Shown here piece by piece: positions 1 to 64,000 of a stretch of DNA of 64,000 nucleotides. Position numbers and translations under genes: made by a program. Source of the stretch: Lysobacterales bacterium (GTDB lineage: Bacteria; Pseudomonadota; Gammaproteobacteria; Xanthomonadales; SZUA-36); assembly GCA_014238945.1 (NCBI GenBank), contig JABAAB010000067.1, positions 1 through 64,000 of the forward strand. Direction: 5' to 3'. Positions within the stretch are counted from its first letter, which is position 1. Each line of letters begins with the position of its first letter. The notes under the pieces are model-generated. The model saw only the letters and a program-made list of their open reading frames with translations. It made no database searches and was not told the DNA's origin.

Positions 1-68
1 TAAATTCGCCGAAAGGACCTTCGGGCCGCAGCACATTTGGCAGGAACTGACCTTCGACGACTATTTCG

Positions 69-1988
69 GTGGCGCCTGGGTACTCGAGATCTATCGTCCG
101 GCATTTCTGCATTGCAATCGCTTTGCCGCTAATCGCGGCCGGCTCACGCAGTATCAACGTGATGCTCGAGCCCATGCGCATGGCGGGTGCGGCGGGCAGG
201 GAAATGCTGGTGGCCGCTGCTGCCAGTCGTTGGAGCATTCCGGTCGAAAAATGCTTTGCCAGGTCTCATGCTGTCTATAACCGCGACGATGACCGCAGTT
301 TGCCCTATGGGGAACTGGCCGGAGTCGCCGGCGATATGGCGGTTCCGGAAGACCCCGTGCTGAAAACCCGGGATCAGTTCCGCTATATCGGCAAGCCCTT
401 GCAGCGTCATGACCAGGGTGAGGTGGTGGTGGGTGAGCGCATCTACGGTTGCGATGTGAAAGTCCCGGGCCTGAAGTATGCCGCCATCCGGCATGTTCCC
501 GTTTTGGGCGGTTCGGTCAAGTCACTTGATAAGAGCCCGGCGCTGGCCATGCCTGGTGTCGTGGACGTGGTGGTCATTCCGCGTTTTGACAGACCCTACG
601 GATCACTGGGTGGGGTGGCGGTAGTTGCGGAAAATACCTGGCTGGCCCAGCAGGCTCTGGCGAAACTCGAAATTGAATTTGAAGCGGGTGAAAACGGCTC
701 CTACGACACCGAAGAGTATAAGAAACAACTTGTCCTGAATGTTGAATCGCCGGCCAAAAAAGAATTTGAGAAAGGCTCATTGGACCAGGCCTTCAAAGAC
801 GCCAGCGCCACTCTCAAGGCCAGCTATACCGGCGGTCATCTGTCGCATTCTCCGATGGAGCCGATGGCCAGCCTGGTCTGGGTACAGGATGACCGATGTG
901 AAATCTGGGCTTCGACCCAGGACCCGGCAGGAATCCAGCGAACCGTAGGCGAATTCCTGGAGCGCAAACCGGAAGATATCACGGTTCATGTCATGATGGC
1001 GGGCGGTGGCTTTGGCCGCAAGTTCAAATGCGACTACGTTCAGGAAGCGGCGGCCCTGTCAAAGGCCGTGGGTGCCCCGGTCCAGTTGACCTGGTCGCGT
1101 GAAGAGGACACACGTACGGGCTATTACCATTCCTGTAGTGCGCAACATATCGAGGCCTCGCTCAATGCGCAGGGCCAGGTAACCGGCTGGCTGCACCGTG
1201 CTGCTTTTCCAACCATTTCATCGACATTTGACCCGTCCGTGGTTCAGCCTTCGGCCAGAGACCTCGGGGCGGTCGCAAAACATCCTTACGGTATCGCGAA
1301 TATGCGTGTCGAATCCGGCCTGGCTCCCGGGCACACACGCATCGGCTGGTACCGGGCCGTGTATGCCATATTTTATGGCTTTGCGATCAATGTCTTCACG
1401 GATGAACTGGCCCAGGCAGCAGGCGTGGACGCGCTGCAGTTTCACCGCAATATCTACGATAACAACCATGATCCTGATCAGAAGGAACAGGTCAAGCGTT
1501 GCCGGTCCGTTCTCGATAAAGTGGCGGAAATGGCGGGCTGGGGGAAGAAGTTACCCGCCAACCATGGTTTGGGGCTCGCAGTACATCACAGTTTCGAAAG
1601 CTATATTGCAATGGCCGTACAGGTCGAGGTTGATGGCGAGGATATCACCGTTCATCGGGTCGACTGTGCCGTTGATTGCGGCCTGGTGCTGAACCCGGAT
1701 ATTGCAACTGCCCAGATGGAGGGTGCGGTCATTATGGGAACGGGCCTGACACTGAACACCGAGATCCGCTTCAAGGACGGCGCCGTGGTCAATTCGAACT
1801 TCCATGACTACCCCGTGTTGCGTATCAGCGAAGCTCCACGGGAAATCAATGTCAGCTTTACCGGACAGGACTATCGCCCCACCGGATTGGGTGAGCCTGG
1901 CGTTCCAACGATGGCGCCGGCGTTGGTCAACGCTATTTTTGCCGCGAGTGGCAAGCGCTACCGTGCATTGCCGATCAGGTCAGTTTAA
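69..1988 (+). pseudogene. Xanthine dehydrogenase/isoquinoline 1-oxidoreductase beta-type molybdopterin-binding subunit, 5' truncated (homology apparent from about nt 138)
   Basis: Protein motifs GSRSINVMLEPMRMAGAAGREML, MMAGGGFGRKFKCDYVQEAAALSK, GLGEPGVPTMAPALVNAIFAASGKR. The first ~24 aa are not family-like and the usual N-terminal region is absent. Confidence 0.7.
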
Positions 1989-2121
1989 ATAGAAGTATTG
2001 TTAAAAACTTTGGGGTCAGAGTAAAGGGACAGATCAAAGGAGAAAAAAACCGGCAAAACAACCCAAACTTAGGCCACAAGAAGGCTTTTAGTGAACTCTA
2101 ATAAACGAAGCCGATCATGGG

Positions 2122-2184
2122 TTCAGTCTACAGTCACTGATGCCCTGTCAAATTTCGAAAAGGAGGATTTACATTTCCTGTCTA
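2122..2184 (+). repeat. Diverged copy (H) of the island terminal repeat: hairpin plus aaatttcgaaaaggaggatttacatttcctgtctac
   Basis: Aligned by eye with copies at 43612-43706, 46328-46424, 48443-48505, 56968-57065, 58525-58614. Confidence 0.5.
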
Positions 2185-2190
2185 CAATAA

Positions 2191-2218
2191 ACAAGGCCTG
2201 CTGTATCGCAGGCCTTAT
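2191..2218 (-). terminator. Intrinsic terminator-like hairpin AAGGCCTGC...GCAGGCCTT downstream of the minus-strand 2246-3394 gene
   Basis: Perfect inverted repeat with a T-rich flank on the minus strand. Confidence 0.6.
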
Positions 2219-2245
2219 TTAGTGGGCAAACTCGAGCATTAAAGG

Positions 2246-3394
2246 TCAATCATTCCAACCCGGCCTGTTCCCTTGGGGTGTGATCAGCAACTCGATAATG
2301 GTGGCCTGGTTATCCAGGGTGGACTGGAGGAGGGCTTTGATCTCCGAATCATGCGTGCTTACTGCCCCCTTCAACTCGCCATCATGCGTAACCAACTGAT
2401 CAGCAATAGCCTCGTCATGCACCATCAGGGTTTCATACATTGTCCCCATGTTTGTGTTGATGGCCTCGACACCTGCAAATGTAGCGGTTAGTTCTGCCGC
2501 ACCAATCGAGTCATTGCACAGTTCCTGATTTTGCTCCACTGCCACGGCGACAATATAGGCAATGTCAGTGACGATACACACCGGTGAAATGTTGAATCCG
2601 ACTATATCCATCCCACAAATCTGCTCGGCTGCATCTTTCACCCCTTCGGCTGCAAGTGCCGCGTTTAGTACTCCGTTGCGTTCAGTGTAAGAAATTCCGG
2701 CGTCTGGCCAGTAGGCGCAATATCCAGATTTTTCTGTGTTTTCAGCTACGATATCAAGTGCATCGCAGACTTCCCCGGCGCCAAAAAATTCTAAGATTCC
2801 AGATTCGCAACCTAAGATGTTAGCAATGAATATGGAAGCGTTCAGGGCAATAGCTTCCAACTCGTCAAAGTTGAAGTTACCGATCCATTGCGTGCCATCA
2901 CCGCCAAATCCGGTAAGACCCAGTTCGACTTCGGATGGCGGCCACATCAAATCCACATATAGAAATTCAGTCGATTCGGCAGTGGGTTGGCCCAGGACCC
3001 CTTGAGTTCTTTCGATCCTGGTGCCTGAACCTTTACCGCCTGAGGCTTGCCTTTGCTGACTTCTGTTCATAGCCCAATTGGCTTGCGCCATGGCAAGTCC
3101 GGCCGAGCGCAGGGCGGAGGTCAGTTCCCCGGGAGTTGCCTCCAGTTCGACTGTATCGGCCATTTCGATTTCCATGCGCGCTTTTTCAATGCGTTCTTTG
3201 TAGGGGAACAACATGTTCATCCCTTGCAGCATTTTTTCCGAATAATCCAGCAGGAAGAGAGAATCCATTCGGATCAACTCACCGTTGGGAATGTTGTCCG
3301 TCGTGACCGGTTCGGCTTGATCCTGAGCCGTCGCAGTGGAGGCCAGCACGTGCCCGATGAACACACAAAGAGCGAGAGCAAGTAACTTTTTCAT
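2246..3394 (-). CDS. Hypothetical secreted protein, 382 aa
   Basis: N-terminal signal peptide MKKLLALALCVFIGHVLASTATAQ, full-length ORF, good RBS region. No family recognised. Confidence 0.75.
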   Translation of the reverse strand: MKKLLALALCVFIGHVLASTATAQDQAEPVTTDNIPNGELIRMDSLFLLDYSEKMLQGMNMLFPYKERIEKARMEIEMADTVELEATPGELTSALRSAGLAMAQANWAMNRSQQRQASGGKGSGTRIERTQGVLGQPTAESTEFLYVDLMWPPSEVELGLTGFGGDGTQWIGNFNFDELEAIALNASIFIANILGCESGILEFFGAGEVCDALDIVAENTEKSGYCAYWPDAGISYTERNGVLNAALAAEGVKDAAEQICGMDIVGFNISPVCIVTDIAYIVAVAVEQNQELCNDSIGAAELTATFAGVEAINTNMGTMYETLMVHDEAIADQLVTHDGELKGAVSTHDSEIKALLQSTLDNQATIIELLITPQGNRPGWND

Positions 3395-3503
3395 GTGATT
3401 GTTTTTCCTTTTATGTGATTGTTTTTCAGTAGATTAGGCGAGCGCCATTTTCGAAGCCTAACACAAGGATAAGAGTATAGATACCGTCTTCGATTACACG
3501 CAT

Positions 3504-4799
3504 TGACTCATATTTAATGTAACCCTACGGAGAAGTAACGCAGTATCGTTGACTCATATTACAAGTAACCGAAATTTGAGGACTGTAATATGGGCAAGAC
3601 TGAACGCCAGGCTTATCTCAAGGCCATTCGATCCCGTTATCGACGAGCAAGGAAAAAGGTCAAGGTTACAATTCTTGATGAATTCTGCTCCGTATGTGGA
3701 TATAACCGCAAATATGCCATTCGGTTGTTAAACCAGCGTGCTAAAACGCGCAAGAAACGGTGCACTGGACCCAAGCCCATTTATGCCTCAGCAGAGCTGC
3801 TAACCGCCCTGAAGCGTATCTGGTTTGCCAGTGACCAGATGTGTTCCAAGAAGCTCAAGGTGGCCATTCCGCTGTGGTTACCGTTCTATGAAACAGTCTA
3901 CAAGGCGCTGTTACCAGAAACACAGAACAAGCTGTTGTCGATCAGTGCCGCCACCATTGACAGGGTATTAAAACCCGTACGGGTCGCTTATGGACGCAAG
4001 GGCCTCAGTGGCACCAGACCAGGTACCCTGCTGAAGAACCAGATACCCATCCGTACCGACTTCTGGGACGTCACCCAGCCCGGCTTCATGGAAGCCGATA
4101 CCGTGGCCCATTGCGGCAACAGCCTGGCCGGTGACTTCGTCTGGTCGTTAACAATGACGGACATTCTTACGACCTGGACCGAGAATCGCGCCACCTGGAA
4201 CAAAGGTGCTGAGGGTGTGCGAGACCAGATTGCGGATGTTGAAGCCAGCCTTCCCTTTGATATGCAGGGCTTTGACTGTGACAACGGCTCGGAATTCCTG
4301 AACTGGCACCTGCTACGCTACTTTACTAATCACCCCTCGGTTACATCTTTTACCCGCTCGCGACCCTACAAGAAAAATGATAACGCTCATGTGGAACAGA
4401 AGAACTGGTCACATGTGCGCCAGTTGTTTGGTTACGATCGTTTTGAAGATCTCAGCCTGGTGGACTTGATGAATGACCTGTATGCCAATGAATGGTCACT
4501 TTATCAAAATCACTTTATTCCCAGCATGAAACTGTTGGAGAAAAAACGCATCAACTCGAAGTACTACAAAAAGTACGACCTACCCCAAACGCCATATGAC
4601 CGCGTAATGTCATCAGATCATGTTTCTGACGAAGAAAAAGAACGTCTGCAACCAGTTCACACTGCGCTTAATCCCTTTATACTCAAGAAGAATATTGAGA
4701 AAAAACTTCGGGTGATTTTCAAGAAGGTCAAAGTTACCTCTAATGTGAGGCAACGAATCTGATTCTCAGCGAGCTAGGGTTACCTTTTCCCATGAGTCA
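3504..4799 (+). mobile_element. Insertion sequence with imperfect terminal inverted repeats TGACTCAT...GTAACCCT / AGGGTTACC...ATGAGTCA
   Basis: Left TIR 3504-3526 tgactcatatttaatgtaaccct; right TIR 4776-4799 agggttaccttttcccatgagtca; both bracket one transposase ORF. Confidence 0.85.
3590..4762 (+). CDS. DDE-type integrase-core transposase, 390 aa
   Basis: Integrase-core context with candidate acidic residues (EADTVAH, DCDNGSEF, NAHVEQKN); lies between TIRs. Confidence 0.85.
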   Translation: MGKTERQAYLKAIRSRYRRARKKVKVTILDEFCSVCGYNRKYAIRLLNQRAKTRKKRCTGPKPIYASAELLTALKRIWFASDQMCSKKLKVAIPLWLPFYETVYKALLPETQNKLLSISAATIDRVLKPVRVAYGRKGLSGTRPGTLLKNQIPIRTDFWDVTQPGFMEADTVAHCGNSLAGDFVWSLTMTDILTTWTENRATWNKGAEGVRDQIADVEASLPFDMQGFDCDNGSEFLNWHLLRYFTNHPSVTSFTRSRPYKKNDNAHVEQKNWSHVRQLFGYDRFEDLSLVDLMNDLYANEWSLYQNHFIPSMKLLEKKRINSKYYKKYDLPQTPYDRVMSSDHVSDEEKERLQPVHTALNPFILKKNIEKKLRVIFKKVKVTSNVRQRI

Positions 4800-4884
4800 A
4801 CGCGAGAGGGCAGGCAGCCCTGATATTTTCGCCGGAGTTTTGTATTGCTCGTATCCATGCTTATGATCGCGCGGTTGTTGACAG

Positions 4885-5682
4885 CTAGCGTTTTGTTTTG
4901 GCCCAGCGGGGTTCGATGATCTGACGCAGGGGGGTCATCAGTTTATAGGGTGCGGCAAGTATTGAATTCGAGTTTTCTACCGCATCGTTGCCCTCGAAGT
5001 CAGAAACCGTGCCACCTGCCTCCCGAACCAGCAGGGCCCCGGCAGCAACATCCCAGGCTTTGAGTCCTATTTCAAAGTAGGCGTCCATACGCCCCGCTGC
5101 TACCCAGGCAAGATCCAGCGAGGCGGCGCCATAGCGTCTGATGTCCTCAACTTTTTTGTATACCTCACTGAAAATACCGGTATAGGTACTCATCATGCCA
5201 CGCTGGCGAAACGGAAATGCCGTTGCCACTATGGCGTTGTCCAGCGTAATGCGCGCTGAAACCCTCAGCCGGGTATTGTTCAAATGGGCACCACTGCCGC
5301 GACTGGCACTGAACAGTTCATCACGCATCGGGTCGTAAACCACGGCATGTTCGGTTCTGCCCTTGATTTGAAGGGCAATGGAAACTGCAAAATGGGGCAT
5401 GCCGTGCAGATAATTGCTGGTGCCATCAAGCGGATCGATGATCCACACATATTCACTTTCACCCTGTGCCCCTCCTTCTTCTCCAAGAATGGCATGGTCC
5501 GGGTGATAGCGTTTGATTTCACGTACAATCTCCGCTTCGCTGGTCTTGTCGATCTCAGTCACATAATCGTGTCGGGCCTTACGGGTGACCGGGATTGACG
5601 CAACCTTGTGTAATTCGCGTCGCATCAGGTCGCCGGCGATGTGGGCAGCGTTAATAGCGATGTTTAATACTGGATGGACCAT
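4885..5682 (-). CDS. suhB: Inositol-1-monophosphatase
   Basis: GEEGG, WIIDPLDGTSNYLHGMPHFAVSIAL, AWDVAAGALLVREAGG motifs. Confidence 0.95.
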   Translation of the reverse strand: MVHPVLNIAINAAHIAGDLMRRELHKVASIPVTRKARHDYVTEIDKTSEAEIVREIKRYHPDHAILGEEGGAQGESEYVWIIDPLDGTSNYLHGMPHFAVSIALQIKGRTEHAVVYDPMRDELFSASRGSGAHLNNTRLRVSARITLDNAIVATAFPFRQRGMMSTYTGIFSEVYKKVEDIRRYGAASLDLAWVAAGRMDAYFEIGLKAWDVAAGALLVREAGGTVSDFEGNDAVENSNSILAAPYKLMTPLRQIIEPRWAKTKR

Positions 5683-5694
5683 TACAATTAATCT

Positions 5695-6492
5695 ATGAAC
5701 TCAAAGGCGGCACAGGATAACAGAAGCGAAGCATTGGTGGCAGAAAGTTTGTCACACATTCGCATTGTTTTGATCAATACAACCCACCCGGGCAATATCG
5801 GGGCCACTGCCAGGGCCATGAAAGTCATGGGCCTGAAAAGCCTGCATCTGGTCACACCAAAATTGTTTCCCTGCGCTGAAGCTACGGCACGGGCATCAGG
5901 TGCCGACGATCTGCTACAACATGCGGTGGTCCACAATTCGCTCGACGCCGCCCTTGCGGGCTGCTCGCTGGTGCTGGGAACCAGTGCCCGATTGCGAAGC
6001 CTGCCGATGCCGCAGTTAGATGTACGCATGGCCGCTGAGCGGGCACTGGCGGAAGGCAGGCCGGAAGCCAGCGGTGCACAGGACGTTGCCGTTTTGTTTG
6101 GCCGTGAGCGTTATGGATTGACCAATGATGAAATGCAACGTTGTAATCAACTGGTACATATTGACACCAACCCGGAATACGGGTCGTTGAATCTCGCCCA
6201 GGCCGTCCAGGTAGTTGCCTACGAATTGCGGATGAAAGCCATTGGTGGGGCGGGAGTGGAATTAACACCGCCCGATTGGGTGCCGGTTGACGCGGGCCAG
6301 ATGGAACGGTTGTTTGTACATCTTGAGGAGACCTTGCTTCAAATTGAGTTTCTGAACCCTGACCAGCCAAAACGCCTGATGATGAGACTGCGACGATTGT
6401 TCAACCGGGCACGACCGGACCAGAACGAAATCAATATCCTGAGGGGTATACTCGCAGCATCCCAACGGGCCGCAAAAAAACGTGAACACTGA
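5695..6492 (+). CDS. trmJ: tRNA (cytidine/uridine-2'-O-)-methyltransferase TrmJ
   Basis: SPOUT motifs: LINTTHPGNIGATARAMKVMGL, LFGRERYGLTNDEM, YGSLNLAQAVQVVAYEL. Confidence 0.95.
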   Translation: MNSKAAQDNRSEALVAESLSHIRIVLINTTHPGNIGATARAMKVMGLKSLHLVTPKLFPCAEATARASGADDLLQHAVVHNSLDAALAGCSLVLGTSARLRSLPMPQLDVRMAAERALAEGRPEASGAQDVAVLFGRERYGLTNDEMQRCNQLVHIDTNPEYGSLNLAQAVQVVAYELRMKAIGGAGVELTPPDWVPVDAGQMERLFVHLEETLLQIEFLNPDQPKRLMMRLRRLFNRARPDQNEINILRGILAASQRAAKKREH

Positions 6493-7384
6493 TCTTGCTC
6501 ATGAACTGAGCCCGGAATTGCATACCTGGATGGCCTCCGGGAGAACCGCCAGTGTTGACGATACCCATGTGTGGTACCGGGTTGAAGGCAACGGGCCATG
6601 GCTGGTCTGTTTGCATGGATTCCCGACCAGCAGTTGGGATTGGCACCAGCTGATCCCACTGCTGACCTCGCATTACCGGGTGTTGGTATTTGATTTTCCC
6701 GGCTATGGTCTGTCGGAAAAACCATCGGCCCGGAGCTATTCGCTACGCCGGCAGATGGATGCCACCGAGGCCTTATTAAAACTACTCGGTGTCCGCCAGT
6801 TTGACCTGCTGGCCCACGATATGGGTGCCAGTGTTGCCGGTGAGCTCTTCTACCGGCTGGAACAGGGTTTGACCACTTTATCCATAAACAGCTTCACCAT
6901 GCTCAATGCCGGTGTTTACATGGATTTGCACCAACCATTGCCTACACAGCGACTGTTGCGCACACCGCTGGTCGGTACCCTGACTGCTCGTCTGAGCAGT
7001 TACCGGATTTTCAGACATCAATATCCGCAAGCATACGCTGAGCCGGATGGTTTCGACGACGAACACTACCGCCAGCAATGGTCGCTGATATTGAATAATA
7101 ACGGTCGCCGGACACTGGCAAAGGTCGCAGGCTATATGAAAGAACGTAAACGCAACCCGGAGCGTTGGCTTGGTCCCCTGCACCGGTTGGACCTGCCGTT
7201 CAAACTGATATGGGGCAAACTGGATTCAGTTGCCGTATATCCCATTGCCGAGAGGATTTGCAGTCGGAATCCCCGTGCCAAATTGTTGTCATTGGAGGAT
7301 GTTGCCCATTACCCCCAGTTGGAGTGCCCGGAAAAGGTAGCAGCTGCCATGGTGGGTGGTGCGGGGATTGATACGTCCCCTTAA
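6482..7384 (+). CDS. Alpha/beta-fold hydrolase (haloalkane dehalogenase/epoxide hydrolase-like)
   Basis: LHGFPTSSWDWHQLIPLL, FDFPGYGLSEKP, DLLAHDMGASVAGEL; overlaps trmJ by 11 nt. Confidence 0.9.
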   Translation: MNTDLAHELSPELHTWMASGRTASVDDTHVWYRVEGNGPWLVCLHGFPTSSWDWHQLIPLLTSHYRVLVFDFPGYGLSEKPSARSYSLRRQMDATEALLKLLGVRQFDLLAHDMGASVAGELFYRLEQGLTTLSINSFTMLNAGVYMDLHQPLPTQRLLRTPLVGTLTARLSSYRIFRHQYPQAYAEPDGFDDEHYRQQWSLILNNNGRRTLAKVAGYMKERKRNPERWLGPLHRLDLPFKLIWGKLDSVAVYPIAERICSRNPRAKLLSLEDVAHYPQLECPEKVAAAMVGGAGIDTSP

Positions 7385-7430
7385 TGGATTTGAGCAAGCG
7401 TGACCGGGGACCGAGTACCCGGTCGGTCAC

Positions 7431-8057
7431 TCACAAGTAGTCCGGCCTGCCAACATCCGGTAGCAGGTCTGGTGCATCTACCGGTTCGCCGTTAACCTGT
7501 CGGGCGGGGACCACCCCTGCCCAGATCGGTGTTGACAGATCCGCTTTGAGATCCTCGGGTGGACCGGTGCGTTGCTTGACGCTGAAGGTCTCGATGGGCA
7601 GGGAGAGCAGGCTGGTGGCATTGAGTTCCTTGCGTGTGGAATCCCGTACATCGGTATGTCGACCTGGCATCAGGTGATCTATCAACACCTGGATACTGGT
7701 CTTTTTCTCATCGATACCCGTTACCAGTCGGGCCATCCCGAAGACCATCACCGAGCGATAATTCATCGAGGAATAAAACGTTGAACGTGCGTAAACCATG
7801 CCATCAAAATGGGTCACAGTGACGCAGCAGCGCAGACCGGATGCGAGGTTTTTCATTAGTCGACTGGCCACTGATCCATGGATCAGGAGTTCCTCATCTC
7901 TGCGGGCGTACGCCATCGGCAGTACATAGGGTTGCCCGTCCAGTGTAAAGCCGACATGGCAAAGCTTGCCGGCATCAAGAATATTACAGGCCTGAGCGTG
8001 GTCATGGCTGCCTCTTTCGGCTTCCCGCTTGAATTTTGTATCAACTTTTATTGTCAT
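7431..8057 (-). CDS. Pyridoxamine 5'-phosphate oxidase family (FMN-binding split barrel) protein
   Basis: CHVGFTLDGQPYVLPMAYARRDEELLIHGSVASRL. Confidence 0.85.
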   Translation of the reverse strand: MTIKVDTKFKREAERGSHDHAQACNILDAGKLCHVGFTLDGQPYVLPMAYARRDEELLIHGSVASRLMKNLASGLRCCVTVTHFDGMVYARSTFYSSMNYRSVMVFGMARLVTGIDEKKTSIQVLIDHLMPGRHTDVRDSTRKELNATSLLSLPIETFSVKQRTGPPEDLKADLSTPIWAGVVPARQVNGEPVDAPDLLPDVGRPDYL

Positions 8058-8156
8058 TCGGGTTCTGCTTCCTGTGTGTTGGATTGATGAGTATCCACCA
8101 ATAACATGCTACCTTGTTGTCTCTGAATATGGAATTGATATACGGGCAATTTTGAC

Positions 8157-8534
8157 TTGAACGAAGTGACAAGCAAGGGACCTGAAAAAAAGAGTCCTGA
8201 CCAACAGACCTGGTACCGGAAAGTCTGGAAGGTCGTATGCGAGATTCCAGCCGGACACGTACTGACCTACGGTGAGGTGGCACGATTATCCGGCATGCCG
8301 CGGGCGGCAAGACGTGTCAGCCAGGCCATGAGAAGGGCGCCACGAAAATTGGATCTGCCCTGGCACAGGGTAATCAATGCACAGGGGAAAATTTCATTTC
8401 CTGAGGACTCCAGTGACTGGCGCTCACAGAAAGAAAGACTGGAAGCAGAGGGCCTGGTATTCCTGCATGGCAAAATTGATCTTGATCGTTATGGGTATCG
8501 CGGTGCCGTCGATCGCTTGCTGTGGGGGGAGTAA
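8157..8534 (+). CDS. Alkyltransferase-like (ATL/MGMT-family) DNA-binding protein
   Basis: IPAGHVLTYGEVARLSGMPRAARRVSQAM ... PWHRVI: Trp replaces the catalytic Cys of PCHRV, diagnostic for ATL. Confidence 0.9.
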   Translation: MNEVTSKGPEKKSPDQQTWYRKVWKVVCEIPAGHVLTYGEVARLSGMPRAARRVSQAMRRAPRKLDLPWHRVINAQGKISFPEDSSDWRSQKERLEAEGLVFLHGKIDLDRYGYRGAVDRLLWGE

Positions 8535-9124
8535 TGAAGGGCTTCGGTATGGCCTGGAGCAAGCTGCGTGGCCATTACTGGGGAGCACTGGTGTTTGACG
8601 TGGCGGTCATCGTCACCAGCCTGCTGTTGATCCACACCCTGCAGACAAAAAACCTGCCTTATGATGAACCTGCACCTCCACTTGAACTGGGATGGCTGGA
8701 CGATTCACGTATGGATACCATACTGGTGCCCGGCAGCACCGGGGTAGTGTATTTTTTTGCCCCCTGGTGTATTTATTGTAAAAGCAGTATCGACAATATG
8801 CAGAACCTGGTTTCCAGCGGCAAGCTGGCCTGGGCCCGTGCGGTAGCCCTTGATTATTCGAGTGATGCCGAAGTTCGTGAATTCATCCGCAATACGGGAC
8901 TGGGTGTACCCGTATTAATGGGCAATGCGGGAACAGCACGGGACTGGCAGGTCAGGGCGTTTCCAACCTATTTCGTTATTGACGGTGATGGCCGGGTTGT
9001 CGCCCGCTCGGTAGGCTACTCGACCCGAATTGGACTACAGACCCGGCTTTGGATGTATGCCAACCAGTCAAATCAGTCCCAGCGCCTCGGCATGGTGATT
9101 CAGGTGTTCATCAATGTATGTTGA
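8534..9124 (+). CDS. Membrane-anchored thioredoxin-like (TlpA/DsbE-type) protein
   Basis: FFAPWCIYCKSS active site, FPTYFVIDGDGRV; N-terminal TM; start overlaps the upstream stop (taATGa). Confidence 0.85.
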   Translation: MKGFGMAWSKLRGHYWGALVFDVAVIVTSLLLIHTLQTKNLPYDEPAPPLELGWLDDSRMDTILVPGSTGVVYFFAPWCIYCKSSIDNMQNLVSSGKLAWARAVALDYSSDAEVREFIRNTGLGVPVLMGNAGTARDWQVRAFPTYFVIDGDGRVVARSVGYSTRIGLQTRLWMYANQSNQSQRLGMVIQVFINVC

Positions 9125-9913
9125 AATGAAGTTGTAGCCGTGGTCGTAACCCTCTCGCATCCTGACATCAAGGGGGTGGTGTGTGCAGATACAGGCCTGC
9201 TCCAGACTGCCGGGTTTCAATTCCTCACCCAGGAAGTCATCTTCGGTGCCCTGGTCAATCAGGATGGGCAGTTGTTTTTCCGTTGAGCAGACCAGTTGCG
9301 TGGCATCCCAATCCAGCCAGTCGTTGCGGTCTTCACCAAGATAATTGCTGAATGCCTTGATACCCCAGGGGGTTACCGAGGGGTGGCAAATGGGTGCAAA
9401 TGCTGACACAGAGGAGTAACGGTCCGGATCCTTCAGGGCGCACATCAACGCGCCGTGGCCACCCATCGAGTGACCGCTGACAGAGCGCAGGTCGGTAACG
9501 GGTAATTGTGCTTCTACAAGGTCGGGTAACTCTTTACTGACATAATCGTACATGTGGTAATGGTTGGACCAGGGTGCACGGGTAGCATTGAGATAAAAAC
9601 CGGCCCCGGAACCGAAATCCCAGTCGTCATGTTCACCGGGCAGGTCAGTTCCCCGCGGACTGGTATCCGGACAGACTATGGCCAATCCCAGTTCAGATGC
9701 CCGTCTTTGCGCACCGGCCTTGATGGCGAAATTTTCGTCGGTACAGGTAAGCCCGGATAACCAGTACAGCACCGGAACTTCGGAGGTTTCTGCCTGTGGG
9801 GGCAGGAAGACGCCAAAGGTCATGTCGCAATTGAGCACCTCGGAGTGGTGTTGAAACCGTATCTGCTGACCTTCAAAAAACCGGCTACGGGAAATTTCCA
9901 CTATTCCTGTCAT
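9068..9913 (-). CDS. fghA: S-formylglutathione hydrolase
   Basis: YWLSGLTCTDENFAIKAGAQRRASELGL, SGHSMGGHGAL, DQGTEDDFL. Confidence 0.95.
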   Translation of the reverse strand: MTGIVEISRSRFFEGQQIRFQHHSEVLNCDMTFGVFLPPQAETSEVPVLYWLSGLTCTDENFAIKAGAQRRASELGLAIVCPDTSPRGTDLPGEHDDWDFGSGAGFYLNATRAPWSNHYHMYDYVSKELPDLVEAQLPVTDLRSVSGHSMGGHGALMCALKDPDRYSSVSAFAPICHPSVTPWGIKAFSNYLGEDRNDWLDWDATQLVCSTEKQLPILIDQGTEDDFLGEELKPGSLEQACICTHHPLDVRMREGYDHGYNFISTYIDEHLNHHAEALGLI

Positions 9914-9923
9914 GGCATGTCGC

Positions 9924-11069
<1,146 letters not shown>

Positions 11070-11093
11070 TCAATTTACCCTCGCACCCAAACT

Positions 11094-11501
11094 TTATTGT
11101 TGCCGGTTCAACCAGGCCACCAGCATACCCATGACCAGGATTGCTGGTGTGTCGAACAGGATCTGTTTGACCGCCAGACTTTCAGGCATGGGCTGAACAG
11201 CATAATAGAGCATGTAGGTTGGAATTGGCATCAGTACTGCAATCATGATACCAAAACGAAATCCCTGGCCGAGCCAGGGCTTGTCGTTCCGGCCTTCTCG
11301 ATAGATCCAGGTGAGAGCGATACCCATCAGGATATGGGCAATCAACATGAAATGAAAATAATTGACCTGGTCCTCTTCTGACCGATACAAATCCGGCAGT
11401 GCCATGTAGTCCTGGGAAAGCAGGAAGCCGTGCACGACAAAACCCGCCATCAGGGTGGCAATGGACATGACGATGGCTGATATAAAAAATTGTTTGTTCA
11501 T
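11094..11501 (-). CDS. Hypothetical membrane protein
   Basis: MNKQFFISAIVMSIATLMAGF start, four hydrophobic segments. Confidence 0.7.
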   Translation of the reverse strand: MNKQFFISAIVMSIATLMAGFVVHGFLLSQDYMALPDLYRSEEDQVNYFHFMLIAHILMGIALTWIYREGRNDKPWLGQGFRFGIMIAVLMPIPTYMLYYAVQPMPESLAVKQILFDTPAILVMGMLVAWLNRQQ

Positions 11502-11544
11502 TTTAAGTTCCTCTACTGATCCCTTCCTGGTGTTGCATTTGATA

Positions 11545-12279
11545 TTACATATCCTGTAATTTCCTGCGTTCGGTTTGGTGCATGGCAAGGTCAACACCGG
11601 TCTTTAGCAAGATCAAGACTACCAGCAGACCCATGGGGCTGCCAAAGGCAATGCTCAGGAAAGCACCGACGATGATGGTGATGTGTAGTGCAACTATGCG
11701 CCCGTAAGGTCGCATCATCAACATGGCCGGGTGGCTGCGCCGGTATTCGCCTGCGGCGATAAAATTGCGAAAAAATGAGAACAGGTGGCTGGCGGCCAGG
11801 GCAGCAATTGCGAACAACATGCTGCCGGTCAACAAATCCATAGCTTCCAGGGTATCCCGGTCGACGCTGGTCAGGCTGCCGTCACTGAACAAGGCAAATA
11901 TGAATATGCCGTGGCCAAAACAGAACCCACCGTAGTGGATTATGAAAAACGGGATCAAAATCAGTTTGAAAACGCCACCCATGTTTGCGATTGCCGCGGT
12001 ACGGGCGTCACCCGTTTTATCAGACTTTCCGCTCTTTGAGTTTCTGAGCGTGGTGACGGATTCATTGCCCGGGTTGCATACCAGCATTTTCAGCACGTTG
12101 ATGGCACCGATGACCAGATTTTCGGCCCAGTAAAGAAATACGATATCAAATACCTGCCAATCCCAGACAATAACGCCGGCGATCAAACCGAGGTTCACAA
12201 CTATCAGAACCCAGGCGGATGGACGCTGCAACGCATCGGCCAACCCTTTGCTGCTGATAAAGAAATGTTTAGCCGGCAT
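11545..12279 (-). CDS. DUF6498-like membrane protein
   Basis: WDWQVFDIVFLYWAENLVIGAINVLKML motif, multiple TM. Confidence 0.7.
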   Translation of the reverse strand: MPAKHFFISSKGLADALQRPSAWVLIVVNLGLIAGVIVWDWQVFDIVFLYWAENLVIGAINVLKMLVCNPGNESVTTLRNSKSGKSDKTGDARTAAIANMGGVFKLILIPFFIIHYGGFCFGHGIFIFALFSDGSLTSVDRDTLEAMDLLTGSMLFAIAALAASHLFSFFRNFIAAGEYRRSHPAMLMMRPYGRIVALHITIIVGAFLSIAFGSPMGLLVVLILLKTGVDLAMHQTERRKLQDM

Positions 12280-12294
12280 ATCGGTCAGTTCTGC

Positions 12295-13476
12295 TTATGG
12301 CCACAATGGAGGCACCTCGATCAGGATAAATTCGTTGTTGTCGGGTGGTGCAGCATCCGGCCAGCGGGCGTGACCAAAAGGATAGTTGTTGTCATTTACC
12401 AATCCCACAATTGTCTGGTTGATGATCACCAGGCCTTCTATGGTCTGGAAAGGAAAGGTAAATCGCCTGTTTCCATCCTGGTTGAGGTCACTGGGATCTT
12501 CGATATCCAGCAGATCGGCCACCAGCGTCTTGATGAGGAAACCGTCCTGATCAAGTCGGTCGAAGTCCAGCTTGTAGATTTTCTTGATCATGGCTATCTC
12601 ACCCTGTGCTGAATCACGTTCTATCACCAGGGCACCGGTGTCTGAGTACATGATGAATTCCCCGATTGCAGTTGCAGCTTTGTCAAGACGGTATCGATAG
12701 CTGGGGTTGAGTGCATCGGGATTTTCAAAACCCTGATTCTCCACACTGAATGTGTAGATGTTCAAAGCGTCCGTATCATTGATTACTGAGCCTTCAAGCA
12801 TGGGATAAAGCCATTTTTCGTCAGGTGAAATGGCCATTCCCTCAAAACCGCGTGAGCGGGGCAGGGTGGGAACGGTACCCTGGGGGTTATCAGCGGCAGC
12901 AAGACCGGAAAGCGTGAACGGGGGTGCCAGCAGCACACCGTCTGCAGAGAACTGCAACAATGCCGGAATCAGTTCCTCACCAACCCAGAAACTTCCATCA
13001 GCCGTTCTTTGAAAAGACTCGGGATCCAGGTCGGCACCGGTCAGAAAGCGGTCCCGGGGACGTTCAACCGGGTAGGGCAGGTGCCGTTGAGGATCCCTCA
13101 ACCTGGTGGTATTGAGCAGCTGAATCTGACCCGCGCCGCCCGTGGGGCGTCTGAAATCAACTTTTATGTGGTAAATGGACAGGAGATAGTCCGGTGAGTT
13201 GGTGCGTGTGCCAAAACCATTGTCGCTGAGTACCAGGAAACTGTCATCTTCAGCATGGAGCAGAGCGGAGAAACCCTGTACCGGTTGCTGGTTTTCAAAG
13301 GGTGGCTTGCGGCCATTGGCGGCTTCAATAAATTGTCCTGAAGTGGGTCCGTTGCCAAAAGTGTCTGCCGGCAGTTGTGCGAATGCCACCAGCGTGGCTG
13401 CTGTCACCATCCCGGGTAGCAGCATTAGCAGTACCATCATAGCTGTCATTGTGGACCGCAATGCTTCTCCTCCCAT
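12295..13476 (-). CDS. Esterase-like activity of phytase family protein (secreted)
   Basis: FSALLHAEDDSFLVLSDNGFGTRTNSPDYLLSIYHIKVDF, GFEGMAISPDEKWLYPMLEG; signal peptide. Confidence 0.85.
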   Translation of the reverse strand: MGGEALRSTMTAMMVLLMLLPGMVTAATLVAFAQLPADTFGNGPTSGQFIEAANGRKPPFENQQPVQGFSALLHAEDDSFLVLSDNGFGTRTNSPDYLLSIYHIKVDFRRPTGGAGQIQLLNTTRLRDPQRHLPYPVERPRDRFLTGADLDPESFQRTADGSFWVGEELIPALLQFSADGVLLAPPFTLSGLAAADNPQGTVPTLPRSRGFEGMAISPDEKWLYPMLEGSVINDTDALNIYTFSVENQGFENPDALNPSYRYRLDKAATAIGEFIMYSDTGALVIERDSAQGEIAMIKKIYKLDFDRLDQDGFLIKTLVADLLDIEDPSDLNQDGNRRFTFPFQTIEGLVIINQTIVGLVNDNNYPFGHARWPDAAPPDNNEFILIEVPPLWP

Positions 13477-13522
13477 GTGCCCAAAGCAACAGCCAGTAAG
13501 GAATGACCGCTATCGGGTTAAA

Positions 13523-13810
13523 TCATGAATGGGCGATTTCCCCGTCAGTGAACAGGTAGCTCCTTAATTCATCCTCCATGACAGGGTCGTGCCGGCGGAT
13601 CCATTCCAGAACCATGGCAGCATGTTCCTTCTCCTCGTCCCGGTTGTGCTCCAGGATGGCTTTGAGCGCAGGATCTTTACAGGCATCGACACGCTGGTTG
13701 TACCAGTCCACTGCTTCGAGTTCTTCCATCAAGGACGTGATGGCCCGGTGCATGTCACGGGTTTCATCGCGTAGTTCTGCTATGGGTTCGTGATAGCCTT
13801 CATTCGCCAT
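13523..13810 (-). CDS. Encapsulated-ferritin (EncFtn)-family ferritin-like protein, 95 aa, without an evident encapsulin-targeting tail
   Basis: HRAITSLMEELEAVDWYNQRVDACKDPALKAILEHNRDEEKEHAAMVLEWIRRHD...LRSYLFT. Confidence 0.85.
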   Translation of the reverse strand: MANEGYHEPIAELRDETRDMHRAITSLMEELEAVDWYNQRVDACKDPALKAILEHNRDEEKEHAAMVLEWIRRHDPVMEDELRSYLFTDGEIAHS

Positions 13811-13834
13811 GGTGTTTCCTTTGTTTTTGCCAGT

Positions 13835-14659
13835 TCAGGACGCTTTGTGCAAATGTACGTCCTGTTGTGGATAGGGAAGATTGCAACCGGCTGCTTCCAA
13901 TTCAGTTTTGAAGCTCTCAAGTAATTCACCATGGGCGGTCCAGTAGTCGGATGTCTTGATCCAGGGACGTACCACGATGTCCACACTGCTGTCACCCAGG
14001 TTGCTGACGGCAACCTTGGTTGCAGGTTCATCCAGCGTTAATGGATGGGCACTGCAGACTTCAGCCAGGACATTACGTGCCACCTTCAGGTCATCGTCAT
14101 AACTGACACCGATAACGAAATCCATCCGACGGGTATCATTGACCGAGTAGTTGGTGATCGTGTCACTGCCGACGATGCCATTGGGTATGATGATTTGCTT
14201 GTTGTCACCCGTTTTCAGTACGGTACTGAAGATTCTTACTTCAATCACAGAGCCGGATATACCGGCTACTTCGACAAAATCCCCTTTTTTGAATGGCTGG
14301 AACATGACCAGCATGACACCCTGGGCAAAATTCCCCAACGAATCTTTCAGGGCCAGGCCTATAGCCAGTCCCGCAGCACCGACAATGGCAGCCACGGATG
14401 TTACCGGTACGCCCATCTGGTTCAACGCGGTGATGATGACTGCCGTCATCATGGCGGCATAAACCACCTGTGCGAGGAAATCGACCAGCGTATCCTCCAT
14501 CTCCTGACCCAGCAGAATGGATTTGATAACCCGTGTCACGCGTCTGGAAACCCAACGGCCGACCAGGAAAATGACCACTGCAATGACAAAACCGGTGAGC
14601 CAGTTGGTAATGGCTTCACTGTTCTGCAGATAATTCAGAAAATCTTTAAATACTTCCAT
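13835..14659 (-). CDS. Small-conductance mechanosensitive channel (MscS family)
   Basis: GAAGLAIGLALKDSLGNFAQGVMLVMFQPFKKGDFVEVAGISGSV, IIIPNGIVGSDTITNYS. Confidence 0.95.
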   Translation of the reverse strand: MEVFKDFLNYLQNSEAITNWLTGFVIAVVIFLVGRWVSRRVTRVIKSILLGQEMEDTLVDFLAQVVYAAMMTAVIITALNQMGVPVTSVAAIVGAAGLAIGLALKDSLGNFAQGVMLVMFQPFKKGDFVEVAGISGSVIEVRIFSTVLKTGDNKQIIIPNGIVGSDTITNYSVNDTRRMDFVIGVSYDDDLKVARNVLAEVCSAHPLTLDEPATKVAVSNLGDSSVDIVVRPWIKTSDYWTAHGELLESFKTELEAAGCNLPYPQQDVHLHKAS

Positions 14660-14739
14660 TTCCTACCTCCCAATAAATGAATCATTCAAATCCATTCACC
14701 CTGCGCCCTCAATCCCTCTACACACCTTGAAACAGATTG

Positions 14740-15147
14740 CTAAAAATTGTCCTCACCGGCTTCCAGGGCAAACTCCATACGGTCTGCCATGGGTGCGACA
14801 TTGCTGATTACATACTCCAGTTCCTCTCCGTCAAGTGAGCTATAGGGCAGGTTCTCACACATTTTGACATAGGCCGTGCCATCCAGATCACCGACCGCCA
14901 GGTAACCGATACGCTGAATCAGATTAATGCGCAGACACTTTTCAGCATCAAAATCTTCCAATGGGCAGATCAGTGTTTCTACCCTTATGTAACGTCGGTT
15001 ATCCGATGACTTGAGCTCGGCAAGGTAGATGCCCTGGGTTCTTTCACCCCCTTCAATATTGTATTCAAAGGCGAGCTGAAAGGGCTCATCCATGAATAAC
15101 GAATGATTGTTCATGATGTGCTGTCTTACTTCGGCAAAGGTCTCCAT
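14740..15147 (-). CDS. Conserved hypothetical protein (YbjN-like fold possible)
   Basis: Start METFAEVRQHIMNNHSLF; cytosolic, operon-like spacing with the downstream cluster. Confidence 0.6.
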   Translation of the reverse strand: METFAEVRQHIMNNHSLFMDEPFQLAFEYNIEGGERTQGIYLAELKSSDNRRYIRVETLICPLEDFDAEKCLRINLIQRIGYLAVGDLDGTAYVKMCENLPYSSLDGEELEYVISNVAPMADRMEFALEAGEDNF

Positions 15148-15157
15148 CGCTTTCTCC

Positions 15158-15925
15158 CTATTTTGGCGCCAACCGGACTGCGCCATCCAAACGAATGGTT
15201 TCACCGTTAATGTAGCTGTTTTCCATGATGTGTGCAGCTAAATCTGCAAATTCTTCGGCTTTTCCCAGTCGGTGTGGGAATGGAATTGAAGCACCCAGGG
15301 ATTCCTGAACCGCGACCGGAAGACCATCAACCATGGGCGTCCAGAAGATTCCCGGTGCGATCGCATTGACGCGTATGCCGATACGGGCAAATTCACGCGC
15401 AATTGGCAAGGTCATTCCCACGATACCTGCCTTGGACGCAGAATAGGCGGCCTGTCCGATTTGGCCTTCGTAGGCGGCGACGGATGCCGTACTGATAATC
15501 ACACCACGTTCGCCATCGGCTCCCGGCGGGTTGGATTCCATGGCAGCACCCGAGGCTTTGATAATATTGAAACTGCCAATCAGATTGACCTGGATAACAT
15601 TGGAAAAGTAGTCCAGTGGCATAGCCGCTTCGCGGCCCAGAACCCGTCCGGCGCCTATGATCCCGGCACAGTTCATGGCGACATTGATCCTGCCCATAAT
15701 GGCCTTTGCGCTGGTGACGGCAACGGACACATCCTGCTCTGAGGTGACATCACTGCGGATGTATTTTGCGGCCCCACCCAATTCCGACTCTACGGCCGCA
15801 CCCGCTTCATCGTTGATATCGAGTAGCACGGCCTGTCCGCCTCCAGAAACCACTTTACGTGCCACTGCCAGGCCCAGTCCCGAAACACCGCCGGTGATCA
15901 GGGCTTTGACTTCATTCAATTGCAT
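15158..15925 (-). CDS. SDR-family 3-hydroxyacyl-CoA dehydrogenase-like oxidoreductase
   Basis: ALITGGVSGLGLAVARKVVSGGG, NCAGI, YSASKAGIVGMTLPIARE. Confidence 0.9.
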   Translation of the reverse strand: MQLNEVKALITGGVSGLGLAVARKVVSGGGQAVLLDINDEAGAAVESELGGAAKYIRSDVTSEQDVSVAVTSAKAIMGRINVAMNCAGIIGAGRVLGREAAMPLDYFSNVIQVNLIGSFNIIKASGAAMESNPPGADGERGVIISTASVAAYEGQIGQAAYSASKAGIVGMTLPIAREFARIGIRVNAIAPGIFWTPMVDGLPVAVQESLGASIPFPHRLGKAEEFADLAAHIMENSYINGETIRLDGAVRLAPK

Positions 15926-15987
15926 TTGTAGATACTCCTGTGAAGGTGATAACACCGGTGGTCAAACCAGGGGCCAAAAAACAAAAT

Positions 15988-16893
15988 TTAGCCAGTTGCA
16001 TCCGTGTTGAGCAATGCCAATCCCGACTTGCTGTTATTGCGGCGATTCAGTTGACTTGATATCCATGCACCGGTCTCGACCAGTGCCGCCAGGTCCACTC
16101 CGGTTGGAAGTCCAAGCCCGTGCAGCATATACACCAGATCCTCGCTGGCTATGTTACCACTCGCGCCATTGGCATAGGGGCACCCCCCGAGTCCGGAAAC
16201 TGATGAATCGACCGTTCGAATTCCAGTGTCGAGACAGGCGAGAATATTGGCCAGTGCCTGTCCGTAGGTATCATGAAAATGCACGGCGAGACGTTCGATT
16301 GGCACGACATCGCTGGCCGCTTGGACCATTGCCTTGGCACTGCCCGGTGTACCCGTTCCGAGTGTGTCCCCAAGCGAGATTTCATCACAACCCAGATCAA
16401 TCAATTTTGCACAGACCTGGGCTACCATCGCTGGATCAACAATTCCTTCATAGGGGCAACCCAGTACGCAGGATACATAGGCACGCAGTCTGGTACCGTC
16501 TGCCTTTGCTCCCAGAGCCACCGGTTCAATCCGGGCAATGGACTCGGCAATACTGCAGTTGGTATTTCTCTGGCTGAAGCTTTCTGATGCCGCTGTAAAG
16601 ACTGCGACTTCCCTGGCGCCAGCTTTCTTTGCCCGCTCAAATCCTTTCAGGTTGGGAACCAGGACCGGGTAACGTATACCGGGTCGGGGAGTGATGCCCT
16701 TCAGCACAAAGTCTGAGTCAGCCATCTGTGGCACCCATTTCGGGCTGACAAAACTGCCGGCTTCGATGACGGGAAAGCCACAATCGGACAAACGGTCTAT
16801 CAACTCAATTTTTGTCGATGCAGTCACGGTTCCCGGTTCATTCTGCAGACCGTCGCGCGGGCCAACTTCAACCAATGTGACAAAATCAGACAT
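15988..16893 (-). CDS. mvaB: Hydroxymethylglutaryl-CoA lyase
   Basis: [62 protein letters not shown]. Confidence 0.95.
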
Positions 16894-16899
16894 CCGGGT

Positions 16900-17691
16900 T
16901 CAGTCTCTAACCCAACCGGGTCTGCGTTTTTCCAGAAACGCAGTCAGACCTTCCTGCCCTTCCGGTGACACCCGCAGTCTGGCTATCAACTCGGCGGTGT
17001 GCGTGTCCATGCGTCTTTGTGACTCACGATCATGACCCGCAACGGTGAATACCAACTGCTTGCAACAGGCAACGGCTAAAGGACCTCCTTTGAGCAGCTC
17101 GATGATGACATTCTCAACCGCCGAATCCAGCTCCCGGGTGGCAACGCACTGCTGGATCAGGCCAACAGCCATGGCCTGTCGACAGCCAAACCGTTCACCA
17201 CTGAGAAAATAACGACGTGCGTTGGCTTCACCGACACGCCGGTAAACATAGGGCGAGATCACGGCCGGCGCCAGGCCCAGTCGGGATTCGGTCAATCCGA
17301 AGCGGGCGTTGTCATCAGCGATGGTGATATCACAGGCTGCGATCAATCCCAGACCGCCTCCAAAAGCAGCACCATTGATGCGTGCAATGGTAGGTTTTGA
17401 CAGGTAATTCAGGTTCCTCATCAATCGGGCCAGCATCAGCGCGTCGTTTTCATTGTCCTGCTGACTGGCATTGATCAGGCTCTTCATCCAATGCAGATCT
17501 GCACCCGCAGAAAAATATCGTCCCTCACCGGTAAGAACAACCAGTCTGACATCATGATTTTTGTCAGCCTCCTCTAACGCCTTGGTCAGATCCCTGATCA
17601 GGTCGGGGTCAAAGGCGTTTGAAACGTGGGGCCGGTTCATACTCAGGGTCAGAATACCCCGGCTGTCGGCTGTGCTAATCAGCGTTTGCAT
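16900..17691 (-). CDS. liuC: Enoyl-CoA hydratase/isomerase (probable methylglutaconyl-CoA hydratase)
   Basis: FSAGADLHWMKSLI, INGAAFGGGLGLIAACDITIA; context with mvaB/mccB. Confidence 0.85.
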   Translation of the reverse strand: MQTLISTADSRGILTLSMNRPHVSNAFDPDLIRDLTKALEEADKNHDVRLVVLTGEGRYFSAGADLHWMKSLINASQQDNENDALMLARLMRNLNYLSKPTIARINGAAFGGGLGLIAACDITIADDNARFGLTESRLGLAPAVISPYVYRRVGEANARRYFLSGERFGCRQAMAVGLIQQCVATRELDSAVENVIIELLKGGPLAVACCKQLVFTVAGHDRESQRRMDTHTAELIARLRVSPEGQEGLTAFLEKRRPGWVRD

Positions 17692-17736
17692 AACTTTCCG
17701 GGTTCCCTGTGTTCAGCTGATCTCGATACCGATGAT

Positions 17737-19344
17737 CTACATTCGGAAAATGCCATGTTTACCCTGCTGGACCGGTGCGTTCATGGCGGCAGAAAGTGCC
17801 AGACCAAGTACGTGCCGGGTGTCAATGGGGTCAATTACACCGTCATCCCACAAACGGGCAGTGGCGTGGTAGGGGTGCCCCTCACGCTCGTAACTGTCCC
17901 GAATCGGTTGTTTGAATTCTTCTTCCTCTTCAGGTGACCAACTGTTGCCAACGGACTCAATCGCATCTCTGCGTATGGTAGCCAGCACGGATGCGGCCTG
18001 TTCACCACCCATCACGGAAATCCTTGCATTGGGCCACATCCAGAGCATGCGGGGTTGATAGGCCCTGCCGCACATGGCGTAGTTCCCGGCACCAAATGAC
18101 CCGCCGATTATGACGGTGAATTTGGGTACGTGACTGGTGGCCACGGCCGTAACCATCTTGGCACCATCCTTTGCGATTCCGGAATTTTCGTACGCCTTTC
18201 CTACCATAAAACCAGTAACATTCTGCAGAAATAACAAAGGTATATTGCGCTTATTACAAATTTGTATGAAGTGTGTACCCTTCAATGCACTATCAGAAAA
18301 CAGGATGCCGTTGTTGGCCACAACACCCACCGGATAGCCGTGCAAGTGAGCAAATCCACACACCAGGGTTTTACCATAACGGGCTTTGAATTCATGAAAT
18401 TCACTTCCGTCAACGAGTCGGGCAATGATTTCACGCACCTTGTAGGGATAGCGGGTATCACGCGAAAGGATGCCGTAGATTTCCTCGACCGGGTATACAG
18501 GGCTGACCGATTGTCGCATTTCGAGCGGGTTGCGCTTTTGTCGGTTCAGGAATTCGACTGCCTCGCGGGCCAGTTCAAGCGCGTGCGTGTCATCCAGCGC
18601 ATAATGATCGGTAACTCCGGACCTGGAGCAATGAACATCGGCCCCACCCAGTGATTCAGCATCAACAATTTCCCCGGTAGCCGCTTTGACCAGTGGTGGG
18701 CCGCCGAGAAAAATCGTTCCCTGTTCCCTGACGATGATGGATTCATCGCTCATGGCCGGAACATAGGCACCACCTGCGGTGCATGAGCCCATCACGGCTG
18801 CTATTTGCGGTATGTTGGCGGCCGAAAGACGGGCCTGGTTATAGAAAATCCGGCCAAAGTGCTCGCGATCCGGAAAAACTTCATCCTGCAGTGGCAGGAA
18901 TGCACCACCGGAGTCGACTAGATAGATACAGGGAAGGTGGTTTTCCAGGGCGATTTCCTGGGCCCGGAGGTGTTTCTTGACCGTAATGGGCAGGTAACTT
19001 CCGCCTTTCACCGTTGCATCGTTGGCGATAATGACAACTTCGTGTCCGCTGACCCGGCCCATACCGGTAATGATTCCGGCACACGGTGCCTTGTCATCGT
19101 ACATACCCAGGGCCGCAAGCGGGGAGAATTCCAGGAAGGGTGTACCAGGATCGATTAGCCTGCTGATTCTCTCTCGAGGCAACATCTTGCCGCGTTTAAC
19201 GTGTTTTGCACGTGCTTTTTCACCACCACCGAGTTCCACCCGGTCAAGGTGGGTTTGCAAATCAGCAACCAGTTCACGCAGGTGCGCGTCATTGGCCGCA
19301 AACTCCTGACCCGTGTTATCAATCTGTGTTTTGATGACCGCCAT
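17737..19344 (-). CDS. liuB: Methylcrotonoyl-CoA carboxylase, carboxyltransferase (beta) subunit
   Basis: [81 protein letters not shown]. Confidence 0.93.
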
Positions 19345-19351
19345 GAGGTGA

Positions 19352-20530
19352 TTATGGCAGTTCGACGGCAATTGCAGTAGCTTCGCCGCCACCGTTGCAC
19401 AAAGCCGCCACACCTTTCGACAGTCCTCGTTGTGCCAATGCGTTGATCAGTGTAACCACCAGGCGGGCACCTGATGCCCCTATGGGGTGGCCCAATGCAC
19501 AGGCTCCTCCATTCACATTCATTTGGGAATGTTCGATCTGGTGTTCCTGCATGGCAGCCATGGTTACGGCTGCAAAAGCCTCGTTAACTTCGAACAGGTC
19601 AACCTCGTCAATGCCCCATCCTGCCGTTTCCAATACCCGTGTGATAGCGCCTATCGGGGCGGTGGTGAACCACTCAGGTTCCTGCGAAAACGTAGCGTGA
19701 GCGATGATACGCGCCAGCGGCTTGAGTTCCAGTTCAGCAGCCCTACTGGCAGACATCAGTACCGTGGCTGCGGCCCCGTCCGAGATTTTTGATGAACTTG
19801 CTGCGGTGACCGTGCCATCTTTTTTGAAGGCGGGCCGCAGAGAAGGGATTTTACCGATGTCACACGATGGTGGTTCCTGATCATGGCTGTAAACCACCTC
19901 TCCGCGTCGTGACCGCACGGTAACCGGTGTAATCTCGTTTTGAAAATCTCCGGACATTGCCTTGACTGCGCGGTTAACGGACGCGATAACAAAGTTATCC
20001 TGCTGCTCTCGTGTGAATCCAAATCGTGACGCACAGCGTTCACCGTAGGTACCCATCATCAGGCCTTCATCAGGGTCCTGCAGGCCATCGGTGAACATGT
20101 GGTCCAGGACTTCTCCGTGACCCATACGATGGCCACCGCGAGCCTTGGGAAGCAGATAGGGCGAGCGGGTCATGTTCTCCATACCACCCGCCACGACGAT
20201 CTCCGCTGAACCGGCGATGATCATGTCATTGGCCAGCTGGATGGCTTTGAGTCCGGAACTGCAGACCTTGTTGATGGTCACCGCACCTGCCGCATCGGGT
20301 ATACCGGCTTTACGGGCTGCCAGACGTGCCGGTGCCTGTCCGATACCAGCTGGCAGCACACAGCCCATCAACACATCTTCAACGGATGAACTATCGACAC
20401 CGGCATGCGCAATGGCCGCAGCAATGGCCGCCGCGCCCAGTTCGTCTGCCGGGATATCAGAAAACTGCCCCTGAAAAGAGCCAATGGGGGTACGTTTCGC
20501 ACCCACGATAACCACTTTGTTATTGCTCAA
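19352..20530 (-). CDS. Acetyl-CoA C-acyltransferase (thiolase)
   Basis: [50 protein letters not shown]. Confidence 0.95.
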
Positions 20531-20557
20531 GCTTCTAACTCCGGTTTTTAAAGATTT

Positions 20558-21718
20558 TCAATTATCCAGTGAGACCAGTTCCCGACCGATCAGCATTTTT
20601 CTTATCTCATTGGTACCGGCGCCGATCTCGTACAGTTTGGCGTCACGAAGTATGCGTCCTGCGGGGTACTCATTGCTGTATCCATTGGCGCCCAGGGATT
20701 GAATGGTCTCCAGTGCCACACTGACGGCACTGACGGATGCCTGCAGCAGACACGCAGCCGAATCAACCCGTGAACTGCGTCCGCCATCAAAGTCCGCGGC
20801 TATCCGGTACACATAGGCACGCGATGCCTGCAGGGCCGTATACATTTCGGCCAGCTTGGCCTGCATGATGCCAAATGAACCAATGGCCCGGTCGAATTGC
20901 TTTCGTTCCTGTAGATAGGGCACCACCAGGTCAAGACAGGCCTGCATCAACCCCAGGGGTCCACCGGAAAGTACCAGCCGTTCGGTATCCAGTCCGCCCA
21001 TCAGCAGGCGGACCCCCCGGTTGACCTCGCCCAGTATGTTGGCGACAGGGATTCTGCAATCTTCAAACAGTAGTTCGCAGGTGTTTGATCCACGCATACC
21101 CAGCTTGTCCAACTTCTGTTTCGTGGTATAGCCCGGCATTCCTTTTTCAACCAGGAATCCAGTCATTGCAGCCGAGCCTGCCTGTTTGGCAGCTGTGCGC
21201 ATATATACAATCACCACATCGGCTTCGGGCCCATTGGTAATCCACATCTTTGAACCGTTGGCCAGCCAGTAATCACCCTTCAACTCGGCCTTGCAGGTCA
21301 TGGATCCCACCACGTCCGAACCCGCACCTGGTTCGGACATGGCCAGTGCACCTACCAGATCACCGCTGCACAAGCCCGGTAAATACCTGGCACGCTGGTC
21401 ATCGGTGCCATTCTTGTTCAGGTTGTCCATGCACAGATTGCTGTGTGCGCCATAGGACAGACCCACGGAGCCCGATGCACGGGATATTTCCTCCATGGCG
21501 ACCACGTGGGCCAGGTAGCCGAATTCAGAGCCCCCCAGGGCCGCCGGTATGGTCATACCCAGCAACCCCAGTTCGCCGAACTTGCACCATAAATCCTGGG
21601 GAAAAGAATTTTCAGCGTCTATATCGGCCGCACGTGGTGTGATTTCCTGTGCTGCGAAGCGCTGCACCGTATCACGCAGTAATTCGAGTTCATCGCTTAA
21701 TGGCATTTGTATATTCAC
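20558..21718 (-). CDS. liuA: Isovaleryl-CoA dehydrogenase
   Basis: Acyl-CoA dehydrogenase motifs (LAMSEPGAGSDVVGSM, ERKQFDRAIGSFGIMQAKLAEMYT, YEIGAGTNEIRKMLIGREL) and cluster context. Confidence 0.9.
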   Translation of the reverse strand: MNIQMPLSDELELLRDTVQRFAAQEITPRAADIDAENSFPQDLWCKFGELGLLGMTIPAALGGSEFGYLAHVVAMEEISRASGSVGLSYGAHSNLCMDNLNKNGTDDQRARYLPGLCSGDLVGALAMSEPGAGSDVVGSMTCKAELKGDYWLANGSKMWITNGPEADVVIVYMRTAAKQAGSAAMTGFLVEKGMPGYTTKQKLDKLGMRGSNTCELLFEDCRIPVANILGEVNRGVRLLMGGLDTERLVLSGGPLGLMQACLDLVVPYLQERKQFDRAIGSFGIMQAKLAEMYTALQASRAYVYRIAADFDGGRSSRVDSAACLLQASVSAVSVALETIQSLGANGYSNEYPAGRILRDAKLYEIGAGTNEIRKMLIGRELVSLDN

Positions 21719-21738
21719 AGGATCAGAATGTCCATCCG

Positions 21739-22845
21739 TCAGCTGTTGTTGTTCCGCTCTCGCCCCGGAAAGCGGTGGGGTTTGCCCATGTGGGGCAATT
21801 TGAGTTTACCGATCATCTCGATACGCTCTTCGGCCATGCGGTCCGCCGCTTTGTAGCTTGGAATTTTATCCCTCTCGGCGATGGTGAAAATCTTGCTCAG
21901 ATTGTAATAAATGGTTCTGGACATTCGCAATGCCCGTTCACGGTTCCAGCCTTCAAATTCTATGGAAACGTTCATCAGTCCACCTGCGTTGACAGCGTAA
22001 TCGGGGGCATACAGGATTCCGCGTGCTGCAAGTTCGTCTCCTGACTCTTCCGTGGCCAACTGGTTATTGGCTGCACCTGCAACCACTTTGAAGTTAAACC
22101 TGGGAATGGTTTTTTCATTGACCACAGCACCGAGTGCACAGGGGCTGAAGACATCTGCTTCCACATCGTATATCTCGTCGAGGCCAACTGCTTCAGCACC
22201 CAATTCGACGGCCTCGTCGACACACTCCTTATTGAAATCAGTAACGAAAACCTTGGCGCCTTCATCACGTAACAACCGGATCAGGTTTATTCCGACATGG
22301 CCTGCTCCCTGGACAGCAAAGCTGTAATTGCCCACATCCTGATTGCCAAATTGCCACTGCAGGGCGGCCTTAATACCCTGGAGTGTGCCAAAGGCCGTGT
22401 AGGGGGAGGGATCACCTGAGCCGCCATGTACCTGGTGCACACCGACGACATTATTTGTTTCCTGAAAAAGAAACTCCATGTCATTGACATCAATGCCGAC
22501 ATCTTCCGCGGTAATGTATCGACCATTCAATGAATCTATGAATCGACCGAATGCCCTGAACAATGCTTCTGATTTGTCTTTCCTTGGATCACCTATGATG
22601 ACCGCCTTGCCCCCACCCAGATTCAGTCCTGAAACGGCAGCTTTGTAAGTCATTCCCCTGGACAGACGTAATACATCGTCCAGCGCTTCTTGCTCCGAGC
22701 CATAAGGCCACATACGCAACCCACCCAGGGCGGGGCCGAGCACAGTGTTGTGAATAGCGATAATGGCCTTCAGTCCGGCATCCGCATTGTTGCAAAACAC
22801 GATCTGTTCATGCCGGGTAGAGCCCATTGTTTCAAATAGTTCCAT
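21739..22845 (-). CDS. ldh: Leucine/branched-chain amino acid dehydrogenase (Glu/Leu/Phe/Val dehydrogenase family)
   Basis: GPALGGLRMWPYGSEQEALDDVLRLSRGMTYKAAVSGLNLGGGKAVI; strong RBS ggaggagcaccgATG. Confidence 0.93.
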   Translation of the reverse strand: MELFETMGSTRHEQIVFCNNADAGLKAIIAIHNTVLGPALGGLRMWPYGSEQEALDDVLRLSRGMTYKAAVSGLNLGGGKAVIIGDPRKDKSEALFRAFGRFIDSLNGRYITAEDVGIDVNDMEFLFQETNNVVGVHQVHGGSGDPSPYTAFGTLQGIKAALQWQFGNQDVGNYSFAVQGAGHVGINLIRLLRDEGAKVFVTDFNKECVDEAVELGAEAVGLDEIYDVEADVFSPCALGAVVNEKTIPRFNFKVVAGAANNQLATEESGDELAARGILYAPDYAVNAGGLMNVSIEFEGWNRERALRMSRTIYYNLSKIFTIAERDKIPSYKAADRMAEERIEMIGKLKLPHMGKPHRFPGRERNNNS

Positions 22846-23072
22846 CGGTGCTCCTCCAGGAAGACTTTGAGTTTGTGCAGCGCCGTATGCACCCCGGGGG
22901 ATTCATGTGACTGACGCAGAATTTGTACCAGTTCGGCCAGCTTGGTGGCCGGTCCGTAATCAGCCGTCAATTATAACCGATTAGTGATTTACAGACAGCT
23001 TTGGACCCATGTAATTTGGCATGTTCCTGTAGTTTTTTTCAGGGGCAAAATCCAAAAAAATCAAAAAAATGG

Positions 23073-23101
23073 TTGACAGGTCAATTTAACAATGGGATAA
23101 A
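23073..23101 (+). promoter_or_regulatory. Sigma70-type promoter for the ilv/leu operon: TTGACA - 17 bp - GATAAA
   Basis: Perfect -35 (23073-23078), 17-nt spacer, 4/6 -10 (23096-23101), just upstream of the leader ORF. Confidence 0.7.
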
Positions 23102-23107
23102 GCCAGC

Positions 23108-23263
23108 ATGTCAAAGTATTTACAGCAACTTTTTATTCGTCCCCAGACCCCCGCCAGCAAGACTCGCGTGGATTTGCGGTTGACTCCGTTGCATGCACAT
23201 TTAGCTCTGCTTCTGCTGCTAGTGATTATTCTCACATCCAGCGGGGTAGCTTTGATCGCATAA
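23108..23263 (+). CDS. Branched-chain amino acid leader peptide, 51 aa (MSKYLQQLFIRPQTPASKTRVDLRLTPLHAHLALLLLLVIILTSSGVALIA)
   Basis: Read directly from sequence (below the ORF track length cut-off); 10 Leu/Val/Ile/Ala codons in a run immediately before an attenuator hairpin. Confidence 0.8.
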   Translation: MSKYLQQLFIRPQTPASKTRVDLRLTPLHAHLALLLLLVIILTSSGVALIA

Positions 23264-23321
23264 GAGAAATACGGTAAGAACAGCAAAAAACCCCGCAACT
23301 GAAAAGAAGCGGGGTTTTTTT
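23241..23321 (+). promoter_or_regulatory. Transcription attenuator: antiterminator segment GCGGGGT (23241-23247) competes with terminator AAAAAACCCCGC/GCGGGGTTTTTT (23285-23320)
   Basis: Identical GCGGGGT copies at 23241 and 23309, both complementary to ACCCCGC at 23290-23296; 3' arm followed by a T9 run. Confidence 0.85.
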
Positions 23322-23358
23322 TTACAGTACCACCAACCGGGAAACCAGGAAGAAAATA

Positions 23359-24369
23359 ATGAAATTGTATACAGAACAGGATGTGCTTCGCGACGCACTA
23401 CAGGACAAGACCATTGCCATACTCGGCTATGGCAGCCAGGGCAAGGCCCACGCACGCAATTTGCGTGATTCAGGCTATGAAGTCATTATCGGCGCGCGTG
23501 CCGGCGGTCCCACGGATGAACTTGCCAGAGCCGACGGTTTTGAGGTGTTGTCCTTCGAAGATGCCACACAAAGGGCGCAACTGATCAGCTTGCTGGTGCC
23601 GGACATGGCACAGCCACAGGTTTTTGAAGCGATAAAGGGGAACCTTGATGACGGGGATATCCTGCTGTTCGCACATGGTCTCAACGTACATTTCGATGCC
23701 ATTGAAGTCCCCGCTGGTGTGGACGTCATCATGATTGCCCCCAAATCACCGGGTGACCTGGTTCGTCGCCAGTATCAGCAGGGCCGGGGTGTGCCCTGTT
23801 TGCGGGCAGTACATCAGGATGCCAGCGGTGCTGCCTCCGAGCGTGCCCTGAGCTATGCCCACGCCATTGGCGGTACCCGCGCCGGGGTGCTTGATACGAC
23901 CTTTGCAGAAGAGACAGAAACCGATCTGTTTGGTGAACAGGCCGTATTGTGTGGCGGCGCAAGTCAATTGGTAATCCAGGGCTATGAAACCCTGGTCGAA
24001 GCTGGCTACCAGCCCGAAGCGGCTTATTTCGAGTGCCTGCACGAATTGAAACTTATCGTTGACCTGATGTATGAAGGTGGTCTCGACAAGATGTATGAAT
24101 TTATTTCTGATACGGCGTCCTATGGAGACCTGGTCTCCGGGCCCCGAATTCTGGATGACTCGGTCAAGGCCCGTATGAAAGAGGTGCTTACCGATATCCA
24201 GGATGGGAGTTTCGCCCGTCGTTGGATGGATGAGTACCAATCGGGCTCGAAAAACTACCAGGGCATGCTGAAAAAACGTCGCGCACACCCGATTGAAGTT
24301 GTGGGTAGAAAGCTGAGGGATCGAATGAGTTGGATTACCAAGTCCAAGAAATCCCAAAAAGCCGCCTGA
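23359..24369 (+). CDS. ilvC: Ketol-acid reductoisomerase (class I)
   Basis: [60 protein letters not shown]. Confidence 0.97.
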
Positions 24370-24380
24370 GACCTGGACGC

Positions 24381-26063
24381 ATGACCGGATCAGCCAAAAA
24401 AGCCGAGGTGCTGCACAGTGGCTCGCAGACGCTGATTGGCGCGTTACAGCGCAATGGAGTAAAGCAGGTCTTTGGCTACCCTGGTGGTGCGATCATGCCC
24501 TTGTACGATGCCCTGGTGGGTTCCGACTTGGAACACTATCTTTGTCGGCATGAACAAGGTGCCGCACTGGCTGCAGATGCGTATGGCCGGATCACCCGCA
24601 AGGCGGGTGTGTGTATCGCGACATCCGGCCCTGGTGCCACCAACCTGGTAACCGGGATCGCCAACGCTTTCATGGATTCAGTCCCCATGGTGATTATCAC
24701 CGGACAGGTTCCCACCGCATTACAGGGCACGGATGCTTTTCAGGAAGTCGACATTTTTGGAATCACCTTGCCGATCGTCAAGCACAGCTACATATTGCGG
24801 GATGTTGCCGACGTTGACGGTGTTGTCGACGAGGCTTTTCAACTCGCCCAGGGCGGTCGCCCCGGTCCTGTACTGATTGATTTCCCGAAGGATATCGCCA
24901 CGGCCGTGACAGCACAATCCCGTTATGTGCCAGAGGCCGACTACCAGGCTCCGATACTGGATGTGGTGGCGGTGCAGGCGGCCACTGACATGCTTTCCAA
25001 GGCCAGGCGTCCCTTGATCATCGCCGGTGGTGGCATTGCGATATCAGATTCGATCCGTTCTTTCAGAGAATTTGCCGCCCGCACCGGTTTTCCGGTTGCG
25101 GCAACCCTCAAGGGGCTCGGTGTCCTGCCTACGGATGACCCGGGACTGGTCGGAATGCTGGGTATGCATGGTAATGGTGCGGCCAACCATGCGGTACAGA
25201 ACTGTGACGTGCTGATGGTGGTTGGCGCTCGATTTGATGATCGGGTTACCGGCCATCTGGCCCAATTTGCACCGTCGGCGCGGGTAATTCACCTGGACAT
25301 TGACCCGGCTGAAATTTCCAAACTGCGTAAGGCGGATATTTCGATCATAGGTGAACTGGGACCTGCACTGGATGGAATCCGGCTAAGAGGGGCCGCCAGC
25401 GCCTCGTGGCGTGCCCAGTGTGATGCCTGGAAGAAGGAGTTTGCCTGGCGCTACGACGCACCGGGTGATGGTATTTATGCCCCCGGATTGTTGCGTGAAT
25501 TGTCGCTGGCACGGAAGGGCAAAATGACCATCACCTGTGATGTGGGACAGCACCAGATGTTCGTGGCACAACATTGTCATTTCGAACATCCACTGGATCA
25601 CATATCTTCCGGTGGTCTGGGTACGATGGGTTATGGCTTGCCGGCAGCCATCGGTGCAAAAATTGCCCGGCCGGATTCCACCGTCGTGTGTGTATCAGGT
25701 GACGGATCCATCATGATGAACATCCAGGAACTGGCTACCCTCAAGCGCTATGGATTGTCGGTCAAGATCGTATTGCTCGACAACTCCGCCCTGGGTCTGG
25801 TCAGACAATGGCAGGAGATATTTTTCCAGGGCAATTACAGCGAGGTTGATCTGTCCGACAATCCGGATTTTGCCGCGGTTGCGGCCGCCTTTGGAATTGC
25901 CTCACGCACCATCAACAGGCCTGCAGAGGTTAGCGGAGCAATACAGTGGTTACTGGACCAGCAAGGACCTGCACTATTGCATGTGCCCATTGATCCACTC
26001 GAAAACGTGTGGCCACTGGTTCCACCGGGCGCAGCCAATCACAAAATGATGAAGTCAAAGTAG
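24381..26063 (+). CDS. ilvB: Acetolactate synthase large subunit
   Basis: FGYPGGAIMPLYDAL, RHEQGAALAADAYGR, TSGPGATNLVTGIANA, GDGSIMMNIQELATL. Confidence 0.97.
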   Translation: MTGSAKKAEVLHSGSQTLIGALQRNGVKQVFGYPGGAIMPLYDALVGSDLEHYLCRHEQGAALAADAYGRITRKAGVCIATSGPGATNLVTGIANAFMDSVPMVIITGQVPTALQGTDAFQEVDIFGITLPIVKHSYILRDVADVDGVVDEAFQLAQGGRPGPVLIDFPKDIATAVTAQSRYVPEADYQAPILDVVAVQAATDMLSKARRPLIIAGGGIAISDSIRSFREFAARTGFPVAATLKGLGVLPTDDPGLVGMLGMHGNGAANHAVQNCDVLMVVGARFDDRVTGHLAQFAPSARVIHLDIDPAEISKLRKADISIIGELGPALDGIRLRGAASASWRAQCDAWKKEFAWRYDAPGDGIYAPGLLRELSLARKGKMTITCDVGQHQMFVAQHCHFEHPLDHISSGGLGTMGYGLPAAIGAKIARPDSTVVCVSGDGSIMMNIQELATLKRYGLSVKIVLLDNSALGLVRQWQEIFFQGNYSEVDLSDNPDFAAVAAAFGIASRTINRPAEVSGAIQWLLDQQGPALLHVPIDPLENVWPLVPPGAANHKMMKSK

Positions 26064-26084
26064 ACAGGATTCCGGAACGATAAA

Positions 26085-26366
26085 ATGAACCACAGCCTGA
26101 AAATTCAGTTGCGAAACAATGAAGGGGCCGTTTTAAGGGCACTGGGATTAATGGAGCGCAGGGGGTTCATGCTGGAGAGTTGCACTGTTTCTGAAGCAGA
26201 GGGTGAGCGGCGGTCCATGACCGTTGCGGTCAGTTCCACACGACCGGGTGACCTGCTGAAACGGCAACTGGAACGGTTACATGACGTGCTGCAGGTGGAA
26301 CTGCGTGCTGCCGTCACCAATGAGAGAAAAGTTCCGGGCTTACGACCGGTTACCAGGAGAATTTGA
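26085..26366 (+). CDS. ilvM: Acetolactate synthase small subunit, short IlvM-like ACT protein (93 aa)
   Basis: Position directly after ilvB; ACT-like sequence ALGLMERRGFMLESCTVSEAEGERRSMTVAV. Confidence 0.8.
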   Translation: MNHSLKIQLRNNEGAVLRALGLMERRGFMLESCTVSEAEGERRSMTVAVSSTRPGDLLKRQLERLHDVLQVELRAAVTNERKVPGLRPVTRRI

Positions 26367-27911
26367 ATGGCCAGGAAGATTCACATATTTGACACCACCC
26401 TCAGGGACGGAGAGCAAAGTCCCGGATTCAGTATGAGCCTGGGTCAGAAGCTAAAGGTCGGTCACGCACTGGCAGAGATGAAAGTGGACATCCTTGAGGC
26501 CGGGTTCCCGGCAGCATCACCCGGTGACTTTGACGCCGTTCGTGCTATTGCGACCGAAATTGAGGGCCCGATCATTACCGCATTGTGCCGTACCATTCCC
26601 CGGGATATTGAATTCGCCGACAGGGCACTGGAACCGGCAACCCGCTCTCGGATACACACTTTTATCGCCACCAGTCCCATCCACCGTCGTGACAAGCTCA
26701 ATATGAGTTGTGATGAAGTGCTTCGCCACGCCGTCAATGCCGTAAACATGGCAACCGAAATCTGTGATGATGTTGAATTTTCAGCGGAGGACGGTATCCG
26801 CACCGAAAGAGAATTTCTCGCAGAGATTTTGCAGGCCGCAATCGAGGCCGGTGCAGGTACGGTGAATATTCCGGATACCGTGGGATACGCGACCCCGTCA
26901 GAAGTGTATGACCTGTTCCGCTGGTTGATAAAAACCGTGCCGGGTATAGAAAACGTGCGTGTCAGTACCCACTGCCACGATGACCTGGGTCTGGCAGTAG
27001 CCAATTCACTGGCGGCAGTAGAAGGTGGCGCCACCCAGATTGAATGTGCCCTCAATGGTATAGGCGAGCGCGCCGGTAACTGCGCGCTCGAGGAAGTGGT
27101 CATGGCACTCAGGACCCGGGCAGACCGATTTGACTGCGAGACAGGAATCGACACCCGTAGATTTGCAGCGGGCAGTCATTTGCTGGCCGCCGTTACCGGA
27201 AACTTTGTACCACGCAATAAGGCCATAGTCGGGGAAAATGCCTTTGCCCACGAAGCAGGAATACATCAACACGGCATGCTGGCATCGAGTGAAACTTACG
27301 AAATAATGAAACCCGAGGATGTGGGGGTACAGCATTCTCAGCTGATCCTGGGTAAACACAGCGGACGACACGCGGTAGTGGACCGGGCACGGGTGATGGG
27401 ATATCAACTCGAAGAAGATCAACTGGACGATATCATGATCCGCTTTAAAGACTTGGCGGATCGCAAAAAACGGGTCTTCGACTCAGATCTCGAAGCCATC
27501 ATAACGGGCAGCCAGACCCATACCAACGGGCCGTGGTCGCTGAACTGGCTGAGTGTGGTAAGCCGGGTTAATGGAGAATCCGAACCCATGGCGTCACTGA
27601 CACTGGCGCATCAGGACGGGACCACCAGCACCCATACAGGCGAAGGTGACGGGCCGGTTGACGCGATCGTGCATGCACTCGAACAGGTGACCGGTACCCG
27701 CATCAAGGTACTGAGCCTGGCCATGCGCAGTATCTCACTGGGTGAGGATGCCCAGGGAGAAGCCAGCTTGCGTGCCACAGTTGATGGGGTTGAATACAGT
27801 GGTCACGGTTTATCCACCGACATCGTTGCGTCCTGTGCGGAAGCCCTGTTGGAAATCGTAAACCGTGCCATTCGCTATAGCACTGAGATCAAGCAGTCCA
27901 ACGCTGCCTGA
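26367..27911 (+). CDS. leuA: 2-isopropylmalate synthase
   Basis: IFDTTLRDGEQSPGFSMSLGQKL, STHCHDDLGLAVANSLAAVEGGATQIECALNGIGERAGN. Confidence 0.97.
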   Translation: MARKIHIFDTTLRDGEQSPGFSMSLGQKLKVGHALAEMKVDILEAGFPAASPGDFDAVRAIATEIEGPIITALCRTIPRDIEFADRALEPATRSRIHTFIATSPIHRRDKLNMSCDEVLRHAVNAVNMATEICDDVEFSAEDGIRTEREFLAEILQAAIEAGAGTVNIPDTVGYATPSEVYDLFRWLIKTVPGIENVRVSTHCHDDLGLAVANSLAAVEGGATQIECALNGIGERAGNCALEEVVMALRTRADRFDCETGIDTRRFAAGSHLLAAVTGNFVPRNKAIVGENAFAHEAGIHQHGMLASSETYEIMKPEDVGVQHSQLILGKHSGRHAVVDRARVMGYQLEEDQLDDIMIRFKDLADRKKRVFDSDLEAIITGSQTHTNGPWSLNWLSVVSRVNGESEPMASLTLAHQDGTTSTHTGEGDGPVDAIVHALEQVTGTRIKVLSLAMRSISLGEDAQGEASLRATVDGVEYSGHGLSTDIVASCAEALLEIVNRAIRYSTEIKQSNAA

Positions 27912-27930
27912 TTACAAGGATAAGATTTCA

Positions 27931-28893
27931 ATGAAAGAACCCGCTACAATTTGGCACAACGGTGAGTTCAAGCCATGGCATGAAGCGACAACGCATGTTT
28001 TGTCACATGCGATCCATTATGGCTCAAGTGTATTCGAGGGCATCAGGGTGTATGACTGTCTTGGCACCCCCAAGGGTTTCCGGATGCGTGAGCACCTGGA
28101 GCGTCTCTATGACTCGGCCAAGGTCTATCGATTCGAGATTCCATACCCCATTGACACATTATTTGATGCCTGCTGCAGCCTGGTGTTACGCAACGGGTTG
28201 AACAGCGCTTACCTCAGACCTGTGGCCTTCAGGGGCTATGGTTCCCTTGGTGTCGCACCCAAGGATCCGCCACCGATAGATGTCGCGATTGCTGCACTCG
28301 AGTGGGGGGCCTACCTGGGTGACGAGGCACGTGAAAAAGGGGCAAGGGTCTGTGTATCCAGTTGGAACCGTGTCGCGCCCAACACCATACCTGCGGGTGT
28401 AAAGGCCGGGGGTAATTACCTGTCCAGCCAGTTGATCAGTATGGAGGCCCACCGGCTTGGATTTGATGAGGGAATTGGCCTGGCGCCTGATGGAACGCTG
28501 AGTGAAGGGTCAGGTGAAAATCTTTTCATGGTCAAGGACCATATTCTGATTACACCGCCACAGTCCGCTTCGATCCTGGCTGGAATTACCCGCGACAGTG
28601 TGATTCGCCTCGCCCATACCCTGGGTCTTGAAGTCCGTGAAATCCCCTTGTCGAGAGAAGCACTGTATCTGGCAGATGAATTGTTTTTCACCGGTACGGC
28701 AGCCGAGATTACACCGATCAGGTCGGTGGATGACATTGACATTGGCATTGGCCGTTGTGGCCCCATAACCGGTCAGATCCAAACTGCGTTTTTTGGATTG
28801 TTCGATGGTCAAACCGTGGACCGATTAGGCTGGCTGAATGCAATTGAAGATTCCGTTTCAATGGAAAGTGGGGCCAGCAGTGTCTGCGCCTGA
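27931..28893 (+). CDS. ilvE: Branched-chain amino acid aminotransferase
   Basis: [50 protein letters not shown]. Confidence 0.95.
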
Positions 28894-30298
28894 AACGCTT
28901 TTTGAAAAACTGTGGAACGCCCACCTGGTCAGATCACAAAGCGATGACACACCGGCGATTATTTATATAGACCTGCATCTGGTACACGAGGTGACCTCAC
29001 CGCAGGGTTTTGACCTGCTGCGGGAAAGGAACATTGCTGTGCGCAGGCCCGACCTGACCCTTGCTACGATCGATCACTCGACTCCGACCCTTCCGGCGGA
29101 TGAAGATGGCAACAGACCATACATCACCGGGCAGGCCCACCAGCAAGTCAAAACCCTCAGAAAAAATTGCCGGGATTTTGGTGTTGAACTGCATGACTGG
29201 GACAGCCCTTATCGTGGTGTGGTCCATGTGATGGGCCCAGAGTTGGGTGCTACCCAGCCGGGAATGACCATCGTGTGCGGTGACAGCCATACCAGCACAC
29301 ACGGTGCGTTTGGCGCATTGGCATTTGGAATCGGTACCACCGAGGTGGGCCATGTGCTGGCAAAGCAATGCCTGTTGCAGCTTAAGCCACGCTGTATGCT
29401 CATCAAGGTTGAGGGAGAACTGGGCGCCGACGTCGGCGCAAAAGACCTGGCGCTGCATATCATCCGACATCTGGGTGTCAATGGGGGTACCGGGTGCGTC
29501 ATTGAATATGCTGGAAGTGCTGTTCGGGGCCTGGATATGGAAGGTCGCATGACATTGTGTAATATGACCATTGAGGCCGGCGCACGCGCCGGTATGATCG
29601 CAGCTGACCAGGTGACTATCGATTATCTTCGTGGCCGGCCCAGGGCTCCAAAGGGGCCGGCTTTTGAACGTGCCGCGGCGCAGTGGCGAAAGTTTTTCAC
29701 CGACCCGGACGCGCATTTTGATTTCCACGTGGACATAGATGCCTCGTCGGTGCGACCCACCATCACCTATGGTACGGATCCGGGCATGTCGGTGAAGATC
29801 GGTGAACCCCTGCCAATACCCACCAGTGAATCCCAGCAAAAAGCCCTCGATTACATGGATTTTCAGGGTGGGCAGTATTTGAATGAACGAAAAGTGGACC
29901 TGGTGTTTGTGGGTAGTTGCACCAATGGACGTCTCAGCGATATGCGTGCCGCAGCCGGGGTCCTGAAAGGGAATCAAATTGCATCGCATGTGCGTATGCT
30001 CGTGGTTCCGGGTTCGGAACACGTGCGCTGGCAGGCAGAGGCCGAAAACCTGCACCGGATTTTCGAGTCTGCCGGTGCCGAGTGGCGATTGCCGGGATGT
30101 TCCATGTGCCTGGCCATGAACGGCGATATTGTTCCACCCGGTAAAACAGCGGTATCGACATCCAACCGGAATTTTGAAGGCCGGCAAGGGGCGGGTTCGC
30201 GTACCCTGCTGGCCAGTCCTGAAACTGCGGCGGCCTGCGCTGTACTGGGTCATGTTGGCCGGGCAGTGGACCTCGAGAACGTGAAAGAAGTCACGTGA
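28880..30298 (+). CDS. leuC: 3-isopropylmalate dehydratase large subunit (probable GTG start)
   Basis: [67 protein letters not shown]. Confidence 0.97.
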
Positions 30299-30882
30299 AA
30301 CAGGCATTCAAACGCCTGACGGGCCCCGTCCTGGTGCTGGCCCAGGAAAATATCGATACCGATCAGATCATCCCGGCAAGGTTCTTGACCGCCACAGATT
30401 TTGACGGTATTGGAGAGCACGCATTTGCCGACTGGCGTCATGATGCCAATGGTGACCCCATCCAAGGTCATGTACTCAACACGCCCCGTGCCCGGCAAAG
30501 TCCGATATTGGTGGGTGGTCGTAATTTTGGTTGTGGATCGTCGCGGGAACATGCACCGCATGCCCTGCTGGGTTTTGGTTTCAGAGTGGTTATCAGTTCA
30601 CAAATCGCCGATATATTCAGGAACAATGCACAAAATGTGGGTCTTTTGCCGGTGGTGCTTGAACCCGAGCAACATGTCCGGCTGATGAATATGGATGGTG
30701 CAGAAATCACCGTTGACCTGGAGCAGTGCTGTGTGATTGCTGCAGAATCGGATGGTCAACACAGTCGCTGGCCATTTGCCATGGACGGGTTCGCTCGTCA
30801 TTGTCTGTTGCTCGGTCTGGACAGGCTGGACTTCCTGGACCGTGCCGAGACCGATATCCGGGCCTATGAGAACAGATTATGA
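30295..30882 (+). CDS. leuD: 3-isopropylmalate dehydratase small subunit
   Basis: [35 protein letters not shown]. Confidence 0.97.
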
Positions 30883-31958
30883 GTGTACGTATTACTCTGC
30901 TCCCCGGTGATGGTATCGGTCCCGAGGTCACCACACAGGCTAAGATGCTGATATCCGCCCTGGCTGATGACTATGGACTCAGCCTGGAGATGGAAAGTGC
31001 ATTGGTGGGCGGTGCCGCCATCGATGAAAAAGGTGATCCACTGCCAGCAAAAACCCTGGATACCTGCCGCAGGTCGGATGCCATCATACTGGGTGCCGTG
31101 GGTGGCCCAAAATGGTCCGACCCGAATGCACTTGTCCGTCCCGAACAGGGTCTATTGAAACTGCGCAAGGAACTTGGTCTGTACGCCAATCTCAGACCGG
31201 TCCGTGTCCATCCGAAACTGTTCGCAGCCAGTCCGTTGAAGCCGGAATACCTGGATGGCGTCGACCTGGTCGTGGTACGGGAATTGACCGGTGGAAGTTA
31301 TTTTGGGGAAAAGGTGGAAGGTGACAAATTCGCCATGGATTCCTGTACCTACACCCGTGAGGAGGTCGAACGGGTAGTGGTCCGGGCGGCGCACCTGGCC
31401 CGCTCACGAAGCGGCCGGCTGACGATGATTGACAAGGCCAACGTCATGGCCACATCACGGCTGTGGCGTAAAGTGACCGTCGAGATCATGGAATCACAGT
31501 TTCCAGATGTGAAGTGCGACTATTTGCTGGTAGATGCGGCGGCCATGTTCCTGATGTCAAAACCTGCATCCTTCGATGTCATCGTGACCGAAAACATGTT
31601 TGGGGACATTTTGACAGATGAGGCTTCCATGCTGGTCGGTTCCATGGGTATGTTGCCTTCGGCATCGTTGGGGAGCGGCAGTTTTGGCTTGTATGAGCCC
31701 ATTCATGGCTCCGCACCTGATATCGCGGGCAAGGGCATTGCCAACCCCCTGGGTATGCTGGCATCGGTCGCCATGATGTTTGAGCACAGTCTTGACATGG
31801 TTGAAGCGGCTCGCCGGATCGAGTCTGCCATCCACCAATGTATTTCCAGCAATGAATGTACGCCCGACCTGGGTGGTAACCTGTCTACCGGACAGGCGGG
31901 TGCAGCGGTACGTAGCCGTCTGGACGGGTATATTCCCACCGGGGTGGCACATGGGTGA
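30879..31958 (+). CDS. leuB: 3-isopropylmalate dehydrogenase
   Basis: LLPGDGIGPEVTTQA, AVGGPKWSDP, VVRELTGGSYFGEK, YEPIHGSAPDIAGKGIANP. Confidence 0.97.
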   Translation: MSVRITLLPGDGIGPEVTTQAKMLISALADDYGLSLEMESALVGGAAIDEKGDPLPAKTLDTCRRSDAIILGAVGGPKWSDPNALVRPEQGLLKLRKELGLYANLRPVRVHPKLFAASPLKPEYLDGVDLVVVRELTGGSYFGEKVEGDKFAMDSCTYTREEVERVVVRAAHLARSRSGRLTMIDKANVMATSRLWRKVTVEIMESQFPDVKCDYLLVDAAAMFLMSKPASFDVIVTENMFGDILTDEASMLVGSMGMLPSASLGSGSFGLYEPIHGSAPDIAGKGIANPLGMLASVAMMFEHSLDMVEAARRIESAIHQCISSNECTPDLGGNLSTGQAGAAVRSRLDGYIPTGVAHG

Positions 31959-33516
31959 TATGGCACAGGAATGTTTACGTAATGCATTGACCTCCCCGGT
32001 TTACGATCTGGCACGTCGCACGCCTCTGGAAGCCGCGCCGGCGTTGTCCGGACGTATCGGCCACAAGTTGTGGCTTAAACGCGAGGATCTGCAGCCTACC
32101 TATTCTTTCAAATTACGCGGTGCATATAACTGCATCAGTCAACTGGACCCCGAGGTACGCAAGTCGGGGGTGGTGGCGGCATCGGCCGGTAACCACGCTC
32201 AGGGTGTGGCCCTGTCGGCACGGGAACTGGGGATCACGGCAACCATTTTCATGCCCCGAACGACTCCTGAAATCAAGGTCAGTGCCGTGGCCGACCTGGG
32301 TGCCCGTATTCAATTGACCGGTGATGACTATGACGAGGCCTGTGCCCAGGCACTGGAATTCAGCCGGGTGAGTGGCCGGTTTTTCGTCCACCCTTTCAAT
32401 GATCCACAGGTCATTGCCGGGCAGGGCACGCTGGGTATAGAAATCACCCAGCAACTCACAAATCAACCCGGTGTGATCTTCTTGCCGGTGGGTGGCGGTG
32501 GTTTGGCTGCGGGTGTTGCCGCGACGGTGAAGGCAGTACATCCCGCGGTCCGGGTGGTCGGTGTAGAACCGGAGGACGCAGCCAGCATGAAGGCCGCCCT
32601 GGCAGCAGGTCAGCCCGTTGATATTGGCGCGACAGGTATGTTTGCGGATGGGGTTGCAGTGCGCAAGGTTGGAAAAACCAGCTTTGAAATGTGCCAGGCA
32701 TTACTGGATGAGGTGATTACCGTCAGTGTCGACCAGGTTTGTGCTGCGGTGAAATCCATTTTTGAAGAAGTACGTGCGGTGGCCGAACCGGCGGGTGCGT
32801 TGTCGGTGGCGGGTGCGATTCAGTACGCTGCCCTGAAACAGGAAGATGAATTGCCGCGGGGTGACTGGGTTGCAGTGGTCAGTGGTGCCAATGTCAACTT
32901 TGACCGTCTTGGACACGTGGTGGAGCGCTGTGCATTGGGTGATGGCAAGGAGGTCCTGTTGGCGGTCAACATTCCGGAGCGCCCTGGCAGTTTCCTGGAA
33001 TTTTGCAGCGCTTTGGGAGAGTCATCGGTGACCGAATTCAACTACCGCTATGCGGGAAGTGGCGATGCACATGTATTTGTCGGCGTCCGTCTGCAGGAGT
33101 CGTCACGTCACCTGCAGGATCGCCTCACGGGACTGGGCTACCCGTTGACGGATCTTTCCACCAATGAGGTCTCCAAGCTGCACATTCGCCACCTGGTGGG
33201 TGGCCGATTGCCATCCAGCAAGCGTGAGAGATTGTTCCGTTTCGAGTTTCCTGAACGCCCGGGTGCATTGCTTGAATTCCTGAGCGTGCTCGCAGGGCGA
33301 TGGTCCATTAGCCTGTTTCACTACCGCAATCACGCGGCCGCCAATGCGCGCATTCTGGCAGGATTCCTGGTGCCACCCGGGGATGACGTGGCCTTTGGCC
33401 GTTTTCTGGAAGAAACGGGTTACCGATTTACCGATGAAACCGATAATGCCGCATGTCGGGCATTCCTGTCTGCACCAGAAGCCCTGGTGCAGCAGGTAAA
33501 ATCAGCGGCTGTCTGA
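31951..33516 (+). CDS. ilvA: Threonine ammonia-lyase (dehydratase), biosynthetic, with C-terminal ACT-like regions
   Basis: LWLKREDLQPTYSFKLRGAYNCI, ASAGNHAQGVALSA, VGGGGLAAGVA, duplicated ERPGSFLEFC / ERPGALLEFL. Confidence 0.96.
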   Translation: MGDMAQECLRNALTSPVYDLARRTPLEAAPALSGRIGHKLWLKREDLQPTYSFKLRGAYNCISQLDPEVRKSGVVAASAGNHAQGVALSARELGITATIFMPRTTPEIKVSAVADLGARIQLTGDDYDEACAQALEFSRVSGRFFVHPFNDPQVIAGQGTLGIEITQQLTNQPGVIFLPVGGGGLAAGVAATVKAVHPAVRVVGVEPEDAASMKAALAAGQPVDIGATGMFADGVAVRKVGKTSFEMCQALLDEVITVSVDQVCAAVKSIFEEVRAVAEPAGALSVAGAIQYAALKQEDELPRGDWVAVVSGANVNFDRLGHVVERCALGDGKEVLLAVNIPERPGSFLEFCSALGESSVTEFNYRYAGSGDAHVFVGVRLQESSRHLQDRLTGLGYPLTDLSTNEVSKLHIRHLVGGRLPSSKRERLFRFEFPERPGALLEFLSVLAGRWSISLFHYRNHAAANARILAGFLVPPGDDVAFGRFLEETGYRFTDETDNAACRAFLSAPEALVQQVKSAAV

Positions 33517-33542
33517 GCGGCGAGACCAATCCCTGTTTTGCA

Positions 33543-33580
33543 TTACCAGGGGACGGACAACACGGTCCGCCGTCCCTGCT
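33543..33580. terminator. Hairpin GGGACGG...CCGTCCC between the convergent ilvA and M16 protease genes
   Basis: 7-bp inverted repeat in the convergent intergenic region; weak T-tail. Confidence 0.4.
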
Positions 33581-33624
33581 TGATCAATTCGGTTCACGGC
33601 AGCTTCAAGGGACTGCCAAACCGA

Positions 33625-36534
33625 TCAGTCCAGTGGCTCTGATCCCCCGATTTCAAAACCGTCTTCATCGAGTGACTTGATCTGAATATCCAGTGCTTCC
33701 AGTTCTTCACGAATGACCGCTTCATCACCGACCACCACGATGGCCATATTTTCCGGATCGATGAGTCTGGACGACAGGGTATTGAGTGCGTCTCGATCGG
33801 TTTCCTTCAGAATATTGTTCTGAAGCGTACGGTAGTTAAGCGGAAGGTCGTGCCGCAAAACATTGCCCAACAGACCCAGTTTGCGGCCCGGTGTTTCGTA
33901 CTGCAGGGCATCACGCTGTCCTATGGCTGAGCGCATGAAATCGTATTCCTCTTCGCTCATTCCATCGGCGGAGTAGCTTTCGAGTTCCTTCAGTATCTCG
34001 GTCAATGAGGCCGCGGTGGCGTCTTTGTTGACCTCGGTGGATACGCGGAAACTGCCAAACTCCTTGCCACCATTGAACCCGCTTCTGGCTCCATAGGTGT
34101 AGCCCTTGTCCTCACGCAGATTCAGATTGATGCGGCTGTTGAATGTCCCACCGAGATTGAAATTGGCCAGACCGGCCTTGTAATAATCACCCAGTGCATC
34201 GTATGTGATCGACGGTTGTGCGGTACGCAGGCTGGACTGGGCGGCACCTTCCTTGTTGACCAGGTAAAGCGTTCTGTTATTGATTTCCGGCATATCTTCA
34301 ATGGGAATGCGGTAGGCCTCGGTGGTTTCTATTCCTGCAAAGCCCTGCAGTGCATCGATGATATCTTCCTGCTGTAGACCAGAACTGACCAGCAGACCCG
34401 TCAGGTGAGCAGGAATGTGGGCCGCATAATAGGCTCTCACATCTTCCAGGGTAATGGATTCCACGGTTGAAGGCAGACCGCCCATTGGGTAGGAAAGTGG
34501 GTGCTCTGGACCGTGCAACACCGCCTCGATGGCACGACCCGCCAGACCCCGTGGCGTCTTGCGGTTGGCCAACAGGCCTTCGATGGTACGGGTTTTGATG
34601 CGATCGAAGTCCTCTTCGGTAAACGCGGGCTCCAGGATACGTTCCAGCATCAATGCAATCGCCTTGTCGAGGTTCTTGGTCAATGAGTTGACCGTCACGG
34701 TGGTCTGGTATTGTCCGGGACCGACGCTGACACTGGCACCAATTCGTTCCAGTTCCTCGCTGAATTCAGCTGCGCTGCGCTGTTTGGTTGCTTCGCGCAT
34801 CAGTGATGCGGTCAGGGAGGTCAGACCGGCCTTGCCGGGAGGTTCATCACGCTGACCCATATCAAAGGTTGCTCTGATGGTCACCGTTGGCGTTTCGGTG
34901 TTGGGGACTGCGAGCACGCGTACATTGTTGGTCAGGGATGTGTCCCAGATGGCGGGCAGTTCCACATTGGGATTGGTTCCAGGTACCGGGGTCAGGCTGC
35001 GGTCGAAGTCATCCGTCACCGGACGCAGTGAAAGCTCGCGGTCTTCATCACCGAAACTATCAGGAATATCCCGGTCCGGTGCCTGGTAATTCTGTTCGGC
35101 TGCAGCCAGTTCCAGTTTGCCTTCGGGTACGATGCTTAAAACCACCGCGGGTTGACCTGCAACATATTGACCGAATACACGCTGCACATCTTCGATTTCC
35201 ACATTCAGGTAACGCTGAATCTCTTCACCGATCCCAGCCGGACTGCCGGTATAGGTTTGAAATGCAGCCAGGGTGGATACCTTGCCTGCCACGCTCTGCA
35301 GACCGAATACACGGCCGGATTCGTAATTCGCCTTGAACTTCTGCAGATCGTCCTCGGAGATCTCGCGGGCGGCAAACTCATCCATTGTGTCCCTTATGGC
35401 CTGCTCCATTTTCGCCAGTGTTTCACCGGAGGCAGGATTCTGGATGACAATGAACATGATCTCGCAGGCCAGTTCACGACAGCTGTGGTTTACAAAAGCA
35501 TTTACGGCACGACCGGTCTGGACCAGACGCTGGTACAGCAGGGATGCTTGCCCCTGGCCGAGAATCTTGGCAGCTGCATCCAAAGGTGCTTCATCGGCGT
35601 GTGTCGAGTAAACGGTCGGGATAATCAATGCGACAGCCGGCAGGTGAATTTTGTTGTCTTCCAGTGTTACGTAACGATCGGCGTCAAGGTTGCCAGGTTC
35701 CTTTGGCAGGTTTTCCACCTCGGGACCACGCGGAATGGAACCGAAATATTGGTTCACCAGTTCCAGGGTTTTGATCGGGTCGATGTCACCACCGATGGTC
35801 AGCGCGGCATTGTTGGGCCCGTACCAACGCAGGAAGAAGTGTTTCAGGTCATCAACATCTGCCCGGTTGAGGTCTTCCATCCAACCGATGACAGGCCACG
35901 AATAACGATGTTCCTGCGGATAAAGTGCCTTGTTCAGCGTTTCAAAAGCACGTCCATAGGGTGCGTTATCCACGCTCTGACCGCGTTCGTTTTTGACCGT
36001 CTCGCGTTGAATTTCAAATTTTTCCTGGGTCACGGCATCCAGCAGGAATCCCATGCGGTCGGCCTCCAGCCACAGGGCAATCTCCAGCTGGTTTACAGGC
36101 ATTGTCTGGTAGTAGTTGGTGCGGTCTGAATTGGTGGACCCATTCAGTGTGCCACCGGCGTTGGAAACGATTTTGAAATGTTCCTCGTCCGCTACGTTTT
36201 CGGAGCCCTGGAACATCATGTGCTCAAAAAAGTGTGCAAACCCGGACCGTCCCACCTGCTCGCGATTGGAGCCTACGTGGTAGGTCACATCAACGTGCAC
36301 CAGGGGGTCGGAATGATCTTCATGAAGTACCACCGTCAGGCCGTTGGCCAGGGTGTACTTGGCATAGGGTATTGCAATACCGCTGTCGTCCCCTTTGAAC
36401 TCATCGACCAGGGTAATACCCGGTGGTAACGCCGCAGGGACTGCGCTGTTGTCGGTGATGGTAGCGACTTCTGAGTTGTCGTTATTGCAGGCTGCCAATG
36501 GCAGCAGCAGAGCGAGAATTATCAGCTTTTTCAC
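33625..36534 (-). CDS. M16 family zinc metallopeptidase (pitrilysin-like), putative lipoprotein, GTG start
   Basis: GFAHFFEHMMFQGSENV (HxxEH), second M16 domain; signal MKKLIILALLLPLAAC lipobox-like. Confidence 0.93.
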   Translation of the reverse strand: MKKLIILALLLPLAACNNDNSEVATITDNSAVPAALPPGITLVDEFKGDDSGIAIPYAKYTLANGLTVVLHEDHSDPLVHVDVTYHVGSNREQVGRSGFAHFFEHMMFQGSENVADEEHFKIVSNAGGTLNGSTNSDRTNYYQTMPVNQLEIALWLEADRMGFLLDAVTQEKFEIQRETVKNERGQSVDNAPYGRAFETLNKALYPQEHRYSWPVIGWMEDLNRADVDDLKHFFLRWYGPNNAALTIGGDIDPIKTLELVNQYFGSIPRGPEVENLPKEPGNLDADRYVTLEDNKIHLPAVALIIPTVYSTHADEAPLDAAAKILGQGQASLLYQRLVQTGRAVNAFVNHSCRELACEIMFIVIQNPASGETLAKMEQAIRDTMDEFAAREISEDDLQKFKANYESGRVFGLQSVAGKVSTLAAFQTYTGSPAGIGEEIQRYLNVEIEDVQRVFGQYVAGQPAVVLSIVPEGKLELAAAEQNYQAPDRDIPDSFGDEDRELSLRPVTDDFDRSLTPVPGTNPNVELPAIWDTSLTNNVRVLAVPNTETPTVTIRATFDMGQRDEPPGKAGLTSLTASLMREATKQRSAAEFSEELERIGASVSVGPGQYQTTVTVNSLTKNLDKAIALMLERILEPAFTEEDFDRIKTRTIEGLLANRKTPRGLAGRAIEAVLHGPEHPLSYPMGGLPSTVESITLEDVRAYYAAHIPAHLTGLLVSSGLQQEDIIDALQGFAGIETTEAYRIPIEDMPEINNRTLYLVNKEGAAQSSLRTAQPSITYDALGDYYKAGLANFNLGGTFNSRINLNLREDKGYTYGARSGFNGGKEFGSFRVSTEVNKDATAASLTEILKELESYSADGMSEEEYDFMRSAIGQRDALQYETPGRKLGLLGNVLRHDLPLNYRTLQNNILKETDRDALNTLSSRLIDPENMAIVVVGDEAVIREELEALDIQIKSLDEDGFEIGGSEPLD

Positions 36535-36661
36535 AAGTATTCCTTTGCTGGATGATGAGGCGGTCACGAAGTCTATCAAAAGAGAGGCCGGAGTTCCTGT
36601 GCTGGAAGCTGGGTTCTGGTGATAATTGTGACCATTTTTACTCAATGGATGTCGGAAAAAA

Positions 36662-36690
36662 GAAACCCCGCACGGGCGGGGTTTCCTTTT
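36662..36690 (-). terminator. Intrinsic terminator GAAACCCCGC-(loop)-GCGGGGTTTC with T-rich tail on the minus strand
   Basis: 10-bp stem, minus-strand 3' tail TTTCTTTTTT. Confidence 0.8.
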
Positions 36691-36744
36691 ATTTGGATTC
36701 AGGTCACGGGTATCTTACCCGGCCTGATCGTATTACTTCCGGGT

Positions 36745-38213
36745 TCAGGGGCTGACCTGCGCCACCTTGACCGGATTAATGTCCAGAGAACGTCTCAGAT
36801 CTTCGATTTTTGCAATCCTGGGGCTGTGTGCTCCGACGATGGTCTCGACGTTCAGTCCCAGCTTGTCAATGGCCTCGGCCAGCCGTTTTGTCACCGGTTG
36901 GGCTGGTTGCATGACGCCATTGATCGGATTGGGAAAATGGTCTGCCTCGAACAGTATTTTTTCTCCGGCAGCCAGCCAACCAACAGGTGCTCTGCATGCG
37001 GTGTGGGACCGATGTCTATGATCTCGAGCGTACGGTTACCGCCATCAAAGACATACTTGTCTTCCACAAACTGCAACTTCAGTGAATCGGCATCAGTGGC
37101 AGCTGCACGCATCACCGCCTCATTCTCCTTGACGGTCAGAACGGTGGCATCTTCGCCCTGGTAGGCAGGTACACCCAAAACATGATCATTGTGATGATGG
37201 GTCATGACTCCAAACTTGATGGGCTCGTCTTTCACCACCTCTCGCAATGCCTTGATGCGGTCCGGGATACCTGCAGTGCCACCGACCGCGACGACATGGT
37301 CATCCATTTCCACGAACATGGCATAGGTTCCGCCGGCACCCACCAGGAATACACCTACTGAAACTTCCTGAAGTTCTATATCGTTCGGTTGTGGCGGAGC
37401 GGTTTCAACCACTTCAAGGTCTTCAGGCAATCCGGTGTACTGCTCGACAGACTGGTTTACCCAGGTAGAGTGACGGTCGATGAAGATATTCGGCTGGTCA
37501 TTCACATACAGTTTGAATGTCTTGCTGAAGGGTATCCCATCGATGGTCTGGTAATCGGTAAAACGGTAATCGACCTGGCCAAAAGGCGGCAACACACGTT
37601 CGCTGCGACTCAGCATATGGGTTTCCTGGTCAAAATACAGACTCAATGCGGGGCCAACCTCCATCACCAGGGTCACCACGTCATGCATGCGGTCATTGAA
37701 CTCCACTTCGCCCAACCAGTGAGAAGTCTGACGCCGGTCCTGCAACTGTTTTACCAACAACGGGGCGGTTACCCGGATAAATGGGCCCGAAGTGTTATCA
37801 AAGTCGGGTTGGGCAAGTGGTGTGACGGAGCCACCACGAAAATCCAGTTGCCAGCCTTCCTCACCCTTGATGATCTGGCTGCCGTTAAAATTAAATCCAC
37901 CACCAGTGCCCTCGTTTTTGCCAACAAAGGTTTTGTTCTCGAAATCGATGGCTGCGAAGTTGATGGTTTCGTTCTCGTCCCAGGGTGCTCCGGGTGAACG
38001 ACTCTGGTTGGTTGCCCAGGTGATAAAGTGGCTCTTGCGTACGACGCTGTTCAGGTTTGCAATGGCTTCGGCTCCGCCATAGGCCGCCAGCGCGGCGTCA
38101 ATCACTTCGTTGGCACGGTTAACGGCTTTCAGTGGCAGGCTGTCTGCAGCCTGGGTGGAGGCAGCGGTCAGCATCAAGCTGGCAGCAATGGCTCAAACAA
38201 TAGGCTTTTTCAT
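36745..38213 (-). pseudogene. MBL-fold metallo-hydrolase, secreted; in-frame TGA in the signal peptide and -1 frameshift at an A6 tract
   Basis: ATG at 38213, TGA at 38193-38195 (MKKPIV*AIAASLMLTAASTQA); A6 tract at 36957-36962 after which the family-like C-terminus ILFEADHFPNPINGVMQPAQPVTKRLAEAIDKLGLNVETIVGAHSPR... continues in the -1 frame. Confidence 0.75.
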
Positions 38214-38357
38214 TAATCAGTCCTCAAATTTTGTTTGAAAAAGACGGTCGCTCCCTGATGCCCGGCACAATCTGCGCGACAGTGTGCTGTGCGACAGAGC
38301 GAATGTCTTGGCAGATTCGATGAGAGGATGTGGTGCTGCGACAAACAGCAATCTGTA

Positions 38358-38948
38358 TTACAAAGTACAGTGGGTTCGATCGACCAAACGGTGGATGTAA
38401 GCCAGGAGATTGGGCATATTTTCAAGCAATTGCTGGGATTGGCCCCACTTGAGCGCGAAACCCACGATGATATCGGTAACGGAGAAGCGATCCTCAACCA
38501 GGTAATTCCTGTTGCCCAACTCCACCTCAAGAACGCTCGCCGCCTGGCAAAAGGCCTCGTTGTTTTGTTCAAATATGGCGGGCAGACGTTTTTCTTCCGG
38601 CAGTACAAAGGTGTTGCGGGAATTGCACCATAAATGTGCTTCCAGTTCGGTCAGGCAAAAACTCACCCATTGGTCATGTATGGCACGGGCCCGTGTACCC
38701 GATGGTGATATCAATCCCATTTCAGGTGCCAGGTCGGCAAGATAAGTACAAATGGCCGATGCCTCGAACAGCGGTTTTCCATCAATGATCACCGCTGGCA
38801 GTTTTCCCAGTGGGTGGATCTTTTTCAATTCATCGCTGTGCAGCAGATGTCTTCCCTCGATCGACTCGAACTCAAGCTCAAGTTCCTGTAATGCCCAGCG
38901 AACTTTTTTTGAGCGACTCGGGCCAAATTCATACAAGGTGATATCCAT
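38358..38948 (-). CDS. Glutathione S-transferase family protein
   Basis: YEFGPSRSKKVRWALQELELEFE, LGKLPAVIIDGKPLFEASAICTYLADL. Confidence 0.9.
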   Translation of the reverse strand: MDITLYEFGPSRSKKVRWALQELELEFESIEGRHLLHSDELKKIHPLGKLPAVIIDGKPLFEASAICTYLADLAPEMGLISPSGTRARAIHDQWVSFCLTELEAHLWCNSRNTFVLPEEKRLPAIFEQNNEAFCQAASVLEVELGNRNYLVEDRFSVTDIIVGFALKWGQSQQLLENMPNLLAYIHRLVDRTHCTL

Positions 38949-39122
38949 GGATTGTCCTTCCGTTCTTAAAAAATGGTCTGTTTGAATTCAAAAGCCTGCG
39001 TGAATATTACTGCCAAAAGACCGATGATGAAAATCAACCCGGAACCTGCATGTCCTCTTACACTCGCAGACCAGTGGGTTAACGCGGTAAAATAGCCAGG
39101 TTTCATTGAATGAGTTGTCCAT

Positions 39123-42100
39123 ATGAGCCGACCCGCTTCGGAAATTATTGCCGGCAGAAAATCTGCAGTCGATACACCTTTGCGTTTTGTTACCGCAGCT
39201 TCGTTGTTCGACGGGCATGACGTGGCCATTAATATCATGCGTCGATTGATCCAGGCACAGGGTTGCGAGGTCATCCACCTTGGCCACAACCGCAGTGTGC
39301 TGGATATTGTCCGGGCAGCCATCCAGGAAGACGCGGATGCGATTGCGATTTCCTCCTACCAGGGGGGACACATTGAGTACTTTCGTTTCATGATTGACCA
39401 GTTGAGGGAACGTGGGGCAGCGCACATACAGGTTTTTGGTGGAGGTGGCGGTACCATCACACTGGATGAAATCAGTGTTCTGGAAGATTACGGTGTGAAC
39501 CGTATCTATCACCCGGATGACGGCATGGGTATGGGGCTGGTGGAGATGATCGAGGATGTGGTCAAACGCGTTGCGGGGCATCGCCTGGAAACCGCTTACC
39601 CGCTGCAACTCAGAACGGACAACGCCAACGATGTGGCGCGCATGCTGACCGCTTTGGAAAGCGGTATTTTTAGCGAAAGTGAGCTGAAAATGAAACGCAG
39701 GGAATGGACCGGGGCCAGGAAGCAGGCACCGGTTATAGGTATCACCGGTACAGGTGGTGCCGGAAAATCATCGGTCACCGATGAGATACTGAATCGGCTA
39801 CTGAGCAGTTTTCCTGACAAGAGGATTGCTGTACTGGCAGTTGACCCCACGAGGCGGCGTACCGGTGGCGCCCTGCTGGGTGACCGGATACGGATGAACT
39901 CTCTGCGATCTGAACGTATTTATATGCGATCCATGGCCACCAGGCGTCAGCACCTGGCCACCAGTGCGATGCTGCAGGATGCCATCAGCTTTCTTAAAGC
40001 CGCCGGTTTTGACCTGGTATTGGTTGAGACCGCCGGAATAGGCCAGTCCGATTCGGAAATCGTCGATATGGTCGACTTTTCCTGTTATGTGATGACTTCC
40101 GATTTTGGTGCCCAGAGCCAATTGGAAAAAATCGACATGCTCGATTATGCGGAGCTGGTCATCCTCAACAAGTTTGACAAGCGTGGCGCCGAGGACGCCC
40201 TCCGGGATGTGCGCAAGCAGTACAAACGCAACCACCTGGCTTTTACCATGGACGATGAGGCCGTTCCCGTATACCCGACCATTGCCAGCCAGTTCAATGA
40301 CCCGGGTATCAGTTGGATGTTTGTAAACCTCATCAGATTACTGAGCGATAAACTGGGATTGCCAGCAGAACAATGGACCACGGATATCGACGTTTCCGAG
40401 CGCAAGCCAACGGCGACAGTGCTCATACCCGGTAACCGCACACGTTACCTGGCGGAAATAGCCGAGCAGGGCAGGGAAGTCGACCGGGATGTTTCCCGTC
40501 AGGCCGAGGCAGCCAGCCTGGCACAGCACTATCATGCCTGTCTCAAAGACCTGGGTGATACGGAACTTCCTTCCATCTGTAACTTTTTCACCGAACAACA
40601 GTTAACTTCTTCAATTACATCCCAGGGCTCGATGAATGAGTCCCCCAGCAAATCCGGTGCGGCAGACCAAACTCTGATTTTATTGCGCCAACGATACAAC
40701 TCCGCACTGGGTCAACTATCGGCGGACGCAAGGAAACTCCTTCAGGATTGGCCGGAGCGCAAGGCGGGTATCCGCACCGAGCAATATACCTACGAAGTGC
40801 GTGGCAGAGAGATCAGCGGAAACAATTACAAGCAGTCCCTGAGCAAGATTCCCATACCCAAGATCGGTATGCCACGCGATCGGGACTGGGGTGAACTGTT
40901 GGCCTTCCTGATGCGTGAAAATCTGCCCGGCTACTACCCCTATACCGCTGGTGTATTCCCTTATCGCCGACTGGGTGAAGACCCGACCCGCATGTTTGCC
41001 GGGGAGGGTACGCCAGAGCGCACCAACCGGCGTTTTCACTATTTGTCAAAAGATGGTGCCACGGCCCGTCTGAGCACCGCCTTTGATTCCGTAACACTGT
41101 ATGGCGAAGACCCGCATACACGACCTGATATCTATGGAAAGGTGGGGAATTCCGGGGTTTCCATTGCCACGCTGGATGATATGAAAAAGCTGTATTCCGG
41201 TTTCGACCTGTGTGCACCCACCACCTCAGTTTCCATGACCATCAATGGGCCGGCCCCCATGATTCTGGCTTTTTTCATGAACGCCGCGATTGACCAGCAG
41301 GTTGAACTGCATCTCAGGAACACCGGTGAATGGGCATCAGCTGAGAAAAAGATCAGAAGTCATTTCAAAGACAAAAAACAGCCTGTCTATGCAGGTGACC
41401 TGCCGGATGGTAACGATGGTCTGGGTTTGTCACTGCTTGGGATCTGCGGTGACCAGTTGGTCGACGGGGAAACCTATGCAAGGATCAGGACCGAGACCCT
41501 GAAAAAGGTCCGAGGTACGGTCCAGGCCGACATTCTAAAAGAAGATCAGGCCCAGAATACCTGTATTTTTTCAACCGAGTTTGCCATGCGTATGATGGGA
41601 GATATTCAGCAGTTTTTCGTGGATAACCAGGTACGTAATTTCTACAGCATATCGATTTCCGGTTATCACATCGCCGAAGCCGGTGCCAATCCGATCAGTC
41701 AACTGGCGTTTACACTGAGTAACGGTTTCACCATCGTCGAGTATTACCTTGCCCGTGGTATGGGTGTTGATGAATTCGCACCCAACCTGAGCTTTTTCTT
41801 CAGCAACGGCATGGACCCGGAATATACTGTCATCGGTCGTGTCGCAAGACGTATCTGGGCACGCGCCATGCGCGAACGCTACGGTGCCAACCGCCGTAGC
41901 CAGAAGCTCAAATACCACATCCAGACCAGTGGGCGCTCGCTTCATTCCCAGGAAATTCAGTTCAACGATATTCGCACCACCCTGCAGGCACTTTATGCGT
42001 TGTTCGACAACTGCAACTCCCTGCATACCAATGCCTATGATGAGGCGATCACCACACCCACAGAGGAAAGCGTACGTCGCGCGGTGGCGATCCAGATGAT

Positions 42101-42614
42101 CATCAACAAGGAATTGGGTCTGAACTTCTGTGAGAACCCGTGGCAGGGCAGTTTTATTGTCGATGAGTTGACCGACCTGGTTGAAGAAGCGGTATACCGG
42201 GAGTTCGAGCGGATTTCGGAGCGCGGCGGTGTGCTGGGTGCAATGGACACCATGTACCAGCGCAGCAAGATCCAGGAAGAGAGCATGTACTACGAGCACC
42301 TGAAGCACGACGGCAGCCTGCCACTGATTGGCGTCAATACCTTCCTCGGTGACAAGCAAGGCCATGTCGAGGGCGGTGAATTGGAATTGATGCGTTCCAG
42401 CACAGAGGAAAAGCATCAGCAAGTGGGCAATGTCGAGGCGTTCCGGGCGTTCCACCAGGCAGAAGCCGAAGTATTACTGGGCGCACTACAGCAAACCGCG
42501 CGTGAGCGGAAAAATACTTTTGAGACTCTGATGGCGGCTGCCAAGAGTTGCTCGCTCGGCTCAATGAGCCACGCGCTATATGATGTGGGTGGGGAGTATC
42601 GGCGGAATATGTAG
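39123..42614 (+). CDS. icmF: Fused isobutyryl-CoA mutase (B12 domain + G-protein chaperone + mutase)
   Basis: [16 protein letters not shown] (B12), [18 protein letters not shown] (P-loop), [52 protein letters not shown]. Confidence 0.96.
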
Positions 42615-42641
42615 ATCCTGGGTCATGTGCGTCGACGTGAT
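42613..42641 (+). mobile_element. Left piece of IS91-family transposase relic A (gatcctgggtcatgtgcgtcgacgtgat)
   Basis: One mismatch over ~28 nt to relic C at 56776-56803; starts at the icmF stop codon. Confidence 0.65.
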
Positions 42642-42645
42642 CGGT

Positions 42646-43323
42646 TCAGTGCCAACAGATCTCATCCATTCGGACCCGATGGCGAAGGCAATACCTATCG
42701 TCTTCGCGGCAGGACTCGAAAGATTCCCGCACGGTATCCTGGCGGATTTTTGCTTCGGTGTAGCGGTTGTAGGCGTACGACATCATCGCCTCAACATAGC
42801 CATCGAAACTCTCGTAACAGTTTTCGCTCAGATAATACTGCCGTCTTCGTTGCGGCGAACAGGACTGGACCAGCTCCTCCACAGCTTGCGCCGCTATTGC
42901 CTGAACCTCGGTTTCATCATGAAACGGACACGAGACCTCCTGCCAGCTCCCCACGGGCTCCGGCTCAACAACAAAGAGTCTGCCGTTTTTTTTAAGCACC
43001 CGCCGTGCCTCTGCGAGGGCCGCAGTCATCAGGTGTTTCGGGACATGGTGCAAAGACCAGTGGAACACGGCAACATCAAAGACCCCACTGGCCAGCGGTA
43101 TCGCGCCCGCACATGCTTGTACCCGCCATGGGGGTGGTCCTCCGCCCACCAAAGGGTCGATGCCGGTTACGGCATAACCATGCTGTACCAGCATGTCACT
43201 GAGCTCCCCTTCACCACAACCGATATCCAGAAGTGCTCCCGTGTCCTCACCTAAAAACTCAAGCAAGGCATCGAGCGGTTTGGCGACGGATGCTTTGGCA
43301 GGATCTGCACTTAATAAAGACAT
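42646..43323 (-). CDS. Class I SAM-dependent methyltransferase
   Basis: GALLDIGCGEGELSDMLVQHGYAVTGIDPL, DVAVFHWSLHHVPKHLMTAALAEARRVLKKNGRLFVVEPEP. Confidence 0.9.
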   Translation of the reverse strand: MSLLSADPAKASVAKPLDALLEFLGEDTGALLDIGCGEGELSDMLVQHGYAVTGIDPLVGGGPPPWRVQACAGAIPLASGVFDVAVFHWSLHHVPKHLMTAALAEARRVLKKNGRLFVVEPEPVGSWQEVSCPFHDETEVQAIAAQAVEELVQSCSPQRRRQYYLSENCYESFDGYVEAMMSYAYNRYTEAKIRQDTVRESFESCREDDRYCLRHRVRMDEICWH

Positions 43324-43326
43324 AGG

Positions 43327-43440
43327 CTACGATGCTCGCGCATATTGCTGTACGGCGTCAACGGCATAGACTCCCTTTCCTTCCGCGCGAACCAGTAAAG
43401 GGTTGATCTCGAGCTCAATGAGATTGTCTCTATAGCGTGA
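43327..43440 (-). pseudogene. C-terminal fragment of NDP-forming acyl-CoA synthetase (ATP-grasp)
   Basis: Minus-strand translation DNLIELEINPLLVRAEGKGVYAVDAVQQYARAS*, family-typical C-terminus with no upstream gene body. Confidence 0.7.
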
Positions 43441-43486
43441 TGAGCAGGAGGGCAGGGCAGCGCGCGCACCGCCAGGACCTGAAGAG

Positions 43487-43706
43487 GGACTGCTCAAGCT
43501 GGTTTGATGTGTCAGGGAAGGTCAGCCCGGGGTCTTGTTCGGCTGCGCTACGGTAATGGGGTTGTTTTCGGCCAGCGGGGTGCGATCCGTAGACTTCCAG
43601 GCACCTGCATGACGGATTCAGTAGCAGACAAGATCCGATTTCGGCTCAGTTTACTGTCTTGGATACTTGCCTGAATTCCGAAAAGGGTGGGTTATACTTC
43701 CTATCC
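43487..43706 (+). repeat. Relic A right part: IS91-type 3' non-coding region plus terminal hairpin/end repeat
   Basis: Near-identical to 46207-46424 and 56858-57065 (ctggtttgatgtg..., ttcggctgcg, ggattcagtagcagacaagatccgatttcggctcag...cctatcc). Confidence 0.8.
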
Positions 43707-43743
43707 ACCTTACTATGCACTCAATACTGGTTCTCATACCACC

Positions 43744-45807
43744 ATGAATAACTTCAGGAAAAAAGTAACGTTTATTTCGCTGGCATTGATCATCAGTCTG
43801 GCCGCTTATACTTCCTCCACTGCATTTACCAGTAGCCAGGGTAATTCCCTTTTGTTCAATACCTTGGTGGTTACGGGTGGCATCGAGAGAATATTCGCCG
43901 ATGGCTTTGATGAAGACATGGGTGAAGGCGAATCCGGATCATTACCGAATGTAAAGGCCTTGAGAGCCGAGTTTGACCTGATCAATCCGGTAGAGCCGAA
44001 CAATCCGAATATTCTGCCTTTTGCTGACCTGAGCCGGCGCCTCCCGGAACCATTGGATGACCTGCGGGAATCACCGGTCACACCCTTGGGTGTAGACCTG
44101 AGTCGTGTGCCGCCCACCGGACATGTCAACTGGAACTCTCACCTCGGCGTTACCTTGTCCAGCGAATTTCTGAAAACGAATCATCTCTCCAATTGGCCCG
44201 AGCCGTCTCGAACGCCATGCGTGGCGCCTGAGATCATGATTGACTGCTGTTCCTATGTGCTGGTCGAGGGCGTGGATGGCAGCGGCAATACGATCCTGTA
44301 CTACGATCCCCTGGATCTGTATGCCAACGAGGCGAGCGCGGCCACAGCACTTGGGGAGATCTATGCACAGATTTCTCTGCACCTGCCTTTCACCGATGGT
44401 GGCGTCACCCTGGGTCATGGCTGGATATATAACGGTGGCGACAGGAACCCCCATGGTTCCCTCGATTACGACAAATCGGTCAGCGAGGGAAGCGATTCTT
44501 CGTTTCGGGTTCTCTCGGTGGCGCCCGGGAAAGTGGTCGCAAAGTACTGGGACAATTGGCATGGCAACGTACTGATCGTCGAGCATCCCGGCCCCGGAGA
44601 TTTCACCTATCGCAGCTTCTACTTCCATCTGCGCAATGGGAAGACCAACGACATCGAGATGGCGAAAACCCGGACGACGGCAACCGGTGATCCTGACGAG
44701 TCAGAGGACAAGTACCTTGAGTTCGCCGATCTCGACAATCCAGACGACCTGCATTGGGGCACCAACAGCCAAGCCATACCCGTCAACGTCGACGATACGG
44801 TTTCGGCATTGCAACACATTGCCTGGTCCGGTAATACCGGCCCCGGTGGTGCTGGAGCCGGCCTTAACAATGACGGTACACCCAAGAATTCGACTACGGC
44901 CAATAACCACCTGCATTTCATGATGGCTGCTTCACACCCGACCTGGACCAGTGGCGAATGGCTTTATGTGGACCCCTACGGAGTGTATGAGCAGCAATCC
45001 ACCGGCTGCTACGACCTGATGAAGGCAACCCAGTATGACCGCCTGTTTGCGCCGTATTATCCTTACTTCCATGGCGTCCCTCTTGGCGTGGTCAACTTCT
45101 ACCTATACTACTACGGTCAGATGGGGCTTTCGCCGGCTACCTTTACGGTGCAGCGCAAAGGCAGTGACGTTATAGCGGCCGGCGCCTTCAAGCCGGGCTT
45201 GAGCAGTGCCTGGCACCTGTTCAACTACATGACACCCGGTGATTTTCAAACGGAGTTCAATGAAGTCACCAATGTGGCCAACAACTTCCGCCTGGTCGAT
45301 CACTCGATTTCACTGCACGGTTTTGGTCTGCCGCGTCACAACGGAATTTTCCGCCCGGATGTCATCAATGACTGGTTCAGTTACGGAAACCAGACCATTG
45401 GTGATTTCGTGACGAACTTTGATGACCTTACCGATCAGGGCTACGACCTGATTGATTTCTTTGGCTACCGCGACGGCTTTAACGACAGAATCGCATCAAA
45501 TTTTACCCCCTTGCCGGGTAATTTTATTCATCACGGAATGCTCGACAGCAATACTTTCAAAAACCTGTCCAATGATTACGCTGACGATGGCTGGTTGCCC
45601 GTCGACGTGAACGTGATGGAAATGAACAACGGCACTTGGCTGTCCGCCATCTACCGACAAACCGGGGATTCACGCATGATGCACTGGGGTATGACGAGCA
45701 CGGAATACCAGCAGTGGATAGATTTCTACCTGTCATCAGGATGGGATCTCAAGGTCGTGCAGAATTATTCGGATGGCAACCGCTATGCGGCAATCTGGAG
45801 CAAATAA
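43744..45807 (+). CDS. Secreted M23-like (LytM) metallopeptidase domain protein with four C-terminal polyglycine-hydrolase-like (BTRD1-type) repeats
   Basis: Signal MNNFRKKVTFISLALIISLAAYTSSTA; NPHGSLDYD ... NNHLHF (HxxxD/HxH); C-terminal ~50-aa repeats ending in SGWDLKVVQNYSDGNRYAAIWSK. Confidence 0.65.
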   Translation: MNNFRKKVTFISLALIISLAAYTSSTAFTSSQGNSLLFNTLVVTGGIERIFADGFDEDMGEGESGSLPNVKALRAEFDLINPVEPNNPNILPFADLSRRLPEPLDDLRESPVTPLGVDLSRVPPTGHVNWNSHLGVTLSSEFLKTNHLSNWPEPSRTPCVAPEIMIDCCSYVLVEGVDGSGNTILYYDPLDLYANEASAATALGEIYAQISLHLPFTDGGVTLGHGWIYNGGDRNPHGSLDYDKSVSEGSDSSFRVLSVAPGKVVAKYWDNWHGNVLIVEHPGPGDFTYRSFYFHLRNGKTNDIEMAKTRTTATGDPDESEDKYLEFADLDNPDDLHWGTNSQAIPVNVDDTVSALQHIAWSGNTGPGGAGAGLNNDGTPKNSTTANNHLHFMMAASHPTWTSGEWLYVDPYGVYEQQSTGCYDLMKATQYDRLFAPYYPYFHGVPLGVVNFYLYYYGQMGLSPATFTVQRKGSDVIAAGAFKPGLSSAWHLFNYMTPGDFQTEFNEVTNVANNFRLVDHSISLHGFGLPRHNGIFRPDVINDWFSYGNQTIGDFVTNFDDLTDQGYDLIDFFGYRDGFNDRIASNFTPLPGNFIHHGMLDSNTFKNLSNDYADDGWLPVDVNVMEMNNGTWLSAIYRQTGDSRMMHWGMTSTEYQQWIDFYLSSGWDLKVVQNYSDGNRYAAIWSK

Positions 45808-46024
45808 GACACCCTGATCAGGCTCGGGGTCAGCGCGTCCATTTTCAGCGCCATCCGTTATATTGCGCCCATGGCAAACCTCCGTTGCAGCTTTGCCGGC
45901 TTTTCCTCTTCTGGCTGGCCTGGCGCCACCGACCGACAAGCAGGTCAACGACCACCCCCTGCAGGTCAACCTGGACGAGATCAGTGGATAGGAAGTATAA
46001 GCCACCTTTTTTGCACGTTCCGCG

Positions 46025-46225
46025 ATGCAGCGCCTCAAGCGGGTGTTTGCCATCGACATTGAGACGTGTCCCGATTGTGGAGTCACATTGCGGGTGATTG
46101 CCTGCATCGAGGATCCGCTGCTGATCGCCAGGATCCTGGGTCATGTGCAACGACGTGATGAGGCGGCTGGCGCACAGGCGCGGGCCCCAACGGCACACCA
46201 GGCAGGGCAATTGATACTGGTTTAA
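46025..46225 (+). pseudogene. IS91-family (Y2/rolling-circle) transposase C-terminal fragment
   Basis: MQRLKRVFAIDIETCPDCGVTLRVIACIEDPLLIARILGHV - family-typical zinc-finger-like C-terminus. Confidence 0.85.
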
Positions 46226-46327
46226 TGTGACAGGGGAGGTAAGCCTGGGCGTTTGTTCGGCTGCGATACGGCAATTTGGACGTTTTCGGCCAACGGGATA
46301 CGTTCCGCGGGCTTCCAGTCACCTGCA

Positions 46328-46424
46328 TGACGGATTCAGTAGCAGACAAGATCCGATTTCGGCTCAGTTTACTGTCTTGGATACTCGCCTGAATTTCGAA
46401 AAAGGTGGTTTATATTTCCTATCC
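46328..46424 (+). repeat. Terminal hairpin/end repeat copy B
   Basis: tgacggattcagtagcagacaagatccgatttcggctcagtttactgtcttggatactcgcctgaatttcgaaaaaggtggtttatatttcctatcc. Confidence 0.85.
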
Positions 46425-46708
46425 CCCCACGTTTTCCAGGTGGATATGGTCATCTTCCGAGTAGAAGACCACATAGCCCGCCAACGTTTGCACGTATATC
46501 GCGACGTATACATAGCCATTTTCGATTTAAGCAGAAAAATCAGCCTGCAATGGTGTAGGACGCCGATGCATCCTGCTGACGTATATTGAATATCACGGAC
46601 TCGTCTGGATTGACAATAGTAACCGGTTAACGTAATTTCTTGCTTTCAGGCTGTAGGTTATTGTTCAACACGTCGTATCAAATGCCACCGACTTCAAGGA
46701 ACCTAGTT

Positions 46709-47746
46709 ATGCGTCAACTGCTAGTGCTGTTCCTAACTCTTCTGCTCAGTTTCAAAGCACATGCCCTGGACAGCATCGAGGATTACATCAAGGAATATCC
46801 GAACCAGGAACAGGTCAAGATGATGCAGGCGTGGCTTGAACACAACATCCCCGGCAACTTCAGTTTTACCGGCCTGGTCGATCCCAGCGACACCACGGTG
46901 GTTACTCCGCAGGCGACTGTGGATTACGGTTATAACTGGTTCAGCCTCTCTGAAGGACCGGCTGTGCTGCACGCGCCTCGCTACGAGCGATTCTTTTCGG
47001 TGTCGATCTTCGACATGCTGCACAACGTGCCGGCGGTGATCGTCAACCCGGAAAAACCGATCGTGCTGATGCGGCCCGACCAGACCGTGCCTGCTGGCGA
47101 CTTTCATGTCGTGGTGCTCGAGACCGACCAGGGCCTCGCTCTCACCCGGATGGTGGTGGTCGGCAATGAAGACGAGGTCACCCGGCTTGGCCAGTCGATC
47201 CGCATGCAAGGCGGTGACGGCAACATGCGCCGGGACGTCCAGCGCTTCTCGCCGGCGATCGAAAAATCGGCACTCGCCATCATCACGGCATCGATTACCT
47301 ACCTGGAGCCAGACAAGGCCTTTGGCCAGAAATCAGGCGATGTCGGTTATATCACCGCAGCCAGCGGCGTGATGCTGGGCCAGTTGGGCACGCCGTCTGA
47401 GACGGTGCGTTATGGCACCATTCTGGCCGATGAGAACGGGCAGCCTTTCAATGGCACCGGCACCTATGTGCTGACAGTACCCGCCAACATCGTGCACGAC
47501 GATGGTTATTTCTCAATCACAGTGTACGGCTCGGACAACAAGTTACTGATCGCCAACGACAAGAAAATCTACGACCGTACCCGCTATTCGTCAGAGCCTA
47601 ACGCCAACGGCACCTACACCGTGACCCTCAGCCCCAATGGCGAGGGCAAGAACGGGATTCCCACCGGCAAGCCGTTTTACGCGGTGTTGCGCGCTTATGT
47701 GCCTGTTGCCGGGGCGGACATGACTGTCAAAGTCGAGACTCAGTAA
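46709..47746 (+). CDS. DUF1254/DUF1214-type secreted protein
   Basis: Signal MRQLLVLFLTLLLSFKAHA; APRYERFFSVSIFDMLHNVPAVI; DDGYFSITVYGSDNKLL. Confidence 0.8.
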   Translation: MRQLLVLFLTLLLSFKAHALDSIEDYIKEYPNQEQVKMMQAWLEHNIPGNFSFTGLVDPSDTTVVTPQATVDYGYNWFSLSEGPAVLHAPRYERFFSVSIFDMLHNVPAVIVNPEKPIVLMRPDQTVPAGDFHVVVLETDQGLALTRMVVVGNEDEVTRLGQSIRMQGGDGNMRRDVQRFSPAIEKSALAIITASITYLEPDKAFGQKSGDVGYITAASGVMLGQLGTPSETVRYGTILADENGQPFNGTGTYVLTVPANIVHDDGYFSITVYGSDNKLLIANDKKIYDRTRYSSEPNANGTYTVTLSPNGEGKNGIPTGKPFYAVLRAYVPVAGADMTVKVETQ

Positions 47747-47818
47747 ACGGCTGCAAATGCCAGCCTCAGTCAAGCTGATCTCAGTGACGATCTGAAACAT
47801 TTCGGCTTCATAGGCGCC

Positions 47819-47911
47819 AGCGTGGTGCGGGTCCTACCGGCGCAGCCGTCGCGGGTGCTCTCGCGCGAGTTGATCTACACCGGTATGACTCGCGCTGTTG
47901 TCGCCACGTGA
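47819..47911 (+). pseudogene. C-terminal fragment of RecD-like helicase
   Basis: Translation SVVRVLPAQPSRVLSRELIYTGMTRAVVAT*, matching the (S)xVLSRELLYTxxTRA motif of RecD/SF1 helicases. Confidence 0.6.
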
Positions 47912-48442
47912 CGCGCGGTAGCGCTCGGTCATGATGAAACTCCAGGTGTAGAGACTTTTAATTGTCCTCTTAGCATGACCTTGATCCGTTTATTTACTTT
48001 CAGAGGACCGATTTATTCTTCATTCACCGATCCCCACCACATCCATTTAGTGTGGTCCTTATAGCGACCGGTAAGACCAGGGACAGTCTGTTTACCTCAG
48101 CACAATTACCTTTTGTTCTCAGAACTGTAATCGACCGACTTTAACGTTAATTGTTTGGTCGTAATGCTGATTCTATGCCACACAACCCCCCTTGATTCGT
48201 CGTCCGCTCTCTTAAACGAGGGCCTCGTGAATACAACAGTGACTTGGGATTGATTACCCGCTCAAGAATGGCGCTGTCTAGGGGACGGTCAGACTGACGA
48301 ACCCGATGGCGTACGATTGTCAATTCTTAGAATCTGATCTCATGCCAGGTTAATTAGGCGACAGCACATTGACGGGGCAGCGTTTGGTGGTTGAACTGGT
48401 GGCGAAATGATTGGGTCAGGGACCGATAAGGTTAGAATATGA

Positions 48443-48505
48443 ATTCAGTCTACAGACACTGAAACATTGTTAAATTATAAAAATATTGGTTTATACTTCC
48501 TATAC
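48443..48505 (+). repeat. Diverged terminal repeat copy G upstream of the RND operon
   Basis: attcagtctacagacactgaaac...aaaaatattggtttatacttcctatac; shares ttcagtctacag(a/t)cactga with copy H and the 3' end with copies A-C. Confidence 0.6.
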
Positions 48506-48555
48506 ACCTTGATGTTGTTTCACCTATTGATGCAATTTAATGATAGGAATTACCG

Positions 48556-49713
48556 ATGAAATCTTCACACAGTATTAAATTGATGATTTCTGCCAGCCTA
48601 GTGTTGACACTGGGTGCTTGTGATTCTTCGGAAAAAGCGGCCGGTGAAATGCCACCGTTGCTTGTTCGAGTCACACAATCCACCTTGCAGGATGTACCGT
48701 TGACCGTGGAAATGGTCGGCACCACCATGGGCACCCAGGATATACCGATCCGGACCCGGGTTGAAGGATACCTGGAAACCATGGAGTTTGAAGAAGGTAC
48801 TTTTGTTAAAAAAGGCGACATGCTGTATACCGTTGATGCACAGCCGTTCCAGGCAATGCTGGTGGCTGCGCAAAGCGAGCTCGCAAGTTCTCAGACAACC
48901 CTTGCCAAGACACAGTCTGATCTTGCCAGAATCCGCCCTTTGGCGGAGATTAAAGCGGTCAGTGAACAGGACCTGGACTCTGCTATTGCACAGGAAGCGG
49001 CAGCCAGGGCAGGTGTGAGAGCCAGCGAAGCAAACGTTGACCTGGCAGAAATAGAGTTGAGTTATACACGCATCAAGGCCCCCATAGACGGCCTGATCGG
49101 TCTGACCAAGGCCAAGCCGGGTGAATTTGTCGGTCGTGATCCAAATCCCGTTGTGTTGAATACCTTGTCCGATATTGATCCCATCCGGGTCAGATTTTCA
49201 ATCTCAGAACGGGAATACCTGGCAGTTGCCCGCCATTATTCGACCCGCCAGGTGCGCGACGAAACCGAAAACAGTGGTGACCGACGGGCTGATCTCATTT
49301 TGTTATTGGCCGATGGCAAAGCGCATTCGGAAATGGGTTCGATCATTGCCAGTGCCCAGTCTATCAGCACTGAAACCGGCACCTACACGCTTGAGGCGTC
49401 TTTTCCCAACCCGACAAAAATCTTGCTGCCGGGCCAGTTTGCACGCGTCAGGGCGCAGTACCTGAATCTTGAGGACGCAGTGGTCATTCCACGCAAAGCC
49501 GTGATTGAAATGCAGGGCCGGTTCGGTGTTTATTCGGTTAATCAGCAAAACAAGGTTGAGGCCATAGAAATCGAACTGGGCCCTGTGACTGGAAATGACG
49601 TCGTCATCAGCAGCGGTCTTGAGGGTGGTGTGACCATCATCGTTGAAGGCTTGCAAAAAGTTCGCCCGGGTATGCAGGTTAACCCTCATCCTGTCAAGAC
49701 TGCAGCAGGATAG
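48556..49713 (+). CDS. RND efflux periplasmic adaptor (membrane fusion protein)
   Basis: RTRVEGYLETMEFEEGTFVKKGDMLYTVDAQPFQAML; lipoprotein signal LGACDSSEKA. Confidence 0.93.
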   Translation: MKSSHSIKLMISASLVLTLGACDSSEKAAGEMPPLLVRVTQSTLQDVPLTVEMVGTTMGTQDIPIRTRVEGYLETMEFEEGTFVKKGDMLYTVDAQPFQAMLVAAQSELASSQTTLAKTQSDLARIRPLAEIKAVSEQDLDSAIAQEAAARAGVRASEANVDLAEIELSYTRIKAPIDGLIGLTKAKPGEFVGRDPNPVVLNTLSDIDPIRVRFSISEREYLAVARHYSTRQVRDETENSGDRRADLILLLADGKAHSEMGSIIASAQSISTETGTYTLEASFPNPTKILLPGQFARVRAQYLNLEDAVVIPRKAVIEMQGRFGVYSVNQQNKVEAIEIELGPVTGNDVVISSGLEGGVTIIVEGLQKVRPGMQVNPHPVKTAAG

Positions 49714-49722
49714 AACGCCACC

Positions 49723-52700
49723 ATGGCTGAGTTTTTTGTACGCCGCCCGATCGTCGCGATGGTCATTGCGATCCTTATCGTGCTGGTTGGGTTGGTTGCG
49801 CTGGGTGGTCTGCCAGTTGCTCAATATCCCGAAATCACACCGCCTGAAGTATCGGTTGCGGCGACCTATACCGGTGCCAATGCCGAATCCGTAGAGCAAT
49901 CGGTCTCCACACCGCTGGAGCAAAAGGTCAACGGCGTCGAGAACATGCTGTATATGAAGTCCGTCAACTCCAATGACGGCACCATGACGCTAACCGTATC
50001 ATTTGAAGTCGGTTCAGATCTCGACATGTCAAATGTGCTGGTCCAGAACCGTGTTTCCGAAGCCACTGCCAGTATTCCTGAAGAGGTCAAACGCCTGGGT
50101 GTGACGGTCAAGAAGAAACTGTCATTCCCGCTGCTGCTGGTGAGCCTGTATTCACCCAATGGCAGCTACGATCAGAATTTCCAGAGTAATTATTTAACCA
50201 TCAATATCCTCGACGCGATCGCCCGCATCAAGGGTGTGGGTCAGGCCAGCGTCCTGGGTGGTAGTGACTACGCCATGCGTGTATGGGTCAAGCCGGATCA
50301 ACTGGCCAAGCTGGGTCTGACCGTGCCAGACATCACAAATGCCATCCGCGAGCAGAATGTCATCGCGCCGGCCGGCAAGATCGGTGGGCCACCGGCGGTG
50401 CCGGGTACCCAGTTTACCTATCAGGTCCGCACCAAAGGGCGTCTGTCCACGGCTGAAGAATTCGGTAACGTGGTGGTACGCTCGAATAGCGATGGTTCGC
50501 AAGTGCGTATCAAGGATATTGCCAGGGTCGAGCTGGGAACACTGTCCTACAATGCCATCAGTCGGCTCAATGGCGGCCCGGCCGCGATTCTTTCTATCTA
50601 TCAGTTACCGGGAGCCAACGGCCTCGAGGTGGCCAAAAAAATCAAAGCGGTCATGGAAGAAATGGCGCAGAATTTCCCTGAAGACCTGGATTACCTGGTT
50701 TCACTTGATACCACCCTGGCGATTGAAGAGGGAATCAAGGAAATCATCACCACTTTGTGGCAGGCGATGCTGCTGGTTATCCTGGTGGTATTTATCTTCC
50801 TGCAAAACTGGCGTGCCACCCTGATTCCATCGATTGCTGTCCCCGTGTCATTGATCGGTACGTTTGCAATATTCCCGTTACTGGGTTTTTCGATCAATAC
50901 CTTGTCCTTGCTGGGACTGGTACTGGCCATAGGTATCGTCGTTGATGATGCCATCGTAGTGGTCGAGGCTGTGACCGCAAAAATGGAAAAGGGCTTAAAA
51001 CCGGTAGAAGCGACCATAGCGGCCATGAAAGAGGTCTCCGGACCCATTGTGGCAACCTCTTTATCCTTGATTGCCGTGTTTGTTCCAGTGGCCATGATGG
51101 CTGGTATTACCGGGCGTCTTTACCAGCAATTCGCCATTACGATTGCAATTTCAGTGGCGATTTCCTCCATCAATGCGCTGACGCTGAGTCCGGCCTTGAG
51201 CGCGCTCTTGCTCAGACCACCGTCGGAGAAGAAAGATAACTTCCTGACACCGTTTTACAATCTTTTTAACCACATGTTTGAGCGTACAACCAATCGCTAT
51301 ATGAAAATTGCAGGTTTGTTCTCGCGCAAGTTGATCGTCAGTGTCGCGGCGCTGTTGCTCATCATGGTTTTGATGAGCAGCCTGTTCGGTATGGTGCCGG
51401 GTGGTTTTGTACCCGAAGAAGACCAGGGGTATTTTCTGGTCAATGTGCAATTACCTGATGCGGCATCGTTGCAACGCAACGATGTTATCACTGCACAGAT
51501 CGAAGACATACTGATCAACACCCAGGGTGTTGATTCAGTCACAGCGGTGGCGGGATTCAGTCTGTTGACCGCATCGCTTTCACCCAATAATGCATTTTTC
51601 TTTGTTTCTCTTAAACACTGGTCGGAGCGCAGCGACAGAGGACTGCACGTCAGTGCGCTGATACATAAGATCAACGTCCAACTGGCGCTGGGTGTTCCCG
51701 GTGCGGTTGCGTTTGCATTCGGGCCACCCGCCATCCCCGGTCTGGGCACCGGATCAGGCTTTAGCCTGATGCTGCAGGATCAAGGTGGCAATACACCGGC
51801 CTACCTGGCGGCTCAGGCGGATGGTTTTATCCAGGCGGCCAGCGAGCGGCCTGAAATCGGTGCCATCAATTCGATATTCCGTGCCAATGTTCCGCAGATT
51901 TTTGCCGAGGTGAACACCGACATGGTGTTGAAGCTGGGAGTTTCTCCGGCGGATGTGAATACCGCGCTCGGTTCCTTCCTGGGAGGCGCTTATGTGAATG
52001 ATTTCAATCGCTTCGGACGCTTGTACAAAGTCTATGTGCAGGCTGAACCGGAATACCGCAGCACTGCGGATGATATACGATATTTCTTTGTCCGCGGGGC
52101 CAGCGGCAAGGTTGTGCCGCTATCGACAGTGGTGAGTACATCGCCGACCCAGGGTCCGGAATATACCAATCGGTTTAACCTGTTCCGTGCCGCTGAAATC
52201 TCCGGCGCACCGGCACTCGGGTACAGCTCGGACCAGGCACTTGATGCGCTTGAAGAGGTCGCAAGCCAGTATCTGCCGGACGATATGGGCTATTCATGGA
52301 ACGCCATGAGCTTTCAGGAAAAAGCGGCAGCCGGTTCCGGTTCACAGGTCTTTATCCTGGCACTTGTATTTGTTTTCCTGATACTTGCAGCCCAGTATGA
52401 AAGCTGGTCATTACCGATGGGTGTATTGATGGGTACGCCGATTGCCATATTCGGTGCCATGCTGGGTCTGTGGCTCAGTGGCCTGTTCCTGCCAGGTTAC
52501 CAGAATAATGTGTTTGCTCAGATTGGGCTGGTCATGCTGATTGGCATGTCAGCAAAAAATGCAATCCTGATCGTTGAATTTGCAAAGATGAAAGCCGATG
52601 AAGGCATGTCAGCGCTGAATGCCGCTATGGCAGCGGCCCGCGACCGTTTCCGGCCCATCCTGATGACGGCATTTTCATTCATCCTGGGGGTATTGCCATT

Positions 52701-52893
52701 GCTGGTGGCCAGTGGCGCCGGTGCCGAGGCACGTAAGGTCATGGGTATGACGGTATTTTCCGGAATGCTGGCGGCCACGGTACTCGGTGTATTGGTGGTG
52801 CCGGCGTTGTTTGTGATGGTCGAGCGATTGAGCGGTCGCGATAAGGACAAAGAAACAACCGTTGAGATTATTTCAGAAGGGAGCGAGCCATGA
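49723..52893 (+). CDS. RND efflux transporter permease (HAE1/AcrB-MexB type)
   Basis: [53 protein letters not shown]; 1056 aa. Confidence 0.96.
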   Translation: [1056 protein letters not shown]

Positions 52894-54278
52894 AATCGCG
52901 TGGCTGCGGGGTGGCTGCGGCCACATTGGGCATGCTGCTGGTGTCGGCTTGTGCCATGGGTCCGGATTACCAGCGTCCTGAAACATCCATGCCTGAGACG
53001 TTCGAACAGACGGTCGATGAAGGTAGTTCCATAACCAATCTCAACTGGTGGGAACTGTTTGATGATGAGCAGCTCAATTCATTGATCAAAACCGCGCTGG
53101 AGCAGAACCGGAATATGGCCATTGCCATCTCCCGCATTGAAGAGGCCCGCGCGGCACTTGGTTTTGTGCGCTCCGACCAGTATCCGCAGTTTGAAGTTTC
53201 AGCGGGTGCCAACCGTGGTAACTCGATTCCCGGGACTGCGGTCATCGTGCCGCTGGGTAATAATTTTGTGCTGGCCGGTAATCTTTCTTTTGAGCTGGAT
53301 CTATGGGGAAAGTTAAGACGCTCAACCGAGGCTGCACAGGCTGAACTGTTGGCGACCGTCGATGCCAGCAATAGCCTTATGATTACGTTGATATCCGATG
53401 TGGCATCGGCCTACGTGTTATTACTGGATCTTGATAACCGTGTCAGAATTGCCGAGCGGACACTGGATACCCGAAATAATTCGTTGGCTATTATGCAGGC
53501 CCGTTTTGACCGTGGTACGGTCGCCTTGATCGATGTTAACCAGGCCCAGATTGAAATGTACGATGCCCAGGCGCAGTTGGCGGCATTGCAACGCCAGGAT
53601 GTCCAGGCAGAGAATCTTTTGAGTGTATTGCTGGGTCAGCATCCGGGAGCAATTTTGCGTGAACGACGTGATATATATACTATGCAGGCCTTGAAAGTAC
53701 CCGCAGGTTTACCTTCAGAATTATTACAACGCCGGCCGGATGTACGTGTTGCAGAGCAACAACTGGCCGCTCAAACAGCCCGTATCGGTGTTGCTGAAGC
53801 CATTCGTTTTCCGTCGCTAAGCCTGACAGGTTCGTTGGGTCTTGCCAGTGATGAGCTTTCCGGGATTTTCTCCAGCGACAATAAAACCTGGGGTTTGGGG
53901 GCTGGATTAATAGCGCCGGTATTTAATGCCGGCCGCAACAAACGCCGTGTTGAAGTTGAAGTTGCACGCACCGAGCAGGCGCTGCTCAACTATGAAGAAA
54001 CCGTATTACAGGCATTGCGGGAAGTTGAAGATTCGCTGATTTCGGTACATACCTTTGACGAAGAGATCTTGGCACGGGAAAACCAGCAAAAAGCAGCGCA
54101 GAGTGCAGCCATGTTATCCCGCGCCCGCTATGACGGTGGTGTGACCTCTTATCTTGAGGTATTGGAATCAGAACGCTCCCTGTTTGGTGCCGAACTGCTA
54201 GCCTCATCAACCCGCCGCGAGCAACTGGTCTCATACATCACCCTCTACAAAGCCCTTGGCGGAGGCTGGACCCCATAA
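52890..54278 (+). CDS. RND outer membrane factor (NodT/OprM family lipoprotein)
   Basis: ACAMGPDYQRPETSMPETFEQ; LLQRRPDVRVAEQQLAAQTARIGVAEA. Confidence 0.95.
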   Translation: MKSRGCGVAAATLGMLLVSACAMGPDYQRPETSMPETFEQTVDEGSSITNLNWWELFDDEQLNSLIKTALEQNRNMAIAISRIEEARAALGFVRSDQYPQFEVSAGANRGNSIPGTAVIVPLGNNFVLAGNLSFELDLWGKLRRSTEAAQAELLATVDASNSLMITLISDVASAYVLLLDLDNRVRIAERTLDTRNNSLAIMQARFDRGTVALIDVNQAQIEMYDAQAQLAALQRQDVQAENLLSVLLGQHPGAILRERRDIYTMQALKVPAGLPSELLQRRPDVRVAEQQLAAQTARIGVAEAIRFPSLSLTGSLGLASDELSGIFSSDNKTWGLGAGLIAPVFNAGRNKRRVEVEVARTEQALLNYEETVLQALREVEDSLISVHTFDEEILARENQQKAAQSAAMLSRARYDGGVTSYLEVLESERSLFGAELLASSTRREQLVSYITLYKALGGGWTP

Positions 54279-54281
54279 GGT

Positions 54282-54345
54282 GGACAGCGACAGGCCCAAA
54301 GCACCCATGTCCTGGATGCAGCGCCTCAAGCAGGTGTTTGCGAAG
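54282..54345 (+). mobile_element. IS91-family transposase relic F (short C-terminal coding fragment)
   Basis: ggtggacagcgacaggcccaaagcacccatgtcctggatgcagcgcctcaagcaggtgtttgcg vs 56618-56682 in relic C. Confidence 0.75.
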
Positions 54346-54549
54346 ATAATGGGGTCAGAGTAAAGGGACAGAGTAAACGTGGGTTGGGGGGGGTTCTCTG
54401 GCGGGGCACGGTGGATTGCGAACGATGAGACTGGCTGGATGGGCCAGTGATAATGGGCCGATCCTTCCCCACAACATCAAAGCAGTATAAAAAAAGCCCT
54501 GACTACTCCATTAAAGCCAGGTCGATTAAGGAACATTGGAGATAATTCA

Positions 54550-55005
54550 ATGAAGATAAACATTATTCAGGCAACAACAGATCATACAGGGCTCATTGCC
54601 CCACTATTTGATGCCTATCGACAATTTTATGAACAGCCAACAAACCCCGATCTTGCACGAGCTTATATTCACGACCGATTGAGCAAAAACGAATGCACCA
54701 TTTTTCTCGCACTCAATGCCAACAAAGAAGCATTGGGCTTCACCCTGCTGTACCCCGGCTTTTGTTCTGTCGCCGCGAAAAATATCTGGGTGCTTTATGA
54801 TTTATTCGTCACCCCACAAGCCCGCCGTACCGGCATTGCGCGAGCACTGATGAACAGGGCCAAAGAATTGGGAGTAGCGACGGCTTCGGCCTGGCTTAAA
54901 CTTGAAACGGCCCACACAAATATTGCCGGTCAAACGCTCTATGAGAGTCAGGGCTGGGAAAAGGATGACGAGTTTCGTACCTATTTCCTATCCTTAAACG
55001 AATAG
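54550..55005 (+). CDS. GNAT family N-acetyltransferase
   Basis: WVLYDLFVTPQARRTGIARALMNRAKELGVA. Confidence 0.92.
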   Translation: MKINIIQATTDHTGLIAPLFDAYRQFYEQPTNPDLARAYIHDRLSKNECTIFLALNANKEALGFTLLYPGFCSVAAKNIWVLYDLFVTPQARRTGIARALMNRAKELGVATASAWLKLETAHTNIAGQTLYESQGWEKDDEFRTYFLSLNE

Positions 55006-55239
55006 GACTTCCAATGTACTTTGATTAGGGGGTGAAAATATTAAAGTACATGGATATGATCTCAAACAAAAGCCAGGACCAAATGGCAGGATCGGCAAGT
55101 GCCAGGACAGCCACATTTAACCCCTGCCTACAAGCATGGGTGTCTCTGATCTCCTCTCTGATCTCCTGGCAATTTAGCGTTGGTGCTGCCCATCCTGTAT
55201 ACTGAATTGCCCACGTGTGGTTCAGCTTGAGGATTTATT

Positions 55240-56523
55240 ATGAACGTGACATCAAGGATCGGGATATACCGCTTAGGGCTGTGGCTGGCGATGGGGTTGA
55301 TGCCTGGCCCGGTTCTCGGTCAGGAAAGCGATCCGATTGCCGCCTGGGTTCAGTATACGGAGTCCGGAGTGGATGTCCGGGCCGTCGTGACGGGAGCATC
55401 ATGTCCCCAGCTATGGGTGGACGATCAGGCCGTCTGGATGATTGAGCGCGCAGAACCCACCGCACATCACGACAATATCGTCTGCGCCTATAAAATACCT
55501 GTCGATACGCGTTCCCTCATGCTCCATGGAGAGCACTTGCCTCTGCCTGTAAGTCGCCAGCCCAAGAAAATTGTGGTCGTGGGTGACACGGGGTGTCGCT
55601 TATCAGAGAGTCATGGTTTTTTTCAGGCCTGCAATAATTCCAGCGTCTGGCCATTTGCCCGGATCGCCGAGAGCATTGCCGCCTACGAACCGGACCTCAT
55701 ACTCTACTCTGGCGACTACATTTATCGTGAAGCGGCCTGCCCTGACGGCAACAACGGCTGTCAGGACAGTCCGTCTGGCGATAACCAGGACACCTGGATG
55801 GCTGACTGGTTGCAGCCAGCGCGCCCGATCCACCGGGCGGCCCCCCTGGTGCTCGCCCGGGGTAATCATGAAACTTGCACACGCGCGGGTAAAGGCTGGT
55901 TTCGATACCTCGATGCAAGGCCGTTAGAGTCACCCGAAAAGTGTCTGGATTCCAGTGATCCCTGGGTTGTGAATTTCCGAAACATGCAGGTCGCTATCAT
56001 GGATGTTGCCAATACCAAGGCCAATGGCAATTCGCTCGAGCAATTATTTGCCGACCAGTTGGACGATTTGGACTTTCTGCTGAACAAGCCTTCGTGGATA
56101 TTGGCACACCGTCCGTTTTGGGGTTACGGCGCCGACGATGACACCTCTGAACCAGTGACGCCAACCAGCCAATTGCAGGTTGCTGTTGACCTGGCTGATG
56201 GATTGCCGCGTACCGTTGACTTGCTGTTGGGCTCACACATCCATCTTGCGGAAATCGTGGATTTTGGTGGTCAGCAACCACCGCAGCTGGTGGTCGGCAA
56301 TGGGGGCACTCAACTCGTTCCTTACACACCACCGCCAGCAGCAATTGCCGGCCTCGACATTGAATCAACCAGCGCCCTGTATCAATTCGGTTTCGTTACT
56401 GTTGAATTCAGGGGCCAACGGAACTGGTTGCTCAGCTTCCGAGATGTGGAGGGCCGGATATTGGAGCGATGCCGCCTGCACGGCTGGCGCACCCAGTGTG
56501 ACTCGTCCAGGGCTGCCGAATAA
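55240..56523 (+). CDS. Secreted metallophosphoesterase
   Basis: VVVGDTGCRLSE, LILYSGDYIYREA, VLARGNHETCTRAG, LLLGSHIHLAEI; signal peptide. Confidence 0.88.
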   Translation: MNVTSRIGIYRLGLWLAMGLMPGPVLGQESDPIAAWVQYTESGVDVRAVVTGASCPQLWVDDQAVWMIERAEPTAHHDNIVCAYKIPVDTRSLMLHGEHLPLPVSRQPKKIVVVGDTGCRLSESHGFFQACNNSSVWPFARIAESIAAYEPDLILYSGDYIYREAACPDGNNGCQDSPSGDNQDTWMADWLQPARPIHRAAPLVLARGNHETCTRAGKGWFRYLDARPLESPEKCLDSSDPWVVNFRNMQVAIMDVANTKANGNSLEQLFADQLDDLDFLLNKPSWILAHRPFWGYGADDDTSEPVTPTSQLQVAVDLADGLPRTVDLLLGSHIHLAEIVDFGGQQPPQLVVGNGGTQLVPYTPPPAAIAGLDIESTSALYQFGFVTVEFRGQRNWLLSFRDVEGRILERCRLHGWRTQCDSSRAAE

Positions 56524-56545
56524 CACTGCAGTGAATTGAACAGCC

Positions 56546-56867
56546 CAGTTTTCATGGTGTGTTTGCGCCCAACTTCAGGCATCGTAGAAAGATTGTGTCG
56601 CGCACAATACGGGGGAGGGTGGACAGCGATAAGCCCAAAGCCCCCATGTCCTGGATGCAGCGCCTCAAGCGGGTGTTCGCCATCGACTTTGAGACGTGTC
56701 CCGATTGTGGCGGCACATTGCGGGTGATTGCCTGCATCGAGGATGCATCGAGGATGCGCTGCTGATCGCGAAGATCCTGGGTCATGTGCGACGACGTGAT
56801 GAGGCGGTTGGCCCTGATGCGCGGGCCCCACCGGCACACCGGGCAGGGGAATTGAGGCTGGTTTGAT
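56546..56867 (+). pseudogene. IS91-family transposase C-terminal relic C, disrupted by an 11-bp tandem duplication
   Basis: FHGVFAPNFRHRRKIV...RVDSDKPKAPMSWMQRLKRVFAIDFETCPDCGGTLRVIACIED; gcatcgaggat duplicated. Confidence 0.88.
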
Positions 56868-56967
56868 GTGACAGGGGAGGTCAGTCCGAGAATTTGTTCG
56901 GCTGCGATACGGCAATTGGGTCGTATTCGGCCAGCGGGATGCGTTCCGCGGGCTTCCAGTCACCTGC

Positions 56968-57065
56968 ATGATGGATTCAGTTGCAGACAGTATCCGATTT
57001 CGGCTCAGTTTACTGTCTCGGATACTTGCCTGAATTTTGAAAAAGGTGGTTTATACTTCATATAC
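56968..57065 (+). repeat. Terminal hairpin/end repeat copy C
   Basis: tgatggattcagttgcagacagtatccgatttcggctcagtttactgtctcggatacttgcctgaattttgaaaaaggtggtttatacttcatatac. Confidence 0.85.
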
Positions 57066-57106
57066 CATGATCCCAGAATTGCAGGCCGTTCCCCGGAAAA
57101 AATCAA

Positions 57107-57830
57107 ATGACATCCAGTACCCCGAAATTCAGTCCCAGTCGACGCCGAATACTGGGTGGACTGGCAGCCGGTACGAGTCTCATGGCTGCAGGTATGACCC
57201 GTCGAATTCTCGCGTCACAGTCGCTTCCGGCACCACCCGGTTCTTTGTCGCCCGCTGAACTGGCTCGAAACGAGGCGTTCTGGCGCGAGGTGGCAGGATA
57301 TTATGATCGCACCGTGGGCACGCTCAACCTTGAGCACGGCTACTGGGGCAAGATGGCCAGACCGGTTCAAGCGGTTTATCTGGAAGCCACCCACATGGTC
57401 AATACCCAGAACTCGTTCTACGGGCGAAATGACTTTCCGGATGATGAAACAGTTGCCACATCGAGGATATCAGCAGCACTAGGCGTACATGAGGATGAGA
57501 TCGTAATCACCCGGAACGCCACCGAAGCCATTGATAATCTGATTCGGCAATATCGTGGTCTCGAACCGGGTACAGCGGTGCTAATGGCCGATATCGACTA
57601 CCCCCATTTCAAGTCGGCAATACGCTGGCTGGAGACAGAGCATGGTGTCAGAGTGGTTGAGATCGTGCTACCCACACGTGCCAGCCAGGCCCAGATTCTG
57701 GACCGGTATGTTCGCCGTGGCCCGTAAAGGCCTGCACAGCGGCGGTTGTGTGCGGATCACACCCCAGGTTTTCAATACGGTGGACGAGATGGGGCGCCTG
57801 CTTGAAGTACTGGGGAAACTGGCTGCCTGA
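57107..57830 (+). pseudogene. Tat-exported class V aminotransferase (isopenicillin-N-epimerase-like) with internal deletion and frame change
   Basis: N-terminus SRRRILGGLAAGTSLMAAGM...ITRNATEAIDNLIRQYRGLEPG...; stop at 57725; another frame gives the C-terminal end GCVRITPQVFNTVDEMGRLLEVLGKLAA. Confidence 0.8.
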
Positions 57831-57929
57831 AAGCACTGTAATACGAACAAAGTTACAATGGATAAAGCAACGAAGGGGGCTCCGAATTTGGACCAGTTTC
57901 CGAAAACAATGAGAAGTTAACAGATACTG

Positions 57930-58208
57930 ATGAACAAGAAATTACTATTGGGTGTTGCCCTGGCGATTTTCGTCATTGCATTTGTGGCCATGATTGCCAG
58001 TGATTCAATAAGTTTCGGCGATTTTATCGACTCGCTGAGTGGCTTGAGCCCAAGGATTTTGAGTCTGGTCATACTGCCATTCATAGTGATACTGATTTTT
58101 GCTGGAAACTATCTGCGCAAGAAGAATGAAGAGCGCAAATGGAAAGACGCCCTGTTGAAAACCAGGGCCAAAAAGGCCATGAAAAACACTCGCCATGAGA
58201 AACTATAG
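57930..58208 (+). CDS. Hypothetical small membrane protein, 92 aa
   Basis: Two hydrophobic helices then a Lys/Arg-rich tail. Confidence 0.6.
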   Translation: MNKKLLLGVALAIFVIAFVAMIASDSISFGDFIDSLSGLSPRILSLVILPFIVILIFAGNYLRKKNEERKWKDALLKTRAKKAMKNTRHEKL

Positions 58209-58360
58209 GCAAAACGGCAACAGGTAACTGATATGACTGATATCAGCGGTGTCCCGAGCACCGGGATCTTGTACCAGGGATTTGATCCTGTACCGGAAAG
58301 GATTGCTGGCGGTGGTCATATGCTACGATGACGCAGGGCGGACAACGGTGAAGAATTGAC

Positions 58361-58536
58361 CCCCGATGAGAAGTTACAGTATGCGCACCGGAGTGCCTCC
58401 TGGTTTCGCTTTTTCGAGAATGTAAATTACCAGTACAGGCAGGGGCTGTACGATTAAGCCGAAAACCAGGCTCGCCGCAAAGGATGGCAATGGTTTTTTA
58501 AAAACAAGGCAACTCCCCTGTGGTTTCAGTAGCAGA
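58361..58536 (+). pseudogene. Degraded C-terminal gene fragment with in-frame TAA (…DEKLQYAHRSASWFRFFENVNYQYRQGLYD*AENQARRKGWQWFFKNKATPLWFQ)
   Basis: Continuous protein-like translation across one stop, running directly into repeat copy D. Confidence 0.5.
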
Positions 58537-58614
58537 CACGATCCGATTTCGGCTCAATTTACTGTCTCGGATACTTGCCTGAATTATAAAGAAGGTGGGT
58601 TATACTGCCTATCC
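58525..58614 (+). repeat. Terminal hairpin/end repeat copy D
   Basis: ttcagtagcagacacgatccgatttcggctcaatttactgtctcggatacttgcctgaattataaagaaggtgggttatactgcctatcc. Confidence 0.85.
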
Positions 58615-58779
58615 TCCCGATTGGCTTAAAATGTTTTGAGCTCATAACATGGATATGTCTTGTTGAAGTAATTAATTGTTTTCATCCCGCCACTCCAGAA
58701 TATCACCTGTTTAGCAGATGAACTTTGAATCTCTGAAAAAGACTTTTATCCTGCCTGTCCTCAAAGGGAGTAAGAAAAA

Positions 58780-59253
58780 ATGATCGCCAACGATTGTCTG
58801 AGACGAATCCGTTACATATTGGATCTCGACGACTCAAAAATGATGGCAGTGTTTGCCGAAGCCGGGCAGGAAGTCACAAGGGCCCAACTCAGCGACTGGC
58901 TGAAAAAAGACGATGATCCGGCCTATCAAAAATGTAGTGACCTGCTGTTCGCGTCATTCCTTAATGGACTGATCAATGAAAGGCGTGGCAAGAAAGATGG
59001 AGTGCAACCTTCACCGGAACAGCGTTTGACCAATAATATTATTTTCAGAAAATTGAAAATCGCGTTCAACCTCCAGGCAGAAGATATTCTCTCCATACTT
59101 TCCCTGGCTGATGTGTCTATCAGCAAGCATGAACTCTCGGCCTTTTTTCGCAGGGCAGATCACAAGCATTACCGTGAGTGCAAAGACCAGATTTTGCGAA
59201 ACTTTTTCAAGGGATTGCAACTCAAGTACCGTACAGGGAGTCAGCAGGCTTAG
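58780..59253 (+). CDS. yehS: DUF1456 family protein (YehS-like)
   Basis: Two DUF1456 repeats: NDCLRRIRYILDL...FLNGLINERRGK; NNIIFRKLKIAFNLQAEDIL. Confidence 0.9.
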   Translation: MIANDCLRRIRYILDLDDSKMMAVFAEAGQEVTRAQLSDWLKKDDDPAYQKCSDLLFASFLNGLINERRGKKDGVQPSPEQRLTNNIIFRKLKIAFNLQAEDILSILSLADVSISKHELSAFFRRADHKHYRECKDQILRNFFKGLQLKYRTGSQQA

Positions 59254-59267
59254 ACCGCCTCGGGCGG

Positions 59268-61058
59268 TTACTTCCTCTTGTCGATTTTTTTTCTCGGTTT
59301 TCTTTTTGACGTCTTACTTTTCTTCTTTCGGTCTTTACCTTTGGGCGCTGAGCGCCGATCCGGGCCCTTGTGTTTTTCTTTTTCATCCGGTCGAGAAATG
59401 CCCAGTCTCTGACCTGAGACCCAGACCTTTTTCAACGCACTGAACGTCTCGGTCGGCATCCCGGCAGGCAGATCGATAAGGGAATAAGTATCATAAATAC
59501 TAATCCGCCCGATGTGCCGGCCGTCGATGTCTGCCTCATTTGCAATGGCACCGACAATATTGCCGGGCATAATGCCGTGGTCATGACCTACGGAAATCCG
59601 GTATCGCTCCATACCCGCAGGGGGTGGGCCATTTTTTCCTGGCGGACCGTCTTTCTTAAATCGCTCTTTACGGCCTTTTTTAGCACGCGTTGGTTTTTCG
59701 TCATTTAGCCAGTTCCTGTTCGCAGCGCGGTGGGATGTATTCTGGAGCAGAAACGGGGCGTCACCTTGAGATAGCTGGGCGAGCGCTGCCGCTATTTGCA
59801 GAATCGACGCGTCATTGTCCTGCTGGTATTGATCGATCATCCCGGAAAACAGGGTCAGGTCTTCACTGGCCAGGGTTTCGGTGATACGCCGCTTGAACCT
59901 ATCGATACGCCGGTTGTTAATGGCATCGGTTGAAGGCAGCTCCATGAGCTCTATCTTTTTCCGGGTGGCATTTTCGATTGCGTATAACATGCGCTTTTCA
60001 CGAGGTGTTACAAACAATATCGCGTCCCCTTCACGACCGGCACGACCGGTACGACCGATACGGTGCACATAGGCCTCGGTATCGTTGGGTATGTCATAAT
60101 TCAACACGTGGGAGATGCGTTGTACATCAAGTCCGCGTGCGGCAACATCAGTGGCGACAATGATATCCAGTTTGCCCTTTTTCAGGCGTTCAATTGTGCG
60201 TTCGCGTTGCTTTTGCTGAATATCACCATTGAGAGGTGCAGAGGCATAACCACGTGCTTCAAGCTTTTCCGACAGATCAGCAGTGGCGATCTTGGTTCGT
60301 ACAAAAATGAGCATCGCATCAAAGGGCTCCGCTTCCAGTATGCGGGTAAGGGCATCCAGTTTATGAAAACCCTGAACCGGCCAATATCGTTGGCGGATTG
60401 TGTCTGCAGTGGCTGTTTTGACCTTGATGGTGATCTCTGCAGGGGCATTTAAATAACGTGCTGCAATACGACGGATCTGTTGCGGCATGGTGGCCGAGAA
60501 CAGGGCAATCTGCCTGTCTTTGGGTGATTGGTCGAGTATCCACTCGACATCGTCGATGAATCCCATGCGCAGCATTTCATCGCCTTCGTCCAGCACCAGC
60601 GTTGTAAGCCTGTCAAGCACCAGTGTGCCGCGACGTACATGATCCATAACTCGCCCTGGTGTTCCCACAGCCACGTGTACGCCACGTTGCAAGGCGCGAA
60701 TTTGAACACCGTATTCTTGCCCGCCATAGATCGGCAGCACATGAAATCCTTTCAGCTTATGAGCATATTTTTGAAAGGCTTCGGAAACTTGAATAGCGAG
60801 CTCCCGGGTGGGTGCAAGAACCAGCACCTGCGGGGTTTTCTGGTGCAAATTGAGCCTGGATAATATCGGTAATGCAAAGGCTGCGGTTTTGCCGGTGCCC
60901 GTCTGGGCCTGACCCACGACATCCTTGCCATCCAAAAGCAGGGGAATCGTTTGTGCCTGGATGGGTGAAGGGCTTTCATATCCAATTTCATCCAGTACTT
61001 CCAGAAGTGCTGGCTTCAGACCTAATTGACCAAAAGCAGTGATGTTGTGGGCATTCAT
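59268..61058 (-). CDS. deaD: ATP-dependent DEAD-box RNA helicase (DeaD/CsdA-like)
   Basis: PSPIQAQTIPLLLDGKDVVGQAQTGTGKTAAFALP, VLDEGDEML, HRIGRTGRAGREG; basic C-terminus. Confidence 0.94.
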   Translation of the reverse strand: MNAHNITAFGQLGLKPALLEVLDEIGYESPSPIQAQTIPLLLDGKDVVGQAQTGTGKTAAFALPILSRLNLHQKTPQVLVLAPTRELAIQVSEAFQKYAHKLKGFHVLPIYGGQEYGVQIRALQRGVHVAVGTPGRVMDHVRRGTLVLDRLTTLVLDEGDEMLRMGFIDDVEWILDQSPKDRQIALFSATMPQQIRRIAARYLNAPAEITIKVKTATADTIRQRYWPVQGFHKLDALTRILEAEPFDAMLIFVRTKIATADLSEKLEARGYASAPLNGDIQQKQRERTIERLKKGKLDIIVATDVAARGLDVQRISHVLNYDIPNDTEAYVHRIGRTGRAGREGDAILFVTPREKRMLYAIENATRKKIELMELPSTDAINNRRIDRFKRRITETLASEDLTLFSGMIDQYQQDNDASILQIAAALAQLSQGDAPFLLQNTSHRAANRNWLNDEKPTRAKKGRKERFKKDGPPGKNGPPPAGMERYRISVGHDHGIMPGNIVGAIANEADIDGRHIGRISIYDTYSLIDLPAGMPTETFSALKKVWVSGQRLGISRPDEKEKHKGPDRRSAPKGKDRKKKSKTSKRKPRKKIDKRK

Positions 61059-61285
61059 GTGGTGTTTCCGGAGGTACATTGATAGATCGAGGTGAGAGTA
61101 TGCGCTAAATGCGAAGCTGACCCAAACCAGCCTGTTGAATTGGATAGCTGCGAATAGCGGAAATCGGGCAGGAGAGGACATTCCAAGTTCATTCTGGCAC
61201 TTTACTCTGACCTTATTTCTCGCTTTAATGTTGCTTATAACCACGCTCCAGCCGTAGACAATTGTTAGTTAGGATGAGAGTAGCC

Positions 61286-61816
61286 ATGTCAATTGAAATT
61301 GTTGTCAAACTTAACGAACAAGACCTTGAGCATTTCCGGTCTGCTATGCGGAAAATCTATAGTGCCAAAAGCGACATGGATGACAAAACAATCATCAATC
61401 ACGCTCAGGAAACGATCAATGAAATCAGGCAGTCGGATGCACCGGAGTACATCCAGGAGCGTATCGGAAGCCTCGAAGCCCTTATCGGTATGCTCACAAA
61501 CTCCCACTGGAAAATACCGCCCCAGGACCGTCCCAGGATTCTCGAAACGTTGGCTTATTTCACGGAAGTCAACGATCTGATACCGGACGAACTTCCCGGA
61601 CTGGGCTACCTGGACGATGCCTTTATGATCGATATCGCCTGTCAGGATTTCAAGGACGAACTCGAGGCCTACCGTGACTTCTGTGTGTACCGTGTTACCC
61701 AGGCGCAGCAAAATGGCCGCGACATTTCGAAGACTGAAGGAACGGAGTGGTTGGAGCACCGGCGCAAACAAATTAACTTGAAAAAATACCTCTCTACAAA
61801 AAAACTGCAGTTTTGA
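61286..61816 (+). CDS. Conserved hypothetical protein (DUF1232/YkvA-like region)
   Basis: ILETLAYFTEVNDLIPDELPGLGYLDDAFMIDIACQDFKDELEAY. Confidence 0.75.
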   Translation: MSIEIVVKLNEQDLEHFRSAMRKIYSAKSDMDDKTIINHAQETINEIRQSDAPEYIQERIGSLEALIGMLTNSHWKIPPQDRPRILETLAYFTEVNDLIPDELPGLGYLDDAFMIDIACQDFKDELEAYRDFCVYRVTQAQQNGRDISKTEGTEWLEHRRKQINLKKYLSTKKLQF

Positions 61817-62148
61817 ATGCATTTAGTCGCATTCGGCCGCACCTGGCCGACTGCTGTTATTTGAGAAGGTTGCGATTCGTCGAATGCTATAGCAGCTTTC
61901 ATATGGTAGGCGGCTACACTTAAACTCCCAATCCAGCCAGCACCCGACTGCCCCCGCAGACAGGGCCGGCGTAAAAAGCTGAATTAGTGTCACCGCTCCG
62001 GTGCGGGCTTCGGTATTTGCACACCCTGTTGGTTTTAGCTTGAACTGCGCAGGTAACTTCATTAGAATGCGCCGAAAATCTAGTTAATTTAACCCCTTAC
62101 ATCGCCCGGACGGACTGTCTGTGGCTTTTTTTATATCCGGAATTTATA

Positions 62149-63768
62149 GTGATTACTACCGCTAACATTACCATGCAGTTTGGCGCAAAGCCCCTGTTTG
62201 AAAACATTTCTGCCAAGTTTGGCAATGGCAACCGTTATGGCCTCATCGGTGCCAATGGCAGTGGTAAATCCACGCTGATGAAGATTCTGGGCGGAGACCT
62301 TGAACCCACGGCAGGTCACGTTAAGGTGGATGTGGATGAACGTCTGGGTAAATTGCGTCAGGACCAGTTTGCGTTTGAGCAATATTCGGTTATCGATACC
62401 GTCATCATGGGTTATGACCAACTCTGGAAGGTGAAACAGGAACGCGACCGGATCTATTCATTGGCCGAGATGAGTGAAGACGAGGGTATGCAGGTCGCCG
62501 AGTTAGAGGTGGAGTTTGCTGAACTCGACGGCTACAGCGCCGAGTCTCGCGCCGGTGAGTTGCTGCTTGGTCTGGATATCCCTGAAGCCCAGCATTTTGG
62601 GCCAATGAGCGAAATCGCGCCCGGCTGGAAGTTGCGCATACTGCTGGCGCAGGCCCTGTTTGCTGACCCTGATATTCTGTTGCTGGACGAGCCCACCAAT
62701 AACCTTGACATCAATACGATTCGCTGGCTGGAAGACGTACTCTTTCAACGCAAGAGCACGATGATCATCATCTCGCACGACCGTCACTTCCTGAACAGTG
62801 TATGTACCCATATGGCGGACCTGGATTATGGTGAACTGCGTGTTTATCCAGGTACCTACGACCAATATATGACGGCAGCCACACAGGTGCGTGAGCGCCT
62901 GTATTCTGATAACGCCAAAAAGAAGGCCAAGATAACCGAGTTACAAAGTTTTGTAAGCCGTTTCAGCGCCAACGCGTCGAAGGCTAAACAGGCAACCTCG
63001 CGTGCACGTCAGATTGATAAGATTCAGCTGGAAGAAGTAAAACTTTCCAGTCGTATAAGCCCCTACCTGCGCTTCGAACAGGATAAAAAGCTTTACCGTC
63101 AGGCACTTGAAGTTGAAGGTTTGAGAAAGGCTTATGATGCTGAGCCACTATTCTCTGACCTGGACCTGCAGGTAGAAGTGGGTGAAAGGGTCGCTATCAT
63201 CGGTGCCAGTGGTATCGGTAAGACAACTCTGTTACGTACCTTGCTGGGAGATCTGGAAGCCGAGAGTGGCACATGCAAATGGTCGGAAAATTCAAATATC
63301 GGTTATTACGCGCAGGATCATTCCTCTGACTTCGACGAAGAGATTGACCTGTACTCGTGGATGGCGCAATGGGGACAGGAGAGCGATGACGAGCAGGTCA
63401 TACGTGGCACCTTGGGACGTCTGCTGTTCTCTCAGCACGAAATAGAAAAATCGGTCAAGGTGATTTCGGGTGGGGAACAGGGCCGTATGATGTTTGGCAA
63501 ACTGATGCTGCAAAAACCCAATATCATGTTGATGGATGAACCCACCAATCACCTTGATATGGAATCTATCGAGGCGTTGAACCTGGCACTGGAGAATTAT
63601 CCCGGCACATTGTTTTTTGTCAGTCATGACCGTGAGTTCATTTCTTCATTGGCGACCCGCATTATCGACATCACGAAGGATGGCGTGGTCAACTTCAAGG
63701 GTAGTTACGATGAGTATTTGCGCAGCCAGGGTATTGAAGAAACTGGTTTGCAGCTTGCTGTTGGTTGA
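62149..63768 (+). CDS. ybiT: ABC-F family ATPase (YbiT-like)
   Basis: [48 protein letters not shown]; two ABC domains with ABC-F linker. Confidence 0.93.
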
Positions 63769-63903
63769 ACAGGTCAGTACGTCGCCACGGTGTGCGAAGC
63801 GCATCAGCGCAGAGGGTTGGAGCAGTTGTGTCGCTACAAAACACTCTCAGCTCCGGGATGACCCTGCGCAACACCCGCGGCCCCGCGATGATGAACCACC
63901 GTC

Positions 63904-63923
63904 ATTCCCGCCAAAGCGGGAAT
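63904..63923. repeat. Palindromic ATTCCCGC-CAAA-GCGGGAAT intergenic repeat
   Basis: Perfect 8-bp inverted repeat. Confidence 0.7.
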
Positions 63924-63957
63924 CTCTCTGATCTCCCCCGCCCCCCCATAAAACAAC

Positions 63958-64000
63958 ATGAAGCCCGCCTTCTTCAAGATATCCATACTCATATTTCTCC
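63958..64000 (+). CDS. Start of a secreted-protein gene truncated by the window edge (MKPAFFKISILIFL...)
   Basis: ATG followed by a signal-peptide-like hydrophobic stretch; only 14 codons visible. Confidence 0.35.
   Translation, partial: MKPAFFKISILIFL

Follow-up and report, generated by a model that had tools for sequence, protein, structure and literature searches.

The 64,000-nucleotide stretch of DNA analysed here (the window), from a member of the order Lysobacterales/Xanthomonadales, contains what is very probably (probability roughly 0.92) a ribosome-mediated transcription attenuator for branched-chain amino acids (BCAA), heading an ilvC-ilvG-ilvM-leuA-ilvE-leuC-leuD-leuB-ilvA operon, with a predicted leaderless leader mRNA. 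Attenuators of BCAA operons are commonplace among Gram-negative bacteria. The switch would thus be of a known kind and unusual in one respect, its conserved and predicted leaderless leader. The initial annotation of this DNA had proposed a leader-peptide attenuator of a nine-gene ilv/leu operon, a proposal strongly supported by the comparative evidence, the antiterminator/terminator pairing and a sharply switching stall model. The elements are as follows.

23073 to 23078, plus strand: -35 box TTGACA; TTGAC(A/T) occurs at the same distance in 37/37 related leaders
23096 to 23101, plus strand: probable -10 box GATAAA, with an extended TG ahead at 23093-23094 (spacer geometry; congeners are alike)
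23108 to 23263, plus strand: 51-codon ORF of the leader peptide, with a predicted leaderless start; similar leaders occur in relatives
23207 to 23233, plus strand: regulatory codon run Leu5-Val-Ile2-Leu, codons 34-42 (42 marginal), from the per-codon stall model
23241 to 23247, plus strand: segment 2, 5' arm of the antiterminator core, GCGGGGU, with a distal GCU at 23249-23251 (P(2:3) = 0.99 with a ribosome stalled in the run; conserved)
23285 to 23296, plus strand: segment 3, terminator 5' arm AAAAAACCCCGC (pairing, folding, relatives)
23309 to 23323, plus strand: segment 4, terminator 3' arm GCGGGGTTTTTT at 23309-23320 plus the T-run (sequence; terminator covariation)

The leader ORF runs base-exactly from the ATG at 23108-23110 to the TAA at 23261-23263, and its 51-codon peptide reads exactly as initially quoted. 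Leucine, valine and isoleucine account for nine residues of a ten-residue stretch, a feature kept in relatives. Between the leader ORF and ilvC lies an intrinsic terminator, a 12-bp stem and then a T-run; the two arms had been recognised before, and further T residues follow them. The repeat of the terminator 3' arm inside the leader was also correctly identified, GCGGGGT being exact at 23241-23247. Within segment 3, ACCCCGC (23290-23296) doubles as the antiterminator 3' arm, with the distal AGC directly upstream. The antiterminator consists of two parts, a GCGGG/CCCGC core and a distal helix that varies by family while its pairing is kept (GCU/AGC in the own genus, CGA(A)/(U)UCG in family f2). 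The sequence GGGGTAGCTTTGATCGC at 23243-23259 is identical in all five congeners despite differing flanks, a constraint that exceeds the need for core pairing; it also makes the distal antiterminator arm. The hairpin at 23285-23320 was overlooked by a simple terminator scan because this accepts no loop longer than 8 nt, and the single-sequence folding z-score of the attenuator region was only -1.98.

A further motif, CCCCGC at 23149-23154, had been suggested as a segment 1 able to sequester segment 2. The motif is present, but the role is not upheld: its pairing probability with segment 2 is about 0.04, and as a conserved segment 1 it was rejected, since none of the four congeners has it in its leader. 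The analysis revealed no conserved 1:2 pause hairpin. As long as segment 3 has not been transcribed, segment 2 pairs preferentially with the Leu codons at 23209-23216 (P approximately 0.5-0.93, for this genome's own sequence only).

The genes downstream of the terminator were assigned as follows.

23359 to 24369, plus strand: ilvC, ketol-acid reductoisomerase (NCBIfam TIGR00465 / NF004017)
24387 to 26063, plus strand: ilvG-type acetolactate synthase large subunit (NCBIfam NF006524)
26085 to 26366, plus strand: ilvM, acetolactate synthase small subunit, 93 aa (ORF; position and tblastn conservation in relatives)
26367 to 27911, plus strand: leuA, 2-isopropylmalate synthase (TIGR00973)
27931 to 28893, plus strand: ilvE, branched-chain aminotransferase (TIGR01122)
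28838 to 30298, plus strand: leuC ORF (TIGR00170, match from residue 18); the true start probably lies about 15 codons further inside
30295 to 30882, plus strand: leuD (TIGR00171)
30879 to 31958, plus strand: leuB (TIGR00169)
31954 to 33516, plus strand: ilvA, threonine ammonia-lyase (TIGR01124)

These assignments agree with the initial ones, eight through matches to NCBIfam models and ilvM by position and tblastn conservation; the gene first called ilvB is of the ilvG type, its best model being the acetolactate synthase 2 catalytic subunit. Neighbouring genes are separated by 0-21 nt or overlap, and promoter-like and terminator-like matches inside the operon stay at shuffle level (7 versus 6.6 and 8 versus 10.1, respectively). 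All nine genes would be co-transcribed. The same gene order is found in those genomes of the own family (f1) whose loci are complete, both with and without ilvD ahead. The ilvD of this genome lies elsewhere, away from the operon (G000:C79:39321-41102, L201), and adjoins an apparent aminotransferase gene; visual inspection of the portion of that locus that was read revealed no leader. On the minus strand, positions 19352-22845 of the window hold a divergent gene of the Glu/Leu/Phe/Val-dehydrogenase family, then genes for an acyl-CoA dehydrogenase and a thiolase; this set may serve BCAA breakdown and is transcribed away from the biosynthetic operon.

RNA folding with constrained ribosome positions, which the initial annotation had named as a check, yielded the antiterminator with the ribosome stalled in the codon run but not past it. 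Each codon was placed in the A site, the transcript was masked up to 9, 11 or 13 nt past that codon, and the remainder was folded to 23308, at which point segment 4 has yet to emerge. The probability of 2:3 pairing was 0.99 with the A site at Leu34 to Ile40, 0.49-0.99 at Ile41 and 0.00-0.70 at Leu42; for every position between Thr43 and the stop codon, inclusive, it was 0.00. According to this model, a stall at codons 34-41 would permit the antiterminator, whereas a ribosome at the stop codon or anywhere from Thr43 onwards would prevent it, giving a sharp switch. The stalling range first given, codons 34-42, is right overall, although Ile41 is less secure and Leu42 marginal. In every case folded with segment 4 included, the terminator prevailed at equilibrium, and the switch must therefore be kinetic, like known attenuators. 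Without a ribosome the antiterminator is also favoured as long as segment 4 has not been transcribed (P = 0.66), so that some translation-independent read-through is predicted. When the leaders of the ilvC-headed cases were cut at the edge of the stalled ribosome, segment 3 paired with the leader in 24/24 cases folded (P 0.80-1.00); a shuffled-leader control was clearly beaten in the own genus and at some f2 loci, but the margin was weak at the other loci, which are G+C-rich.

In the mechanism that we propose, transcription would begin at the A of the leader ATG or no more than about 3 nt away from it, and a ribosome would load onto the leaderless 5' end. With charged Leu, Val and Ile tRNAs plentiful, the ribosome would reach the stop codon at 23261 and cover segment 2; segment 3 would then pair with segment 4, and transcription would terminate before ilvC. 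Scarcity of any one of these tRNAs would stall the ribosome within codons 34-41 and leave segment 2 free to capture segment 3 ahead of segment 4 synthesis, in which case no terminator would form and the operon would be transcribed.

The distribution of the element was examined by searching for IlvC, first in 61 genomes of the order and later in 300, and scanning the upstream regions. A strict scan recovered a leader and terminator ahead of ilvC in 22 of 99 regions and missed two further f2 loci; these 24 ilvC-headed cases fall in f1, f2 and f7. Leader, antiterminator segment and terminator together occur at the head of ilv/leu operons in 37 genomes from five families of the one order, ahead of ilvC in 24, as here, and ahead of ilvD in the 13 where ilvD precedes ilvC. 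Many ilvC regions gave no leader, and in most of those displayed ilvC directly follows the IlvD C-terminus (IlvD was recognised by a translated motif, then by an IlvD N-terminal motif). The ilvD-headed cassette (13 genomes, in f1, f2, f4 and f9) comprises a BCAA-rich leader, a gap of approximately 20-28 nt (51 in one genome) and a CCCGC/GCGGG terminator. The cassette thus sits before whichever gene heads the operon, ilvC or ilvD. No such element was seen at several ilvC/ilvD loci of the order, namely, among those checked upstream of ilvD, all in f11 and f12 and one in f9. Two f11 ilvC matches carry an in-frame stop (G072:C68 and G078:C329; TGA and TAG), and these are either assembly errors or decayed genes. 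Attenuator-like BCAA-rich leaders with terminators were also observed in a Planctomycetaceae MAG (L079, 9257 and 9615, close together) and in an alphaproteobacterial MAG (L082, 9789), none with the fixed TTGAC.

Recurrence of the same layout in related genomes counters the idea of a chance occurrence, and comparison with the ilvC upstream regions of relatives, also named initially as a check, found both the leader and the alternative pairing conserved. Base-pair changes were counted on 31 distinct sequences. Pattern matching served to place the cores of segments 2, 3 and 4, and the invariant GCGGG/CCCGC core adds nothing to the covariation scores. For the terminator, 88.7% of cells were paired, with 15 double changes and a score of 0.151 versus 0.053 in shuffles (0/500); for the antiterminator the corresponding values were 72.9%, 7 double changes and 0.061 versus 0.037 (5/500). 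Sliding the antiterminator register lowered pairing to 30-46%, compared to 72.9% in register. An earlier count on 23 sequences had shown no excess of antiterminator double changes, and the excess appeared when ilvD-headed and other loci were added. Covariation thus appears clear for the terminator and modest for the antiterminator, with the support coming from flanking pairs only.

The promoter ahead of the leader has a 17-nt spacer, a 6-nt discriminator and a predicted transcription start at A23108, a layout shared by the congeners. The start of TTGAC(A/T) lies 35-38 nt from the leader ATG in 37/37 genomes (10 at 35, 17 at 36, 9 at 37 and 1 at 38), where the ATG is the in-frame one nearest 35 nt and the genomes are related, hence not independent. 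The motif is TTGACA in 35 of these leaders and TTGACT in 2, and it stands at that distance from just 5 of the 2353 ATGs (0.2%) in the window. C or T precedes the leader ATG in 35/37, and either base is common just before transcription start sites with A at +1. No Shine-Dalgarno sequence precedes the leader ORF described here, and a GGAG-like motif within 18 nt ahead of the ATG was found in 2/37 only. Because the distance from the -35 box to the ATG is fixed and a Shine-Dalgarno is mostly lacking, we predict a leaderless leader mRNA, with transcription starting at the leader ATG. This feature appears to be new here; the initial annotation did not remark on how close the promoter lies.

It is unlikely, if still worth weighing, that the attenuator operates as described within an ordinary 5' leader made from another upstream promoter. 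The -10 hexamers of f2 are weak (2-4/6 matches), which makes the exact start site in that family uncertain, and a consensus scan called no promoter anywhere in the window, its rule demanding T at the last -10 position. Such a promoter would, however, not account for a TTGAC(A/T)-to-ATG distance held at 35-38 nt in five families while the intervening sequence diverged, nor for the 35/37 leaders without a Shine-Dalgarno. We accordingly favour the leaderless start, and quite probably these loci form a class of BCAA attenuators that extends across the order Lysobacterales/Xanthomonadales, defined by a leaderless leader mRNA, a promoter fixed relative to the ATG and a cassette before the ilvC or ilvD that heads the operon. 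In a check of whether leaderless leaders are general, no His-rich leaders were found before hisG in relatives.

The leader itself could in principle encode a small functional membrane peptide, with the hairpin merely its terminator. The C-terminal half, LALLLLLVIILTSSGVALIA, is strongly hydrophobic, the run resembles a transmembrane helix, and congeners, which share the layout, keep the end (S/N)GVALIA. However, the N-terminal half has diverged even among congeners, and neither it nor the overall length (24-53 aa) is conserved across relatives. What is kept is the offset of the Leu/Val/Ile run from segment 2, which is similar throughout, and the association with the operon head, be it ilvC or ilvD. 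Segment 2 moreover can pair with the terminator arm across families despite encoding different residues (SGV, GAG) or, in f7, being located just 3' of the stop codon, where a ribosome at the stop still covers it. A membrane peptide is therefore very improbable. Least credible of all is control of the terminator by a riboswitch or protein-binding antiterminator with an incidental ORF: any ligand could in principle drive a 2:3 versus 3:4 switch, but no Rfam family matched the attenuator region at gathering score (Leu_leader, RF00512, reached 17.6 bits against a gathering score of 50), the reading frame and Leu/Val/Ile run are kept in 37/37, and segment 2 lies within the cover of a stop-codon ribosome even in f7.

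As an attenuator, the element shares with those of E. coli ilvGMEDA and leuABCD its Leu/Val/Ile regulatory codons, an intrinsic terminator and the choice between antiterminator and terminator by ribosome position. It differs in RNA sequence and structure, in heading a nine-gene operon that joins ilv and leu genes, in having no evident 1:2 hairpin and in its predicted leaderless start without a Shine-Dalgarno; its leader, at 51 codons, is also longer than the E. coli BCAA leaders of 32 and 28 aa (PMC6123439). As summarised in that article, Vitreschak et al. 2004 (FEMS Microbiol Lett 234:357) used comparative analysis to predict leader peptides, with terminators, ahead of the BCAA genes of various Gram-negative species; as far as the summary extends, those proteobacterial attenuators likewise rest on a comparatively recognised leader peptide and terminator before BCAA genes, and the study may already list Xanthomonas-type ilv operons. 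Nothing relevant was found in a search for Xanthomonas-specific attenuation literature. Leaderless attenuation has been described for S. meliloti trpL, whose transcript begins at the leader ATG and which attenuates an amino-acid operon (PMC7298713), and for Streptomyces lividans ilvL upstream of ilvBHC, which has a leaderless leader peptide (PMC8079986). Both resemble the present case in a leader ORF controlling an amino-acid operon by attenuation, and both begin at the leader ATG, as is predicted here, but they belong to another class or phylum, precede other operons and encode peptides of 13-14 aa. The open-access literature searched yielded no leaderless BCAA leader in Gammaproteobacteria, which is weak evidence of novelty. 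The Corynebacterium ilvBNC uORF and the ilvB-II and ilvB-OMG motifs (PMC10272879) similarly combine a BCAA-rich uORF with a terminator/antiterminator ahead of ilv genes; they are different RNA motifs, described ahead of ilvB in bacteria that include Corynebacterium, and the Corynebacterium uORF is much shorter (15-17 aa versus 51 codons).

In this organism the attenuator would place the BCAA pathway, minus ilvD, under one switch that responds to three amino acids. The synchrony of initiation with RNA polymerase in attenuation has been worked out mainly on Shine-Dalgarno leaders. If the leader is indeed leaderless, it would offer a natural and conserved setting for such synchrony where initiation takes place at an emerging 5' end. 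The fixed spacing further suggests that leader ORFs in this order may be located from the spacing between promoter and ATG instead of from a ribosome-binding site.
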